In this document: positions 1 through 64,000 of the stretch, piece by piece
Position numbering within the stretch: position 1 is the stretch's first letter
Layout of the letters: each line of letters opens with the position of its first letter
From: Candidatus Kapaibacterium sp.
GTDB lineage: Bacteria; Bacteroidota; Ignavibacteria; Kapaibacteriales; UBA2268
Assembly: GCA_938031175.1 (NCBI GenBank)
Contig: CALHGZ010000004.1
Span: 193,635-257,634, forward strand
Length of the DNA stretch: 64,000 nucleotides
Reading direction: 5' to 3'
Translations under genes and position numbers: made by a program
The notes under the pieces: generated by a model
What the model was told of the DNA's origin: nothing
The model's database searches: none
The model's input: the letters and a program-made list of their open reading frames with translations, nothing else

Positions 1-2034
1 GTATTTACCGCTTATCTTACTTTCAAAACAAATTTTTATGGGTAATTTATCACCTGGGGAGAAATTAAATGGAAGTGGACTTGAAACGTAGAAGTAAGAG
101 TTTTGAGATTTAAAATTTGCAGCTGATAAAATTCTATTGAATTTCCCGTAATTTTCAATTTCTATTTCAAAACAATGCGTAAAGTCTTTTCTAACAATAG
201 TGTCAATTATAGTAACCTCCGCTTTTTCGTTTCTTGTAGGTTTTAAGGTAAAGCCAGGTATATCAAATTCTTTCTTTGAAGTTAGACCAGCAGAATCTTT
301 TGCTATAATTGTAAAACTGCCGTCGAAATAGATATTATTCAATTGTGCTTCGAATTTAACAGATTCTTTTGGTGGTTTAAATGCTTCGATAGTAAGGGTT
401 ACATTATTGAGACTTTCAATTGGTGTGTAAATTTCAGTAATTTTTGAATCATTTGCAGTAGAATCATAGATTACACCGTCTATTTTATAGCAAGTGAGTG
501 ATGCGGTAATCTCTGGTGGTTGAAAATCCAATCTTTTGAAATTCATTCCACCAAAATATCCGTAAGAATTGGCAATACCATAACCATAAACGTATATTCC
601 AAAAGGTTCGTCGGCAGATATGACTGAAGCTCCATCTCTCATTTTTAACCATGTATAGTAATATTCTGTATTTGGAATGGGTTTGAAATTAGCCGGGGGT
701 ATAGCTGAACCGTTAAGTCGTAAGCTTTTTATGGCGTTTTCAGGTGCTACTATTGTTAAATATTGTTGTATATAAACTTTAGACCATTCTTTTGTATCAT
801 TCTTCCATTCATAAGCTTGTATATTTATGAAGCGATAAAATTTATCGAATTGTTCAACTGGAGGGATTATCATCATAAAAGGATCACTTAATGCACCTAT
901 ACCTTCGGTTTGAGAAGTTTTTTTGTATTGGGCAACTAAAATTGGGGCAGATGCTGTTACAAATAATGGCTCCATTAAATTATCTTCGTATAACTCTCCT
1001 TTGTTAAGAGTAGCGACTAATTCGTCATTTATATATAGTTCAGTATTATCGTATGCTGCAATTATTCTATAAATATCAATATCAGGATCATAATTGTCAG
1101 TATCATTTTTTGTAGTGTCTTTAGGCTGAGGATATGGTACAATCAATGCATTCTTGCCCCAAGATTTAATTGGAGGCATTTGTTCACAGATGAAATCACG
1201 TGATGGAGATTTACCAGATAGGCTAATAGGTATGGTTGCTCTTTGGTGACCAGCAAATACTGATATTGGTTTGTCGGATATTATTTCAGTACCTGATAAA
1301 TCCCTAGTCCAATTTTCACTATCTATTTTGGCTTGAACTAAATAAACATTGCCTCGATTTAATTTGATTCTCTGGGTTTTGAGATCGTTCGAATGCGTTT
1401 TAGTTGATGGTATGATTGTTATATTGGTATTATCTTCAGTAGCAACAATAGCAAATTGCGAAGGTGTACTACTTGAATTTATATAATTTACAATAGTTGA
1501 ACCATCACTGTTGTATGTTAAAATAAGGTATTCAGTTCCCAAAGCTTCAGTAGGTAATACTAAAAAAGCATCGCTTGTCATTACTGATTGAGAATGGGCA
1601 TAAACAGTTACATCTTTATCTGTAACAATATGGAATGATTGATTGCTAATTTTTTCATTTTGGGAATTAACTATTAAATTACCGCTATCATTAAAACCTA
1701 AAAGCTCGAAATCCCAATAAGATTGTTTAAAAATATAAATTTCATTTATATTGTTTATTGTAAAATTTTGCGTGAATGTTCTGTTGTTTCTATTTTTATA
1801 AGTGATTGTTCCAGAGGTTGGTTCGTATGCTACAATAAATAAATAGAGTGAATCACCATATTTAAGAATATCTGTATTAGAACCGCGATTATTATGAAAG
1901 TTAGGTAGAAATGTAACCCAAAAATCCCTTCCCTTGCTTTTGGCAAATTCCTGAGTGATACAATCATCAGTAAGCAATAAAATTAGTATGAAAAATACTA
2001 ATAATTTTGTAAAGAGCAGTTTATATATTTTCAT
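1..2034 (-). CDS. Secreted IgGFc-binding-domain protein (partial, 3' end outside window)
   Basis: The frame is open from an ATG at 2034 to position 1 (678 codons, no stop), so the C terminus lies outside the window. Residues about 4-22 form a hydrophobic signal segment. The mature part opens with GRDFWVTFLPNFHNN (residues 35-49) and later has SVFAGHQRATIP; this pattern is typical of the IgGFc-binding N-terminal domain found in large secreted proteins of Bacteroidota/Ignavibacteria. The last ~100 residues read as an Ig-like or choice-of-anchor beta domain. In such proteins the end usually carries a T9SS sorting tail, but that part is not visible here. The ligand is unknown; the family name comes from a human mucin-like protein and does not imply IgG binding. 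It is divergent from the methyltransferase at 2141. Confidence 0.8.
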   Translation of the reverse strand, partial: MKIYKLLFTKLLVFFILILLLTDDCITQEFAKSKGRDFWVTFLPNFHNNRGSNTDILKYGDSLYLFIVAYEPTSGTITYKNRNNRTFTQNFTINNINEIYIFKQSYWDFELLGFNDSGNLIVNSQNEKISNQSFHIVTDKDVTVYAHSQSVMTSDAFLVLPTEALGTEYLILTYNSDGSTIVNYINSSSTPSQFAIVATEDNTNITIIPSTKTHSNDLKTQRIKLNRGNVYLVQAKIDSENWTRDLSGTEIISDKPISVFAGHQRATIPISLSGKSPSRDFICEQMPPIKSWGKNALIVPYPQPKDTTKNDTDNYDPDIDIYRIIAAYDNTELYINDELVATLNKGELYEDNLMEPLFVTASAPILVAQYKKTSQTEGIGALSDPFMMIIPPVEQFDKFYRFINIQAYEWKNDTKEWSKVYIQQYLTIVAPENAIKSLRLNGSAIPPANFKPIPNTEYYYTWLKMRDGASVISADEPFGIYVYGYGIANSYGYFGGMNFKRLDFQPPEITASLTCYKIDGVIYDSTANDSKITEIYTPIESLNNVTLTIEAFKPPKESVKFEAQLNNIYFDGSFTIIAKDSAGLTSKKEFDIPGFTLKPTRNEKAEVTIIDTIVRKDFTHCFEIEIENYGKFNRILSAANFKSQNSYFYVSSPLPFNFSPGDKLPIKICFESKISGKY

Positions 2035-2140
2035 AGATTTTGCTCGCTAAATAAGGAGTAATGACCATTATTAATATTCTATAGTGACAATTATTAAATA
2101 AACATATTTTATTTTCGATTGCATAAATTTACATTCAATT

Positions 2141-2686
2141 ATGCGGAAATTACTTCATAACGAAATTCTAAAATTGAGACTTACCGAGGAACAAATCGGC
2201 AATGTTATGCGCCATCCGATTTATCTTATGCTATGTAATATTCGTAGCTTATATAATGTAGGCTCCATATTCCGTACTGCTGATGCAGCGCTTGTTTCAG
2301 AGGTAATTTTAACTGGTTATACCCCACATCCGCCGCGTAAGGAAATTGAGAAAACAGCTCTTGGTGCAGATAAAACAGTACCTTGGCGATATTTCAAAGA
2401 GCATAAAAAAGCACTAATTTATTTAAAAGAACAAAATATTAAAATATTTGCACTCGAAATAACCGATTGCGGAAAACCATATTATTCAATTACCAAATCA
2501 GAATTTCCACTTTGCATTGTTTTAGGTAATGAATTAACAGGCATTGACAATGAAATTTTATCTCTTTGTGACGATTCCATCGAAATTCCCATGTTTGGCG
2601 TCAAACATTCACTTAATGTAAGTGTTGCAGCCGGTATTGCTACTTTCGAAGCAATAAAAGTATGGCTCAATTTAAATAACACATAA
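2141..2686 (+). CDS. SpoU/TrmH-family RNA 2'-O-methyltransferase
   Basis: A 181-residue protein made almost only of the SpoU (SPOUT) methyltransferase fold. All three family motifs are visible: motif 1 NIRSLYNVGSIFRTADA (residues ~33-49), motif 2 LGNELTGI (~127-134) and motif 3 SLNVSVAAGIATFEA (~157-171), which form the trefoil knot that binds S-adenosylmethionine. It has no N-terminal L30e-like RNA-binding domain, so it resembles short TrmL/TrmH-like enzymes that methylate ribose in tRNA or rRNA. The exact target nucleotide cannot be read from the sequence. The start ATG has no strong Shine-Dalgarno sequence. The next gene follows after 50 bases on the same strand. Confidence 0.85.
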   Translation: MRKLLHNEILKLRLTEEQIGNVMRHPIYLMLCNIRSLYNVGSIFRTADAALVSEVILTGYTPHPPRKEIEKTALGADKTVPWRYFKEHKKALIYLKEQNIKIFALEITDCGKPYYSITKSEFPLCIVLGNELTGIDNEILSLCDDSIEIPMFGVKHSLNVSVAAGIATFEAIKVWLNLNNT

Positions 2687-2736
2687 ATATTAGTTTTGTT
2701 GCATCGTTTTAAATTCAAAATTTATAGGATTTTAAA

Positions 2737-3513
2737 ATGCCGTTCAAGATAGCAGTTCCTGAAAACGTCATTTATCGCGATTTATTTGCTGAGGGTTTGA
2801 TAAATGCCGATAAAGAACTATTTAGAATTTTCAAAGTTTCTGAGCAGAGATTATCCGAACTTATGTTAGATAATCAAGTTGATCTTGCTTTAATGACACC
2901 GATTTCATTTGGAAAAGGTGTTGGGCTTAGCAACTATTTAATACTTCCAACAAGGATTTTAGCATTGGAGGGTTTTACTGGTTTAGCATCTTTCTTTTTT
3001 AATCGAACAGAAAAGCGTGAATTGTCTTGTTCATCTACTAATCCAGATGATTTTATGATGATAATTGGTAAAATCCTTTTAGGGGAATTGTATGGATTAC
3101 ATCCAGAAATAAAAAAAATGAACGGGGAATGGAAGGAATTGCTTGAGAAATCTGATATTGCAATAGCATGGGGATCCGCACCACAAAATGAATTAACTCT
3201 CGATATTAGTGAAGAATGGTTTTTACACTATGGCTGTATTTTACCTATTGGATTCTGGGTTTGTAGAGATGAAGATAAAAATCAAGAGTTATTGAAAATT
3301 TCCCAAAATATTTGTAGTAAAGAATTAGAAAGTGAAATTGAGATTATAGAGGATAATTCATCTGCAGGTATTTATCAGCCAAGGAAAGGTAAAATAATTT
3401 ATCATTGGAAAAATGAAGTAAAAGAAGCGTTGGAACATACCTTAAAAATTTTATATTATCATCAGTATATTGATGAAATTCCAGAAGTTAATATTTTTAA
3501 GGAAGATACATAA
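2737..3513 (+). CDS. MqnA/MqnD-like protein (menaquinone futalosine pathway family)
   Basis: 258 residues. The pattern fits the MqnA/MqnD periplasmic-binding-protein-like fold: 'VDLALMTPISFGKG' (~50-63), a segment with SFFFNR where the family has a substrate loop, and 'EEWFLHYGCILPIGFWVCR' near residue 170, matching the family's EEW-x-TGLPFVFA-x-WV block. MqnA dehydrates chorismate to 3-enolpyruvyl-benzoate and MqnD acts later on the same route to menaquinone. The match is divergent, and no other mqn gene is in the window, so the exact step is not assigned. It follows the RNA methyltransferase closely and may share its transcript. Confidence 0.5.
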   Translation: MPFKIAVPENVIYRDLFAEGLINADKELFRIFKVSEQRLSELMLDNQVDLALMTPISFGKGVGLSNYLILPTRILALEGFTGLASFFFNRTEKRELSCSSTNPDDFMMIIGKILLGELYGLHPEIKKMNGEWKELLEKSDIAIAWGSAPQNELTLDISEEWFLHYGCILPIGFWVCRDEDKNQELLKISQNICSKELESEIEIIEDNSSAGIYQPRKGKIIYHWKNEVKEALEHTLKILYYHQYIDEIPEVNIFKEDT

Positions 3514-3627
3514 TTTAAATAAACATATCATAATAAATATATTTTATTTTTATCCAATTATTGGTTTGTAATTTTATTTTTCGTAATTTAAGTTCAAATT
3601 TAGGTTTAAATAAATTATGTGGTTTGT

Positions 3628-4182
3628 ATGTTTAAATGCATAATAAATATAATTCTGATACAATTGCTAATCTCCATAAATTTAGTAGCGATGGATTTTG
3701 CAATTATTTACAAAAACGAAACATCGCTATCGAGTAAGAAGATATGTGTAATGTTCGAAGAAGAAGACCTGCAATTAAGACAAGAATTCGAAATTGCTTT
3801 GGTTCAAAATATATCAAGGTATAATCACGTTTCTGCATATCCATCCATTCAATTGTTTCCCCCAAGACAAACATGGGATGAAGAAAAAATTAAAACAAGA
3901 CTACAGAAGATGGAGGTAGAATCCATGATTAAAGCAAGGTTTTTACCGAATGCTTCTAATCAAGACGATAAAATTCAGCGAATTGAAATTACAATGAAAC
4001 GCCTCGACGAGGATTCTCCTATGGTTGTTCTTGGAAGCAGAGGAATTTTTCAAAAAGATAATGACAAAAATAGAAAAAATTTTGTCAGAGAATTCGCAAA
4101 TGGAATTGCAACAATTTTGTTCGAGGAGGGGTATATTTACGACTGCAAATGCGGCGAGGGATACAAAAATTTGTTGAAGTAA
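3628..4182 (+). CDS. Exported protein of unknown function
   Basis: I chose the ATG at 3628 (184 residues); an in-frame GTG at 3619 is possible. Residues ~5-22 are hydrophobic and look like a signal peptide. The mature part has a repeated-looking beta/alpha pattern: 'KKICVMFEEEDLQLRQEFEIAL', then 'TWDEEKIKTRLQKMEVESMIKA' and a C-terminal Cys pair (CKCGEG). The layout recalls small periplasmic proteins that compute an ageing- or CsgG-like nucleotide-free alpha/beta fold, but I do not recognise a family. It stands alone with ~100-base gaps on both sides. Confidence 0.6.
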   Translation: MFKCIINIILIQLLISINLVAMDFAIIYKNETSLSSKKICVMFEEEDLQLRQEFEIALVQNISRYNHVSAYPSIQLFPPRQTWDEEKIKTRLQKMEVESMIKARFLPNASNQDDKIQRIEITMKRLDEDSPMVVLGSRGIFQKDNDKNRKNFVREFANGIATILFEEGYIYDCKCGEGYKNLLK

Positions 4183-4321
4183 TGAAATCTATTTTATTGT
4201 CATTCCATAAAATTATCCTTCAATTTTGACTTAAATTTCCGATTTGTTTAAGTTATATCAATAATAATTTTCAATATTTGTTTATTTTAGTATTCCATAA
4301 ATAATAACCATCAGGATACTT

Positions 4322-5446
4322 ATGAAGTATGTAGCTGTTATAATGGCAGGTGGCTCAGGGGAGCGTTTTTGGCCACTGAGTAGAATAACTAAACCGAAAC
4401 AAATGCTTGCATTAACGCCTTCAGGTAAAATGATGATAAAGGAAGCAATAGAAAGGATATCGCCATTAATTCCACCAGAAGACATATACATAATAACCTC
4501 TTCAGTTTTGCTTGACCCATTGAGACAAATCCTTAATGAATTACCAGCTGAAAATATAATCGCCGAACCTTATAAGCGTAATACAGCACCTTGCCTTGCA
4601 TTATCAGCTTCTTTTATAACTGAGAAATATGCTGAATATCAACTTAAACCAGAGGATATTGTAATATCTGTTCTCACAGCAGACCAAATGATTTCACCCG
4701 TTGAAAAATTTATTAAAACAATTGAATTTGTTTTGAATTATGTTTCTCAGAACGAAGTTATTGCCACAATAGGCATTAATCCGAACAGACCAGAGACAGG
4801 ATATGGTTATATCGAAGTAGAAGGTTATTTTGAAGAAGATGATAAAATAAATGTATTGCCTGTTAAAAAATTCCATGAGAAACCCGATATTGAAAAGGCA
4901 AGAGAATATATATCAAAAGGCAATTTCCTATGGAATAGTGGTTTATTTTTTTGGCGTTTGGATGTGTTCATAGAAGCTTTGATTAAATACATTCCTGAAA
5001 TTGGTAACAAAATAAAGATAATGGCTGAAAAATATCGAAATAAAACTAAAATCGCATTACCAGAACCATTAACTTCAATTGATGAGATTTTTTATTCTAT
5101 GCCTGATATTTCGATTGACTATGCATTAATGGAGAAAGCTGAAAATGTTGTTGTTGTTAAAGCACCATTCGCTTGGGATGATATTGGTGCTTGGGACTCA
5201 TTAGAAAGATTTATGCCAGTAGATAAAAATTTTAATATTATTAAAGGTAACATTGCTGAAATTGATATACAAAAATCCATTATAATTAACGAAAGTCAAG
5301 ATAAAATTGTTGCCGGTATCGGTTTAAGTGATTTTGTTGTTATAAATACTGATGATGCCACTTTGATTTGTCCCAAAAGCAGGGTGCAGGAAATAAAGAA
5401 AATTGTTGAAAAAATAAGAAATGATTTTAAAGGCAAATGGTTGTAA
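4322..5446 (+). CDS. manC: Mannose-1-phosphate guanylyltransferase (GDP-mannose pyrophosphorylase), copy 1
   Basis: 374 residues, the length of a single-domain enzyme without the phosphomannose isomerase domain of bifunctional ManC. The nucleotidyltransferase signature MAGGSGERFWPLSR followed by KPKQ is at residues ~8-27; EPYKRNTAPCLALS, ETGYGYIEV, FHEKPD and NSGLFFWR are further conserved blocks for sugar-phosphate and GTP binding. It makes GDP-mannose from mannose 1-phosphate and GTP for polysaccharide or glycoprotein sugars. The start ATG at 4322 is followed directly by the conserved beta strand (KYVAVIMAGG). A second, divergent copy lies at 13078-14178. The next gene is a membrane glycosyltransferase, which fits a role in envelope glycans. 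Confidence 0.9.
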   Translation: MKYVAVIMAGGSGERFWPLSRITKPKQMLALTPSGKMMIKEAIERISPLIPPEDIYIITSSVLLDPLRQILNELPAENIIAEPYKRNTAPCLALSASFITEKYAEYQLKPEDIVISVLTADQMISPVEKFIKTIEFVLNYVSQNEVIATIGINPNRPETGYGYIEVEGYFEEDDKINVLPVKKFHEKPDIEKAREYISKGNFLWNSGLFFWRLDVFIEALIKYIPEIGNKIKIMAEKYRNKTKIALPEPLTSIDEIFYSMPDISIDYALMEKAENVVVVKAPFAWDDIGAWDSLERFMPVDKNFNIIKGNIAEIDIQKSIIINESQDKIVAGIGLSDFVVINTDDATLICPKSRVQEIKKIVEKIRNDFKGKWL

Positions 5447-5631
5447 TTAATTAAATTTTCAAGTATTTAAAAAATGCATTTTTTGTAAGATAATTGTATT
5501 TCAACGCTTGTTAAACAACACTTTAAAATTAGGCTATTAAAAAGTGATTTTATAACTCCTTTGGTACTATTTTAAGGGCGGAGTAATATTTTATATATGT
5601 ATTTTTTTTGATTTTATATAAATAGCCTGTT

Positions 5632-7119
5632 ATGAAATTAACGAAAAGTCAGCAAAACACATTAAAAGTGTTTGCAATTCTGTTATTAATAGTCGTAGGG
5701 TCTATTCTTCGTATCTATGGTTTGTCTAACCAATCCTTGTGGTATGATGAAATCGTAACCTGGTCAATAAGTAATAAGTCGAGCTTAGGTGAGGTATGGA
5801 ATGAAATTTCAAATGAAAATCGCCCGCCTTTGCATCAGATTCTATATTTTTTTGTAATAAAGTTCCTCGGTGATAATGAATTTGCTTTAAGGTTACCTTC
5901 GGCAATATTCGGTATTTTATCAATATTACTTATTTATTTGCTTGCTTTGAAATTGTTTTCCTTCAAAGAAGCAATCCTTTCCTCAGCATTTATGACATTT
6001 TTTTGGGCACCAATTTATTACAGTCAAGAAGCCCGGGACTACAGTTTACTAATAATGTTGACAATTGCTGCTGTTTATCTATGGGTTGAAATACATGACC
6101 GAGAACATTTATCAGAGAAAATTAAATTATTAAATTTATTTGTTTTTGCACTTTTATTAGCACTATTAGCATATACTCATTATTTCGGCCTATTCTTTGA
6201 TGGTTTATTATTTTTTGGTACAATTTTACTATTCTGGAAAAACAGGAAAGTTAATTATAAAGTTTTGCTTTCATATTTAATAGCGGTTATTTTATATATC
6301 CCTTGGCTTAAAGGATTGATATTTCAGGCAAGTAAGTTGCAAAATTTTTGGATTAAGAAACCAACAATAAGCTCTGTATATGATGTTATTTTTTACCTTT
6401 ATGCAACTGAGCCGGTCTTGTTTTATATTATAATTGCATTTTTATTATTTTCTTTTGTTCAATTAATTTATACTTTATTCAAGAAAGTCCAACCTGAGCA
6501 AAATATTCATTTTTTAAATGCTGATCTATTACTTTGGTTGTGGTTTTTATTGCCTATAATCATTATTTTTATCCAATCATTGTTAACAAAATCACTTTTT
6601 CTGGAGCGATATTTTTTAATATGCCTACCGGCCGCATATATATTGCTTTCACGAGCGATATTAAATCTGCCTTTAAATAGATACATACGCTATGCAATAG
6701 CTACAATAATGATTTTATATATATCTTTTGATTTATTCTATTTACAAGATTATTATAATAAGCCTGTTAAAAAGACGCAAATCAGAGAAGCAACTGAATT
6801 TTTAATTGCCAACTATAAAATTACACCTGATGCAATAATCATTGGTTTTTCCATCGATGTTGAATTAATAAATGATTCATTTCATTATTATTTCATTCAA
6901 AAAAATTCTCCTTTGCGATTAGATTATTTTATGAGTACACTCAGAAAATTAAAGGATTTAGAACAATACATCGAAAGCCGTCATCCAATGCATATTTGGT
7001 TGATTTATGCTGATGTAGAACCACCAGAAAGTCTGATAACATTACTTAAAGTCAAATATAAATATATACATGGTAAATATCTTTATAAATCCGGGGCTTT
7101 GTTGTTTAAACAGAAATGA
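5632..7119 (+). CDS. GT39/ArnT-type integral membrane glycosyltransferase
   Basis: 495 residues with roughly ten to eleven hydrophobic segments. After the first membrane helix comes RIYGLSNQSLWYDEIVTWS, carrying the Asp-Glu pair of the PMT/ArnT family, which in relatives is catalytic and uses a polyprenyl-phosphate sugar as donor on the outer face of the inner membrane. 'NRPPLHQILYFFVIKFLG' and 'ALRLPSAIFGI' are also family blocks. The C-terminal ~120 residues form a soluble periplasmic part. The acceptor (lipid A, protein or glycan) is unknown. It sits between GDP-mannose synthesis and hutI; only 15 bases separate it from hutI. Confidence 0.75.
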   Translation: MKLTKSQQNTLKVFAILLLIVVGSILRIYGLSNQSLWYDEIVTWSISNKSSLGEVWNEISNENRPPLHQILYFFVIKFLGDNEFALRLPSAIFGILSILLIYLLALKLFSFKEAILSSAFMTFFWAPIYYSQEARDYSLLIMLTIAAVYLWVEIHDREHLSEKIKLLNLFVFALLLALLAYTHYFGLFFDGLLFFGTILLFWKNRKVNYKVLLSYLIAVILYIPWLKGLIFQASKLQNFWIKKPTISSVYDVIFYLYATEPVLFYIIIAFLLFSFVQLIYTLFKKVQPEQNIHFLNADLLLWLWFLLPIIIIFIQSLLTKSLFLERYFLICLPAAYILLSRAILNLPLNRYIRYAIATIMILYISFDLFYLQDYYNKPVKKTQIREATEFLIANYKITPDAIIIGFSIDVELINDSFHYYFIQKNSPLRLDYFMSTLRKLKDLEQYIESRHPMHIWLIYADVEPPESLITLLKVKYKYIHGKYLYKSGALLFKQK

Positions 7120-7134
7120 TTCAGGAGTAATAAT

Positions 7135-8391
7135 ATGAATATATTGATAAAAGATATCAATACTCTTGTAACTGTAGATACAGGTGGCCAGAACTATAAA
7201 ACAGGTTCACAAATGGATGAACTTGGAATAATTAAAAATGGGGCATTTTTGTTTAATAATAAATTCCTTTGGGTAGGAACGACAGAGGAAGCAGAACAAA
7301 AGTTAAATCTCGGATATTTCAAACCTGAGCGTGTTATATCGGCAAAGAATAAAACAATTATGCCCGGTTTTGTTGATTCCCATACTCATATTGTATTTGC
7401 TGGTGACCGCTCAAATGAATTTGCCAGAAGATTGCGCGGTGTAACTTATGAGCAGATTGCAAATGAAGGCGGTGGAATTTTAACAACTATGCATGCTACA
7501 CGTAAAGCTGATCTTGAGGAATTGGTCGAAAATGGAAGGAATTTGATTCTATCTGCTATGAGATTTGGTACAACTGCCATTGAGATTAAAAGCGGGTATG
7601 GACTTGACTTAACATCTGAATTAAAGATACTTGAAGCTATAAAGATTTTGAAAAAGGAATTTGATTTACCTATTGTTGCTACATTTTTAGGAGCTCACGA
7701 TTTCCCACCGGAATTTAAAAATGAACGGAATAAATACATTGAATTGATTATCAACGAAATGCTACCATCAGTTGCTGAAAATTCCTTAGCTGAATTTTGC
7801 GATGCTTTCATTGATAAGGGATACTACACCATTGAAGAGGGAGAAATAATTTTAAAAAAGGCACTTGATTATGGTTTAAAATTAAAGGTACATTGCGATG
7901 AACTTGCCGATGTGGGAGCAGCTTCATTAGTTGCTTCATTAGGTGCAGTCTCTGCAGACCATCTTTTATTTGTCTCTGATCAGGGAATAGAAGATTTAAA
8001 ACGGGCAGGAACAGTCGCTTCGCTACTACCGGGTACTGCGTTTTTTATTAGAATGCCATATGCTGATGCCAGAAAAATAATTGACAATAACAATATAGTT
8101 GCCCTTGCAACTGATTGCAATCCCGGTTCTTGCTATTGCGAGAATATCCAATTTGCTATGTGGCTATCAGCAATTAATATGAGAATGACTGCTGAAGAAT
8201 GTATATCGGCTGTTACTATTAACGGAGCGAAAGCAATAAATATGTCAGATAGAATTGGAAGTATTGAAGTAGGTAAACTTGCAAATTTCATTATTTTCAA
8301 TTGTAATGATTATACTGATATATTCTATCATTTTGGGATCAATCAGATTTCGGAAGTATGGGTTAATGGCAAGTTGTCCCTGAAAAATTAA
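7135..8391 (+). CDS. hutI: Imidazolonepropionase (histidine degradation)
   Basis: 418 residues, usual length. It hydrolyses 4-imidazolone-5-propanoate to N-formimino-L-glutamate, the third step of histidine catabolism. Amidohydrolase features: GFVDSHTHIVFAGDR with metal ligands His83 and His85, RLRGVTYEQIANEGGGI, 'EIKSGYGLDL', 'HCDELAD' and 'ATDCNPGSCYCEN'. A Shine-Dalgarno AGGAG lies 8 bases before the ATG. hutH, hutU and hutG/F are not in this window, so the rest of the pathway, if present, is elsewhere. It may be co-transcribed with the glycosyltransferase only 15 bases upstream, which is an unrelated function. Confidence 0.93.
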   Translation: MNILIKDINTLVTVDTGGQNYKTGSQMDELGIIKNGAFLFNNKFLWVGTTEEAEQKLNLGYFKPERVISAKNKTIMPGFVDSHTHIVFAGDRSNEFARRLRGVTYEQIANEGGGILTTMHATRKADLEELVENGRNLILSAMRFGTTAIEIKSGYGLDLTSELKILEAIKILKKEFDLPIVATFLGAHDFPPEFKNERNKYIELIINEMLPSVAENSLAEFCDAFIDKGYYTIEEGEIILKKALDYGLKLKVHCDELADVGAASLVASLGAVSADHLLFVSDQGIEDLKRAGTVASLLPGTAFFIRMPYADARKIIDNNNIVALATDCNPGSCYCENIQFAMWLSAINMRMTAEECISAVTINGAKAINMSDRIGSIEVGKLANFIIFNCNDYTDIFYHFGINQISEVWVNGKLSLKN

Positions 8392-8750
8392 CTAAAATCG
8401 GCTTTAATTTATAAGAAATTTTTCGTTTCAACATATTATTCATATTCAAAGACAAATAAAGTATATTAAAAAAATCTAAAATTTTTATAAGAAAAATTAA
8501 AGCAGAGCCTTAAAATTTCTTTAGTATTAGTTAAAAACAAACTGAAATCGATTAATCTAATTATTGTAAAATTTTTTATTTCTAAAATATCATAATATCA
8601 AAATGATTAATTATAAACAGACCTAAATCAAAGGATTAAAAATAAAATTTATTAAAGGTTTAAACTATATAATTTTTCAAAATTTAAAATGAATTTAATT
8701 GATACTTTAGATTATCTTATCACACTTTAATTGGTTATTAAGAGGTTAAT
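8392..8750. other. Gene-free AT-rich spacer
   Basis: About 360 bases between hutI and the SDR gene. It is very AT-rich, with many A and T runs, and shows no open frame worth calling on either strand, no tRNA-like cloverleaf, no GC-rich hairpin and no long repeat. It probably holds the promoter of the downstream gene, but I could not find a clear TTTG-N19-TAnnTTTG match. Confidence 0.5.
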
Positions 8751-8756
8751 TTGTCA

Positions 8757-10178
8757 ATGAAAATATTGTTAACTGGGGCAACCGGTTATGTTGGGCAAAA
8801 ACTATTGCCAGTTCTGTTAAAGAATGGTTACGAGGTAATTTGTTGTGTTCGAAACAAGAGAAAATTTAATCCACCCGATTATTTGAAGCAAAATATATCA
8901 GTTTTGGAACTTGATTTCCTAGATGAATCCTCGCTTGAAGTAATTCCTGAAGAAATTGATGGCGCTTACTATCTTATTCATTCAATGTCCTCAACAAGCG
9001 AATATGAAAAACTTGAACAAAAATCAGCTATTAATTTCAAAAATGCCTTAAATAAAACAAGAGTGCAACATGTCATTTATTTAGGTGGAATTGTAAATGA
9101 TGCTAATTTGTCAAAACATCTGACATCCAGAAAAAATGTCGAAAAAGAACTAAGCAAAGGCTATTATAATTTTACCTCTCTACGAGCAGGAATAATTCTT
9201 GGTTCAGGCAGTGCCTCTTTTGAAATTATACGAGATCTTGTTGAAAAATTGCCTATTATGATATCACCCAAATGGATAAATACGCTTTGCCAACCAATTG
9301 CAATTACAGACGTACTCAATTTCTTAGCAGAATCTTTATTTAAACCGGAAACATATAACCAGACCTTTGACATAGGCGGTTCTGATATTCTCACCTATAG
9401 AGAAATGTTGTTAGGATATGCAAAATTCAGAAATCTTAAACGAATGATTATCACAGTCCCAGTAATGACTCCGAGATTATCATCGTACTGGCTGTATTTT
9501 GTAACATCCACTTCTTTTAGGCTTGCCAGAAATTTGGTCGATAGTATGAGCGTTGAAGTTGTATGCAAGGATGAAAGATTAAAGGAGATTCTGAAGATTT
9601 CCACTGTTGGATACCAAGAAGCGTTAGAAAAAATATTGGTTCCAATCGAAAGCGATTCATATGACACTAGCTCAATCGCAAAAGATGAAAATACGGGCAA
9701 TCAAAGTATTTTATCAGATGATGTCAGAGTTCCTGAATATGGTTGTTTGAAATATTCATTAAAAAGAAAATTTAAAAATCGCAGTGAATGTATAGAGAAA
9801 ATCTGGCATATTGGAGGCAAAAATGGTTGGTATTTTGGTAATTGGCTATGGGGATTAAGAGGTTTTATAGATGAATTGATTGGGGGAATTGGTTTGAGGA
9901 AAGGGCGTACAAATCCGGATGAAATAAATGTTGGAGATAAAATTGATTTTTGGAAAGTTTTATATGCTAATAAGAATAAAGGGCATTTAATTTTATATGC
10001 TGAGATGAAATTACCAGGTGAAGCTTGGCTTGAGTTTAAAATTTCTAATGATTTTCTTATTCAAACGGCAAAATTCAGACCACGTGGGGTTCAGGGGAGA
10101 TTATATTGGTACTTAGTATATCCATTTCATTTGTTTCTTTTTAATGGTCTAATAAAAAAATTAACTAAACATAGCTGA
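8757..10178 (+). CDS. NAD(P)-binding SDR-family protein with C-terminal DUF2867
   Basis: 473 residues from ATG 8757; an in-frame TTG at 8751 sits closer to the AGAGG at 8741-8745, so either start is possible. The N terminus is a Rossmann fold with the extended/atypical SDR motif LLTGATGYVGQKLLP. 'YLIHSMSS' and 'HVIYLGGIV' are typical of the NmrA-like/DUF2867 group. The last ~150 residues (from 'EYGCLKYSLKRKF') match DUF2867, including 'WYFGNWLWGLRGFIDELIGG' and a lipocalin/START-like beta region. Relatives are annotated as NAD-dependent epimerases or quinone/lipid-related oxidoreductases, but the reaction is not known. The gene stands alone. Confidence 0.8.
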   Translation: MKILLTGATGYVGQKLLPVLLKNGYEVICCVRNKRKFNPPDYLKQNISVLELDFLDESSLEVIPEEIDGAYYLIHSMSSTSEYEKLEQKSAINFKNALNKTRVQHVIYLGGIVNDANLSKHLTSRKNVEKELSKGYYNFTSLRAGIILGSGSASFEIIRDLVEKLPIMISPKWINTLCQPIAITDVLNFLAESLFKPETYNQTFDIGGSDILTYREMLLGYAKFRNLKRMIITVPVMTPRLSSYWLYFVTSTSFRLARNLVDSMSVEVVCKDERLKEILKISTVGYQEALEKILVPIESDSYDTSSIAKDENTGNQSILSDDVRVPEYGCLKYSLKRKFKNRSECIEKIWHIGGKNGWYFGNWLWGLRGFIDELIGGIGLRKGRTNPDEINVGDKIDFWKVLYANKNKGHLILYAEMKLPGEAWLEFKISNDFLIQTAKFRPRGVQGRLYWYLVYPFHLFLFNGLIKKLTKHS

Positions 10179-10348
10179 AAGTAATAAAAATAGTTTCGAA
10201 AAATTAAAAATTTTGAAAGTAAAAGTTTTTAATATTCAAATTGGTTGCAATTCTATTACCTTTGATTCAAAAAACAGAAGTCATATAAAACAAGTTCAAG
10301 AATATTAAATATCTGTTACTAAATTTCATTTTTCTCGTAATATATATT

Positions 10349-10864
10349 ATGAGTGTGGAATTAGATATAATATTGTCATTTAAGGATAAAATGTTTCGCT
10401 TAGCCCATCGAATCACTGGTAGTTATGAAGATGCAAAAGACATAGTGCAGGAATCACTCATAAGGCTTTGGAAAATGGCTGATAAAATTGATAAATATGC
10501 TAATCCTGAGGCATTAGCAATTACTATAACAAAAAATTTGTCTCTTGATTGGATTAAATCAAAAAATAATAGAATCAATAAAATGCAAATTGAAGAATAC
10601 GAAAATGTTCTTGTATCAAAAGAATTTTCGCCCGAAAAAAGTATCGAAATTAATCAGTTACACGAGATGATTTTAAAATTAATTGATTCATTACCGGCTC
10701 AACAAAAGATAATATTTCAATTGCGTGATATAGAAGGATTAACAAATAAGGAAATCGCTGAAATATTAAAAGTAAACGAAAACATAGTAAAAATTAATCT
10801 ATCTAGAGCCAGAAAGAAAATCAGAGAATTACTAACTAAGATATATAACTATTATGAAAATTGA
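10349..10864 (+). CDS. ECF-family RNA polymerase sigma factor
   Basis: 171 residues, standard ECF size. Region 2 is at residues ~10-70 (FRLAHRITGSYEDAKDIVQE, with the -10 binding helix ending in RLWK). Region 4 is at ~115-165 (LPAQQKIIFQLRDIEGLTNK then EIAEILKVNENIVKINLSRA), the helix-turn-helix that reads the -35 element. It directs polymerase to a small regulon, usually for envelope or stress functions. Its stop overlaps the start of the anti-sigma-like gene by 11 bases, and two DUF4252 genes follow. A TACCTTTG resembling a Bacteroidota -7 box lies at 10257-10264, but no good -33 element is paired with it. Confidence 0.93.
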   Translation: MSVELDIILSFKDKMFRLAHRITGSYEDAKDIVQESLIRLWKMADKIDKYANPEALAITITKNLSLDWIKSKNNRINKMQIEEYENVLVSKEFSPEKSIEINQLHEMILKLIDSLPAQQKIIFQLRDIEGLTNKEIAEILKVNENIVKINLSRARKKIRELLTKIYNYYEN

Positions 10865-11351
10865 AGAACTAATTGAAAAATACTTTGAAGCTGAGACAAC
10901 ACCCGAAGAAGAGAATATTTTAAAAGAATATTTTACCTCAGCTAATTATGATAAAAAATTGGAAATATATCGCCAATACTTTATTTTTCTAAATTCTGAG
11001 CGGAATATAGTTCCGGGAAATTTTTTACCAGCTTCTATACTAAATGAAAATTCAAAATCAAAAACTAGTTTTAATATATTAAGCTACAAATGGCTTGCTA
11101 TTGCGGCATCTTTTCTCATCATTTTCATTATCGCATTTACTTATTTCAAAAGCAATGTAAATAATGCAGCAATAGTAATCACAAATGAAAATTTCAATGA
11201 ATTTAAAGACTTAGGTACCGAAGTAACCTTTGATGCATTTTTTAAAATATCAGAATATATGGAATATGTCAAATCGAGCATTAATGACATTCAAGCTGTT
11301 AACGAGACATTTCAGATATTGCAAACCTATAATTTGATGAATTATCAATGA
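10854..11351 (+). CDS. Membrane anti-sigma factor-like protein
   Basis: 165 residues. The N-terminal ~70 residues are soluble, charged and helical (KIEELIEKYFEAETTPEEEN), a pattern common at the start of Bacteroidota anti-sigma factors. One membrane helix lies at ~80-98, and ~65 residues follow outside the inner membrane. No zinc-finger His/Cys motif is visible. Overlap with the sigma gene by 11 bases suggests coupled translation and a 1:1 partner. I infer that it holds the sigma factor at the membrane; sequence similarity alone would not prove it. Confidence 0.7.
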   Translation: MKIEELIEKYFEAETTPEEENILKEYFTSANYDKKLEIYRQYFIFLNSERNIVPGNFLPASILNENSKSKTSFNILSYKWLAIAASFLIIFIIAFTYFKSNVNNAAIVITNENFNEFKDLGTEVTFDAFFKISEYMEYVKSSINDIQAVNETFQILQTYNLMNYQ

Positions 11352-11370
11352 ATAATAAAGGAGAATAAAA

Positions 11371-11913
11371 ATGAAATATTTTATAATAATACTTATTTTA
11401 AGCGTTTCATACATTCAATCATTCAGCCAACAAAGCAAGATTAGCGAAGTATTTAATAAATATTCGGGCAAAAAAGATTTTACATCTGTCAGTCTTAATG
11501 AACCTTCATCCTTATTTACTAAAGAAACACCATTTTCGATGGCTATTGAAGGGATTAAAGAGCTGAAGATTTTGAAGTTCGATCATAAAAAAGGGACAAA
11601 TGTCAAAGATGGTGTTGATTTCTTAAATGATTTGAGAAGAATTGATAGATTACAAGGGTACAAAGAATTTTTATCTGTAATTGAAGATGGTAAAAATATC
11701 AAAATCATGTTCAAACAAGATGGTAATGATATAAACGAATTTGTTACAGCTATTGCAGATCAAGAAGAAGAGTCTGTTTTGATCTGGATAAATGGCTCAT
11801 TGAATATGAATACCTTGATGAATTTCGGCAATGCAGTCATACAAAAAAATAAAGAATCTAAAGGTTCCAAAAGCTCGAAAGAGAAAAAAGAAAATAAAAA
11901 AGACAATGACTAA
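11371..11913 (+). CDS. DUF4252 exported protein, copy 1
   Basis: 180 residues with a signal peptide (residues 1-20, ending SFSQ). The DUF4252 pattern is clear: 'FNKYSGKKDFTSVSLNEPS' followed by 'FSMAIEGIKELKILKF', an alpha/beta core, and a Lys/Glu/Ser-rich C-terminal tail (residues ~162-180). DUF4252 proteins are periplasmic or lipoproteins of unknown function, often next to ECF sigma genes in Bacteroidota. Shine-Dalgarno AAAGGAG precedes the ATG. It lies 19 bases after the anti-sigma gene and 27 bases before a second copy, so the four genes form one operon. Confidence 0.82.
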   Translation: MKYFIIILILSVSYIQSFSQQSKISEVFNKYSGKKDFTSVSLNEPSSLFTKETPFSMAIEGIKELKILKFDHKKGTNVKDGVDFLNDLRRIDRLQGYKEFLSVIEDGKNIKIMFKQDGNDINEFVTAIADQEEESVLIWINGSLNMNTLMNFGNAVIQKNKESKGSKSSKEKKENKKDND

Positions 11914-11940
11914 AATTTATAAAAAGATTGAGTAATTGCT

Positions 11941-12603
11941 ATGAATAGACCATTATTTTATTTTATATCATTTATCTTGTTAGCTCAGTTTGCCTATTGC
12001 CAGCCAGAGCCAATTAAGACACTTTTTGATAAATATATACGTGAAAATGGATTCTCAAGCATAATTATGCGTGAGCCAAGTCCCTTTCATACAAAAAATT
12101 CATCGATTTCGATGACCATAGATGGAATAAAATTGATGAAAGCGATAAAATATAATTTTAAAGACAGTTTAAATGATAAAGGTAAAATATTTATCAATGA
12201 ATTGAGAGAAATTACTAAAATTGGAGGATATGATATAGATTTACACTTAATTGATAAGGGAAATGAAATATTTATGCTATCTAAAAGAATTGACGATGAA
12301 ATTAATGAGCTTATATTAGGTTTGATAAATGATGATAGCACCTCAGCTTTATTTTGGTTTGAAGGTCGGCTCAAAATAAGCGGTGTATCAGGCTATAGAT
12401 TTAGTGACCTAAGGCAATACATAAGGAGGGGAATAAATATTGGAAATTTGGAATTTAATAAAAATGGGGAATATAGTGTATTTCCGGAGATATTTGAGAT
12501 GATACCGAAATTTCACCCATTTTTATTTGACTTTTATTATCCAAAACCTAAGAAAAAAGATAAAAGCAAAATGGGAGAGTCAGAAGGTATTCAAGAAAAC
12601 TGA
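11941..12603 (+). CDS. DUF4252 exported protein, copy 2
   Basis: 220 residues; signal peptide 1-20 ending in AYCQ. The same layout as the preceding gene: 'FDKYIRENGFSSIIMREPSP', 'ISMTIDGIKLMKAIKY', then 'FINELREI' and 'EINELILGLINDDS'. The two are clearly paralogues but diverged, so the duplication is old. This copy has an additional ~45-residue C-terminal part (from 'NIGNLEFNKNGEY') ending in a Pro/Lys-rich tail. Function unknown. It ends 11 bases before the stop of the convergent rlpA gene. Confidence 0.78.
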   Translation: MNRPLFYFISFILLAQFAYCQPEPIKTLFDKYIRENGFSSIIMREPSPFHTKNSSISMTIDGIKLMKAIKYNFKDSLNDKGKIFINELREITKIGGYDIDLHLIDKGNEIFMLSKRIDDEINELILGLINDDSTSALFWFEGRLKISGVSGYRFSDLRQYIRRGINIGNLEFNKNGEYSVFPEIFEMIPKFHPFLFDFYYPKPKKKDKSKMGESEGIQEN

Positions 12604-12613
12604 AATCGTAAAT

Positions 12614-13063
12614 TTATTTAATGATTTCAATTTCAACTTCGGCAATTCCTTCGTAAATCATATCAATTTCTTCGGCAGCAGCACGTGAAAGGTCTATTAT
12701 GCGTTTTGGAGATTGAGGTCCGCGATCATTGACTCGAACAACTACAGATTTACCATTTTTTAGATTAGTAACTATGATTAGCGTTCCAAATGGCAATGTC
12801 CTATGTGCAGCAGTTAATAGATTTTTGTTATAAATTTCCCCCGATGCAGTTTTTCTGCCATGAAATTTGTCTGAATAATAAGATGCTAATCCTGAGATTT
12901 TTTTTGAGATAGTAATTTGATTCAAGTCTTCGAGAGCTTTTCCAGTAGATTGTTCAGAGTCAATTAAATCTTCGCCAATAATAGAAGTAAATCTCAGTGA
13001 AGATGTGCAAGAAACTGAAAAAAATATTAGTCCAAGTATTAATATAGAATGGGCTTTGTACAA
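12614..13063 (-). CDS. rlpA: RlpA-like septal/peptidoglycan protein
   Basis: 149 residues. Hydrophobic N terminus (residues 3-18) with Cys19 (FFSVSC); a lipoprotein is possible though the lipobox is not ideal. The double-psi beta-barrel domain covers residues ~57-149: GLASYYSDKFHGRKTASGE, 'LTAAHRTLPFGT' and VRVNDRGPQ..RIIDLS. The Asp of VNDRGP is the conserved putative catalytic residue of RlpA, which in Pseudomonas cleaves glycan strands lacking peptide stems. There is no SPOR domain. It is the last gene of a six-gene minus-strand operon, 14 bases after the guanylyltransferase. Confidence 0.88.
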   Translation of the reverse strand: MYKAHSILILGLIFFSVSCTSSLRFTSIIGEDLIDSEQSTGKALEDLNQITISKKISGLASYYSDKFHGRKTASGEIYNKNLLTAAHRTLPFGTLIIVTNLKNGKSVVVRVNDRGPQSPKRIIDLSRAAAEEIDMIYEGIAEVEIEIIK

Positions 13064-13077
13064 AGCAACTTTATTTA

Positions 13078-14178
13078 TTATAAAAACCTATTCATTTGCT
13101 TACGGCGGATAAAATCAACGATTTCTTTGACATCATCTGAATAGTTTCTTTTGCAAATAAGAAGGGCATCGTCACTGTCAATAACGATTAAATCGCTAAC
13201 TCCAATTACTCCAATGAGTTTGCTATTTGAATTTATGAGGCAATTTGTTGTATTAATTGGTATAATATCCCCAATAAGAACATTATTTTTTGCGTCTTTC
13301 ATCGAGAGTCGATAAATTTCGTCCCAATTGCCAACATCGCTCCATCTGAAAGTCGATTGTACAACAAATACATTGTCAGCTTTTTCTAATATAGCGTAAT
13401 CAATTGAGAGGGATGTAATTTGTTTGTAAGTATATTCTAAATTTTCATTGAATGAATTTTTCCCAACGTGTTCCTTTAAGAGCTTAAATGTGCTGTAATC
13501 TTCTCTCCAATATTTTTCCAAGCTATTGACAAAAGTATCAATATTCCAGATGAAGATTCCACTGTTCCAGAGAAAATCACCCGATTCAACAAATCTTTTA
13601 GCAGTAGCATAATCGGGTTTTTCAGCAAAAGTTGTTGAATATCTGACACCTTTATCGAATAAGGCATTGAGTTCACCTCGGTAGTCTTTTTTGATCTGTA
13701 CGTATCCGAAACTAGTTTCTGGTCGAGTGGGTTGAATCCCAATTGTAATTATTCCCTTTAATTCCTTAGCTGCTCTGATTCCAATTTCCAGACTTTCATA
13801 AAATTCTCCAAGGTTGAAAATTATATGGTCTGAGGGAAGTACAGTAATGACTGAATCTACTGTATATTTTTGTTGCAATATTATTGTGGAAAGTGCGAGG
13901 CAAGGTGCAGTACCTCTTGGAAAAGGTTCAATGATGATATTTTCGCTTGGGAATGATGGCAGTTGCTCTAATACTAATTCATAAAAATCATTGGATGTTA
14001 CGATATAGGTATCTTCAATAGGGAAAAATTTAGATATTCGTGCAAAGGTGTTTTGAATCATTGTACCATCGCCGATAAGATGAACGAATTGCTTGGGTGT
14101 TTTGTCAGTACTACGTGGCCACAAGCGATAACCTGAGCCTCCGGCTAATATTAATGCGATTTTATCTGTTTTCCTCAC
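13078..14178 (-). CDS. manC: Mannose-1-phosphate guanylyltransferase, copy 2
   Basis: 366 residues, single-domain type. Signature LILAGGSGYRLWPRSTDKTP then KQF at residues ~9-31; EPFPRGTAPCLALS, ETSFGYVQI, FAEKPDYA and NSGIFIWN are the equivalents of the blocks in the copy at 4322. The P-loop reads GGSGYRLWPRS (Tyr for Glu and Leu for Phe relative to copy 1), so the two are long-separated paralogues. It makes GDP-mannose. Its place in an operon with dapB, an FtsE-like ATPase and rlpA is odd for a sugar-nucleotide gene. Slightly different nucleotide preference is possible but cannot be read from the sequence. Confidence 0.88.
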   Translation of the reverse strand: MRKTDKIALILAGGSGYRLWPRSTDKTPKQFVHLIGDGTMIQNTFARISKFFPIEDTYIVTSNDFYELVLEQLPSFPSENIIIEPFPRGTAPCLALSTIILQQKYTVDSVITVLPSDHIIFNLGEFYESLEIGIRAAKELKGIITIGIQPTRPETSFGYVQIKKDYRGELNALFDKGVRYSTTFAEKPDYATAKRFVESGDFLWNSGIFIWNIDTFVNSLEKYWREDYSTFKLLKEHVGKNSFNENLEYTYKQITSLSIDYAILEKADNVFVVQSTFRWSDVGNWDEIYRLSMKDAKNNVLIGDIIPINTTNCLINSNSKLIGVIGVSDLIVIDSDDALLICKRNYSDDVKEIVDFIRRKQMNRFL

Positions 14179-14202
14179 TTTTTTGACCCTTAATTGTATT
14201 TC

Positions 14203-14616
14203 TCAATATTTGCTTTTATTACTGGTATCATTTGAATCATATTCAATAAATACTCTATATGTAAATGGTGAATTTATTGCATTGCTTAGTATGTAAAATT
14301 CGTAAACGGAACCATCTTGGGATTCTAAATTTATGGATAATCTAATTTTACCAATACTCATTGGTTCAATTCCATTATTCAATATAGTAGCCGATGCACA
14401 TTTACAGGAAGTTTCTATTGACTCTATTCTTAATTCACCGATACCTTTATTTAAAAATCCTATATTTTCTGAAATAAAGTTTTGTTTTGGATTTTTGATA
14501 ATTAATTTTTCTGGCTTAAAGGCAATTATTGGATTAGTAACAGTGGTTTTCTGTTTTACTACTGTTGAATCGAAGTAAAGTAGATGAATAATTATTATAA
14601 TGATTAATAATTTCAT
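14203..14616 (-). CDS. DUF1573-domain exported protein
   Basis: 137 residues with a hydrophobic N terminus (residues 2-15). The rest is one Ig-like DUF1573 domain with its hallmark 'ESIETSCKCASATI' (the family's S-C-x-C motif) followed by 'IRLSINLESQDGSVYEFYIL'. DUF1573 proteins are periplasmic or surface proteins common in Bacteroidota and of unknown role. The start overlaps the stop of dapB by 4 bases, so translation is probably coupled. Confidence 0.8.
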   Translation of the reverse strand: MKLLIIIIIIHLLYFDSTVVKQKTTVTNPIIAFKPEKLIIKNPKQNFISENIGFLNKGIGELRIESIETSCKCASATILNNGIEPMSIGKIRLSINLESQDGSVYEFYILSNAINSPFTYRVFIEYDSNDTSNKSKY

Positions 14617-15344
14617 TTAATTATATCATCAATTAATTCAGAAAAATTATAAAATCCTTTTTTGTCAATAATCCAATTCGCAGCAAGTAAAGCTCCTTCA
14701 GCGAATGCTAAGCGGTTTTTTGCACGGTGAGTTAGTTCGATTGTTTCAGCCTCAGAATCAATAAAGATATTATGAATACCAATTATACTACCTCCACGCA
14801 ATGAAGCGATATGTAATTGCTCTGGGGAGATCCTTTTATTAATTGGTTCGTTGAGAATAGTTTTTTTCCTTTCAATATTCTTCAAAATTAAATCTGCAAG
14901 AAAAAGAGCTGTTCCGCTCGGACTGTCTTTTTTATTTTTATGGTGTATTTCATTTATAAAAATATCAAAGGAATCGAATTTATTGATGATTTTTGAGGCT
15001 AAATCGACAATTCTGATAAACAAATTCGATCCAAGTGCAAAGTTAGAGGCGTAAATGACACCTATTGACATTTGTTCAGCTATATTTTTTACAATCTGGA
15101 TTTTGTCATACCAGCCAGTTGTTCCAATGACAATATTTTTGCCTAAATCAGCGATAGTATTTACATTATTTATTACAGCCTCGGGGTAGGAGAAATCAAT
15201 AGCAACATCGAAATCAAAATTTCCTTTTAAACTGATTGGGTTATCCATTTCAAAAATATTGGTAATTTCGTATCCTTTACTCTGAGCAAATTTGTGAATT
15301 TCTTTGCCCATAGAGCCATAGCCTATTAATGCTAACTTTAACAT
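14613..15344 (-). CDS. dapB: 4-hydroxy-tetrahydrodipicolinate reductase
   Basis: 243 residues from ATG 15344 (an upstream in-frame TTG at 15353 would add three residues; DapB proteins normally open as MLKLALIGYGSMG). It reduces hydroxy-tetrahydrodipicolinate in the diaminopimelate/lysine pathway. Visible blocks: nucleotide-binding GYGSMGKEI, 'VAIDFSYPEAV', 'VIGTTGWYD', 'ASNFALGSNLF' and the substrate block EIHHKNKKDSPSGTA, with the catalytic His and Lys in HHKNKK. It feeds DAP to peptidoglycan, which fits the neighbours. An aminotransferase lies two genes upstream in the same operon. Confidence 0.95.
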   Translation of the reverse strand: MLKLALIGYGSMGKEIHKFAQSKGYEITNIFEMDNPISLKGNFDFDVAIDFSYPEAVINNVNTIADLGKNIVIGTTGWYDKIQIVKNIAEQMSIGVIYASNFALGSNLFIRIVDLASKIINKFDSFDIFINEIHHKNKKDSPSGTALFLADLILKNIERKKTILNEPINKRISPEQLHIASLRGGSIIGIHNIFIDSEAETIELTHRAKNRLAFAEGALLAANWIIDKKGFYNFSELIDDIIK

Positions 15345-15374
15345 ATTTCTCAAAATTAGTGTTACATAAATTGT

Positions 15375-16034
15375 TTATGAAATAATTTTCCCTTCATTAA
15401 GATAAATCGAACAGGTTTTTTTGAAACTATTTTTTATTACGGGATCATGTGTAGTTAAAATCAATGTTTTGTTGTCTTGAGTATTTTCAGCAAGCATTTC
15501 CAGAACCAATAATTTGGATTCATCATCAAGATTTTCAGTTGGTTCATCGGCAAAAATTAATTCCGGGTCATTAATTAAAGCTCTGGCTGTAGCCACAAGT
15601 TTTGTTTCGCCGATTGACAGTTCATCGGGATATTTAGTACGTAAATAACTAATGTTCAGTCGTGCAAGAAGTTCCAATCCTTTTTTAATAGCTTTTTCTC
15701 TATTATATCCGTTGAAAATCAAAGGTACAATAATGTTATCGAATACATTTATCTCATTAATAAAAATTGGCTTTTGTTCAATATAGCCAGTTGTTTGATG
15801 AAAAATTCTAAGTTTTTTCCCTTTTAAACTTTTTAAATCTATACCTTTGAAATAAATTTCGCCAAAGGTCGGCAAAATTTTTTTCCTGAGTAAATTAATG
15901 AGGGTTGTTTTGCCTGCACCAGTTGGACCAATTATAATTGTTTTCATACCAGAATCAATCGTTATACTAATATTATGTAGTGCTGGCATTTTATTTTTAT
16001 AGTGAACCGAAACCGCTTTTAGTTCGTACAGCAT
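15375..16034 (-). CDS. FtsE/LolD-like ABC transporter ATPase
   Basis: 219 residues, one ATPase domain. Walker A GPTGAGKTT (~36-44), Q-loop IEQKPIF (~87-93), Walker B LIFADEPTENLDD and H-loop LTTHD are all present. The signature reads LSIGETKLVATARAL, so the usual LSGGQ has become LSIGE, which is unusual. Closest in pattern to FtsE (cell division, activates peptidoglycan hydrolases through FtsX) and to LolD/MacB. No FtsX-like or other permease is in the operon or window. Eleven bases after the aminotransferase and 30 bases before dapB. Confidence 0.8.
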   Translation of the reverse strand: MLYELKAVSVHYKNKMPALHNISITIDSGMKTIIIGPTGAGKTTLINLLRKKILPTFGEIYFKGIDLKSLKGKKLRIFHQTTGYIEQKPIFINEINVFDNIIVPLIFNGYNREKAIKKGLELLARLNISYLRTKYPDELSIGETKLVATARALINDPELIFADEPTENLDDESKLLVLEMLAENTQDNKTLILTTHDPVIKNSFKKTCSIYLNEGKIIS

Positions 16035-16045
16035 ATTTTAAAAAT

Positions 16046-17248
16046 CTAATTGAGAAATTTTGTTTTGTAAATATTATAAAATTCAATAATTAAATCAAGG
16101 GATTTTTCGAGCATTTCCTCTTGCGGTAGTATCACAATACGGATGTGATTCGAGCCAGGTTTTTGACCAAAACCTGAACCTGGTACGACAATAACTCCGG
16201 TTTCTCTTAATAATTCGGTAACAAAATGATTATCGTCATTAACATCAATTGAAGGGAAGGCATAGAAAGCACCTTCAGGTTTGATTAGGTGGAATCCTTG
16301 AACATTTTTCAATTTGTTCATAACAATGTCTCTGCGTCTTTCGAGACGTAAAACATTTTCTTGTAGATGCTTTTGGTCTCCGTCCAAAGCTACTGGAATG
16401 GCATATTGTCCGGGATGATTTGCACAGATTCTTGCTCTTAATATCTTATTTACTGCTTCGAGATAATCTTTCATAATATTAGTTTTCCCACTTGCCACGC
16501 CCCAACCGATTCTTAAACCTGGACCGATGTAATTTTTTGATAAGCCAGAAAATGTTATACAGGGTAGATCTTCGCTTAACGAAGCAATAGCTATGTGTTG
16601 TTTACCGTCAAAAATGAGCTTATCATAAATTTCATCGGCTATAATTAGGAGATTATTCTCAAGGGCAAGATTTACTAGTTCGAGTAATATTTCCCTGCTA
16701 TAAACAGTACCTGTTGGGTTGTTCGGGTTAATTAATACCAGAGCTTTGGTACGACTGTTAATTTTTTTGCGAATGTCGTTGATATCAGGCTGCCAATTGT
16801 TGTCTTCATCAAGGTAGTAAGGATTTGGTTCGAGTTCGAGTTTACTTTGTACAGCGGTATAGAGGGGGTAGCCAGGTGTCGGCATAAGAAAGTTATCCCC
16901 GGGATTGAGCAAAGCAGTAAGGCATATCTCGATTGCTTCGCTTGCTCCTGTTGTTATAAATATGTCAAGAATATTGTCTATACCTTTTTTTCTTGCATCA
17001 CGTTCAATAGCTTCAATTGCACTTTTAACGCCGGAGGATGGAGCGTAACCGTTTTTGTTCGAAAGCATTGCACGGTGAATTTCTTCAATTATGTGTGGCG
17101 GGGTTTTGAAGTCATAAACGTTTGGATCACCAATATTGAGATAATACAATGCTTTACCCGATTTAGCTACTTGTTCTGCTAAAAGTATTATGTCTCTGAT
17201 AACGTATTGAATTGCATTTGTTTTACGAGCTGGAATTAAAGGTTTCAT
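16046..17248 (-). CDS. PLP-dependent class I aminotransferase, AlaA-like
   Basis: 400 residues. Fold type I aminotransferase close in pattern to E. coli AlaA (glutamate-pyruvate aminotransferase): NIGDPNVYDF (~39-48), PTPGYPLYTA, 'INPNNPTGTVYSRE', 'IIADEIYDKLIFDG' and the PLP-lysine block FSGLSKNYIGPGLRIGW, where the Lys of SK binds PLP and the Arg of GLRIGW binds the substrate carboxylate. An LL-DAP or succinyl-DAP aminotransferase role is suggested by dapB downstream but not shown by the sequence. First gene of the six-gene operon that ends with rlpA; the divergent gene pbpC starts 127 bases away. Confidence 0.85.
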   Translation of the reverse strand: MKPLIPARKTNAIQYVIRDIILLAEQVAKSGKALYYLNIGDPNVYDFKTPPHIIEEIHRAMLSNKNGYAPSSGVKSAIEAIERDARKKGIDNILDIFITTGASEAIEICLTALLNPGDNFLMPTPGYPLYTAVQSKLELEPNPYYLDEDNNWQPDINDIRKKINSRTKALVLINPNNPTGTVYSREILLELVNLALENNLLIIADEIYDKLIFDGKQHIAIASLSEDLPCITFSGLSKNYIGPGLRIGWGVASGKTNIMKDYLEAVNKILRARICANHPGQYAIPVALDGDQKHLQENVLRLERRRDIVMNKLKNVQGFHLIKPEGAFYAFPSIDVNDDNHFVTELLRETGVIVVPGSGFGQKPGSNHIRIVILPQEEMLEKSLDLIIEFYNIYKTKFLN

Positions 17249-17364
17249 TATTACACCAATTTGAGTTAAATTTTAGTAAATCTAAAATATTATAGTACTA
17301 ATTTAAGTAAAATTTAAAAATTCCTTAAATTTTTTGATGATTTTGTGGAATATGAATTTTGTTT

Positions 17365-17369
17365 AAGGG
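17365..17369 (+). promoter_or_regulatory. Shine-Dalgarno AAGGG that decides the pbpC start
   Basis: AAGGG lies five bases before ATG 17375. The alternative GTG at 17345 has no such site, so 17375 is the better start. Confidence 0.6.
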
Positions 17370-17374
17370 ATGAA

Positions 17375-19678
17375 ATGAAGATTAGGTTTAAATTATATAC
17401 AAATAGTCCTTGGATTTTTGTCATTGCTTTTGCAATGGGGATATTTGTGTTAATAATTTTATATCTTCTGCCTTTGCCTAAACTCAAAGGTTATTCCAAG
17501 GAGATATACTCACTCGAAGGTGAACTATTGGCAGTATATTTGTCTGAGGATGATAAGTGGCGTATGCAATTAACTATAGATGAAGTAACACCGGATTTTA
17601 TAAAAGCAATTTTATATAAAGAAGATAAATGGTTTTATTATCATTTCGGAATAAATCCTATTGCACTAGCAAAAGCTTTTTTTAGCAATATTTTTTCTGG
17701 TAATAAGAGGTCAGGTGCATCAACAATAACAATGCAACTGGCAAGAATGATGAAATATTCTAAAAGAAATTATTGGAATAAGTTCAAAGAAATGTTACTT
17801 GCAATACAGCTTGAATTACATTTTTCAAAAAATGAGATACTCGAACTTTATTTAAACTATCTTCCGATGGGCGGTAATATAGAGGGTGTCAAAGCTGCAT
17901 CTTACATATATTTTGGGCGTTCACCTGCCAAATTAAGTTTATCGCAAGCAATTACATTGATGATAATACCAAATAATCCAAATAAATTGAGATTAGACAG
18001 AAATTCCAATTTAGCATATAGAGTGCGTGATAAATGGATAAATAAATTTATGAAAAGTGGGATCTTCCCTAAAAAAGATTTAGAATTGACTATAATGGAG
18101 GATTTACCGGATAAAAGGATCAATTTTGAAATTAAAGCACCACATTTTTGTCGAAGAGTAAAAATGATGAGTAAGAATAATATCATTAAAAGTACACTTG
18201 AATTAGCAAAACAGCGCAAGGTAGAAGACCTTTTAAAAAATCATATCAATAAATTAAAATTGAAAAATATCACAAATGGTTCAGTATTAGTAATAGATAA
18301 CCATAATCATTCGGTATCAGTGTATTGTGGTTCAGCTGATTTTGAGGATAAATTAGCAAATGGAGAGGTTGACGGGGTAATTTCGCTTCGCTCACCAGGA
18401 TCAACATTGAAAAGTGGTTTATTTGCATATGCTTTCGATATGGGGTTACTTACTCCTAAGATGAAGCTTTTGGATATACCGACGGATTTCGATGCTTATA
18501 TTCCGGAAAATTTTTCGATGGAATTCAATGGAGAAGTTGCTGCTGAGGATGCACTTAAGCAATCTCTTAATATTCCTTCGATTCGTCTTTTACGAAAGGT
18601 TGGATTAAATGAATTTATCGATCATCTCTCTAAATCCTCATTTTTAGACATTTCCAAAAGGAAAAATGAGTTAGGCTTATCATTAATTGTGGGTGGTTGT
18701 GCAGTAACATTGGAACAATTAACGAATTATTATTCTTCATTTGCAAGTTCTGGAAATTTGTTTGAATTAAATTATATACAAGGTATTAACAAAACATTTA
18801 AAACAATATTTCGGGCGGGAACGGTTTATATTTTGAGCCAGATCCTTTCGGATAACACACGGAGCGATTTCCCAACAGAATTATTGGATTGGACACGTTT
18901 ACCGAGAATTGCATGGAAAACTGGTACATCTAGTGGTAAACGAGATTCCTGGGCAATAGGTTATAATACCCATTACACCGTCGGTGTATGGCTTGGGAAT
19001 TTCGATGGGAAGGGATCACCTCACTTAGTAGCTTCTGAAACCGCTGTACCTTTATTATTTTCTATTTTTAATGCTATTGATTATGGGAATAAAGAATGGT
19101 TCGAAAAACCTGAAACAGTTTCGCAAAGATATGTTTGTTCTGAAACAGGCTTGCTACCTACTGATGATTGTAAGCATTTGATTTATGATTATTATATAAT
19201 CGGCATTAGTCATAATAAAACCTGTGATTTATATCGTAAAATCTATACTGATAGTTTAGAGACTGTACAATATTGTACTGGTTGCTTGCCGGATAAGGGA
19301 TACAAAATCGTAAATTATCCATTTTATGAACCGGAATTATTAGCCTGGTATATTACAAAGGGATTAAGAGTCAAGTTCCCGCCACGTCATAACACAAATT
19401 GCCCTCATATTGCTTCGGGTTTGTCGCCAAACATAATTTCTCCATCGGAGAGCTGGGAATATTTTATTGATAAAAATGTAAATCAGGAAATTATGTTACA
19501 AGCATTTTCAGAATCTGGAATTTTCAGGCATTATTGGTACATTGATGATAAATTTTTTGCATCAGCTGAACCCGGAGAAAAGTTATTTTTTCTGCCAAAG
19601 AGTACCAAACATAAAATAAGCTGTTTAGACGATAGGGGTAGAATATCGTCTATATCGATTAAAATATCATATTATTGA
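17375..19678 (+). CDS. pbpC: Penicillin-binding protein 1C (bifunctional glycosyltransferase/transpeptidase)
   Basis: 767 residues from ATG 17375. One N-terminal membrane helix (~10-33). GT51 glycosyltransferase domain at ~50-220 with EDKWFYYHFGINP (catalytic Glu) and RSGASTITMQLARM. Transpeptidase domain at ~280-550 with SPGSTLKSG (active-site Ser of STLK), QSLN (SxN) and WKTGTSSGKRD (KTG). The C-terminal BiPBP_C-like domain from ~690 is typical of PBP1C. It polymerises lipid II and can cross-link peptides. Divergent from the dapB/rlpA operon, which also serves the wall. Gamma-carbonic anhydrase follows after 18 bases. Confidence 0.93.
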   Translation: MKIRFKLYTNSPWIFVIAFAMGIFVLIILYLLPLPKLKGYSKEIYSLEGELLAVYLSEDDKWRMQLTIDEVTPDFIKAILYKEDKWFYYHFGINPIALAKAFFSNIFSGNKRSGASTITMQLARMMKYSKRNYWNKFKEMLLAIQLELHFSKNEILELYLNYLPMGGNIEGVKAASYIYFGRSPAKLSLSQAITLMIIPNNPNKLRLDRNSNLAYRVRDKWINKFMKSGIFPKKDLELTIMEDLPDKRINFEIKAPHFCRRVKMMSKNNIIKSTLELAKQRKVEDLLKNHINKLKLKNITNGSVLVIDNHNHSVSVYCGSADFEDKLANGEVDGVISLRSPGSTLKSGLFAYAFDMGLLTPKMKLLDIPTDFDAYIPENFSMEFNGEVAAEDALKQSLNIPSIRLLRKVGLNEFIDHLSKSSFLDISKRKNELGLSLIVGGCAVTLEQLTNYYSSFASSGNLFELNYIQGINKTFKTIFRAGTVYILSQILSDNTRSDFPTELLDWTRLPRIAWKTGTSSGKRDSWAIGYNTHYTVGVWLGNFDGKGSPHLVASETAVPLLFSIFNAIDYGNKEWFEKPETVSQRYVCSETGLLPTDDCKHLIYDYYIIGISHNKTCDLYRKIYTDSLETVQYCTGCLPDKGYKIVNYPFYEPELLAWYITKGLRVKFPPRHNTNCPHIASGLSPNIISPSESWEYFIDKNVNQEIMLQAFSESGIFRHYWYIDDKFFASAEPGEKLFFLPKSTKHKISCLDDRGRISSISIKISYY

Positions 19679-19696
19679 CAAAAGGAATTGATTGAT

Positions 19697-20248
19697 ATGA
19701 AGTTAGAAACAGGAAATAATGCTTCAATAATAACATACAAAGGAATTACTCCAAAGATTCATTCATCAGTTTTTTTATGCGAAGGTGTAAGGATAATTGG
19801 AGATGTAGAAATAGGTAGAGATTCGTCTGTATGGTATAATACAGTTATACGTGGCGATGTACATTATATAAAAATTGGTGAGCGTACAAATATACAAGAT
19901 CAATCAATGCTACACGTTACCAATGGCTTATTCCCATTAAACATTGGTAACGGTGTATTAATAGGTCATTCAGTAACTCTACACGGTGCAACATTAATGG
20001 ATAGTTGTTTAATTGGCATAGGAGCGATTGTTTTAGATGGCGCTATTATAAAATCCAATTCTATAGTTGCTGCGGGGGCTTTGGTAAAAGAAGGATTTGT
20101 TGTGCCAGAAGGTGTACTTGTCGCAGGTTTGCCCGCTAAAATTATTAGAGATCTAAAATTGGAAGAAATCGAAAAAATTAAGATGATGGTTGATAGATAT
20201 GTTGGGTATGTAGCCGAATATCGTGCTCAACTTAAAAGTAATAAATAA
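19697..20248 (+). CDS. Gamma-class carbonic anhydrase-like hexapeptide protein
   Basis: 183 residues from ATG 19697 (AAAGGA at 19681-19686 is ten bases upstream; an in-frame TTG at 19688 is too close to it). A left-handed beta helix made of hexapeptide repeats covers most of the protein. The three zinc His of this family are visible: MLHVTNG, then IGHSVTLHGA. 'SVWYNTVIRGDVHYIKIGERTNIQDQ' style blocks match YrdA/CaiE/gamma-CA proteins. Many members have weak or unknown carbonic anhydrase activity, so the reaction is uncertain. First of three same-strand genes followed by yicC and rqcH. Confidence 0.88.
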   Translation: MKLETGNNASIITYKGITPKIHSSVFLCEGVRIIGDVEIGRDSSVWYNTVIRGDVHYIKIGERTNIQDQSMLHVTNGLFPLNIGNGVLIGHSVTLHGATLMDSCLIGIGAIVLDGAIIKSNSIVAAGALVKEGFVVPEGVLVAGLPAKIIRDLKLEEIEKIKMMVDRYVGYVAEYRAQLKSNK

Positions 20249-20313
20249 ATTACATTTCAAAGACTGTTGTTTTTTGGTTAAATTTGAATTTTTTCTACTC
20301 TCAGGATCCAATT

Positions 20314-21189
20314 ATGTTAATTAGTATGACCGGATTTAGTAAATCCGAAGCTAAAATTGACAGTACAAGCGTTACAGTTGAAATTAAGAGCTTTAACGGA
20401 AGATACCTCGAAATTAATTGTAAATTACCAAAATTACTGTCCCATAAAGAATTTGAAATTAGGGAAATGATCAGGAACAAGTTTGTACGAGGGAATATAA
20501 CTGTAACAATAAATTTTAATTCGGATACATTTATTGCGCCGCTTTCATTAAATGAATCGGCTATAGTGGATTGCTACAAACAACTCAATTTAATAAAATC
20601 AAAATTAAAAATCAAAGAACCAATTAATTTTGAGCATTTGTTATATTTTTCAAATTATTTTATTTCTAAAGAAGAAGATTCTATCTCCGAATCTTTATGG
20701 GTTGTGATTAAGAAAGCCTTGACTGAGAGCATCAATCAATTGGACAAAATGAGAAGAAAGGAAGGTCGAGAAATTGAAAAGGATTTAAAGAAAAGAATGA
20801 AAGTTATAAAAAATTTAGTTTCAAAAGTTGATGAGCTCGGAATAAAGCGAATACCGGAGGAACGAGAAAAATTACGATATCGGATAGCTCAATTATTCGA
20901 AAGCGATGAAATTGACGAACAGCGGTTGCAAATGGAAATGGTGCTTTTAGCTGATAAGCTTGATATTTCTGAGGAATGTGTCCGATTAAATTCACATATA
21001 AAGTTTTTCTTCGATTCTTTAAACGAAGATGAATCGCCCGGACGTAAAATTAATTTCCTTTTGCAAGAAATGCTAAGAGAAATAAATACAATAGGTTCTA
21101 AAGCAAGCGATGCTAACATTTCTCAGTTAGTAGTAAAAATGAAGGATGAATTGGAACGAATTCGTGAGCAAATTCAAAATATTGAGTAA
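20314..21189 (+). CDS. YicC/YloC-family endoribonuclease
   Basis: 291 residues from ATG 20314; the family begins MxxSMTGFG and here reads MLISMTGFSKSEA, so the in-frame TTG at 20284 is rejected. CAGGA lies eight bases before. 'VEIKSFNGRYLEINCKLP' and the C-terminal SPGRKINFLLQEMLREINT followed by GSKASDANI are the two family blocks. YicC of E. coli and YloC of Bacillus have RNase activity in recent work. It lies 23 bases before the NFACT gene. In many genomes yicC precedes gmk; here it does not. Confidence 0.92.
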   Translation: MLISMTGFSKSEAKIDSTSVTVEIKSFNGRYLEINCKLPKLLSHKEFEIREMIRNKFVRGNITVTINFNSDTFIAPLSLNESAIVDCYKQLNLIKSKLKIKEPINFEHLLYFSNYFISKEEDSISESLWVVIKKALTESINQLDKMRRKEGREIEKDLKKRMKVIKNLVSKVDELGIKRIPEEREKLRYRIAQLFESDEIDEQRLQMEMVLLADKLDISEECVRLNSHIKFFFDSLNEDESPGRKINFLLQEMLREINTIGSKASDANISQLVVKMKDELERIREQIQNIE

Positions 21190-21212
21190 TTATTCCTGAA
21201 AGGATAAATGTC

Positions 21213-22823
21213 GTGCTTCGACATTATTATACACTTTTCAAACTTGTTGAATCATTCAAAAGTTTAATAGGCTCAACTGTTGAAGAATGCTTCTCGCAAG
21301 AAAAAAATTCAGTGATTTTGAAATTTTCCTCAGAAAACTTGAGTCGCTATCTAATTTTTAACTCAAGTCCTATTTTTGGCTGTATTTATTTAGCCGATGA
21401 ATTAAGTAAAGCTCATAAAAATATAGCAAATATTTTCCCTGAAATAATCGGCGAAGTACTGCAAAGTGTTCGGCTGGATAAAATTGATAGAATAATAGAA
21501 TTTGAATTCATTTACACCAAAGTATATGTTACACTGTTCGGTGGGAGTCGGAATAATTTTATTATTGCTGATATTAGAAATAGGATTATCAATGCATTAA
21601 ATTTAAAGAAACAAGAAAAAGGTAGATTATTTGAAACAGAACACAAACGAATTGTGGAATTCGATGAATTATCTAAAGAAATGGATTTATATTCAGCCAT
21701 TTCTAAATGGGGTATTCATTTAGGGAGACATTATACAGATGAATTTATACAGCGGTATAATTTGAATCCACAATTAAAAATTTGCAATTTAGGGGAAAAT
21801 GAAGTTAAGCAGATTAAACAATTTCTGGTAGCATTCAGAGAAATATGTATTAATTCGAAAAAATATTACATTCTTTCAAATAATAATAATGAAAAGCTCC
21901 TTTCCCTTATTCCTTTGCACAATTATCCAGTGATTATAAATGAATATGATGATATTAATAAAGCTGTTCATCGGCGTTTTATACAAATTGTTAGTGAAAG
22001 ATCTTTAAACAATATAAAAAATAAGATCTTGACTGATTTGAAGCGCAAAATAAAAAAATTGGGAAATGCGATTGAGGAAAGTAAAAATTTTGATGAAATT
22101 TTAAAAACAGCCGAAATATATAGATTCTATGCTGACTTGTTGATTTCGCATCCTGAAAATAAAAAAAAATTCGGGCAGGAAATTCAAATCACCGACTGGG
22201 AAGGTAGATCAACAAGAATACTTCTTGATGATAAGTTAAATTTAATTGATAATGCTGGCCGTTATTATAAAAAAGCAAAAAAATTGCTAAATGAAGTTGA
22301 ATTTAAAAGGAAACGTTTACCAATAATCGAAGAAGAATTGAAAAATTTGATTGAACAAATCTCAGTAATAGAAAATTGCAAAAATATCAGGGAATTGCGA
22401 AAATACATGAAAAGCCAAAAAATTGAGAACAAGATTGAAAAACCCGAGCAACTTATTAAATTCAGGAAATTTGAGCTTGGCAGCGGTTACACTTTGTATG
22501 TAGGTAAGAGTGCTGCTAATAATGATGAATTAACCATGAAATTTGCTAAACCAAATGACTATTGGTTTCATGCTCGAGGTTTCGGTGGGTCTCATTGCGT
22601 TTTGAAGCAAGATTCAAAAGATACACCTCCGAAAGATATAATAATTAAAGCTGCCGAAATTGCTGCATATTATTCAAAAGGTAGGAAAGCTAAGTATGTT
22701 CCTGTGGCTTATACACAAAAGAAATATGTCAGGAAACCGAAGGGAGCTGATGTTGGTACAGTTATTATTGATAAGGAACAAGTAATAATGGTGCAACCAC
22801 GTTTACCGGATTTATTAAATTAG
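21213..22823 (+). CDS. rqcH: RqcH/Rqc2-like NFACT protein (ribosome rescue, C-terminal tailing)
   Basis: 536 residues from GTG 21213, with AAAGGA eight bases before. NFACT-N domain at ~1-200 contains KIDRII with Asp92-Arg93, which line up with the Asp-Arg pair of Bacillus RqcH needed for alanine tailing. A helical/coiled-coil middle part covers ~250-400. The NFACT-R (DUF814) domain is at ~410-536: 'YTLYVGKSAANNDELTMK', 'DYWFHARGFGGSHCVLK' and a C-terminal GTVIIDKEQVIMVQP. RqcH binds the stalled 50S subunit with peptidyl-tRNA and adds Ala to mark the chain for decay. Shorter than Bacillus RqcH (~570). No other RQC factor is nearby. Confidence 0.88.
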   Translation: MLRHYYTLFKLVESFKSLIGSTVEECFSQEKNSVILKFSSENLSRYLIFNSSPIFGCIYLADELSKAHKNIANIFPEIIGEVLQSVRLDKIDRIIEFEFIYTKVYVTLFGGSRNNFIIADIRNRIINALNLKKQEKGRLFETEHKRIVEFDELSKEMDLYSAISKWGIHLGRHYTDEFIQRYNLNPQLKICNLGENEVKQIKQFLVAFREICINSKKYYILSNNNNEKLLSLIPLHNYPVIINEYDDINKAVHRRFIQIVSERSLNNIKNKILTDLKRKIKKLGNAIEESKNFDEILKTAEIYRFYADLLISHPENKKKFGQEIQITDWEGRSTRILLDDKLNLIDNAGRYYKKAKKLLNEVEFKRKRLPIIEEELKNLIEQISVIENCKNIRELRKYMKSQKIENKIEKPEQLIKFRKFELGSGYTLYVGKSAANNDELTMKFAKPNDYWFHARGFGGSHCVLKQDSKDTPPKDIIIKAAEIAAYYSKGRKAKYVPVAYTQKKYVRKPKGADVGTVIIDKEQVIMVQPRLPDLLN

Positions 22824-23017
22824 TTTTGGTATGAGCATTATTTTGAGAAAAATTTTCAATGCAACAATGATTTTTTGGGATTGTGATTTTTGATTTTAAG
22901 ATCTGGATTTGTAAAAAATATTTTCTTCAATTAGTTTATATTCACCTAATTTCTATATACAATAATTTTTTTATAATTATTTCCTTGGAAATGTAAACAA
23001 ATAAAAGGCACAAAGAA

Positions 23018-24352
23018 TTGCCAACTTATCCAGCTATAGCATTAGTTGATTGTAATAATTTTTATGCATCTTGCGAGCGTGTATTTAATCCAAAATTGCA
23101 AGGCAAGCCTGTAGTTGTATTGTCGAATAATGATGGAGTGATAGTTGCAGCTTCTGAAGAGGCGAAAAAACTTGGTTTAGCTTGGCAACCTTATTTTAAA
23201 GTAAAAGAGCTTATTGAAAAATATGATGTTCAGGTGTTTTCATCGAATTATGCTCTTTATGGTGATATGTCACATCGCGTTATGACAATTTTAGAACGTT
23301 TTACACCGGATGTTGAAGTTTATTCTATAGATGAGGCATTTTTAAGTTTTGTGGGATTTGATGAATCTAAATTAACAGATTACTGCAGGCAAATAAAAGA
23401 GACAGTGGCACGCTGGGTAGGTATTCCTGTTTCAATAGGCATAGCCCGAACAAAAACATTAGCAAAGCTAGCTAATAAACGAGCTAAGAAGAATCCAGAT
23501 TACGGTGGTGTTCTGAATTTAATTGATGATCCAGATTTTATTCAGCATTTGAAAGAGACCGATGTCTCTGATGTATGGGGTGTCGGTAGACAATATACTA
23601 ATTTGCTGTATCGTAATGGGATCAAAAATGCATATGATTTATCCCGAGCTAATCACAAGTGGATAAAAAAACATATGACCGTTATGGGATTGCGTACTGT
23701 TTATGAACTAAACGGTATTCCTTGCATTACAATGGAATACGAGCCAGCAACGAAAAAGGCAATAGTTTCATCACGATCCTTTGGTAAGCCCGTTACAACT
23801 TTAGATGAGATAAAAGAGGCTGTTTCAACATATACGAGTAGAGCAGCTGTCAAAATGAGAATTCAAAAATCCGCAGCAAAACTTTTGTCAGTATTTTTGA
23901 GAACAAATCCCTTCAAAGATATTCCCCAGTATCATAACGGTTGCTTGGTTGAGCTACCGGTTCCAACAGATTCTACAACGGAGCTGATATCCTATGCAAT
24001 GAAAGCAGTTGAGCAGATTTTCAAATCTGGATATGAATATAATAAAGCTGGTGTGATGCTGACAGATTTTGTACCATACGACCGTTTACAACTTTCTCTT
24101 TTCGATACCGAAAACAGGATAAAAATGGCAAAAATCACAGAGATAATGGATCAGATTAATAGGGAATTTGGTGCTGATACATTATTCTATGCCAGTTGCG
24201 GAGTTGAAAGAGAATGGCAAATGCATCGAGATATGAAATCGCCTCACTATACAACAAAATGGGAAGATTTACCGAATGTCAATGCTGGTCAAATGGCTAT
24301 TTATCAACAAGAAAAAATTGATTTCTTTAAAGTCAAGCCATTAAAAGATTAA
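23018..24352 (+). CDS. umuC: Y-family DNA polymerase, UmuC-like (translesion synthesis)
   Basis: 444 residues from TTG 23018; no upstream ATG fits and the protein opens right before the polymerase signature. [16 protein letters not shown] holds the first catalytic Asp. '[11 protein letters not shown]' carries the Asp-Glu of the active site, '[23 protein letters not shown]' is the fingers block, and [18 protein letters not shown] is the helix-hairpin-helix. A little-finger domain and a UmuC-type C-terminal extension (DUF4113-like, ~390-440) follow. It bypasses DNA lesions. No umuD gene is adjacent, and I see no clear LexA-type palindrome in the 194 bases upstream. Confidence 0.92.
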
Positions 24353-24440
24353 GTTTTGAATAATTTTGGGTTTCAAGAATTGTTTTTAAATATTATTTAG
24401 ATTATATTGAAATAGTTTATACATATCAATCAGATTTTCG

Positions 24441-27332
24441 ATGGGAAAAAGAATTATTTTAATATTATTATTTACCTGCATATTTAAATCTACAGCAGTT
24501 CACAGTGATGAAGAGCAAAAAGCACGAGATTTTTTCCGAAGAGCCAAGGAAGTAGCCCATCCACCTATTGATAAATCACAATTGGAGTTAACCAAAATAC
24601 CATTGATTCAATCCGAACAAAAACGATTATTTTTGAATGTTGCTACAAGTGTTGATGAAGGAGGAGTTGATATAACCCAAAATGAGTCATCAATTGCAGT
24701 AAACCCAAAGAATCCAATGAATTTAATTGCCTCTGCAGTGGATTATAGGGATAATTCAGCGACTTGGGTTTATGTATCTTCTGATGGTGGACGCAGTTGG
24801 GTAAATAAAAATCTTGGTAGGGCTTTCCCCGGCTGGCGATGTAGCAATGATCCATCAGTAGCCTTTGATGCCGATGGAGTGGGATATCTTGTTTATGGGG
24901 GGTTTGGAGAAATTAGCTCAGATACTACCGTTTTATTCGGTGAAAATGGGGTGTTTATTGCTCGCTCATTTGATGAAGGGAAAACTTGGGAAGCACATAT
25001 CCCGATTATCTTACATCGAGGTAAACAAACCCTCGACTCAACTTTTGAAGATAAATATTATATTTCGGTAGATTTATCTCCGAAATCTCCGTATTTTAAT
25101 TATTTATATGTACCTTGGAAACGTGTGACACCTCGCGATTCGGCAACTCAAATAGTTATATCAAGATCTACAGATAAAGGTAAAACCTGGAGTCAACCGG
25201 TAGCAGTCAGTCAACGTTTACCAGGAAGTTCCGAGGATACAACATATGGACAAAGCTTTCCACTTGCAACAACCGGTCCTAATGGTGAATTATATGTTGT
25301 TTGGAATCATGGTATTGAGCATGGGGTTGGTTTTGCAAAGTCAACCGATGGAGGAAAGACTTTTTCAGAGCCAAGGATAATTCATAGATATAATATATTC
25401 GGGGAGACACGTTTACTACCGGGTCAGGGTTGGCGTCATTCAGTTAAAGGGCGTGTGCGTGCTGAAACTTACCCTTCGATTGTATGCGATATTACTGGAG
25501 GTGAACGTAACGGGTACTTATATTTAACTTGGGCTGGAGATAGAATCCCAAATATTTATTTCTCATATTCAAGTAATCAAGGGGAAACTTGGAGCAAACC
25601 AATAATTATTCATTCTGATACTACAAATGACCAGTTCTGGCAGTGGATATCAATTGATCCAAAAAATGGGGATTTAGCTGTTATGTATTTGGATAGTAGA
25701 AATGATCCAGATAATATAATGATTGAAACTTATGTCAGCTATTCATCCGATGGTGGTAAAACTTGGATTGACAGGTGTGTATCAGACCTAAGTCATGATT
25801 TACGACTCAATCCATTTCGAGGAAATTCTTTTGCAGGTGATTACAGTGGTAATGCGTTTTATGATGGTATTATCTATCCATCATGGGTAGATATGAGAAA
25901 TGCTGTTGTAAATATTACTGATAATGATGTTTATGCAGCAATAGTTAATACACGAGCACCAAATCCCCCAAAAAATTTTAAAGTAAAAATTAATGCCCAA
26001 AATCCGCAAGTTCTTGATTTATCATGGAATTCACCTACTGAAAGAGCTTTTGGTCAAAAATTAGAACCAGATGATTTTAAATATATTTTAAAAAGAGATA
26101 ATAAGTTTATAGCCATACTTGAGTCTTCAATAAATAACTATAAAGATGAAAATTTATCCCCATATCAGTTTTATACTTACGAGATCGCTTCTTTTTCCGA
26201 AAAAGATACGAGTATTTTTGTCAGCTCAAGTGCTTATGCTGGAGGTTCCAACATTCCATCCAAGCCAGTCATTTTAACAATTAATGGTGATGCTGAGCGG
26301 AACATTAAATTGAAAATTAAAATACCAACTATGAGAGTTGATAATGAAACCCAAATTGTTAAATTAAAACAATTGGAAATTTATAGGGATTTCGAGCTTC
26401 TGAAAATTTTGGATTTAAAACAAAGTGATACCGGCAGTGTAATAATTTTTGATGATAAATTGCCGGAAGATGGATATTACAGATATCAAGCGAGGATTAA
26501 TGAGGATTTAAGTGAATTCGGTTTTGGAATGCAACAAAGTGAGCTTAGCAATCTTGTTTACTCTTTTACAGGTCCGATTAATGAGGAACTGATAGAGAAT
26601 TTCGATAGTCCTCAAATAAAAAAGTATTATAGAACAGAGCATTGGTCCATTACAAACAAATTTTACCATAGTCAGCCGTTTTCCCTATCATTAAGTAAAG
26701 ATGGTGCTTATGGTCCAAGTTGGCGTGATACGATACTATTATTTCCATTACGATCAATTAGTAATTCCAATTTTTACTTGAATTTTTGGCATGCTGCAAT
26801 TATCCAGCCAAGGGATACGGCATTTGTTGAATTTAGTACAAATGGAGGTATTCAATGGGAGCTAATTGATGTTTTTGATAAAACACGTTATGAACCATGG
26901 GGAGATGGAGAGTTGAATCAGAATGATTGGAAATTTGAATCATTTTCTATTCCCTCAATAGAAGAAGATACTATATATATCAGGTTCAGATTTGCTTCAG
27001 ATTTTTTCAAGCATGATATGGGTTGGTTTATTGATGACATTAACATTTATAATTTTGTATCCGTATCAGCTGATGAAGTGCCTAAACCATTGATCTATCC
27101 AAATCCTGCAATGGATTATCTTAATGTTGCTATATTTGGACAGCTTAAATCCGATTTTCATATCTCAATGTATAACATTTTAGGTGATAAAATTAAAAAT
27201 ATCAATTTAAAGGAATTTATTGATAAGCCGGTCTTAATTAATATTTCTGAACTACCGGTTGGTATTTACATTTTGAAAATTACTGATGAAATGGGATATA
27301 TTTATACGGACAAATTTGTTAAAATGAAATAA
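24441..27332 (+). CDS. Secreted BNR/sialidase-like repeat protein with T9SS sorting tail
   Basis: 963 residues; signal peptide ~1-22. Residues ~75-500 form a beta-propeller with repeated Asp-box motifs (SSDGGRSW, SFDEGKTWE, STDKGKTWSQ, STDGGKTF, SSNQGETWSK, SSDGGKTWID). Fibronectin-III-like regions follow at ~510-700. Residues ~700-860 resemble a jelly-roll (MAM-like) module. The last ~80 residues, opening YPNPAMDYLNV and containing LPVGIYILKI, are a T9SS type A sorting domain. The Asp boxes alone do not prove sialidase activity; catalytic Arg/Tyr/Glu positions were not identified. It is likely exported over the outer membrane and attached or released. Confidence 0.85.
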   Translation: MGKRIILILLFTCIFKSTAVHSDEEQKARDFFRRAKEVAHPPIDKSQLELTKIPLIQSEQKRLFLNVATSVDEGGVDITQNESSIAVNPKNPMNLIASAVDYRDNSATWVYVSSDGGRSWVNKNLGRAFPGWRCSNDPSVAFDADGVGYLVYGGFGEISSDTTVLFGENGVFIARSFDEGKTWEAHIPIILHRGKQTLDSTFEDKYYISVDLSPKSPYFNYLYVPWKRVTPRDSATQIVISRSTDKGKTWSQPVAVSQRLPGSSEDTTYGQSFPLATTGPNGELYVVWNHGIEHGVGFAKSTDGGKTFSEPRIIHRYNIFGETRLLPGQGWRHSVKGRVRAETYPSIVCDITGGERNGYLYLTWAGDRIPNIYFSYSSNQGETWSKPIIIHSDTTNDQFWQWISIDPKNGDLAVMYLDSRNDPDNIMIETYVSYSSDGGKTWIDRCVSDLSHDLRLNPFRGNSFAGDYSGNAFYDGIIYPSWVDMRNAVVNITDNDVYAAIVNTRAPNPPKNFKVKINAQNPQVLDLSWNSPTERAFGQKLEPDDFKYILKRDNKFIAILESSINNYKDENLSPYQFYTYEIASFSEKDTSIFVSSSAYAGGSNIPSKPVILTINGDAERNIKLKIKIPTMRVDNETQIVKLKQLEIYRDFELLKILDLKQSDTGSVIIFDDKLPEDGYYRYQARINEDLSEFGFGMQQSELSNLVYSFTGPINEELIENFDSPQIKKYYRTEHWSITNKFYHSQPFSLSLSKDGAYGPSWRDTILLFPLRSISNSNFYLNFWHAAIIQPRDTAFVEFSTNGGIQWELIDVFDKTRYEPWGDGELNQNDWKFESFSIPSIEEDTIYIRFRFASDFFKHDMGWFIDDINIYNFVSVSADEVPKPLIYPNPAMDYLNVAIFGQLKSDFHISMYNILGDKIKNINLKEFIDKPVLINISELPVGIYILKITDEMGYIYTDKFVKMK

Positions 27333-27337
27333 AATGT

Positions 27338-27369
27338 GCCGGTACAGCCATAATTAAGCTTGTACCGGC
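27338..27369. terminator. Bidirectional hairpin between convergent genes
   Basis: GCCGGTACA (27338-27346) pairs perfectly with TGTACCGGC (27361-27369) across a 14-base loop. It is GC-rich in an AT-rich setting and sits between the stop of the BNR gene and the stop of the TonB receptor gene. The T tracts on either side are weak, so it may act on both strands without a classical U run. Confidence 0.65.
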
Positions 27370-27381
27370 TCTATATTCATC

Positions 27382-29754
27382 TTATAGCACAAAGTCGATA
27401 GCAAAGTATATATTGCGTTCTGCAGCAGGGAAAAATTCCTTTCCTTCTGCACCAGCAGCGTACAGCTTATTTAACAGATTATTCACTACTGCTCTAATTC
27501 GAATATTTTGTAAAGATAGTACATTTCTAAAATTATATCCCAATATCATATTCATAACAAAGTAAGGGTCGAGGATATTATCAGCATAATATCCACCACT
27601 ATTAGCAAGATAATCAATGATAAATTGATTGGTTCTAATTAAATCGTCAAAATTATCTGTTCGGGATTTTCCAACATATTTAGCAGATAGATTTGCGAAA
27701 AATTCACCAAATCGGTAATCAAGAGCAAAATGGGAGATGATATCGGGAAATCCAGCGATGTTATTCCCATTTAGAGCAACTTTTTCTGTGCCAGTATCAA
27801 ATAGATATTCAACAATTTTATTTTGGCTTAATGTTGCATTTGCAGATAAAATGAACGAGGAGTTGGTCGAGCTAAAAAGGAGTAAAGAGCCTTGAAATTC
27901 AAGTCCTACGTGTCTTGTTCGGGGTGCATTCTGGTCAACGGGATTACCAAAAATATCGAGACGTCCACTCTTTACTAATTCGTCGAAATATTCCATCCAA
28001 TAGAAATTAAAATTTGCATATAGTTTTGTGTTTCTGTAGATCCAACCCAATTCGAAATTTATCATTTTTTCAGGATTGACTAATGGTTTAGTAAAATCGA
28101 AACGTGGATCATCTGCAGTACCTTGGCTTTCGAATAAAGGCATAGCTCCGAAATATGAATCATCGGCAGCATAAAGGTTTCTCATTCGTGGTTCGCGCGA
28201 TGTGTATGCAAGCAGTGAATAAAAATTATTATTTTCATCTAAATTAAAGTTGATACCAATTTTAGGGTTTAAAAATAGATAATTGATTGCGAAAAGCCTA
28301 TTACCTGATAATGAACCGTCGAGATTTTTAAATCTGAGTGGTTTTTCTCTTGCTTTTTCATTCTCAATTGCATAGAGGTGGTTTGTTAACTGAGCTTCAG
28401 CAACAAAACTCAAATCGTCGTTGACGGAAAGTTTTCCTCTGGCGAATATCGAATATATATTCCTAATGCCTTCGTAGTAGTATATTTTACTGTCCGGGTC
28501 ATAATTTCCGGGTAGAATATCGGCGAATTGTATTTTACCCCAATGTTCTGATCGATGGAGGCGTAATTCAGCTCCAGCAGTGATTTCGGCTTTATCAAGT
28601 GAATAACTTAATCTCGGGATCCAGCCGCCGTGTTTATTATCCACAAATCCCTTGATAATCGAATTACTCGGATTATCGCTTGGATTAAAACCATATTCTG
28701 AAGTTAAGCGCAGCAAAGTAGTATCTGCCCAGGAAGCATCGTAATCAAAATATCCGCTTCCTGTGTAATAGAATAAGACTGATTTTAAACTCAATTTATC
28801 GCTTATTTTCCAATCGTTGAGGATTTCGTAGTGAGGTTGACTAAACTCTTCTATTTCCTGAGGTTTTCTTACTGACGTCCATTCATCAATAACATTCTTA
28901 CCGGTTGAATCATAAGTCCAATAACTGAGATTTAATCTCCTTAGTTTTGGATCTTTTATATAATCTTTAGGTAATCCGTTATAGACCAATCCGTCGGTTA
29001 ATGGACCACCGAAGATATTAATTTGGGTGGTAAAGTTATGATCGAATCTAACAGCGCTAAAAAAGTAACTATTTAGATAAGCCCAAGAATGATCCCGATA
29101 ACCTTCGGAATTAATTCGAGAGAGACGACCATAAAAAGCATAATTATCAACAAATCCGGATGAGAACTCTATGAGGTATTTGCTCATAGTTGGTACAAAA
29201 GTATTTGATGAGGTAAATTCCTGCCATCCGATGCCCGAGGACAATCTTATCGCTTTTGTATTAGCGAAGTTTGAAGTAGTAACATTAATACTACCACCGA
29301 TAGCTGGTGATCCGTAAATGTTCATACCAGCACCTCGTTGAATTTGTATATTGTCAGTGCTTTCAGCTAGATCAGGGAAGTCAATCCAATAAACGTTATG
29401 ATCCTCGGGGTCATTTTGAGGTACGCCATTAATCAAGACTGCTATGCGTCTTTGGTCGAATCCTCTCAGATTAAGGTTTGTATAGCCAATACCATTACCG
29501 CTCTGTGAATATGTAATAATTGATGGCATAAAATTTAGGAATTGTGGTAAATCAGTAAGCGTATAACTTTTTTGAATCTCAGCTTGGCTAATTTCGGTAA
29601 ATGGTACGGGTGTACGTCTTTCCTCTGCTCGAGTAGCAGTAACAGTTATGCTTGGAATGTAGTAGATTTTGATTGTATCTTGTTCTGCTTCTCCTGCTTG
29701 AAGGAGATTTAATAAAATGAGATTAAGCAAAAGGAAATTGATTGATTTAAGCAT
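27382..29754 (-). CDS. TonB-dependent outer-membrane receptor under TPP control (probable thiamine or precursor uptake)
   Basis: 790 residues from ATG 29754, chosen because GGAGG lies five bases before it; the longer frame to 29811 reads into the riboswitch leader. Signal peptide 1-21. A TonB-box-like start (TITVTATRAEE type: SITVTATRAEERR) is followed by the plug domain (~50-160) with 'NLNLRGFDQRRIAVLINGVP' and 'IQRGAGMNIYGSPAIGGSINV', then a beta-barrel ending in IYFAIDFVL with the C-terminal aromatic/hydrophobic residue. The TPP riboswitch in its leader points to thiamine, HMP or a related compound as substrate; THI-controlled TonB receptors are known in Bacteroidota. No other thi gene is in the window. 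Confidence 0.88.
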   Translation of the reverse strand: MLKSINFLLLNLILLNLLQAGEAEQDTIKIYYIPSITVTATRAEERRTPVPFTEISQAEIQKSYTLTDLPQFLNFMPSIITYSQSGNGIGYTNLNLRGFDQRRIAVLINGVPQNDPEDHNVYWIDFPDLAESTDNIQIQRGAGMNIYGSPAIGGSINVTTSNFANTKAIRLSSGIGWQEFTSSNTFVPTMSKYLIEFSSGFVDNYAFYGRLSRINSEGYRDHSWAYLNSYFFSAVRFDHNFTTQINIFGGPLTDGLVYNGLPKDYIKDPKLRRLNLSYWTYDSTGKNVIDEWTSVRKPQEIEEFSQPHYEILNDWKISDKLSLKSVLFYYTGSGYFDYDASWADTTLLRLTSEYGFNPSDNPSNSIIKGFVDNKHGGWIPRLSYSLDKAEITAGAELRLHRSEHWGKIQFADILPGNYDPDSKIYYYEGIRNIYSIFARGKLSVNDDLSFVAEAQLTNHLYAIENEKAREKPLRFKNLDGSLSGNRLFAINYLFLNPKIGINFNLDENNNFYSLLAYTSREPRMRNLYAADDSYFGAMPLFESQGTADDPRFDFTKPLVNPEKMINFELGWIYRNTKLYANFNFYWMEYFDELVKSGRLDIFGNPVDQNAPRTRHVGLEFQGSLLLFSSTNSSFILSANATLSQNKIVEYLFDTGTEKVALNGNNIAGFPDIISHFALDYRFGEFFANLSAKYVGKSRTDNFDDLIRTNQFIIDYLANSGGYYADNILDPYFVMNMILGYNFRNVLSLQNIRIRAVVNNLLNKLYAAGAEGKEFFPAAERNIYFAIDFVL

Positions 29755-29759
29755 AGAAA

Positions 29760-29764
29760 CCTCC
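29760..29764 (-). promoter_or_regulatory. Shine-Dalgarno GGAGG of the TonB receptor, within reach of an anti-SD
   Basis: GGAGG five bases before ATG 29754. CCTCCA at 29790-29795 (minus strand) can pair with TGGAGG at 29760-29765, which would hide this site. Confidence 0.7.
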
Positions 29765-29830
29765 ATTATATTTAACAATTGTTGCCGTTTGGAGGATTCT
29801 GATTCGGTCATTTGCGTGGGGATTAATTTT

Positions 29831-29913
29831 TCCGTTTCCCTACGCCGGTATTATCCGGATCAGGTTCAAGGAGTATAATCTCAGCTTGCTTATTGCTAAG
29901 CACCTCCAACGGA
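29831..29913 (-). ncRNA. TPP (THI-box) riboswitch
   Basis: Read on the minus strand, the leader has the conserved TPP aptamer parts in order: GGAGGTGC, CTGAGA (29879-29884), then the nearly invariant block at 29837-29864 that begins CCTGATCCGG and ends CGTAGGGA. The P1 stem closes perfectly with TCCGTT (29908-29913) and AACGGA (29831-29836). It senses thiamine pyrophosphate. It lies 76 bases before the TonB receptor start. The downstream sequence CCTCCAAACGG (29785-29795) can pair either with the aptamer's 5' strand or with the Shine-Dalgarno site, which suggests control of translation. Confidence 0.97.
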
Positions 29914-29917
29914 TAAA

Positions 29918-29925
29918 CAAATTTA
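29918..29925 (-). promoter_or_regulatory. Candidate -7 box of the riboswitch transcript
   Basis: TAAATTTG on the minus strand matches the Bacteroidota -7 consensus TAnnTTTG and ends five bases before the P1 stem of the riboswitch, which is where transcription should begin. No good TTG is seen at the -33 position. Confidence 0.5.
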
Positions 29926-29965
29926 CAAAAAATTTATTTATCTTGTAGATATGATTAGAATTTTC

Positions 29966-29996
29966 TTTGAACTTATTAGAAAATTGAATACATTTG
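29966..29996 (+). promoter_or_regulatory. Bacteroidota-type promoter of murA
   Basis: TTTG (29966-29969), 19 bases, TACATTTG (29989-29996): a full match to the -33/-7 pattern of Bacteroidota housekeeping sigma. The start of transcription would be about 30003, giving a leader of ~22 bases to murA. Confidence 0.7.
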
Positions 29997-30024
29997 CATT
30001 GCAGCATAAACCGTATTCTTCGAA

Positions 30025-31287
30025 ATGGATAAATTCATAATAAAGGGTGGTACTCGCCTGGAAGGAAGCATAAAAATTTCAGGCTCGAAGAATTGCTCCC
30101 TGGCACTAATGGCTTCTGTTTTGTTAGCTCCTGGGAAATATAAAATAATCAATACCCCTGACTTAAGAGATGTAAGTACAATGTCGCTTCTTCTTGAGAA
30201 TATGGGAGCGAAAGTAGATTTTTCTCAAAATCTTCTTACAATTGATACAACTGGAGTTAATTCCTATGAAGCACCTTATGAGCACGTCAAAAAGATGCGC
30301 GCTTCATTTTATGTACTTGGTCCATTGCTTGCTCGGTTTGGACGTGCAAAAGTATCTTTACCAGGTGGTTGTGCTTGGGGGCCACGTCCAGTTGATTTGC
30401 ACATCAAGGCAATGCAAAAGCTTGGTGCTATTATTTCAATTGAGAAGGGATACGTTATAGCCAAAACAAAAAAATTAAAAGGGAATTTGATTCATTTTGA
30501 TATTTCAAGCGTAGGTGCAACCGGCAATGCTCTCATGGCGGCAACATTAGCAAAAGGTACAACTGTCATAACAAACGCTGCTATTGAACCGGAAATAACT
30601 GCTTTAGCTGAAATGCTTGTAAAAATGGGTGCTAAAATAGATGGAATTGGAACCACAACTTTAACAATAGAGGGTGTTGATGAGTTGTATTCATGTGATT
30701 TTGAAAATATTCCTGATAGAATTGAATCTGCAACATTCTTAATTGCAGCTGCAATGACCAAAGGGAAGATTGAGTTAAATAATACAAATTACGAGCATAT
30801 GACTGCTGTTTTAACAAAATTAGAAGAATCCGGTTGCAAAATAAGTTATGACAAAAAGAACATATATCTTGAAATGGAAAATTCACCTATTCCAACTGAT
30901 ATAATAACATCAGTATATCCAGGGATACCAACGGATATACAGGCTCAATGGACAGCTTATATGCTATTGGCGAAAGGTACAAGTAAAATAACTGATACGA
31001 TATATTATGACAGATTTAAGCACATTCCAGAATTGATGCGACTGGGAGCTGATATAGATCTTGTCGAGAATACAGCCATTGTCAATGGAGGCAAGCAATT
31101 ATCCGGTGCAGTTGTTATGTCATCTGATTTGAGGGGTAGTGCCTCATTAATTTTAGCAGGTCTTGTTGCAAAGGGAACGACCGAGGTTTTACGTATATAT
31201 CATATTGATCGAGGTTACGAAAAAATTGAAAATAAATTAAATTCAATTGGAGCTAATATCAAAAGAGTGAAAACAGATATTATATGA
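30025..31287 (+). CDS. murA: UDP-N-acetylglucosamine 1-carboxyvinyltransferase
   Basis: 420 residues, usual length. It transfers enolpyruvate from PEP to UDP-GlcNAc, the first committed step of peptidoglycan synthesis. SGSKNCSLALMA holds Lys22; LPGGCAWGPRPVDLH holds the catalytic loop Cys116, the residue attacked by fosfomycin; 'SVGATGNALMAATLAKG' and DLRGSASLILAGLVAKG are the conserved domain blocks of the inverted alpha/beta barrel. The stop overlaps the next gene (envC-like) by four bases (ATGA). Confidence 0.96.
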   Translation: MDKFIIKGGTRLEGSIKISGSKNCSLALMASVLLAPGKYKIINTPDLRDVSTMSLLLENMGAKVDFSQNLLTIDTTGVNSYEAPYEHVKKMRASFYVLGPLLARFGRAKVSLPGGCAWGPRPVDLHIKAMQKLGAIISIEKGYVIAKTKKLKGNLIHFDISSVGATGNALMAATLAKGTTVITNAAIEPEITALAEMLVKMGAKIDGIGTTTLTIEGVDELYSCDFENIPDRIESATFLIAAAMTKGKIELNNTNYEHMTAVLTKLEESGCKISYDKKNIYLEMENSPIPTDIITSVYPGIPTDIQAQWTAYMLLAKGTSKITDTIYYDRFKHIPELMRLGADIDLVENTAIVNGGKQLSGAVVMSSDLRGSASLILAGLVAKGTTEVLRIYHIDRGYEKIENKLNSIGANIKRVKTDII

Positions 31288-32450
31288 GAATGAGGATACA
31301 TATAAAAGCAATTTTTTTGAGCCTGTTGATTCTCATTTCAGCTAGTTATAATTCAAATGGAGCTAATCAAAGTGAACAAATAAGTATTAAGCAAAATGAG
31401 TTGGAGCGAATCAGAAAAGAGATTGAACAAACGAAAAGGAGAATTGCAAATCTTAGTAGTAAAGAAAAAAGAGAAGCTAAAAGAATTAATCAGTATAAAC
31501 AAAATCTTGTTCGGCTTAACAAAAAACTACAGGTGATTAAAGCAAATATTCTAAAAATGCAAGATTCGATTAATTATCTTTCTCATGTTCTTACAGATGA
31601 AGAAAAAAAGCTTGTTAAGCTAAAGACAAATTATAAAAATCTATTAAGTAGTGTTTATTTGTCTCAATATGCAGATAATTATTTTAAATACAACGGTTCA
31701 AACGAGCTATCTCCATTAGATGTTTTTTACATGAAGTGGATTCAAAATCAAATTTCGACAACATTTGAAAAAATCAACAAATACATAGATTCGACAAAGA
31801 AGTTAATGAATATACTAGATAACATAAGCCGTCAACAAGAAATTATCAGACAGGCACACGAATCAGAGAAATCGAAGATTGACAGATTGGCTAAAAGAAA
31901 AAGCGCCGAATTAAGTAAGATAAAAACGGACAAAAACAAATTATTAAAGGAATTACGGGCTAAAGAACAAAGTGCCAAAAAACTACGTGCAATCATTGCC
32001 GAATTAATTAAAGCACAAGCAGCCGAAGATACAAAGCGATCACCAGTACAGAGTTCATCTAAATCAGTGGGATCATTACGATGGCCCAGCAGTAGCAGAA
32101 CAATACTCAGAGCATATGGCCAATCAATTGACCCTGTTACAAATTTGAGTTTCGATAATCCTGGTATAGACATAGCGGCTCCGTCAGGTTCTAATGTATA
32201 TGCTTCTGCAGCCGGCATTGTTAAGAAGATATATTGGCTGCCTGGTTATGGTACTTTAATTATAATTGACCACGGTAACAATCTGAGGACAGTTTATGCA
32301 AATCTTTTGAGAATTACAGTAAAAGAAGGGGATAATGTAACATCAGGTAAACTCATTGGATATTCGGGCGAATCACTAGATGGGCAGTGTTTGCATTTTC
32401 AGGTTTGGGTCGGAAATCAAAAAGTTAATCCCTTAAGTTATCTCAAATAA
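31284..32450 (+). CDS. envC: EnvC-like murein hydrolase activator (coiled coil + degenerate LytM/M23)
   Basis: 388 residues; signal peptide ~8-26. Residues ~30-115 and ~155-250 are long coiled coils rich in Lys/Glu/Gln. The LytM domain is at ~270-388. In active M23 peptidases zinc is held by HxxxD and HxH; here the sites read N292-PGI-D296 and C369-L-H371, so two of the four ligands are lost. This is what is known for EnvC, which does not cut murein but activates amidases. An AmiC-type amidase is four genes downstream. Translationally coupled to murA. Confidence 0.85.
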   Translation: MRMRIHIKAIFLSLLILISASYNSNGANQSEQISIKQNELERIRKEIEQTKRRIANLSSKEKREAKRINQYKQNLVRLNKKLQVIKANILKMQDSINYLSHVLTDEEKKLVKLKTNYKNLLSSVYLSQYADNYFKYNGSNELSPLDVFYMKWIQNQISTTFEKINKYIDSTKKLMNILDNISRQQEIIRQAHESEKSKIDRLAKRKSAELSKIKTDKNKLLKELRAKEQSAKKLRAIIAELIKAQAAEDTKRSPVQSSSKSVGSLRWPSSSRTILRAYGQSIDPVTNLSFDNPGIDIAAPSGSNVYASAAGIVKKIYWLPGYGTLIIIDHGNNLRTVYANLLRITVKEGDNVTSGKLIGYSGESLDGQCLHFQVWVGNQKVNPLSYLK

Positions 32451-32583
32451 TTTGCTGTTGTTGAAATTTCTGTTGAGTAAAATAGAGTTATTTAATCTTA
32501 CCTGTAGTAGTTTATTTCTCTTAATTTTTTTGTAAATTCTTGTTAATTACAATAAAAAATTAGAAATTTAGAGAAGTACTACT

Positions 32584-33549
32584 ATGGATAATTTTGAGAC
32601 AACTATAAGAGTAATAACTTATAGCACTCTGCTAATGTCCCTTATTCAATTATATTTACGTGCAAACAAAATTTGGAAGAGGAAGCATGAGCAAGAAGTT
32701 GCAGAAAGTCAATCTATTGCTGGTCTTTCCCTTCTAATGCTAAATTGTATGATATGGTTTGTTTATTATATCATAGAATCGGATATAGCCAGTTTAATTG
32801 ATACGGGAATCATAATGGCAGAGGCTTTTCTATTTTTATTAATCAGTACTGGTTTATGGGTAAAAAGGGCACAAAAATTGAGTTTTTGGAAATTAGTCAA
32901 ACAGGCACTAAAATTAGAAAGCAAGGAAGCTGATTATTTAATTAAGAGATTTTTCAAGCCAATTAATGCAGAGAAAATAATTCAAATGCTACATCAACTT
33001 GCAATGATTGATAATGAGCTTGACCCTAAGGAGCAGGCTATTCTTGAATCCTTTGCAAAAGAATGGAACATTGATTATTACCCTGAAAAATTAAACAAGG
33101 AGCATACAAAAATTAGTTCGCAAAACTATATGCGTTTGAGAAAAAGCCTCGAAGAATATTTGAAAATTGACCCTCCAATTGAACAGGTTGCTCAATTGCG
33201 GGATATGATGAATGCTATCATAAACGCAGATGAAAAAATCACCAAAGAAGAAGAATTGATTAGTGCTGAACTAATGGGTATTATTTCGAGTTATTTAGAA
33301 AAGGAAGAAAAAAAGGAAATGCATCACGTATTAATTGTGCCACAAAAACCTGAACACGAAAGTTTGATTCGTGAGCTGATGCCCGAGGCAATGAAAATAA
33401 ATATTTCTGGTGGTATTGCTTATTCAGTTGGGGCATATTATTCCCAAATATATGCGGAGATGATTTGCAGGCAATTCAGACAAGCAAAAATGTTCACAAT
33501 TGTCCACTCGCCAGGTGAAGACGAAGAATTAAAAATTTTAGATAATTAG
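32584..33549 (+). CDS. Membrane protein with TerB-like domain
   Basis: 321 residues. Two to three hydrophobic segments near the N terminus (~12-25, ~45-62, ~70-92). Residues ~130-240 have the TerB-like all-helical pattern with paired acidic motifs: 'LHQLAMIDNELDPKEQAILE' and, ~65 residues on, 'MMNAIINADEKITKEEELIS', which in TerB bind metal. The C-terminal ~70 residues are an alpha/beta part ending in 'VGAYYSQIYAEMICRQF'. Role unknown; TerB-like domains are linked to membrane-stress and metal sensing. Gap of 133 bases to envC without clear signals. Confidence 0.6.
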   Translation: MDNFETTIRVITYSTLLMSLIQLYLRANKIWKRKHEQEVAESQSIAGLSLLMLNCMIWFVYYIIESDIASLIDTGIIMAEAFLFLLISTGLWVKRAQKLSFWKLVKQALKLESKEADYLIKRFFKPINAEKIIQMLHQLAMIDNELDPKEQAILESFAKEWNIDYYPEKLNKEHTKISSQNYMRLRKSLEEYLKIDPPIEQVAQLRDMMNAIINADEKITKEEELISAELMGIISSYLEKEEKKEMHHVLIVPQKPEHESLIRELMPEAMKINISGGIAYSVGAYYSQIYAEMICRQFRQAKMFTIVHSPGEDEELKILDN

Positions 33550-33629
33550 AAGTAAATTTGGAAAATTATATATAATTTTGTTTTATATTAAACGTTATAA
33601 AATTTTTTTTTCAAAAATTTGGTGCAATC

Positions 33630-34364
33630 ATGACAAAAAAAATTTCATTGATATTAGCTATATTTATACTTTCCGCATGCAATGGTGAAAATAACCAAGT
33701 TAAAGATTTACCCGTTCCGACAAATGAAAATGATAAATTAAGTTATGTAATTGGCTATGGACTTGGTACTCAGATGGGTTCAGATTCAATTAATCCAAAT
33801 TATGATTACCTTTTGCTTGGTATTAAGAAAGGAATAATTCGAGATACAAGTTTTATGAGTCAGATTGAAATGGATATGGCTTTGATGAATTGGAGGGATG
33901 CAAGGGCAACGAAAAAAAGATATGATGACTCAATTATGCTTGCTCAAAATGCAATTGAAAATGCAAAATTTTTAGAAGAAAACAAAAAGAATCCCAATGT
34001 GAAAGTTACTGCTTCAGGTATGCAGTATGAGGTACTGCAGGAAGGATCAGGCGAAAATCCAAAGCTTGATGAGTTAGTTACTGTTCATGTCATTGGCAAA
34101 TTATTGAATGGTAAAGAATTTGATAATACCTATTCAAGAGGTCAACCTTATACAATGCCTGTTCAGGGTTCATTAAAAGGATGGGCTGAAGCACTACAGA
34201 TGATGAAACCCGGAGGGAAAATGCGTATTTATCTCCCACCCCATCTTGGATTGGGTGAACGCGGCGGTCCGGATATACCTCCCGGCGCCCTGTTAATATT
34301 CGATATCGAACTTGTTTCAATTGATGGTAAAGCTCCTCAGATTCAGCAACAACAAATACGTTAA
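33630..34364 (+). CDS. FKBP-type peptidyl-prolyl isomerase, lipoprotein
   Basis: 244 residues. Lipoprotein signal with a good lipobox LSAC (Cys17). N-terminal FkpA/Mip-like helical dimer domain ~35-120 ('KLSYVIGYGLGTQMGSD'). FKBP domain ~135-232: 'VTASGMQYEVLQEGSG', 'VTVHVIGKLLNGKEFDNTYS', 'GWAEALQMMKPGGKMRIYLP', 'LGLGERGGPDIPPGALLIFD'. It speeds proline isomerisation of envelope proteins and can act as a chaperone. A good terminator follows. Confidence 0.92.
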   Translation: MTKKISLILAIFILSACNGENNQVKDLPVPTNENDKLSYVIGYGLGTQMGSDSINPNYDYLLLGIKKGIIRDTSFMSQIEMDMALMNWRDARATKKRYDDSIMLAQNAIENAKFLEENKKNPNVKVTASGMQYEVLQEGSGENPKLDELVTVHVIGKLLNGKEFDNTYSRGQPYTMPVQGSLKGWAEALQMMKPGGKMRIYLPPHLGLGERGGPDIPPGALLIFDIELVSIDGKAPQIQQQQIR

Positions 34365-34390
34365 TTCCTTTGCATTAATAAATTATAGGT

Positions 34391-34423
34391 TGAGTAGTAT
34401 TAATTATACTACTCAGCTTTTTT
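34391..34423 (+). terminator. Intrinsic terminator after the FKBP gene
   Basis: TGAGTAGTAT (34391-34400) pairs with ATACTACTCA (34406-34415) over a five-base loop and is followed by GCTTTTTT. A classical Rho-independent form. Confidence 0.9.
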
Positions 34424-34473
34424 ATATTTTAAAATTTGTATAAAATTTATATTTAAAATTGTATATTTGAAAA

Positions 34474-34479
34474 GGGGGG
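34474..34479 (+). promoter_or_regulatory. Strong Shine-Dalgarno GGGGGG with no ATG at the right distance
   Basis: GGGGGG ends five bases before an in-frame ATT (34485); the first in-frame ATG is at 34503. Compare the G runs before 45611 and 53759, each 7-9 bases from an ATG. Either initiation is at ATT or the site is a coincidence. Confidence 0.4.
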
Positions 34480-34502
34480 ATAATATTGGTTTTTTAAAAC
34501 TG

Positions 34503-36386
34503 ATGAAAAACGTTTTACTTATATTACTGATTAGAATTACATTTCTGTTAATTTTTACTTTTCTAGTTCCCTTATCTCTTTATTGCTCAAAATTTGACAT
34601 TAATTTTAGAGTTGAAATTGATGATCTACAATCATCAACTTTTAAGATAACAAAATTAAATGATAAGGACTATCTTAATTTAACTAAAAATTACCATAAT
34701 TTATTTGTTAATGCTTCATTTGATTATGAAACAGGGAAAATACGTTTTGCGAATTATTCCCTTATAATTTCTGCTTTATCATTTTTTGTAGTTAAGGACA
34801 GTGCTGAAGTTCGTGAAATATTTCAGATGAATTTACCTGTGCTTTCTATAAAAAATGATTTATTAGTACCATTAAAGCCTTTTCTACAATCCTTGGAGTT
34901 TTTCAGGATATATAAAATAGAATATATAAATCAGAATCACATTAAAATAAAGCGATTGTATCAATATAATCCATTGCTTTCCAAACCATTTGGGGCTGGT
35001 GGGAATGAAAGAAATGATTACAGACAGATAGATAAAAAAATTGAGCAATTAAAATCGCAAACAGAAATAAGGCAAAATAATATTAAAACTAAAATACCTA
35101 AAGCTCCTGATACTTCGAAACCTGATTTCCTGCCTAATCAGTATATATTACCACCGAATTTATTCCGCAAAGAGATGATTAATCCTAGGAAAAAAAGGCA
35201 AATTGATTCTTCAACGTTAAATAATCTCAGTTCAACACTATCCGCTCATGAATTGTATGCTTCTTCTTTTGTAATGAGTGAACCTCATAATACAAGTTTT
35301 ATCTCAATCAGATATAAAAAAGTTTCTGACAATACAATAGAGATTATTTTGACAGCTGATAATTCAATCGCATCTTACCATAAACCGGAAATAAAAGATG
35401 GCAAACTGATTCTCAGAATTCCAGATGCAGTAAATTCAATAAAAAAAATACAAGATATTAGCATCCCCAACTTCCGTAGTGGTATTGAGGTTGAGTATAT
35501 CAGGAATTTTTTACTTTACAAATTAACACCCTTGAACGAGATTGATAGTTTATTCTCACGGAGAAACGGAGCGAAGGAATTAATATATTCAATAGTTTTC
35601 AAAGTTGTGGATTTAGAGAAAACAAATGATAGTTCAATAGTTACACAAATTTCAGAATTGGGAGAAAAATGGAAACTTGATGTCATTGTCATTGACCCTG
35701 GACACGGTGGCGAAGATCCCGGTGCTATAAGTATAAATGGATACAAAGAAAAAGAATTAACTTTGGCTATTGCTCTTGAATTAAGGAAATTGATTAATGA
35801 ACATCTGCCTGATATTAAAGTAGTGATGACACGTGAAGATGATCGTTTTGTTGAATTATATAAACGTGGGAAAATTGCTAATCAGGCTAATGGTAAGCTT
35901 TTTATTAGTATTCATCTCAATTCAATGCCAAAAAAACCACATAATAGCAATGGATTTGAGACTTATATACTAAGGCCGGGTAGAAACGAAGATGCAATTA
36001 GAGTTGCTGAAAAGGAGAATTCAGTTATAAAATATGAAAAAGACCAAACAAAATATAAGGATTTTGACGAAGAAAGCATTATTCTTGCAACAATTGCACA
36101 ATCAGGTTTTCAAAAATTAAGTGAAATGTTTGCAAAAATTATTCAACTAGAAGTAGCGAAAACAACCCCAATGAAAAATAGAGGGGTAAACCAAGCTGGA
36201 TTTTATGTATTGGTAGGTGCTTCGATGCCAAATGTTTTATTCGAAGGTGGATTTTTATCAAATAAAGAAGATGAAAAGTTCATAATAAGCAAAGATGGAC
36301 AAAAGAAAATCGCATTGGGATTATTTAACGCAATCAAACGCTACGTAATGGAATATCAAAATTTAATCCATAGCGAAAACAGATGA
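34503..36386 (+). CDS. N-acetylmuramoyl-L-alanine amidase, AmiC type
   Basis: 627 residues from ATG 34503; TTG 34467 and ATT 34485 are in frame upstream, so the start is uncertain. Signal anchor at ~5-25. Residues ~25-150 resemble a copper-amine-oxidase-like/AMIN-type N-terminal domain; a Pro/Lys/Asn-rich linker (~165-240) and a second beta domain (~245-390) follow. The catalytic Amidase_3 domain is at ~400-620: DVIVIDPGHGGEDPGAIS (zinc His), the Glu in 'GYKEKELTLAIA', 'GKLFISIHLNSMP' (zinc His) and 'FEGGFLSNKEDE' (catalytic Glu). It cuts the sugar-peptide bond of murein at division. Likely target of the EnvC-like activator upstream. Confidence 0.88.
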   Translation: MKNVLLILLIRITFLLIFTFLVPLSLYCSKFDINFRVEIDDLQSSTFKITKLNDKDYLNLTKNYHNLFVNASFDYETGKIRFANYSLIISALSFFVVKDSAEVREIFQMNLPVLSIKNDLLVPLKPFLQSLEFFRIYKIEYINQNHIKIKRLYQYNPLLSKPFGAGGNERNDYRQIDKKIEQLKSQTEIRQNNIKTKIPKAPDTSKPDFLPNQYILPPNLFRKEMINPRKKRQIDSSTLNNLSSTLSAHELYASSFVMSEPHNTSFISIRYKKVSDNTIEIILTADNSIASYHKPEIKDGKLILRIPDAVNSIKKIQDISIPNFRSGIEVEYIRNFLLYKLTPLNEIDSLFSRRNGAKELIYSIVFKVVDLEKTNDSSIVTQISELGEKWKLDVIVIDPGHGGEDPGAISINGYKEKELTLAIALELRKLINEHLPDIKVVMTREDDRFVELYKRGKIANQANGKLFISIHLNSMPKKPHNSNGFETYILRPGRNEDAIRVAEKENSVIKYEKDQTKYKDFDEESIILATIAQSGFQKLSEMFAKIIQLEVAKTTPMKNRGVNQAGFYVLVGASMPNVLFEGGFLSNKEDEKFIISKDGQKKIALGLFNAIKRYVMEYQNLIHSENR

Positions 36387-37247
36387 ATCTATCACAATCG
36401 GGTAATTTAACATTTTTATTCTGTCAGAAATTACAGTAGATGCTTTAATCAGAAACTGAGGTAGATCTTGGCGTAATGGTAGTTTTGCTGAAGAGCCTAC
36501 CTCAAATCCACCTTTTTTTAGGGGAGTTTCGCCATCCAAAAATACTTTACTATGTAAATTAAATTTGATATTGCCATCATATAGATTTTTGAGGCGATTT
36601 TTCATATAAACAAAATCTTTTTTACTACTACTAAGTAAAATGTCTTGATTGGGTTTGAATAGTGTTTTTTCAGCAAAAACAAAAATTCTTGCGGGTAACT
36701 CTTTATAGACAATAACTGGTGTACCAATTTTTATTTCGTTGTATAGTAGCTCACCATCTCTATTAGAAATTCTTACACATCCGTGAGAAGACGGCCTTAA
36801 TCCGAGCAATCTTTCGTAAGATGTACCTTCAAGTCCGTGAAAACCTATATTTCCATTAAATCCGATCCAGTTGAATAATTTTGCATTATTGAATTGCTTA
36901 GAAATTGCCTGTTTATATCTGGATTGAACTGTATAGATACCTTCGGGTGTTTCCATACCTTTGCTAATTTTAGCTGAACCGCTTGAAATTGGAAAAATAA
37001 GTGAATCACCGTTTCTTTTATATAAGATAGCTTTTTGCTCGCTTAATTTTATTGCAATGTAAACATCAGACAAAATATAGATTGTATCATAATTTGGTAA
37101 GAATTGATAGAATGTGTTATCAAAAGAGCTATTTCCAATTATAAATTTTGGTTTTACATCTGTAACTGTTCCGGTTGTGATTATTGAATCAATAAAGAAG
37201 AATGACCAGACGAAAATTACAATTAATATGATATATCTTAATGCCAT
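36363..37247 (-). CDS. L,D-transpeptidase (YkuD domain)
   Basis: 294 residues. N-terminal membrane segment ~5-22. The YkuD domain at ~70-190 has IGFNGNIGFHGLEGTS and the active-site block RPSSHGCVRISNRDGELL with the catalytic His and Cys of SHGC. Such enzymes form 3-3 cross-links in peptidoglycan or attach proteins to it. The C-terminal ~100 residues are a further domain of unknown fold. Its 3' end overlaps the amidase gene's 3' end by 24 bases (convergent). Confidence 0.88.
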   Translation of the reverse strand: MALRYIILIVIFVWSFFFIDSIITTGTVTDVKPKFIIGNSSFDNTFYQFLPNYDTIYILSDVYIAIKLSEQKAILYKRNGDSLIFPISSGSAKISKGMETPEGIYTVQSRYKQAISKQFNNAKLFNWIGFNGNIGFHGLEGTSYERLLGLRPSSHGCVRISNRDGELLYNEIKIGTPVIVYKELPARIFVFAEKTLFKPNQDILLSSSKKDFVYMKNRLKNLYDGNIKFNLHSKVFLDGETPLKKGGFEVGSSAKLPLRQDLPQFLIKASTVISDRIKMLNYPIVIDSSVFAMD

Positions 37248-37353
37248 TGTATTAATTTAATTTTTTTAATTTCGAATAAATTCTATGCCATATTTTAAAG
37301 CTTATAAATATGCAAAATGTTCAAAAATTTTCCAAAATATCATATAAAGGCAA

Positions 37354-38391
37354 ATGAAATTTAGGTATAAAAGCAAATTTGAAGAAGTCAAAAAAATAGG
37401 AGTAGTGCGAACAGATAGGATAGGTGATATGATTCTGACTTTACCTATGCTTACAGCAATTAAAGAACTTAAATCAGGATATGAGGTATCATTTATAGCT
37501 CGAAAATATGTGAAGCCGGTTTTAGATTGTATTGAGCTTCTAGATAGTGCATTTTACATTGATGATTATGAAAAGGGCTTAAAAGATATACTGAAAGCTC
37601 AAAAGTTTGACTGCTTGTTTTTTCCACATCCTGTATTAAATGAGGCCTATACTGCTTTTGCATCTGGGGTGCCTATCAGGGTTGGCTCAGGTTACCGCTG
37701 GTATTCCTTTTTATATAATTTCAGGATATATGAACATAGGAAAAAATTATCCAAGCATGAAGCTGAACATAATGTATCTATGATTACAGCTATAACAGGT
37801 ATTGATTTTGAGGTGAAACTACCCAAATTTAAATTAAACCAAGAATCATTGAATTTTGTTGATTCTTTATTAAAAGAATTATTTGGACAAGAAGAGTATA
37901 AATTTATTATAATCCATCCCGGTAGCGGTGGGTCAGCTTTTGAATGGCAAGCAGAGAAATTTGGTCATTTAGCATCTTTGATTATGAAAAATACCGGTTT
38001 GTCGGCAATTATTACCGGTACAGAAAATGAAAAGCCAAAGTGTTTAAGTGCCCAAAATTTTTGTCCAGAAGCTAAAATCCTATGTGGTGAATTAAATCTT
38101 ATGCAATTTATTGCTTTGATCAGTAAGGCTAAACTTCTGGTAGCTAATTCTACAGGAGCATTGCACATTGCAGCTGCATTGGACGTACCAGTTGTAGGGC
38201 TTTATCCTAATACTTTGCATATCAGTGCCAAAAGGTGGGGTCCATTAACAAAGAAATCAGTTATAATTACACCACCAATTGAAAATGATAAAAGTACTAT
38301 TGATGATATGTCGTTAATTAAAGTTGAAGATGTAGCAGTACAAGCAATCGGGTTATTGAAATCAATGGGACTGGAGAAATCTTCTGGCTAA
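37354..38391 (+). CDS. Glycosyltransferase family 9 (heptosyltransferase-like)
   Basis: 345 residues. GT9 blocks: 'IGVVRTDRIGDMILTLPMLT' (~16-35), 'YEVSFIARKYVKPVL', 'FIIIHPGSGGSAFEWQAEKF' (nucleotide-sugar site) and 'LLVANSTGALHIAAALDVPV' with 'GLYPNT'. ADP-heptose:LPS heptosyltransferases WaaC/WaaF/WaaQ belong here; the sugar cannot be fixed from sequence. It ends inside the 3' end of kdsB (30-base convergent overlap), another LPS-core gene, which supports a role in LPS or related glycans. Confidence 0.88.
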   Translation: MKFRYKSKFEEVKKIGVVRTDRIGDMILTLPMLTAIKELKSGYEVSFIARKYVKPVLDCIELLDSAFYIDDYEKGLKDILKAQKFDCLFFPHPVLNEAYTAFASGVPIRVGSGYRWYSFLYNFRIYEHRKKLSKHEAEHNVSMITAITGIDFEVKLPKFKLNQESLNFVDSLLKELFGQEEYKFIIIHPGSGGSAFEWQAEKFGHLASLIMKNTGLSAIITGTENEKPKCLSAQNFCPEAKILCGELNLMQFIALISKAKLLVANSTGALHIAAALDVPVVGLYPNTLHISAKRWGPLTKKSVIITPPIENDKSTIDDMSLIKVEDVAVQAIGLLKSMGLEKSSG

Positions 38392-39123
38392 TTCAAGTTC
38401 CTCCGGAGTATCAATCCCTATAAGTCTTTTTTCAGTAAGAGTACATAAAAATTTGTAACCTGCCTCGATAAGCCTCAACTGCTCCAATTTTTCGGCTAAT
38501 TCTAATTTTGAGGGCTTTAGTGATATAAATTTTTTCAACGTTTTAGATTTAAATGCATAAATACCAATATGCTTGTAAAATGTATGAAAATTAAGCCATT
38601 CCTCGGTGATTATATCACGTATAAAAGGTATAGGACTGCGGGAGAAATATATAGCCTCAAATTGTTCATTTACAATAACCTTTACTATTGACGAATTCAA
38701 CAACTCATCAATGTTTTTTATAGGTGAAATAATTGTTCCTGCATCACAATTCGAATTAGTGATTTTTAGGATGAGTTCGTCAATTGAATCTGCATCAATA
38801 AAAGGTTCGTCGGCCTGACAATTAATTATTAGTTGTGGATTGCTTTGTAATGTTTCTAATGCAAATGCTATACGGTCGGTGCCACTATTGAAATTATTTG
38901 GTGTGATGATAACTTTGTAACCGTTATCGTTACATATTTTTGCAATTCGATCATCATCAGTTGCAACATAAAGGTCCTGCAGATATTTTGATTTTGATAT
39001 ATTCATTAAAGTGTGTAATATAACGGGCAATCCATTTAAATCGGCTAATAATTTTCCTGGGAACCTTGTTGAGGCATATCTTGCAGGTACTATTGCAATA
39101 ATATTTTTTCTTTTTTTATTCAT
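38362..39123 (-). CDS. kdsB: 3-deoxy-manno-octulosonate cytidylyltransferase (CMP-KDO synthetase)
   Basis: 253 residues, usual length. It activates KDO with CTP for LPS inner core. 'AIVPARYASTRFPGKLLADL' is the CTP-binding P-loop-like signature; 'ATDDDRIAKIC', 'NCQADEPFID' and 'YFSRSPIPFIRD' are the conserved blocks, with 'YKHIGIYAFK' for the KDO site. It is the last gene of leuS-rlmN-OMP-kdsB; the start is two bases after the stop of the outer-membrane protein gene. Presence indicates LPS or a KDO-containing lipid. Confidence 0.95.
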   Translation of the reverse strand: MNKKRKNIIAIVPARYASTRFPGKLLADLNGLPVILHTLMNISKSKYLQDLYVATDDDRIAKICNDNGYKVIITPNNFNSGTDRIAFALETLQSNPQLIINCQADEPFIDADSIDELILKITNSNCDAGTIISPIKNIDELLNSSIVKVIVNEQFEAIYFSRSPIPFIRDIITEEWLNFHTFYKHIGIYAFKSKTLKKFISLKPSKLELAEKLEQLRLIEAGYKFLCTLTEKRLIGIDTPEELELARRFLQSH

Positions 39124-39125
39124 TA

Positions 39126-40055
39126 TTAAAAAGGTGTAATGGTAAAGCTAACAAATGGTGCAACGTAAGGTACAGTAAAAAAAGCAAGTCCAAAATCAGC
39201 AGAAAAGATTGTATTTGCCAATCTGAAACCAAGAAGAACTGCGGTATGAGAGGGCTTAGATACATTTGTATTCCATAGTTCACCAATAAAATGCAAGTCA
39301 TGCCATTTTGAAAATTTGGTGTCAAGACCAAGAGCAATACCTAAAGATCCGTCATGGTAAATCATATCAAATTCGTTTGTAGCAAAGTAAACTTTATAAA
39401 AGTTGCCACTACCTGCTTTATAAAATAATGTACCATTAAAAAGGGTTCTTTCGCCACGGAAAGAGGCAACTGTATAATAGTGCACTAGGCGATTATCATG
39501 ATTAGCGAAACCAAGGTTGGCTCCTAAAGCAAAGCTGAACGAACCTTGCATTGAATCAAATTTTTCGCTGTAAAAAGTTACTTTGGTATTTAGAATAGAA
39601 ATTTGTTCTCTGCCTGAGATTCCGGGGATAAGGCTTCTACCTGCTGTGACTGACAATATGTCGGTAATACCTCCACCAGCATATACAAATAATAATTGGA
39701 AAGCTCCAATAAAATAATTATCAGAAATTGGCTCAGCTGTTGGTTGCATATAAATTCTATGATTATGCCTATATCTTTTGTCTTTAAGGTAAAAGTCTGC
39801 AATTTGATTAGCAAAAATAACGGCTCTACCAAGTTCAGTTTTTAATCTAATTCCCTCACCTTCGTTGGGATCGTTGATTGATTCAAGTACAATGCCAGTT
39901 ACCAAATCGCCATTATTAAGCCGGAAGACAAATTCCTTATTAGGGTGTTTGAAAAGCTCTGTTGGTAATTCTTCTAGTGGGTAGCAATTAAATGGATTTA
40001 TAAGATAAAATGTAACGATATATGGTATCAATTTTAATATGAAGTTTTTTTCCAT
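39126..40055 (-). CDS. Outer-membrane beta-barrel protein of unknown function
   Basis: 309 residues from ATG 40055; a longer frame to 40145 overlaps rlmN and is rejected because the signal peptide begins MEKNFILKLIPYIVTFYLIN. The first ~100 mature residues have an SH3-like stretch ('FVFRLNNGDLVTGIVLESIN' and 'GRAVIFANQIADFYLKD'). The rest alternates hydrophobic/aromatic strands ('GSFSFALGANLGFANHDNR', 'LFNGTLFYKAGSG', 'GFRLANTIFSADFGLAFF') and ends with FVSFTITPF, a typical barrel end. No family is recognised. Tightly packed between rlmN and kdsB. Confidence 0.7.
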   Translation of the reverse strand: MEKNFILKLIPYIVTFYLINPFNCYPLEELPTELFKHPNKEFVFRLNNGDLVTGIVLESINDPNEGEGIRLKTELGRAVIFANQIADFYLKDKRYRHNHRIYMQPTAEPISDNYFIGAFQLLFVYAGGGITDILSVTAGRSLIPGISGREQISILNTKVTFYSEKFDSMQGSFSFALGANLGFANHDNRLVHYYTVASFRGERTLFNGTLFYKAGSGNFYKVYFATNEFDMIYHDGSLGIALGLDTKFSKWHDLHFIGELWNTNVSKPSHTAVLLGFRLANTIFSADFGLAFFTVPYVAPFVSFTITPF

Positions 40056-40062
40056 AGTACAA

Positions 40063-41151
40063 TTAATTTTGTGTATAAATTGTTTTTTCGTCGCTAAGAG
40101 CAAGTTGTCCACATGCAGCTTCAATATCGGAGCCGAATGTATCACGTATGATTACGGGTACATTGTTCATCTTTAATTTGTTGGCAAATTCTTTCATTTT
40201 TTCTTTTGAAGCGGGTTTAAGTTGGGCTGAGAAGCCATTAGGTGATGTAAACGATATGTCATTAAATGGTATGATATTCACTCTTGATGGCACCCTCCGA
40301 GCTATTCGGATCAAACGTTTGATATCATTTTCTGTATCATTGACTCCATCGAAAAGAATATACTCATAGGTAATATCAATTTTTGTTTTGCGATAGTAAT
40401 ACTCTACTGCATCCATAAGATTGGAAATATTATATTTTTTTGTAATGGGCATCAATAATTGGCGTGTATGGTTATCGGTAGCATGTAGAGAGATAGCAAG
40501 CTTAGTAGGGACTTTTGATTCGGCAAATTCATAGATTTTTGGAACAATGCCAGCAGTTGACAATGTTATTCTTTTTCTCCTAAAAAGTTTTAAATTTTGT
40601 TTTGTAAGAATTGAAAGAGCTTTAACAACATTTTGATAATTAAGCAAAGGTTCACCCATACCCATGAGGACAATATTTGAGAGTTTAATGTTCAACATTT
40701 TCTCCACTGCTAAAATTTGTTCAATAATCTCAGCAGTAGATAGATTTCTAATGAAACCGAGTGTACCGGTTGCACAAAAAGCACATTTTAAAGGACAACC
40801 AGCCATAGTTGAGATACAAAGTGTTCTCCATTGAATTTTACTTCCATCTTCATTTTCCCATGGCATATATACTGCTTCTATGGCTTTATCATCTAATAAT
40901 CTAAATAAAAATTTGACGGATTTATCTTTAGAGTAACGTATTTTAGTACTCTTAAAAGAGCTTATAGTGAAATTTTTGGACAAGATACTTCTTAGTTCTT
41001 TTGGCAAAAGAGTCATTTCTTCGAAATTTTCTTGTCTGCGTATATATATTTCATCTAATATTTGTTTAGCTCTGTATTTTTCAAATTTATTATCAATCAC
41101 GAATTCACTTAGTTCTTCTATGCTTAAGTCTTTAATGTTTTTTTGAGTCAT
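40063..41151 (-). CDS. rlmN: 23S rRNA (adenine-2503-C2)/tRNA methyltransferase, radical SAM
   Basis: 362 residues, usual length. The radical-SAM cluster motif is GCPLKCAFCATGT with Cys119, Cys123 and Cys126. Other blocks: 'RWRTLCIST' type lead-in (IQWRTLCISTMAG), 'NIVLMGMGEPLLNYQNV', 'ITLSTAGIVPKIYEF', 'KLAISLHATDNHTRQLLMPI' and the C-terminal 'VIIRDTFGSDIEAACGQLA' with the Cys of AACGQL that carries the methyl. It adds a methyl to C2 of A2503 of 23S rRNA and A37 of some tRNAs. It lies 28 bases after leuS. Confidence 0.97.
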   Translation of the reverse strand: MTQKNIKDLSIEELSEFVIDNKFEKYRAKQILDEIYIRRQENFEEMTLLPKELRSILSKNFTISSFKSTKIRYSKDKSVKFLFRLLDDKAIEAVYMPWENEDGSKIQWRTLCISTMAGCPLKCAFCATGTLGFIRNLSTAEIIEQILAVEKMLNIKLSNIVLMGMGEPLLNYQNVVKALSILTKQNLKLFRRKRITLSTAGIVPKIYEFAESKVPTKLAISLHATDNHTRQLLMPITKKYNISNLMDAVEYYYRKTKIDITYEYILFDGVNDTENDIKRLIRIARRVPSRVNIIPFNDISFTSPNGFSAQLKPASKEKMKEFANKLKMNNVPVIIRDTFGSDIEAACGQLALSDEKTIYTQN

Positions 41152-41179
41152 TTGTTAATGTAAACAAGTTGAATATTAA

Positions 41180-43729
41180 TTAGTCAGTGATAAAATTGAT
41201 TAATTTGTTAGGTACAAAGACCACTTTATTGATATTTTTCCCATCGAGATATTTCTTGACGTTTGGTTCTTCTTTTGCTAACATTTCGACTTGATTTTTT
41301 TCTGAATTTGTCAGGACCTGTATTTTGGCTCTAATTTTACTGTTGACTTGTATTACCATTTCTACAGTCGTTTGGAAAATTTTTGAGTTATCGTAATCAG
41401 GGAATGGATGTAAAAAGATGGATTCACTATGTCCTAATATTTGCCATAATTCTTCAGCAATATGAGGTGCAAAAGGTGCTAAGCACAAAACAATTTTTTC
41501 GATAGCGTGTTTAGGCCGTTGATTATATTTTGTGAATTCATTGACAAATATCATCATCTGGGCAATTGCTGTATTAAAACGCAGTGATTCAATATCCTCA
41601 GACACTTTTTTAATAGTACTATGTAAAATGAATTCCTGCTCAGAACTTAATGGAATATCCACGATTGCATTAGATAACTTACCATCATTAGCAACTATCA
41701 TTCTCCAAAATCTATTTAGAAATCTATTTATGCCCTCAATTCCTTTTGTGGACCAGGGTTTTGATGCTTCAAGTGGTCCTAAAAACATTTCAAAAAGACG
41801 TAGGGAATCAGCTCCGTATTTGTCAACTACCTCGTCGGGATTAATAACATTTTTGAGCGATTTGGACATTTTACGTCCATCTTCGCCAAGGATTAAACCT
41901 TGATGGAAAAGTTTACTAAATGGTTCAGGAGTAGAAACATAGTCATAGTCATATAATACTTTGTGCCAAAATCTGGCATAGAGCAAATGTAGAACTGCAT
42001 GTTCACTTCCGCCTACATATAAATCAACACCATTAGGTTGCATCCAATATTTTTCTTTTTCTCTGCTACAAAATTCATGTTCATTTTTTGGATCGATAAA
42101 ACGCAAATAATACCAACAGGAACCTGCCCATTGTGGCATAGTGTTGGTTTCTCTTCTGGCTTTTTTACCAGTTTTTCGGTCTATGAAGTAAACCCATTCC
42201 TGTATGTTAGCAAGTGGTGATTCACCAGTGCCAGCTGGTTTGAAATTATTTATATCAGGTAATAATAATGGTAATTCATTATAATCAAGTGCTCTTTTAG
42301 TGCCATCTTCGAAAAATATAATAGGAATAGGTTCGCCCCAGTATCTTTGTCTTGAAAAGAGCCAGTCTCTGAGCTTATATTGAATTTTTCTATTGCCGAG
42401 ATTGTTGTCTTCGAGCCACTTTATGATTGTTTCTTTTGCCTGTTCAGTGGGCAGACCTGTAATTGAAATAAATTCGCTTGTAGAATTAATTGATATGCCA
42501 TTATCAATAAATGCATTTTCTTGAATATTCCAATGGGAATCAAATGGTTTAACAACTTGAATAATTGGCAAATTAAATAATTTTGCGAATTGATGATCTC
42601 TTTCGTCATGTCCGGGAACAGCCATTATGGCACCGGTTCCATAATAGGAAAGAACATAATCAGCGATCCAGATTGGAATTTCCTTGCCATTTGCTGGGTT
42701 TATTGCAAAAGCACCGGTGAATACACCAGTCTTTTCTTTCGTTTCGATAGTTCGCTCTAAATCTGTTTTTGAAATTGCTTGAGAAATGTATTCATTAACT
42801 TGTTTTGTATAATCTTGTGTGGTTATTTTTTTGACGAGCTCGTGTTCAGGTGCTAAAACCAAATATGTAGCACCGAACAAAGTGTCGGGTCTGGTTGTAA
42901 ATACTTTAATCTTAAAGGGATGTTCTTTCACATTGAATAAAATATCAGCACCTTCGCTTCTTCCAATCCAATTTTTTTGCATATCAAGCGTAGAATTTGG
43001 CCAATCAACTAATGCTAAGTCATCGAGCAGTCTTTGGGCATACTTTGTAATTCTTATCATCCATTGTCTCATTGGTCTTCTTTCTACTTCGTATCCTTTT
43101 TCGCGCCATTCATCGACTTCTTCATTAGCCAAGACAGTTCCAAGTTCTTCGCACCAATTGACAGGCATTTGGGTGATATAAGCGAGTCGGTGTTCATCTT
43201 TATAATTTTCAATTTCGAGCGGATCTTTTAAATCTTCAGGAATAGGTAATTCATCAATATGTCGTGCTTTATTTAAATTTTCGTCAAACCATGAATTATA
43301 AATAAGAATGAACATCCATTGTGTCCATTTATAGTATGAAGGATCACTTGTGTTTATTTCTCTGTTCCAGTCATAGCCGAACCCAAGCATTTTGAGTTGT
43401 TTTTTGAATGTTTTAATATTGTCAATGGTAACTTTTGCTGGATGTACACCGGTAATCATAGAATATCGTTCGGTTGGAAGTCCGAATGCATCAAAACCCA
43501 TCGGGTGCAATACGTTATATCCCTTCATTCGTTTATAACGGGCTACAATGTCTGTTGCAGTATATCCTTCAGGGTGTCCAATATGTAAACCTGAACCGCT
43601 TGGATATGGGAACATATCTAAAATGTAAAATTTGGGGCGGGTATAATCTTCATTTACAGCGTTTATATTTTCTTTCTCCCAATAAGCTTGCCATTTACTT
43701 TCAATTTCTTTAAACGGATATGATGTCAT
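41180..43729 (-). CDS. leuS: Leucyl-tRNA synthetase
   Basis: 849 residues. Class I synthetase with HIGH motif as LHIGHPEG (His49-Ile-Gly-His52) and KMSKS as RKMSKSLKNV at about residue 618. The CP1 editing domain (~220-420) includes 'FTTRPDTLFGATYLVLAPEH' and 'GTGAIMAVPGHDERDHQFA', with the Thr-rich and Asp sites that hydrolyse mischarged tRNA. The anticodon-binding helices and a C-terminal domain follow. First gene of the leuS-rlmN-OMP-kdsB operon. Confidence 0.97.
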   Translation of the reverse strand: MTSYPFKEIESKWQAYWEKENINAVNEDYTRPKFYILDMFPYPSGSGLHIGHPEGYTATDIVARYKRMKGYNVLHPMGFDAFGLPTERYSMITGVHPAKVTIDNIKTFKKQLKMLGFGYDWNREINTSDPSYYKWTQWMFILIYNSWFDENLNKARHIDELPIPEDLKDPLEIENYKDEHRLAYITQMPVNWCEELGTVLANEEVDEWREKGYEVERRPMRQWMIRITKYAQRLLDDLALVDWPNSTLDMQKNWIGRSEGADILFNVKEHPFKIKVFTTRPDTLFGATYLVLAPEHELVKKITTQDYTKQVNEYISQAISKTDLERTIETKEKTGVFTGAFAINPANGKEIPIWIADYVLSYYGTGAIMAVPGHDERDHQFAKLFNLPIIQVVKPFDSHWNIQENAFIDNGISINSTSEFISITGLPTEQAKETIIKWLEDNNLGNRKIQYKLRDWLFSRQRYWGEPIPIIFFEDGTKRALDYNELPLLLPDINNFKPAGTGESPLANIQEWVYFIDRKTGKKARRETNTMPQWAGSCWYYLRFIDPKNEHEFCSREKEKYWMQPNGVDLYVGGSEHAVLHLLYARFWHKVLYDYDYVSTPEPFSKLFHQGLILGEDGRKMSKSLKNVINPDEVVDKYGADSLRLFEMFLGPLEASKPWSTKGIEGINRFLNRFWRMIVANDGKLSNAIVDIPLSSEQEFILHSTIKKVSEDIESLRFNTAIAQMMIFVNEFTKYNQRPKHAIEKIVLCLAPFAPHIAEELWQILGHSESIFLHPFPDYDNSKIFQTTVEMVIQVNSKIRAKIQVLTNSEKNQVEMLAKEEPNVKKYLDGKNINKVVFVPNKLINFITD

Positions 43730-43910
43730 TTCTTTATGATGATATTATTATAAAATCTTTAGACGTTACAAAAAACAAATTTATAAAATAGTTTTTTAAA
43801 TTAGTATTTTAAACGAAATTAATAATTGATTTTCCTAAAATGTATATAAAAAGCCAACTTCGATTTTTATAATAGACTGCTTGGATTAAGCTTTGGATTT
43901 GAAGGGTGAT

Positions 43911-45557
43911 ATGAAATGTTTTTTTCCTGTTAAAAAAAGAAAAATGATAGTTTACCATATAACTAAGAGATACTCAATATTTTTGATAATTTTTATACTT
44001 TCACTAAAACTTGATGCACAATATTACATCAACGAAATATTTTTAGAGCAAAAGCCAGTTTTCGACACAAGTGCCAACAAAAGATTTTTTGGATCTGAAT
44101 TTCTTAATTCACTCCATATTCAAACGAAACCATTTATAATTGACGATGAATTAATTTTTTCACCCGGTGATAAGATAGATATTGATTTGATTACAGAAAC
44201 GGAGCGAAATTTAAGAGCTTTGGATTTATTTTCCGATATAAAAATTGAATTTGATTCTGTCGATCACGATAGATTTGATGTTTATATAATTGCACGAGAT
44301 CGCTGGTCAACTTTTCCAATTCCTCTATTTGGAGCAAGTGGCGGTGAATATAACTATGGCGGAAGAATTGAAGAATTAAATTTTTTAGGCTATGGATATA
44401 AAATCAAGGTTGAGGGGTTATATCGAACTGAAAATAATATTGGTCTTGCTGCTTATTTTAATTTACAAAAGAAAAGATTATTCCGTAGTGAGTATTACTT
44501 GAACTATGAAATATTATCGAGTAAAATCCGAACTGAGCAAAAATTTGAACTCAGCAAACCATACAGAACGCTATCAACTGATTATTCCTATGGTTTAACT
44601 GGACTTATTTCATCTGGCAATGATTTTGACTTTTATTTTAGAGATACAGTAACAAAATATCCTTACAGAGACAAGAATTTAAAATTTTGGCTTTCTCGCG
44701 CTTGGATGCGTAAAGATAGAGTTTTTGCAACTTTATATCTTGAATATTCAGATGCTGAAAGAGGATTATACCGTCGTGCTTATGATAATTCAGGTAAGAT
44801 ATTTATCTCATTTTCTTCAATTGCTCAGGATTTTTATCAGGTGAGCAAAATCAATGGGTACCAAGTTGAGGATTTATCAGTAGGGGGTTGGGGTAGAGCA
44901 ATTCTTGGGAAGATTTTCCCTATTGGTTCAAAAGGTGAAGCAGTTTACTACGCTGGCGGACAAGGGGAACAATCATATTATACTGGTGAATTATATTTAT
45001 TTGGACAGATATCTGCAGGTAGTGGTTTTGTCCAAGATTATGGTATTTATACATATCAGGAATTTTTAGGTTTGGGTTTTTATCGGGTTACTCCGGAAAT
45101 ACTTTTAACCGGGCGTTTTCGTCAACAAACCGTTTGGAATTGGTATGCCCATCGCCAATTGATCTTAGACTCAGACACAGGTTTAAGGGGATATGAAGCA
45201 AATTCTTTTGCTGGGGATAATAGAATAGTTGCCAATGTTGAATTTAGGCTTTTTCCAGATATCAGAGTATTTGCATTTGCGTTAGGTGCTACTTTTTTTT
45301 ACGATATTGGAACGGTTTGGAATCAAGATACAAAAATCTTTAAAACACGTTGGCATAATTCAATTGGTTTCGGATTGAGGTTTTGTGACCCAAATTCGAC
45401 TGGTAAAAATAGTGTTTATAGATTAGATTTTGCTTTTAATTTTGATAAAATGAAATTTGGTAGTATAATTTTTACTTCGGATCAGTTATTTTCAGCTATT
45501 GCAAATCATATCTGGAGAATTCCTGAAATTTTTGGTAGTGAATTAGATAGAGAATAA
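43911..45557 (+). CDS. Omp85-like outer-membrane protein with one POTRA domain
   Basis: 548 residues from ATG 43911 (GAAGGG 5-6 bases before; TTG 43893 is also in frame). Signal segment ~18-35. One POTRA-like domain at ~70-145 ('SPGDKIDIDLITETERNLRA' to 'DVYIIARDRWST'). The rest is a beta-barrel with 'LRGYEANSFAGDNRIVANVEFRLF', the L6-like RGY/F block of the BamA/TamA superfamily ('LDSDTGLRGY'). BamA itself has five POTRA domains, so this is a smaller relative, perhaps TamA-like or a lipid-handling barrel. A TamB-like gene lies ~3.6 kb downstream. Confidence 0.75.
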   Translation: MKCFFPVKKRKMIVYHITKRYSIFLIIFILSLKLDAQYYINEIFLEQKPVFDTSANKRFFGSEFLNSLHIQTKPFIIDDELIFSPGDKIDIDLITETERNLRALDLFSDIKIEFDSVDHDRFDVYIIARDRWSTFPIPLFGASGGEYNYGGRIEELNFLGYGYKIKVEGLYRTENNIGLAAYFNLQKKRLFRSEYYLNYEILSSKIRTEQKFELSKPYRTLSTDYSYGLTGLISSGNDFDFYFRDTVTKYPYRDKNLKFWLSRAWMRKDRVFATLYLEYSDAERGLYRRAYDNSGKIFISFSSIAQDFYQVSKINGYQVEDLSVGGWGRAILGKIFPIGSKGEAVYYAGGQGEQSYYTGELYLFGQISAGSGFVQDYGIYTYQEFLGLGFYRVTPEILLTGRFRQQTVWNWYAHRQLILDSDTGLRGYEANSFAGDNRIVANVEFRLFPDIRVFAFALGATFFYDIGTVWNQDTKIFKTRWHNSIGFGLRFCDPNSTGKNSVYRLDFAFNFDKMKFGSIIFTSDQLFSAIANHIWRIPEIFGSELDRE

Positions 45558-45610
45558 GTAATATTTTATTATATTTATATTTATAAATAGCTTATTAGGG
45601 GGGAATAGTA

Positions 45611-46789
45611 ATGCTAAGAATTTTATTATTGATATTTATTTTTTCTCTCAATTTATTTTCTTTTCAATTGGAAGATTGGTATAAACAGAACTCCGGGGTT
45701 GTTTCTCGTTTAAATAGTGTGTATTTTATTAATAATAGTACAGGTTGGGTCTGTGGTCATGGTGGTACAATCTTGAAAACGACAAATCGAGGAAGTAATT
45801 GGATGCTTATGCAATCAGGTACTAACCGGGATTTAAATAGCATTTATTTTATAACTCCTTCAATTGGGTATGTCTGTGGGAATAGTATTATTTTAAAGTC
45901 AACAGATGGGGGATCAACTTGGATGCAAACTTACTATGAAGATGGGAAAGTATTCAATAAAGTTATTTTTATTGATGTAAATATAGGATTTGCTGTTGGT
46001 AACGGGGGTTATATAATTAAAACAACAGATGCTGGTGGTAGCTGGTACAATGTTGCAAGTCCAGAAAATCGGAATCTGATGGATATTTATTTCGTTGACA
46101 AAGCTTTAGGTTGGATATGTGGTCTTTTTGGTGTTGTTTTACATACAACAGATACTGGTGAAACATGGAATAAAGTGAATACAGGTAGTATAAGAGACTT
46201 ATTTTCAGTGCATTTTGTCGATAAAGATAATGGTTGGGTTTCTGGGTATAGAAATATAATTTTGGCAACAACAAATGGCGGTCAGAATTGGGAACTTGCT
46301 TACACTCAAGGTACATCTACTTTATTTTCAATTTTTTTCAATGATTTAAATAGGGGTTGGGCTGTAGGGAACGAGGGATTTATCTATTATACATCAGATA
46401 AGGGTAAAAGTTGGGACAAAGTGCCAAATATTTCAGGCAGGTTTTTATTTGACATCTTTTTCGTTGGTGACTATGGTTGGGCTGTCGGTGATGCAGGAAC
46501 AATATATCACAACCGTTTAGCAAGCTCTCTGAATGAAACTATTAGTGATACTTACAATATTTTTTATGATTTCAATAACCGCGGCTTAATTATAAATTCG
46601 AGTCTAGTGTTGAAATTTTCTGAAATTTACATTTATGATTTATACGGACAAAAAGTATGTAACTTTGAATTATCTCAGCAATATTTAAACCATGCTTTTA
46701 TAAAATTGGAGAATATTGCTAATGGAATATATTTTTATCAATTAATTGGGAATGGTAATATATACAAAGGTAAATTTATAATTCCTTAG
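45611..46789 (+). CDS. YCF48-repeat secreted protein with T9SS sorting tail
   Basis: 392 residues; signal peptide ~1-19. Seven or so YCF48/BNR-like blades, each with a 'GWVCGHGGTILKTTNRGSNW' type pattern (e.g. GFAVGNGGYIIKTTDAGGSW, GWICGLFGVVLHTTDTGETW, GWAVGNEGFIYYTSDKGKSW), form a beta-propeller at ~25-305. The C-terminal ~75 residues, with 'EIYIYDLYGQKV' and 'IANGIYFYQLIGNGNIYKGK', match a T9SS type A sorting domain. A G run (AGGGGGG) precedes the ATG. Ycf48 helps photosystem II in cyanobacteria, but secreted relatives in Bacteroidota have unknown roles. Confidence 0.85.
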   Translation: MLRILLLIFIFSLNLFSFQLEDWYKQNSGVVSRLNSVYFINNSTGWVCGHGGTILKTTNRGSNWMLMQSGTNRDLNSIYFITPSIGYVCGNSIILKSTDGGSTWMQTYYEDGKVFNKVIFIDVNIGFAVGNGGYIIKTTDAGGSWYNVASPENRNLMDIYFVDKALGWICGLFGVVLHTTDTGETWNKVNTGSIRDLFSVHFVDKDNGWVSGYRNIILATTNGGQNWELAYTQGTSTLFSIFFNDLNRGWAVGNEGFIYYTSDKGKSWDKVPNISGRFLFDIFFVGDYGWAVGDAGTIYHNRLASSLNETISDTYNIFYDFNNRGLIINSSLVLKFSEIYIYDLYGQKVCNFELSQQYLNHAFIKLENIANGIYFYQLIGNGNIYKGKFIIP

Positions 46790-46795
46790 ACTTTT

Positions 46796-47668
46796 TTATG
46801 TTCCCAGTTTTTTAATGTTATATTTTCCTTTTTCTTTGAGAAGATTAATAATACCTTTGCTCCCGACAAGATGAGCAGCACCAATGATAATAAAACAGTT
46901 TTGTCCATCATTAATTATATTTTCAATTTTTTCAGTCATATTTCTATTTCGTTCGAATTCTAAAATTTCTCTAATTTTTTCACTACCAAGGCTTTGACTG
47001 TATTCTGCTTCAATAAAATCAGTCAATTTTTGATCATCCCCATTTTTCCAATATTTGAACAATTCATCTACTTTTTTATCGGCATAACTTATGTCATTAA
47101 GTAAGTAATCTATCAAAGAATCGGGATTATCAGAGATTCTATCGAATATATTAACCTGGAATGCAAAGCTTTCTAATTCATAAATTGGCTTGTTTAATTC
47201 TTTGGCTCTATTTATGAAATGGAAGTCAATACCGTATTGTGGCATATATTCAGATGTTTGTAGTTGCATTTGCATTAAAGTTATAGCTGCAGCCCAAGGT
47301 TTCAGTTTATTGTAAACAAATTTTCCCATTCCAAGTTTAGAAAATTCCTCTTTGATAAATTCAAATTTCTGTGGTGATAGTACCCCCTCTAAAGTTAATG
47401 TGTCAGGAAGCATCATATATTTAGCCATTTCAAATGGATTTACATCTGTGGTATTTATTTCAACATAAATACATTCGCTTTGCTTGAAGGCATTTTCTAT
47501 AATATCAGGTAATGGGTATAAATCCTCTTTTCCAACATGGATAGAACCGAGAAGATAAACTTTACTATTTGCATCAGAAATTTCCCAAATCAATCCTTTT
47601 GTTTGGGAGTAAATATTGTTAAAGGATACATATAGTAATAAGCTGATTATGAGGGGTAATCTTTTCAT
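46796..47668 (-). CDS. TraB/GumN-family protein
   Basis: 290 residues from ATG 47668 (the frame runs to 47704, but MKRLPLIISLLLYVSF opens a signal peptide). The TraB/GumN (Tiki-like) fold is shown by 'LIWEISDANSKVYLLGSIHVGK' and C-terminal 'NCFIIIGAAHLVGSKGIINLL', the two Gly-His blocks (SIHVG and AAHLVG) that form the metal-binding putative protease site of the EreA/ChaN-like superfamily. 'YGIDFHFINRA' is also conserved. The substrate is unknown. Convergent with the YCF48 gene, six bases apart. Confidence 0.85.
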   Translation of the reverse strand: MKRLPLIISLLLYVSFNNIYSQTKGLIWEISDANSKVYLLGSIHVGKEDLYPLPDIIENAFKQSECIYVEINTTDVNPFEMAKYMMLPDTLTLEGVLSPQKFEFIKEEFSKLGMGKFVYNKLKPWAAAITLMQMQLQTSEYMPQYGIDFHFINRAKELNKPIYELESFAFQVNIFDRISDNPDSLIDYLLNDISYADKKVDELFKYWKNGDDQKLTDFIEAEYSQSLGSEKIREILEFERNRNMTEKIENIINDGQNCFIIIGAAHLVGSKGIINLLKEKGKYNIKKLGT

Positions 47669-47704
47669 AATTTGCCTCAAGGATCTATAATCATATAAGC
47701 ACAT

Positions 47705-47937
47705 AATTTTTTTAGACGTTTGTGTTTTTTATTTCTTGAAAAATAAAATAAATGCGTTTTAATCAGATTATTATTAAAAAAATTGTTTCTATAAATAATT
47801 CCAAATCATTGCCTAATCAATTTTAAGGCTTGTAATGCTATAATAAATAGTGATCTTTTGTAATGCTCATAAAATTTCAAGCATAAAGGTGTTGTAGCAA
47901 ATAATTTTTTATTGAATAAATATTTATTCAGATATTT
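47705..47937. other. AT-rich spacer with a perfect 18-bp palindrome
   Basis: Spacer between the TraB/GumN gene and icd, both on the minus strand. At 47913-47930 it holds TGAATAAATATTTATTCA, a perfect inverted repeat directly after the icd stop codon. It contains only A/T except one G and C in each arm and has no T run after it on the minus strand, so a terminator is only one option. No gene is visible. Confidence 0.5.
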
Positions 47938-49074
47938 TTATTCAATATGTTGTGCAATTTCTTCCGCCATTTCTAAAGTTGAGTTTTTTCCACCCATATC
48001 GTATGTTCTGACTTTTCCATCCATAATGGTTTTTGCAACAGCATTTTCTATTTTCTGAGCCATTTCAATTTCACCTAACCATTCAAGCATCATTTTTGCT
48101 GCGAGTATAGTAGCAATTGGATTAACTTTGTATTGACCGGCATATTTTGGAGCAGATCCGTGTGTTGGTTCGAATACACCTAAATTAACACCAATATTGC
48201 CTGAGCAAGCAAAACCTAATCCACCAACCATTTGGGCACATAAATCTGAAATAATATCACCATATAAATTTGGCGCTACTAAGATGTCGTAGTTGTTTGG
48301 ATTTTTGAGTAACCACATAGTTATTGCGTCAACATTTGCTTCATCGAATTGGATTTCGGGATAATCTTGAGCTACTTTTTTACCTGTTTCTAAAAATAAT
48401 CCATCGGTAGCTCTTACAACATTAGCTTTATGGATTATTGTCACTTTTCTGCGTTTGTGTTTTTTTGCATATTCGAATGCAGCACGAATAATTCTCTCTG
48501 AACCTTTGATTGTATTGATTTTACATGAAATAGCATATTCATCATTATTTAAAGAAGCAAATTTTTCGAATGGTTTGGATAATTTTTTCAAAGTATTAGC
48601 AAGTTCCTGTGGGATAGTATTAAATTCAACACCTGAATATAGGTCTTCTGTGTTTTCCCTGAAAACTACTATATCTATGTCGTCTTTATAGTTTAACGGG
48701 TTACCTTTATATGCTTTGGTAGGTCTTAAACAGATATAAAGGTCAAATAATTGACGCATTCTAACTATTGGAGAACGATAAACTAATCCCTTGCCTTGAA
48801 GTGAAGGAATGAGTTCTTCTTCGGCAGCTTTCACTGGTTTTGAAGTAATGGCACCAAACATAGCTGCGTCGACAGATTGAAGTAATTCAATTGTTCGAAC
48901 AGGTAATGCATCGCCTTCGGTACGCCAAAATTCCCATCCTATATCACCGTGGATATATTCTGCGTTGAAGTTTAATTTGTCGAGAACAATTTTTGTTGCT
49001 TCTAATACTTCGACCCCAATACCGTCACCGGGGAGCCACGCAATTTTGTAACTATTTTTCATTGTATTTGCCAT
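47938..49074 (-). CDS. icd: Isocitrate dehydrogenase, NADP-type by sequence
   Basis: 378 residues from ATG 49074 (ATG 49062 is equally possible; the frame runs to 49101). Beta-decarboxylating dehydrogenase: 'AWLPGDGIGVEVLEA', SPIVRMRQLFDLYICLRP (substrate Ser and Arg residues), 'IVVFRENTEDLYSGVEF', 'IIHKANVVRATDG', and 'NLYGDIISDLCAQMVGG' with metal Asp. The cofactor loop reads HGSAPKYAG; Lys-Tyr at this place is found in NADP-dependent E. coli Icd, while NAD enzymes and isopropylmalate dehydrogenases have Asp-Ile. Tyr in VRTYD also matches. Shorter than E. coli Icd (416), so isopropylmalate/homoisocitrate activity is less likely but not excluded. Confidence 0.75.
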   Translation of the reverse strand: MANTMKNSYKIAWLPGDGIGVEVLEATKIVLDKLNFNAEYIHGDIGWEFWRTEGDALPVRTIELLQSVDAAMFGAITSKPVKAAEEELIPSLQGKGLVYRSPIVRMRQLFDLYICLRPTKAYKGNPLNYKDDIDIVVFRENTEDLYSGVEFNTIPQELANTLKKLSKPFEKFASLNNDEYAISCKINTIKGSERIIRAAFEYAKKHKRRKVTIIHKANVVRATDGLFLETGKKVAQDYPEIQFDEANVDAITMWLLKNPNNYDILVAPNLYGDIISDLCAQMVGGLGFACSGNIGVNLGVFEPTHGSAPKYAGQYKVNPIATILAAKMMLEWLGEIEMAQKIENAVAKTIMDGKVRTYDMGGKNSTLEMAEEIAQHIE

Positions 49075-49210
49075 AAAATTTAATGTAAAGTGAAACATCA
49101 ATAAATTCCAATTTATTCAAATTTTTGGATTTGAAATAGTAAAATCGTTCATATATCCGTCAATATCGATATATTTGTCATATTTTTGTTGGTAAAAAAT
49201 ATCTCAATAA

Positions 49211-52200
49211 TTGACTCAAAAGGTAACATATAATCGCAACAAAGTGGAAAAAAAGAAAGGTATATTTAAAAAAATCAGTACTTTACTTGGTTGGGGTATT
49301 ATATCTATTGTGATTATTTTTACAATTTTGCTAATACTGCTTCAATTTAGGGTATTTAGAAATTTTGTCATCGAACGGGTTCTATCAATTGTAAATAATT
49401 CTTTAATTGCAAATATTGAATTGGATGATTTACGTTTTAACCCTTTTGGGGATTTAAAGATATCAGGACTTAGAATATTAACTGATGGGGATACATTAGT
49501 TAGTGTAAATAATTTAGATGTTGATATTGATTATTGGAAAATTTTACAAAATCAACTACTTGTCCGCCGAATTACAATAAGCGAGCCCAAAATTAAATTC
49601 CTAAGAAGTCCAATTGATAGTTTATGGAATTTCGAGAAAATTGCACCACCCACCGATGATACAACTGAATCAGAAAAACCTCAATGGATAATTTCCGTTA
49701 ATGAATTCAAAATAGAAAATGGCAGTTTTATTCTTCATGACCCACTTGATTTAAGTGAGTACAAAAGTAAAATAATTTACAATAGTTTAGATATTGATGA
49801 TCTGAACTTCGAAATAGCTGCAGTACTAAATTTCATCAATGATAGCTATACAATCAATTTGAATTATTTAAAGTTAAAGGAAAAAAATAGTCTTTTTCGA
49901 ATAGATAATTTGAAATTTTACGCAACTGCTTTTAAGAATAATTTAAATATTGAAAATTTTTATTTTAAGCAAGGAATTTTCGATTTAAATCTGAATCTTT
50001 CACTTAATGATTTTAATCTATTTTCTCCTGATTTCGAAAAAAGTAGTTTTAATCTTGATTTAAGTTTTAATCAATTTGATTTTGATATTTTTAATAATTT
50101 TTTTGAGTTCGGCTTGGAATTACCAATAGTTGATCGATTCTTCATAAATATTAGCGGTTATCCTAATGAGATAGTAATAAATAAACTAAATTGCCAAGTG
50201 GGTAATTCTGAAATTCAGTTGAATGGGATAACAAGGAATATTTTTGAGATTGATATTTTCAGATATGAGGTAAAAGATGCCCAAATTGTTTTATATGAAG
50301 AAGAGATACAAACTCTAAAAAAATTGATTGGGGATTTTCCAGATATTACCCGTTTAAGATTTAATGGCAGTCTAAATGGTGGAATTGATGATATATCTGC
50401 AAATTTTAATTTAACGAGTAGTGTCGGATCATTACAAGGGAAAATAAGTATTCAGGGATTTGCAAATGAGATTACTTATTCAGGGGAATTGGCAATAAAT
50501 AATTTAAACATAAAACCTTTGCTGAATGATGTTTTTTTTGATTCATCAATTAATGGAAATCTTAGTTTCTCTGTTTCGGGCGATAATTTAGAAAATTTAC
50601 TATTTAGAATTGATGCTAATTTTAATAATTCATTTGTTTTTAATCGCATAGTTAAAAATTCAGCTATTAAATTGAATTCACTAAAATTTGGCCAATTCCT
50701 GATTGATACAATATATGTGAATTTTTTTAATTTCCCCACTGCTGAAGACAATTGGTTGATTCGAGACGAAACCGAGTATTTTGCTCTCAGCGGAGTGATT
50801 GATATTTCAAACTTAACTAAGCCGGAATATTCAATTTCAGGGAAGTTTGAATCGTTGAATCTTGGGAAGATATTTGATCATAAAGATTTACCAAACAGTC
50901 TTAGTGGCTCGTTATTTTTGGAAGGCAGTGGTTTTCATATTGATAGTTTAAATACCAGAATCGTTTTAGATATGTATCAGTCTGTTTTTCAAGATAGATT
51001 TTTACTACCATTTTCTGTTGAGCTTTTATTTAAACACGAATCAGATGATAATAGAACTTTTCAAGTAAATTCGGATTTCATTGATGCATTTATAGAGGGT
51101 AATTTCAGTTATTCCAAATTACTTCCTACTTTAGCTAATCAGGTAGATTATCTTGTTGATTATATTGAAAATAAGTTATATGCCGTAAATCCCGAATTTG
51201 TAGCTCCAAGGTCTGATAATAGAAATATCGAAAAAGTTTCAGAATTTCCTGAATCTGATTTTCAATTGGATGCAGAAATCAAAAATTTGGCAAATTTTTC
51301 TTTCCTTTTGGAAGATATTGATTTGTTTATAAATGCTAAAGTTAAACTTAATTATTCATCTGATAAACATAATAGTGAGTTAAAGATAGAAGAAATAAAT
51401 TTAAATAATTTGAGTATTAAAAGTAAGGACTTTTTCTACAATACAAATCACTTGTCGATTAGTGGTTTATTTAGCTTCACCATAAGTGATTCGGTTGCCT
51501 CCTTGAAAGATTTAGACTTAAAAGTATCTTCGAATTCGAGTATGATTATTAATGATTTAAAATTCCTTAATCCATTTGTAAATGTTCAGTTTGCTGGTGA
51601 AAATGCCAATTTAAAATTTTCAACAACAATGAATGACCATATTTACTATTCTGCTCAAGGTAATATAAATTTTGGTCAAGATGAGATACAAATCAGATTT
51701 GATTCTCTAACATTTGCTTATGGGAAGCTTATGTGGAAATGTGAGGATGAGATAGTTGCAATTTACAGCGATGATGGATTGACATTAAAAAAATTCAATT
51801 TCATAAGGGAAAAAGCTGAAAAAATCAATGTTACCGGAACTTTTAGAAATGAGCTTTTCGAGGATATCAATATTACTATATCTGGTTTTCCGTTGCAGGA
51901 TATATACCTTTTTGTTGATGATCAAACTATTAATTCGCTGCCTAATTTCAAAGGGGAAATTGAATTAATAAAAATTAATTTAAATGGTACTGCCAATGAG
52001 CCAATAGTAAGGACAAATTTACAAACAGATGGTTTTGAGCTGAATTCATTCCAATTGGGTAAGTTGAAAGTAATTTTAAACCACCAATATGGCGTTATAA
52101 GTGGTGAGCTCTCTCTCGAGAGCTTAGAAAGATTAAAAAAAGAAATTATTAAAATCAATATTGTCAGTTTACCTTTGGATCTTTCATTATCCCTTGAAGG

Positions 52201-53731
52201 GGATAGATTTCACAATAGAGAACAATTATATATTTACTGCCGTTTAATAGAAATTCCAATGGAAATTTTGCAATCTTTTATACCAGATCTTGAGGAATTA
52301 ACCGGTGAAGCAATTGGCGAATTAACTATAAGTGGTTTTACTCCAGATAAAATTAAATATGATGGTAACTTAATTATCAAAGATGCTTCATTTATACTTT
52401 CAGCAAATAATTTAAAATACAATGCAAGTGGTTCAGTCCGAATAAAAACCGATCAAATATTAATTGATAAACTTGAAATAAGAAATACTCCGGAAGATTT
52501 GAGGAACGGATATGGTACGATAATTGGATTAGTAAATCACAAGGATTTCAATCCCTCGTATTTCGATTTTAAGATTTCTGTGCCACGCTTGATGTTACTC
52601 AATGATGCATCGATCAAATCAATGCCTACATTATATGGCAAATTTATCATATCAACGGGTTCCAACCAGCTGAGATTTTGGGGTACATTTTCAGAACCGA
52701 ATCTTGATGGTGATGTAAGTATTTTGAGAGCTGATTTAAAGATGCCCGATGAATTAGTAACACGAACAACGCGCTCTGCGATGAGTTACGAGATTAAAGA
52801 GCGATTTTCAAGAATTAGTAATGAAAATGCTGATATATTACAGAATGTAGTACCATCGAGAGATTTTGCTGATTTAATAAATTATGATTTAAGTATAAAA
52901 TTTGCCGGACAGTTTGTATTAACAATGAGCATAAGTGGCTCTCAGCTTATAGCTTACATAGGTACTCAAGATAGGGATATCCCTATTCGATATGTTAAAC
53001 TCCGTGATGAAACTGAACCGAGACTGTTTGGTGAAATTAATGTTAAGGAAGGCTCTATGTTGAAATTATACAAAGTATTTTCAACCAGCGGAAATGTATA
53101 TTTCCCAACAGGTTCAGTTATTGACCCAGGACTTAATTTGATTGCGGAATACACCGGAAAAACATTTGTGGGTGGCAGTTCGAGAACATATTTAGTTCGT
53201 TTAAATCTCACAGGGACAAAAAATCGTCCAAATATGAGATTTTCTTATTTTATTGATGGAGTTGAACAAACCGGGGATTCCACAACAATAAATGAAAATG
53301 CTCTATTTTTACTTATGACCGGGAAAACCAAGCAGCAATTATTCGAAAGCGGTTCTGCAGAATCTGATATTTTCCGTGAGACATTTACTTCACTTTTATC
53401 AACAGAAACATCTAAAGCTCTCACAGATTTGCTCAGTGGTACAGAAGTAATCCAGAGTGCGGATATAAATTTTGAAGGTGGTGATTTTCAGACTGCAAGG
53501 TTAAAATTAACAGGGCGATTAGTCGGAGATATAAGCTGGGAGTTAGGAGGAACAGTTGCTGACTTTGCAAATAATAATACTTTCAGTATTGATGTACCTC
53601 TTGCATCGCTTTTAAATACTAATTTACTGAATATGAATGTACAAGTAAGTACTACAACAAATTTTTCAACTACTAACTCGATTGACCAAAAAAATTGGGA
53701 AATTAAAATTAAAGTAGGTGGTAATTGGTGA
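49211..53731 (+). CDS. tamB: TamB-like translocation and assembly module protein
   Basis: 1506 residues from TTG 49211. A single N-terminal membrane helix (~25-46) is followed by a very long, repetitive beta region rich in Asn/Asp/Ile/Phe, with AsmA-like pieces near the start ('NSLIANIELDDLRFNPFGDL'). The C-terminal TamB domain (~1210-1500) has 'LFGEINVKEGSMLKLYKVFS', 'VYFPTGSVIDPGLNLIAEY', 'YLVRLNLTGTKNRPNMRFSY' and 'NALFLLMTGKTKQQLF'. TamB-like and AsmA-like proteins bridge the periplasm and are thought to move phospholipids to, or help insert proteins in, the outer membrane. A TonB receptor follows after 27 bases. Confidence 0.88.
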   Translation: MTQKVTYNRNKVEKKKGIFKKISTLLGWGIISIVIIFTILLILLQFRVFRNFVIERVLSIVNNSLIANIELDDLRFNPFGDLKISGLRILTDGDTLVSVNNLDVDIDYWKILQNQLLVRRITISEPKIKFLRSPIDSLWNFEKIAPPTDDTTESEKPQWIISVNEFKIENGSFILHDPLDLSEYKSKIIYNSLDIDDLNFEIAAVLNFINDSYTINLNYLKLKEKNSLFRIDNLKFYATAFKNNLNIENFYFKQGIFDLNLNLSLNDFNLFSPDFEKSSFNLDLSFNQFDFDIFNNFFEFGLELPIVDRFFINISGYPNEIVINKLNCQVGNSEIQLNGITRNIFEIDIFRYEVKDAQIVLYEEEIQTLKKLIGDFPDITRLRFNGSLNGGIDDISANFNLTSSVGSLQGKISIQGFANEITYSGELAINNLNIKPLLNDVFFDSSINGNLSFSVSGDNLENLLFRIDANFNNSFVFNRIVKNSAIKLNSLKFGQFLIDTIYVNFFNFPTAEDNWLIRDETEYFALSGVIDISNLTKPEYSISGKFESLNLGKIFDHKDLPNSLSGSLFLEGSGFHIDSLNTRIVLDMYQSVFQDRFLLPFSVELLFKHESDDNRTFQVNSDFIDAFIEGNFSYSKLLPTLANQVDYLVDYIENKLYAVNPEFVAPRSDNRNIEKVSEFPESDFQLDAEIKNLANFSFLLEDIDLFINAKVKLNYSSDKHNSELKIEEINLNNLSIKSKDFFYNTNHLSISGLFSFTISDSVASLKDLDLKVSSNSSMIINDLKFLNPFVNVQFAGENANLKFSTTMNDHIYYSAQGNINFGQDEIQIRFDSLTFAYGKLMWKCEDEIVAIYSDDGLTLKKFNFIREKAEKINVTGTFRNELFEDINITISGFPLQDIYLFVDDQTINSLPNFKGEIELIKINLNGTANEPIVRTNLQTDGFELNSFQLGKLKVILNHQYGVISGELSLESLERLKKEIIKINIVSLPLDLSLSLEGDRFHNREQLYIYCRLIEIPMEILQSFIPDLEELTGEAIGELTISGFTPDKIKYDGNLIIKDASFILSANNLKYNASGSVRIKTDQILIDKLEIRNTPEDLRNGYGTIIGLVNHKDFNPSYFDFKISVPRLMLLNDASIKSMPTLYGKFIISTGSNQLRFWGTFSEPNLDGDVSILRADLKMPDELVTRTTRSAMSYEIKERFSRISNENADILQNVVPSRDFADLINYDLSIKFAGQFVLTMSISGSQLIAYIGTQDRDIPIRYVKLRDETEPRLFGEINVKEGSMLKLYKVFSTSGNVYFPTGSVIDPGLNLIAEYTGKTFVGGSSRTYLVRLNLTGTKNRPNMRFSYFIDGVEQTGDSTTINENALFLLMTGKTKQQLFESGSAESDIFRETFTSLLSTETSKALTDLLSGTEVIQSADINFEGGDFQTARLKLTGRLVGDISWELGGTVADFANNNTFSIDVPLASLLNTNLLNMNVQVSTTTNFSTTNSIDQKNWEIKIKVGGNW

Positions 53732-53758
53732 TTTACATCATATAATAGGGGGATTTTT

Positions 53759-55750
53759 ATGTACAAGAATTTAACATTGTTATCTGTTCTGATTCTAATT
53801 ATTACAATCAAGGCTTTTAGCTCAGAAGGTGATTCAATAAAAATTTATTATTTAGGTGCAGTAGATATATATGGTTATCAGGAAAGAGAAATAATGCAAT
53901 CTGGTATTAAAATTATTAATTATTCAATACTAAATACTTTGGATTTAAGTAATCCACTGGAATTTCAAAAGATTATACCTTCCGGTAGAATTAGAACAAA
54001 TTCACGTGGTGAATCAATATTATTTCTAAGAGGAGCAGGTGAGCGTCAACTTGGGCTTTTCTTCGATGGAGTGCCGATTAATATTCCTTGGGACAATAGA
54101 TTTGATTTATCATTTCTTCCACCTGAAATTGTTGGTAGTGTTATAGTTAATTCAAATGCTACTTCAGCTCTTTTGGGACCAAATGTTCTCGGAGGTGCAG
54201 TTAATCTAAATACTTACGAGAGAGCAACAGATGGTTATTCTACAAATATCAAATTGCAAGGCTCTAATGCAGAATCATATTACTTGTCACTTTCCAATTA
54301 TGGTAAAATTGATAAATTCAACTATATTGCCAATATATCTTATAAGGATTCAAAAGGTGATATATTTTCAAGAAATGCACCAGAAACATTAAATTTTCAG
54401 GATAATCAATCGAATTTAAGAACTAATACAGAGAAGCAACAGCTATCGGGATATATTCGTGGAGAATACGATTTTGGTTTTAATAAATCTGGTTTATCTT
54501 TTTTGTTTATTAATGCAAATAAAGGGATTGCGCCCGAGACACACCTTGAGAAAGAAAAGACAAGATTTTGGAAATACCCCGAATGGAATCGAATTCTTGT
54601 AACATTGAACAGTGAAACTTATTTTTTTGAGCAATTGAGATTAAATAGTACTTTTTGGTTTGATAATTTTTCTCAACAAATTGATTCTTATGATTCAGCT
54701 GATTATAGAAGAATTGTCGAAGTACAAAAAGATAAGGATATGACATTTGGAGCCAGATTGGGGCTCGGATATATGATAAATAGAGACCACCGGCTCACAT
54801 TTGTATTAAATGGCTTATCAACAAATCACAGGGAGCAATTAGATCAAAAACCAGAAACAGAATTTGCACAAAATATTCTTAGTACAGGTTTGCAATATCA
54901 CGGTAATTTTGGTATTTTCAATTTGCTTGGTGGAGTTTTATATGACTATTCTATAACTCCCAAGACTGGTTTATTTGTTGAAGCTAAAAATTCCTCGCTT
55001 GGTGATTTTGCATTATTTCTAAATGCTAATTATTATTTATCTGATAAATTGACAATATTTGGCAATTTCAGTAAAAGAACTCGCTTCCCTACAATGAGAG
55101 AGGCATATTCAGGAGCATTAAACCGATTTAAAGTAAATCCAGATCTAAAACCTGAAACAGGTATATTAACTGAACTTGGTTTGAAGGCAGATTTCAAAGA
55201 GTTTTATTTTCAGCTTAGTGGGTTCTATAATAATTACGATGATTTGATTGCCCAAAAAAAACTTTCGGCTGCTGAAGACTCGCTCAGAAGAAGAATGCGT
55301 GTCAATATAGCTGATGCTTCAATTTCAGGCGTAGAATTGGAATTTGGCTATTATGGAATCGAAAATTTATCTTTACACGGACATTTTACTTTTATGAAAG
55401 CTAAAGGTCGGCAAGAGGGTAAAGAATTGGAATATTTGGATAATAAACCTGAAATGTTAAGTGGTTTATTTTTAAATTACAAATTACCTTATAATTTTAC
55501 CATACAATTAGAATCGGAAGTAATAGGCGTGCAATACGAAACAGATCCAATAAAAACCGATCAATTTGTGAAAATCGATGGTGTTTTCAAATTAAATGGA
55601 AGAATAGCTTATAGATTACCAAAGTTTATTGGTATTAACAGTGAAATTTACATCAGAGCCAATAATATATTCGACGCTTATCATGTATTTCAATTAGGGT
55701 TACCTGAAAGCGGTAGAACTATATACTTAGGACTAAATTTGAATATATAG
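53759..55750 (+). CDS. TonB-dependent receptor, substrate unknown
   Basis: 663 residues; signal peptide 1-20; AGGGGG seven bases before the ATG. Plug domain ~45-165: 'RTNSRGESILFLRGAGERQL', 'LFFDGVPINIPWDNRFDLS', 'SVIVNSNATSALLGPNVLGG' then AVNL. Barrel ~170-663 with the receptor blocks 'FGNFSKRTRFPTMREAYSG' and 'NPDLKPETGILTELGLKADF', ending in IYLGLNLNI. The mature N terminus DSIKIYYLGAVDIYG resembles DTIKIYYIPSITVTA of the TPP-controlled receptor. BtuB-like in size, but no cobalamin riboswitch or other clue to the substrate is present. It may be co-transcribed with tamB. Confidence 0.88.
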   Translation: MYKNLTLLSVLILIITIKAFSSEGDSIKIYYLGAVDIYGYQEREIMQSGIKIINYSILNTLDLSNPLEFQKIIPSGRIRTNSRGESILFLRGAGERQLGLFFDGVPINIPWDNRFDLSFLPPEIVGSVIVNSNATSALLGPNVLGGAVNLNTYERATDGYSTNIKLQGSNAESYYLSLSNYGKIDKFNYIANISYKDSKGDIFSRNAPETLNFQDNQSNLRTNTEKQQLSGYIRGEYDFGFNKSGLSFLFINANKGIAPETHLEKEKTRFWKYPEWNRILVTLNSETYFFEQLRLNSTFWFDNFSQQIDSYDSADYRRIVEVQKDKDMTFGARLGLGYMINRDHRLTFVLNGLSTNHREQLDQKPETEFAQNILSTGLQYHGNFGIFNLLGGVLYDYSITPKTGLFVEAKNSSLGDFALFLNANYYLSDKLTIFGNFSKRTRFPTMREAYSGALNRFKVNPDLKPETGILTELGLKADFKEFYFQLSGFYNNYDDLIAQKKLSAAEDSLRRRMRVNIADASISGVELEFGYYGIENLSLHGHFTFMKAKGRQEGKELEYLDNKPEMLSGLFLNYKLPYNFTIQLESEVIGVQYETDPIKTDQFVKIDGVFKLNGRIAYRLPKFIGINSEIYIRANNIFDAYHVFQLGLPESGRTIYLGLNLNI

Positions 55751-55783
55751 TTTATTTAAAAAATATTTTTTGTTTTATACGTT

Positions 55784-55821
55784 AATCTATTTTAGTGTTA
55801 TCTAAAATAGATTGCTTTTTT
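55784..55821 (+). terminator. Intrinsic terminator after the TonB receptor
   Basis: AATCTATTTTAG (55784-55795) pairs perfectly with CTAAAATAGATT (55802-55813) over a six-base loop, followed by GC and a T6 run. It also argues against any start of the next gene before 55822. Confidence 0.92.
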
Positions 55822-55847
55822 CATTGAAAAATTTTTGGTTCAAAATT

Positions 55848-57581
55848 ATGGAAATGAACGAAATTTTAGAAAGATTACCTCAACATTTAATGGACTTTGT
55901 AATAGATCAGCCATATAATGAATATACGGCACAAGATCATGCTGTCTGGCGTTATGTTATGCGTCAAAATGTTAATTATTTGAGCAAAGTCGCTCACGAA
56001 TCATATGTGGATGGTTTGCGTCAAACTGGAATAAGCATTGAGGAGATACCGCATATGTATGGTATGAATAGGATACTGAAAAAAATAGGCTGGGCAGCAG
56101 TGGCTGTTGATGGCTTTATACCGCCTGCGGCCTTTATGGAATTTCAAGCATATAATGTACTTGTAATCGCCGCCGATATCCGTCCTATAGACCAAATTGA
56201 ATATACACCTGCTCCCGATATTATTCATGAAGCTGCAGGGCATGCACCAATAATTGCAAATTATGAGTATTCACTTTATCTAAAAAGGTTTGGTGAATTA
56301 GGAGCTAAAGCGTTTTCATCCAAGAGAGATTATGATTTATACGAGGCAATTCGACATTTATCAATACTGAAAGCCGATCCCTATACTACAGAAACAGAAA
56401 TCAAACTTGCAGAAAGGCTTGTAAGTCAGATAGAGCATGATATGGGGAAACCATCGGAGATGGCAAAATTGAGAAATTTACATTGGTGGACTGTAGAATA
56501 TGGTCTAATTGGAGATCTTAATAATCCGAAGATTTATGGTGCTGGTTTACTATCTTCCATTGGTGAAAGTATGAGTTGTCTCAAAGATGATGTATTGAAG
56601 TTGCCATATAGTATTGAAGCTGTTGATTACGATTTTGATATAACAACTAAACAACCGCAATTATTTGTCACACCTAATTTTGAACATCTTAATAAAGTTC
56701 TTGATGAATTTGCCGATTGTATGGCACTTCGTAAGGGTGGAATCGATGCTATTAACAGGGCAATTGAATCTGGCAATACAGCTACAATTGTTTTGTCATC
56801 TGGAATTCAGATATCAGGAACCTTTACTGATGCAATTATTGTTAATAATCAACCAATTTTTATTAGGACAAATTCACCAACAACACTTAATTTCCAAAAT
56901 ATAATGATTGACGGTCATTCAAAAGAATATCATTCTAATGGATATAGTACACCTATAGGTCATGTTAAAAATATTTCTGGTAAATTAGAGAATTTATCTT
57001 TGGGTGATCTCGAAGCTAATGGGATCATAGAAGGGAAGCAGGTAATCCTTGAATTTGAATCAGGTATTATTGTTAAAGGTGTCCTAAGAAAAATTACAAG
57101 AATTGATGGTAAGAACCTGATTTTAACATTTTCTGAATGTACTGTAACATATCAAAATCAGGTTCTTTTCCGTCCTGAATGGGGTATATATGATATGGCT
57201 GTTGGTGTTAGTATTAATTCAGGATTCAATGGACCAGCTGATCCACTTGCTTTTGGTTTAAAATATACTGCTCCAAAAGAGAAAACACACAAAATTGTTC
57301 ATTCTGAAGAAGCAAAAATACTTCATTCCTACTATGCTAAAGTTAGGGAATTAAGAAATAGTAATAAAATTAACGGTGAATTAAATAATATCTGGAAAAC
57401 TGTGTCCGATAAATATCAGAATGAATGGCTTCTTATATTGGAATTAGCAGAAATAGCAAACCACAACAAAGATATTGCGCTTTTTAATGATATAAAATCA
57501 CACTTAGATGAATTAAAAATTCGTAAACAAGAATTTGCCCACTTAATTGATAATGGTCTATCAATTCTGAACGAATTTTGA
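55848..57581 (+). CDS. Aromatic amino acid hydroxylase (phenylalanine 4-monooxygenase-like) with long C-terminal extension
   Basis: 577 residues from ATG 55848; the longer frame begins in the upstream terminator. The catalytic domain occupies ~1-330. Non-haem iron ligands of the biopterin-dependent hydroxylases are visible: His127 and His132 in PAPDIIHEAAGHAPII and Glu217 in WWTVEYGLIG. 'VDGFIPPAAFMEFQAYNVL' and 'YGAGLLSSIGES' are family blocks. Family enzymes turn Phe into Tyr with tetrahydropterin and O2. No N-terminal ACT domain. Residues ~335-577 are an extra region: a beta-rich part (~340-460) and a helical end (~490-577) that I do not recognise; bacterial PhhA is only ~260-300 residues. 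No pterin recycling gene (phhB) is adjacent. Confidence 0.85.
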   Translation: MEMNEILERLPQHLMDFVIDQPYNEYTAQDHAVWRYVMRQNVNYLSKVAHESYVDGLRQTGISIEEIPHMYGMNRILKKIGWAAVAVDGFIPPAAFMEFQAYNVLVIAADIRPIDQIEYTPAPDIIHEAAGHAPIIANYEYSLYLKRFGELGAKAFSSKRDYDLYEAIRHLSILKADPYTTETEIKLAERLVSQIEHDMGKPSEMAKLRNLHWWTVEYGLIGDLNNPKIYGAGLLSSIGESMSCLKDDVLKLPYSIEAVDYDFDITTKQPQLFVTPNFEHLNKVLDEFADCMALRKGGIDAINRAIESGNTATIVLSSGIQISGTFTDAIIVNNQPIFIRTNSPTTLNFQNIMIDGHSKEYHSNGYSTPIGHVKNISGKLENLSLGDLEANGIIEGKQVILEFESGIIVKGVLRKITRIDGKNLILTFSECTVTYQNQVLFRPEWGIYDMAVGVSINSGFNGPADPLAFGLKYTAPKEKTHKIVHSEEAKILHSYYAKVRELRNSNKINGELNNIWKTVSDKYQNEWLLILELAEIANHNKDIALFNDIKSHLDELKIRKQEFAHLIDNGLSILNEF

Positions 57582-57677
57582 ACCAAACAAAATTTAATTT
57601 AGAAAACTGAAAAAAATATCGAACATATTTATTTTTCGGATGTTTCTCAATTAATAATTGAAAAGATACTATAAGTT

Positions 57678-57709
57678 TTTGTTTTTATTATAAGATATTC
57701 TTAAATTTG
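57678..57709 (+). promoter_or_regulatory. Bacteroidota-type promoter of the HU gene
   Basis: TTTG (57678-57681), 20 bases, TAAATTTG (57702-57709), matching the -33/-7 pattern of Bacteroidota. Expected start of transcription is about 57716, some 35 bases before the HU start. Confidence 0.65.
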
Positions 57710-57750
57710 TAATCTTGTAAAAGTTTATTAACAATAATAACGGAATAATT

Positions 57751-58068
57751 ATGACAAAAGCAGATATTGTTGATGAAATAGCAAAAGCAACAGGATTAAC
57801 TAAAATCGAGACAAAAGCCGTAGTCGACGGTGTATTTTCAAGCATAATATCAGCCATAGCTAGTGGAAAGAGAATCGAGTTACGTGGTTTCGGTGTATTT
57901 AAATACAAAAGCCGTAAACCAAGAATGGCTCGTAATCCAAAAACAGGCGAGCTTGTGCCATTAGAGAAAAGGTATGTCCCCGTATTTAAGCCCTCACCGG
58001 AATTTTTAAACAAAGTTAATGAATCTTTAAAACCTCAATTGGAAGAGCAAATCATAGACAAGCAATAA
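57751..58068 (+). CDS. HU/IHF-family DNA-binding protein
   Basis: 105 residues. The HU fold is clear: 'MTKADIVDEIAKATGLTKIE', 'VVDGVFSSIISAIASGKRIE', 'RGFGVFKYKSRKPRMARNPK' and the DNA-arm 'TGELVPLEKRYVPVFKPS'. The tip of the arm has ARNPKTGE as in typical HU/IHF proteins. It bends and packs DNA as a dimer. A short C-terminal tail (~93-105) extends the usual 90 residues. It has its own promoter and is followed after 32 bases by the 31-residue gene on the same transcript. Confidence 0.95.
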   Translation: MTKADIVDEIAKATGLTKIETKAVVDGVFSSIISAIASGKRIELRGFGVFKYKSRKPRMARNPKTGELVPLEKRYVPVFKPSPEFLNKVNESLKPQLEEQIIDKQ

Positions 58069-58100
58069 AAATGTTAATTAATTAAGGAAGGGTTATATTA

Positions 58101-58196
58101 ATGCCTTGCGGTAGAAAAAGAAAGCGCCATAAAATGGCAACTCATAAAAGAAAAAAAAGATTACGAAAGAATCGCCATAAGAAAAAGAACAGATAG
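58101..58196 (+). CDS. 31-aa basic ribosomal-type protein (bS22/mS38, AURKAIP1/COX24-like)
   Basis: A 31-residue frame, MPCGRKRKRHKMATHKRKKR then LRKNRHKKKNR, with AAGGAAGG nine bases before the ATG. More than half the residues are Lys or Arg. The pattern K-R-K-R-H-K-M-A-x-H-K-R-K-K-R-L-R-K matches the C-terminal COX24/AURKAIP1 (mS38) domain and the small bS22 protein seen in mycobacterial ribosomes, which binds 16S rRNA near the decoding site. Such tiny proteins are often missed. It shares a transcript with HU and ends before a terminator. Confidence 0.85.
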   Translation: MPCGRKRKRHKMATHKRKKRLRKNRHKKKNR

Positions 58197-58220
58197 CTTT
58201 TTCTTTATCTTGTAAATTGT

Positions 58221-58266
58221 AAACCTTCTCTTGAATAACTTTACATTCGGGGAAGGTTTTTTATTT
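58221..58266 (+). terminator. Intrinsic terminator after HU and the 31-aa gene
   Basis: AAACCTTCTC (58221-58230) pairs with GGGAAGGTTT (58250-58259, one G-T pair) over a 19-base loop, followed by a T-rich tract. Confidence 0.8.
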
Positions 58267-58352
58267 ATCCTTAAAAAAATATTATATTTTAATTATTTTT
58301 GCATACAATTTAGAAATTGGGGCAAATTAAAAATTAAAGTATTAGATAGATA

Positions 58353-60176
58353 ATGCCAAAAAATGAACAATGGGGTACACGTGTCGGCTTAATTTTGGCA
58401 ATGGCTGGTAACGCTGTAGGCCTTGGTAATTTTTTAAGATTTCCTGTACAAGCTGTTCAAAATGGTGGTGGTGCATTCATAATTCCTTATCTTGTTTGTT
58501 TTTTGTTAATGGGTATTCCACTACTGTGGGTAGAATGGACTATTGGTCGCTATGGTGGCTCCCACGGTAACCATTCAACTCCTTTCATTCTTGATAAAAT
58601 GGGGAAAAAATTCTTCTGGAAGTATATTGGCGTTTTTGGGATTTTTTCGAATATAGCAATCGCAGCATATTACTGCTACATTGAAAGCTGGACTATGTCC
58701 TATGTTTATCATTCATTAATCGGCACTTTCAGAGGTATGGATCAAAGTCAGGTAGCTGGATTTTTTTCTGATTATTTAGATGTATTTACATCTACGACTG
58801 GAATACCCTACGAAGCAATTATATTTTACATTATATGTCTTGCCCTAAATACATGGATATTAAGTAGAGGTCTGAACGCAGGAGTTGAAAAAACTGCGAT
58901 AATAGCAATGCCATTGCTAATACTTTTTGGTATATTCCTTGCAATTCAAGGTGTAACATTAACTTCTGGTAGCAGAGGAGCTGTTTTTGATGGTACAGTA
59001 GGATTGAATTTTCTATGGACACCTGAATTCGATTCACTTCTCAATCCTAAGGTCTGGTTAGCAGCAGCTGGTCAGATATTTTTCACTCTATCAGTTGGGA
59101 TGGGCTCAATACAATGTTATGCTTCTTATGTTAAATCTCGTAAAGATATAGCTTTGAATGCAATGTCAGCCGGTTGGATTAATGAATTTGTCGAAGTGGT
59201 AATAGGTAGCTGTGTCATCATACCTATTTCTATAGGGTATCTCGGAATAGATAAAGTCATTGAATTAACCACAACTGGGGGATTAGGTTTAGGTTTTCGT
59301 ACCTTACCATTTTTATTCCAACAGTGGGGCGATCTTTTAGCTGTTTTGGCTGGTGTTTCATTTTTTGGCTTGCTTTTCTTTGCTGGGATTACCTCATCGC
59401 TAGCTATGGGTACTCCTCTTATGGGATTTTTGCAAGATGAGTTTAAATTCAATCGGCAAAAGTCTGCGTTGATTTTTGGAGCTATCATCTTTTTAATGGG
59501 CATGCCAACGGTAATATTTTTTAACGAGGGAGTATTCGATGAATATGATTACTGGGCTGGTACTGTTTCACTTGTAGTTTTTGCACTTTTCGAAGCTATT
59601 TTGTTTGCCTGGGTATTTGGAATTGATAAAGGCTGGAAAGAGTTAAATAAAGGGGCTGAAATTAAAGTACCTTACGTATATAAATTCATAATAAAGTACA
59701 TTACTCCATTATTACTTGCTATTGTATTTATCGGCGCCACAATCAGACCTGAGAATGATGACTGGTCAAAGCTCAGTTTTTCAGGATGGGAATTACATAA
59801 CGAAAGCATTATCGGGCAATTAATACATAAGGGAATAAAATATAATAATACTTATTTTTCTGATTATTTCAAGTCTGAAGTTGATGGAGTAGTTGATTCT
59901 GTCTACCATTTCAAAGGGCGAGATTACATCCTTATTTCTTATATAGATGAAAAAGGGCTTACGCACACAGTATCATATAATTACTCCGGCAATGAACTTA
60001 CCGTTAATCTAGGACAAATTGTCAATGCCGGTGATATAATTTTCAAGGGGTTTGTTATTAATCGGATATTTTACATTGATATGGCAAGATTACTGCTATT
60101 AACAATGTTTATATCTATTAGTGTTTTGGTTTATATTGCAGCAAAAAAGCGTAAACAAGAAAAGGAAAATAAATGA
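58353..60176 (+). CDS. Sodium-dependent NSS-family amino acid transporter (MetP-like)
   Basis: 607 residues. Transmembrane helix 1 carries the NSS signature: 'RVGLILAMAGNAVGLGNFLR' then FPVQAVQNGGGAFIIPY, where the broken helix binds Na+ and substrate. About 12 helices in all; the last is at ~578-598. Between helix 11 (ends ~466) and 12 lies a ~110-residue extracytoplasmic insertion (~467-577), unusual for the family, with a GxxVNAGDIIFKG turn. The partner at 60173 is a MetS-like small subunit, which points to methionine/alanine import as in MetPS of Corynebacterium. Substrate not proven. Confidence 0.85.
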   Translation: MPKNEQWGTRVGLILAMAGNAVGLGNFLRFPVQAVQNGGGAFIIPYLVCFLLMGIPLLWVEWTIGRYGGSHGNHSTPFILDKMGKKFFWKYIGVFGIFSNIAIAAYYCYIESWTMSYVYHSLIGTFRGMDQSQVAGFFSDYLDVFTSTTGIPYEAIIFYIICLALNTWILSRGLNAGVEKTAIIAMPLLILFGIFLAIQGVTLTSGSRGAVFDGTVGLNFLWTPEFDSLLNPKVWLAAAGQIFFTLSVGMGSIQCYASYVKSRKDIALNAMSAGWINEFVEVVIGSCVIIPISIGYLGIDKVIELTTTGGLGLGFRTLPFLFQQWGDLLAVLAGVSFFGLLFFAGITSSLAMGTPLMGFLQDEFKFNRQKSALIFGAIIFLMGMPTVIFFNEGVFDEYDYWAGTVSLVVFALFEAILFAWVFGIDKGWKELNKGAEIKVPYVYKFIIKYITPLLLAIVFIGATIRPENDDWSKLSFSGWELHNESIIGQLIHKGIKYNNTYFSDYFKSEVDGVVDSVYHFKGRDYILISYIDEKGLTHTVSYNYSGNELTVNLGQIVNAGDIIFKGFVINRIFYIDMARLLLLTMFISISVLVYIAAKKRKQEKENK

Positions 60177-60301
60177 AAGTTGAGTCACTTGTATTTATGT
60201 TAATCACTTTTGCTGTAATTACCTTAATTACGGTATCACTATTTATTAAAGTTTTAAAAAATAATAAAAATTCAGATGAAATTTCTGAAGAAGAGCAATA
60301 A
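60173..60301 (+). CDS. MetS-like 42-aa small subunit of NSS transporter
   Basis: A 42-residue frame whose ATG overlaps the transporter stop (ATGA) and whose stop TAA shares a base with the rluB start. One membrane helix (residues ~5-25) is followed by a charged tail KNNKNSDEISEEEQ. Length, topology and overlap with an NSS gene match the methionine/alanine importer small subunit (MetS), needed for activity of MetP in Corynebacterium. It is too short for ordinary gene callers. Confidence 0.85.
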   Translation: MKVESLVFMLITFAVITLITVSLFIKVLKNNKNSDEISEEEQ

Positions 60302-61083
60302 TGGTTAAAAAAACAAAGATTAGAACACGAAATAAAAAATCAGAGAATCCTAATCAGATTGATACAGGAGATCAAGCAGTACGAATCAATAAGTATATAG
60401 CTGATGCTGGGATTTGCTCGAGGAGAAAAGCAGATGAATTAATTCATCACGGTGAAGTTACTATTAACGATAATCTTGTCATTGAGCCAGGTACGAAAGT
60501 TTTACCTGGAGATATTGTCAAGGTAAAGGGCAATATAGTAGCATCAAATCGACATTACGAATATATATTACTTAATAAACCGAAAGATTATATAACAACA
60601 ACAAATGATGAAAAAGGGCGTAAAACAGTCTTAGATTTAGTCCGAAAAAAAGTAAGATTATTTCCAGTTGGACGACTCGACAGAAATACAACTGGAGTAT
60701 TGCTTTTGACAAATGATGGGGAATTAGCTTATCGTCTTACTCATCCTAAGTATCAAATTGAAAGAGTTTACAATGTAGCACTTGATAAAAAATTAAATTC
60801 TAATGATGCCAAAAAAATTGCAGAAGGTATAACTATCGAAGGAGAAAGCTATTCACCTTGTTCAATTTTAATTGATCCCAAAGATAGTCATAAAGTAACT
60901 GTAATTTTGACTGAGGGTAAGAATAGGGAGCTTCATAAGGTCTTCGCTGAATTAGGCTATAGTATATTGAGGCTAAATCGAATAATGTATGCTAATTTGA
61001 CTACAAGAGGTTTGCGAAGAGGGGAATACAGGCATTTAACAAAAAAAGAATTAAGTGAATTAAAAAAATTAGTAAAATTGTAA
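60301..61083 (+). CDS. rluB: Pseudouridine synthase, RluB/RsuA family
   Basis: 260 residues. The N-terminal S4 RNA-binding domain is at ~26-75 ('VRINKYIADAGICSRRKADE'). The catalytic domain ~85-255 has 'YILLNKPKDYITTTNDEKGR', LFPVGRLDRNTTGVLLLTND with the catalytic Asp of GRLDRNT, and 'KNRELHKVFAELGYSILRLN'. RluB makes pseudouridine 2605 of 23S rRNA; RluE/RluF or RsuA roles cannot be fully excluded. The start overlaps the MetS-like stop by one base, so it is translated from the same message. Confidence 0.92.
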   Translation: MVKKTKIRTRNKKSENPNQIDTGDQAVRINKYIADAGICSRRKADELIHHGEVTINDNLVIEPGTKVLPGDIVKVKGNIVASNRHYEYILLNKPKDYITTTNDEKGRKTVLDLVRKKVRLFPVGRLDRNTTGVLLLTNDGELAYRLTHPKYQIERVYNVALDKKLNSNDAKKIAEGITIEGESYSPCSILIDPKDSHKVTVILTEGKNRELHKVFAELGYSILRLNRIMYANLTTRGLRRGEYRHLTKKELSELKKLVKL

Positions 61084-61110
61084 AATTTTATTATAAAAAG
61101 GCATAATAAC

Positions 61111-61596
61111 ATGATGAATTTGATTTACTTACTAATCATAATTTCATTTCTTTTCAGCAATGAAGGATTAATAGCTCAAGATAATGCTTTGCAAAGATAC
61201 ATGTTAAAAAATATTATATCACTTGAACAAAATAGTATTCCAGAAGAGTTATTACAACAGTCGAACATATTTTTCAGCAAATTAATTCGCAATCAAATTG
61301 ATTCAGCCTATGATGCACTGTTAAAAGATAGTCCTCTTGCTAATAAGAAAGAGCAAATATCGAAATTAAAAACAGAAACGTATCGTTCAATAGAATTGTA
61401 TGGTGCAATGACAGGTTATGAAATTGTAAGATCTGAACTTGTCTCATCATCATTACTAAAAATAAGCTATATTGCTTTACATACGAGATATCCAATGAGA
61501 TGGATGATAACATTTTACAAATCAAAGGAACTGGGTTGGATAATAATAAATATAAAATTTGATGATAATGTTGAATTTTTCTTTTCAGACGAGTAA
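61111..61596 (+). CDS. Exported protein of unknown function
   Basis: 161 residues; signal peptide 1-22 ending LIAQ. The mature part is a small alpha+beta domain: helical 'ELLQQSNIFFSKLIRNQIDS' then strands with 'MTGYEIVRSELVSSSLLKIS', 'YPMRWMITFYKSKELGWIII'. The layout (helical start, then a curved sheet ending in W-I-I-x-I-x-F) resembles NTF2-like or DUF4019-like periplasmic proteins, but I do not assign a family. It lies between rluB (27 bases) and the superoxide dismutase (26 bases) in one run. Confidence 0.65.
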   Translation: MMNLIYLLIIISFLFSNEGLIAQDNALQRYMLKNIISLEQNSIPEELLQQSNIFFSKLIRNQIDSAYDALLKDSPLANKKEQISKLKTETYRSIELYGAMTGYEIVRSELVSSSLLKISYIALHTRYPMRWMITFYKSKELGWIIINIKFDDNVEFFFSDE

Positions 61597-61622
61597 TTTT
61601 CTTTAACAACATAGGAGGAATT

Positions 61623-62345
61623 ATGGACGAGAAACGCAGAAATATAATACTTAATACAGGAATAATTGGTTCGGCAATGATATTGGGTACAAATATAATA
61701 ACACCGAAGGCGTCTGCTAATCCACAAAATCAAGGACAAATCGGTAAACATCAGCTACCACCATTGCCTTACCCGACAAATGCATTAGAACCTTACATAG
61801 ATGCTCGCACTTTAGAATTGCATCACGGTAAGCATCATAAAGCTTATGTTGATGGGTTAAACAAAGCAGAATTAGAATTAGAAAAAGCCCGTGAAAACAA
61901 TGATTTTTCACTTATTCAACACTGGTCAAAACAGGCTGCATTTCATGGTGCTGGAGCTTATTTGCATGGATTATATTGGGAGTCAATGTCGCCAAATGGT
62001 GGAGGCATACCTTCCGATAAATTGGGCAATTTAATTGAAAAAAGTTTCGGTAGTATAAATTCGTTCAAAGCACACTTTGCAGCAGCAGCTAAAGCTGTCG
62101 AAGCGAGTGGCTGGGCTTTGCTTGCCTATAGATATAGCGATAAAAGTCTTTACATTTTTCAGGTTGAAAATCATCAAAAATTATCACCTTGGAATGTAGC
62201 TCCAATTATGTGTATTGATGTTTGGGAACATGCTTATTATCTAAAATATCAAAATAAACGGGCTGACTATGTAGATGGTTTTTGGAATGTAATTAATTGG
62301 AAAGGTATTGAAAACAAACTAAATAACATCATTAAAGAAGGCTAA
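61623..62345 (+). CDS. sodA: Fe/Mn superoxide dismutase, exported
   Basis: 240 residues; AGGAGG precedes the ATG. Residues 1-32 are a signal segment with KRRNIILNTG (twin arginine) and a hydrophobic stretch ending around PKASANP. The SOD fold begins at HQLPPLPYPTNALEP. Metal ligands are His67 (LELHHGKHH), His115 (AYLHGLYWE), Asp199 and His203 (CIDVWEHAYY). It turns superoxide into peroxide and O2. Export is uncommon for this class, and the twin arginine suggests the Tat route with folded, metal-loaded enzyme. Iron or manganese preference cannot be read with confidence. Confidence 0.93.
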   Translation: MDEKRRNIILNTGIIGSAMILGTNIITPKASANPQNQGQIGKHQLPPLPYPTNALEPYIDARTLELHHGKHHKAYVDGLNKAELELEKARENNDFSLIQHWSKQAAFHGAGAYLHGLYWESMSPNGGGIPSDKLGNLIEKSFGSINSFKAHFAAAAKAVEASGWALLAYRYSDKSLYIFQVENHQKLSPWNVAPIMCIDVWEHAYYLKYQNKRADYVDGFWNVINWKGIENKLNNIIKEG

Positions 62346-62366
62346 AAAACTTCAATATAGGAAGTA

Positions 62367-62400
62367 GAAAAATTCACCTTACGGTGAATTTTTCTTTTTA
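62367..62400 (+). terminator. Intrinsic terminator after superoxide dismutase
   Basis: A perfect 12-bp stem (62367-62378 with 62383-62394; core AAATTCACC / GGTGAATTT) with a TTAC loop, followed by TTTTT. Confidence 0.93.
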
Positions 62401-62478
62401 TAATGGTCTTGATTTAATTAAAGATCAATTATAAACGTCATAGTCAAAAGTTACTTTTTAATAGCGTCGGATATTATA

Positions 62479-64000
62479 ATGACATTTCTGAATCCTTTAG
62501 TATTATTAGGTTTGATTGCTGGTGCTATTCCAATAATTTTACATCTTTTGAATTTAAGAAAACTTAAAACAATTGAGTTTTCTTCACTTAAATTTTTAAA
62601 AGAATTACAGAAAACTAAAATCAGAAAACTAAAATTAAAGCAGATTTTATTGCTTATTTTACGAACATTATTAATTGTTTTCACAGTTTTGGCTTTTTCT
62701 CGCCCAACTATTGAAGGTTCTTTACCGGGATTTGAGACATTTGCTAAAACGAGTGTGGCTATATTAATTGATAATTCGTTTAGTATGGATGTTTCAGATG
62801 AATGGGGTAATAGATTCAATCAATCTAAAACCATTGGCAATGAGATTCTCAACTTGCTTAAAGAAGGCGATGAGGTTGTTATCATACCAATGGCTTCGAA
62901 AGAAATTGCTCGAGTAAAAGGTTTAACAAAAAGTATTAACTTAGCACGAGAAGATCTAAATAAAATTAAAATAGAAATAGCAAAAGCCGATTTAGTTAAT
63001 TCGCTTAATTTAGCAGAAATAGCCTTTGAATCTGCAGCAAATATAAACCACGAAATATTTGTAATCACAGATTGTCAACCGAATATATTATTCAATGAGG
63101 AATTGGATAGTTTGAATTTATTCAAAAAGAAAACACCAATATATATAATACCTATTGGATTGAATTCCAGAGCTGATATACAAAACATATCAGTGGATTC
63201 GATAAACCTCATTACTCGAATGTTTCAAGTAAATAAACCGATAGAGTTGGAAGTTAAATTTAAAAATCATTCAATGCAAAATATCAATGGTATAATAGCG
63301 GGTTTAATATTTAATAATCAACGTGTAACCCAGAGAACTTTTAATATTGAATCTGGACGAACTAAAAACATTGCTTTTACAGCAGTTCCGAATAAAACTG
63401 GTTTGTTTACTGCTTATATTGAAGTTGAAAGTGATGCATTAGATTATGATAATAGGCGTTATTTCAGTTTTTATATACCAAGTATTCCTAAAGTATTATT
63501 GACAGGCAATAGAGCATCAACTCAATATATTATATATGCATTAGCTGGTGCAGGTATTAATATAAATGAGTTTGTAGATTTGTTCAACCCTGAAAATCTA
63601 TCCTCTGTTGATTTCAACAAATATGATGTTGTTGTTTGTACAGAAGGGAATTATCGTCAAAGTGATTTATTGAGGTTATATCAGTTTATTGCAAATGGTG
63701 GTTCTGCTTTATTATTTGCAAATACAGAAGATATAGGAGATAATTATTCACAATTTCTAGCGAATTTAGGAGTTGAAGTTTCAAACATAAAATACTTTAG
63801 TTCTTCACAGCCAGCCTATTTGACATCTCTTGACAAGATGCATCCAATATTTGAAGGAGTATTCAAAGGAACGACTGATAAAACCAATATAAGCGAGAAT
63901 ATTGAGATTTTCAAGGCTAAACCAGCAAAAAGCGGTCAATTTATAATCGAAATGCCAGGTGGAGCTTTTTTCACTGAAATTAGAAAAGATAATGGAAGAG
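62479..64000 (+). CDS. BatA-like aerotolerance/VWA-domain membrane protein (partial, 3' end outside window)
   Basis: Open from ATG 62479 to the edge (507 codons visible). The N-terminal BatA domain is typical: 'MTFLNPLVLLGLIAGAIPII' and 'LHLLNLRKLKTIEFSSLKFL', then a second membrane helix (~58-78) before 'FSRPTIEG'. A VWA domain follows with MIDAS DNSFSMD (the family's DxSxS). Residues ~200-330 are a beta domain, and ~335-500 resemble a class I glutamine amidotransferase-like fold as in DUF4159/BatA proteins. Bat proteins are linked to MoxR ATPases and envelope stress tolerance. Its partners are outside the window. Confidence 0.88.
   Translation, partial: MTFLNPLVLLGLIAGAIPIILHLLNLRKLKTIEFSSLKFLKELQKTKIRKLKLKQILLLILRTLLIVFTVLAFSRPTIEGSLPGFETFAKTSVAILIDNSFSMDVSDEWGNRFNQSKTIGNEILNLLKEGDEVVIIPMASKEIARVKGLTKSINLAREDLNKIKIEIAKADLVNSLNLAEIAFESAANINHEIFVITDCQPNILFNEELDSLNLFKKKTPIYIIPIGLNSRADIQNISVDSINLITRMFQVNKPIELEVKFKNHSMQNINGIIAGLIFNNQRVTQRTFNIESGRTKNIAFTAVPNKTGLFTAYIEVESDALDYDNRRYFSFYIPSIPKVLLTGNRASTQYIIYALAGAGININEFVDLFNPENLSSVDFNKYDVVVCTEGNYRQSDLLRLYQFIANGGSALLFANTEDIGDNYSQFLANLGVEVSNIKYFSSSQPAYLTSLDKMHPIFEGVFKGTTDKTNISENIEIFKAKPAKSGQFIIEMPGGAFFTEIRKDNGR

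Follow-up and report, generated by a model that had tools for sequence, protein, structure and literature searches.

The leader of a TonB-dependent receptor gene in the window (by which we mean the whole 64,000-nt stretch of DNA analysed) contains a TPP riboswitch, and raises the question of how such an element could convey the presence of its ligand to the gene behind it. An earlier note on this DNA had proposed that a single CCTCC element in the leader pairs with the aptamer when TPP is scarce, and with the Shine-Dalgarno sequence of the receptor gene when TPP is bound. On the evidence described below, the leader is very probably a TPP riboswitch of this kind, in which a swap of pairing partners keeps a predicted TonB-dependent thiamine receptor from being translated. 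The aptamer, the gene and the competing helices can be read directly from the DNA; how translation responds in the cell, as well as TPP binding and the substrate of the receptor, is what we infer from them.

The aptamer, the receptor gene and thiamine supply

The aptamer (the THI element) occupies positions 29917–29820 of the minus strand. It matches the Rfam covariance model RF00059 over model positions 1–105, with a score of 81.6 bits (E 1.4e-14; cut-off 54.3), and is the only Rfam match above the gathering score in the 64,000-nt window, as well as the only TPP match in the whole 2.69-Mb genome. Matches below the cut-off also occur near the leader; these are to eukaryotic families, and we dismiss them as chance. 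The aptamer is full length, exceeds the curated cut-off, contains the conserved core elements CUGAGA and ACCUGA...GCGUAGGGAA, and can be expected to bind TPP. Its end lies 65 bases from the ATG (29754–29752) of the receptor gene, which extends from 29754 to 27382 on the same strand and encodes a protein of 790 amino acids with a TonB plug (PF07715) and a beta-barrel domain (PF00593). The earlier note's identification of a TPP riboswitch in front of a TonB receptor is thus borne out by both the RNA and the protein models. The receptor is predicted to be of the OMthi type, with thiamine as its putative substrate. Its gene is flanked by a divergent MurA-like gene upstream (30025–31287) and by a convergent gene for a secreted BNR protein that ends at 27332, and so stands alone.

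Orthologues of the receptor, with the same TPP leader, occur in most of the window's family. ThiC is missing from 50 of the 54 family genomes, that of the window (G000) among them, while thiamine pyrophosphokinase (TPK) is present in the latter, so the organism very likely depends on thiamine from outside, and lowering the receptor's expression while TPP abounds would be in keeping with that. Thiamine import is apparently required, yet neither of two transporters was found in G000: PnuT, the inner-membrane partner of OMthi receptors (PF04973 has no match there, nor in 11 further genomes of the family that were searched), or ThiT.

A TPP match above the cut-off is present in 44 of the 54 same-family genomes, and never more than one per genome. 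Homologues in the public record come mostly from Kapabacteria, under names such as ‘Candidatus Kapaibacterium’ and ‘Ignavibacteria bacterium’. For comparison we assembled 45 leaders from the window's family and some 55 from other families in the order; nearly all of those surveyed precede the same type of receptor. One exception is found in G033, where the TPP leader precedes a thiamine synthesis operon. This genome is one of only four in the family with ThiC; the other three (G015, G016 and G049) have no TPP match. Elsewhere, two TPP aptamers occur about 1.1 kb apart on one contig (L110 and L111, G096:C71:85211-86466), the nearer of which precedes a ThiC-like gene.

Two competing helices

The pairings at issue involve three short elements of the minus strand, and the sequences and positions given for them in the earlier note proved accurate. 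The switching strand, TCCGTTGGAGG (29913–29903), comprises the P1 5' strand, CCGTT, and the aptamer bases that follow it, GGAGG. It can pair either with the P1 3' strand, AACGG (29836–29832 in the Rfam alignment), or with an antisequestor, CCTCCAAACGG (29795–29785), which consists of an anti-Shine-Dalgarno followed by a copy of the P1 3' strand and occurs once in the window. The antisequestor has two partners in turn: the switching strand, or the Shine-Dalgarno sequence TGGAGG (29765–29760), 5 nt upstream of the ATG. With the switching strand it forms a duplex of 10 pairs with one bulged A, just as described before (–14.2 kcal/mol). With the Shine-Dalgarno it forms a sequestor hairpin over the ribosome binding site (29800–29755; AGAA.CCTCCA × TGGAGG.TTCT, with a mismatch between the two blocks; –12.0 kcal/mol). 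All ten linker bases of the first helix, which we call anti-P1, are reused in the hairpin; the two pairings are therefore mutually exclusive, as a switch requires. The earlier note had also remarked that the leader copies the aptamer's own GGAGG. The copy is there, and it needs no separate explanation, because both strands compete for one CCTCC.

By itself, the sequence of the window offers modest evidence for these paired helices, suggestive at best. Against dinucleotide shuffles of the linker, the anti-P1 duplex has p = 0.015 when a 13-nt aptamer strand is considered and p = 0.11 when a 22-nt strand is, and the hairpin with the Shine-Dalgarno has p = 0.08–0.11. That TGGAGG can serve as a Shine-Dalgarno sequence agrees with the start-site statistics of this genome, drawn from about 390 kb: G is enriched at –8 to –11 before gene starts. 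A 16S match was sought in the assembly and none was found.

Folding predicts that CCUCC changes partners. In the free leader, taken to 29740 (the fifteenth coding base), it pairs with the aptamer strand at 0.95; when the aptamer pairs are imposed, its partner is the Shine-Dalgarno (1.00). These states lie 7.6 kcal/mol apart, a gap that ligand binding together with co-transcriptional folding could bridge. With 40 more coding bases the free-energy minimum shifts, and even in the absence of TPP most of the Shine-Dalgarno is paired (0.72 for its pairing with CCTCC). Since the longer RNA hides the Shine-Dalgarno in this way, the on/off ratio may depend on folding during transcription.

The decisive evidence is comparative. 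In almost every leader surveyed, the P1 3' strand is repeated in the linker, mostly 37–60 nt before the start codon (e.g. CAACGG, CTCACGG and TAACGGA, or GTTTGC where P1 is GCAAAC). This repeat forms the start of the 5' arm of a hairpin, or overlaps that arm; the 3' arm reaches to the start codon or stops just short of it. Between genera the sequences of the two arms are very different: CCTCCAAACGGATAGTT × AACTATTCGTGAGG in L006, GGAAAAGTC × GGACTTTTC in L008, GGACG × CGTCC in L057 and GGAGCATC × GATGCTC in L112. Leaders this divergent align too poorly in MAFFT for pairs to be counted by column, and for that reason we exchanged strands between leaders instead, using one leader from each of 40 genera of the window's order and 20,000 permutations. 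Hairpin arms pair far better with their own partners (mean –12.0 kcal/mol) than with exchanged ones (–7.9 kcal/mol; z –10.2), and the aptamer strand pairs better with its own linker (–13.4 versus –11.8 kcal/mol; z –5.1); in neither case did any of the 20,000 permutations do as well. As a control, the aptamer strand was paired with the last 24 nt of the leader, and there its own partner was not favoured (z +1.3). The shuffle test, when its probabilities are combined by Fisher's method over the 40 genera, which are not fully independent, gives 1e-19 for the duplex and 4e-18 for the hairpin. One of the two helices is weak in some relatives. Within the window's family alone the hairpin remains significant, and the anti-P1 helix does not (z –1.1), because the aptamer strand hardly varies there. 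Both pairings are maintained by compensatory change across 40 genera, and the mutually exclusive pairing that the earlier note had read from one leader holds up.

These results, and the lack of a terminator described below, support the proposed translation-off logic in outline. When TPP is scarce, the aptamer 5' strand would pair with CCTCCAAACGG and disrupt the aptamer, leaving the Shine-Dalgarno accessible and the receptor translated. When TPP is bound, P1 would be locked with its true 3' strand and CCTCC set free; the freed element would then close the hairpin, covering the Shine-Dalgarno and what lies between it and the start codon. One refinement concerns the part that is conserved, which is the hairpin closing on the initiation region and not the Shine-Dalgarno. 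GGAGG is not conserved among the relatives. Some of them have no Shine-Dalgarno at all, and in one family (f2) none lies before the ATG on which the hairpin closes. In the window's genome, GGAG precedes only some 15% of naively called starts, versus 2% of internal ATGs.

Other explanations for the leader

A variant of this mechanism, which we consider rather unlikely, is that the platform acts throughout the order by way of the start-site hairpin, with no need of a Shine-Dalgarno, and that a conserved loop, UGUUYMAY, plays a part of its own, perhaps as a site that the ribosome or a protein binds when the RNA is in its free state. Shuffling predicts the loop motif, WTGTTYMAY, in 0.6 leaders; it occurs in 25 of 86, and in 16 of 40 genera. 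It sits in the loop of the start-site hairpin, 22–30 nt upstream of the start codon (e.g. L002, L006, L050 and L103). The window's own loop element, TTGTTAAAT (29778–29770), matches only a looser form of it. Two other accounts of the motif were tried and rejected. As a conserved alternative start codon it fails, since it does not keep one reading frame with the receptor and, in several leaders, stop codons separate the two. Nor is it a general feature of gene starts, upstream of which it is only mildly enriched in this genome (10 matches in 248 regions; 0.56 versus 0.25 per kb).

Alternatively, the riboswitch might act on transcription, with the hairpin, or a Rho-dependent site, ending the transcript once TPP is bound and the cover over the start site being secondary. 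We regard this as improbable, though Rho-dependent termination may occur. It does have precedents nearby: in other orders of the class, at least five of seven leaders end in GCCGTTTTC...GGC followed by a T run, a typical terminator, and within the window's order L082 and L083, both of one genus, have a weak terminator-like site. The earlier note had itself set regulation at transcription against its proposal, and a search of the window leader and of 42 leaders of its family speaks for the proposal: the former has no intrinsic terminator, and a terminator-like site is present in none of the 42. Furthermore, the hairpin has its base directly at the start codon, and compensatory change maintains it.

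The leaders of the relatives differ in other ways, too. In L206, L208, L215, L226 and L227, all from other orders, the 5' arm of the receptor-leader terminator is complementary to the P1 3' strand. In L058, L101, L104 and L117 the receptor start codon lies directly 3' of P1, an arrangement which suggests that initiation could be occluded by the aptamer itself, with no separate platform. Terminators elsewhere, together with direct occlusion in a few relatives, imply that the expression platform has been exchanged while the aptamer and the type of receptor have been retained.

We think it very improbable that the pairings are by-products of a purine-rich Shine-Dalgarno in a pyrimidine-rich leader, with a real aptamer that acts in some other way. 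The window alone would allow as much, its helices reaching only p = 0.015 and about 0.1; the swap test contradicts it, since arms of dissimilar sequence are complementary in 40 genera, and so do leaders with no Shine-Dalgarno, in which GGACG × CGTCC adjoins the ATG. Equally hard to credit is a receptor start further upstream, at the ATG at 29811 or the in-frame ATG at 29766, which would place CCTCC inside the coding sequence and do away with Shine-Dalgarno control: an ATG-started frame of 809 amino acids is indeed open from 29811, and the receptor frame is open also from a TTG in the loop and from the ATG at 29766, but what looks like a signal peptide starts at 29754, with a strong Shine-Dalgarno 5 nt ahead of it, and the relatives, which lend the 29811 start no support, align from 29754 and in several cases have stop codons upstream. 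A translational switch by exchange of pairing partners is the reading we carry forward.

Comparison with known systems

In the textbook form of a translational expression platform, the ligand disrupts an antisequestor pairing, and a sequestor hairpin can then cover the ribosome binding site (Barrick and Breaker 2007, PMC2258182); the window leader would follow the same principle without difference. Among TPP riboswitches, the thiM leader of E. coli hides its Shine-Dalgarno when TPP is present, and its P1 is mispaired with the expression platform when TPP is absent (PMC3280964). The window leader resembles it in aptamer class, in the proposed ligand-bound P1 and in the proposed hiding of the Shine-Dalgarno under TPP. 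It differs in its antisequestor, which joins an anti-Shine-Dalgarno to a near duplicate of the P1 3' strand, and in its target gene, which encodes an outer-membrane receptor.

In this last respect the closest parallel is Bacteroides thetaiotaomicron, in which a TPP riboswitch precedes the TonB-dependent thiamine receptor OMthi (BT2390; PMC5613172). The arrangement is the same, the window's receptor being a predicted one; the window's organism belongs to a different class of Bacteroidota, and its genome lacks PnuT, with which OMthi works in B. thetaiotaomicron and which is its usual, though not universal, partner. Sequestor–antisequestor TPP switches and TPP-controlled TonB-dependent thiamine receptors are both already known, and the present case is familiar in kind.

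In 2017, how TPP riboswitches work in Bacteroidetes was stated to be uncertain; the authors found the receptor transcripts of Bacteroides nearly unchanged, and the level of control uncertain (PMC5613172). A 2019 preprint, to go by its title, reports control of transcription or translation by the TPP riboswitches of Bacteroides (cited in PMC7366714). Our comparison points to translational control in one whole order of Bacteroidetes and to terminators in neighbouring orders, and in a few relatives to an aptamer that itself blocks the start site: the same aptamer and type of receptor, served by expression platforms that would have been exchanged in the course of evolution. It also provides a testable case of translational switching in which some of the relatives have no Shine-Dalgarno.
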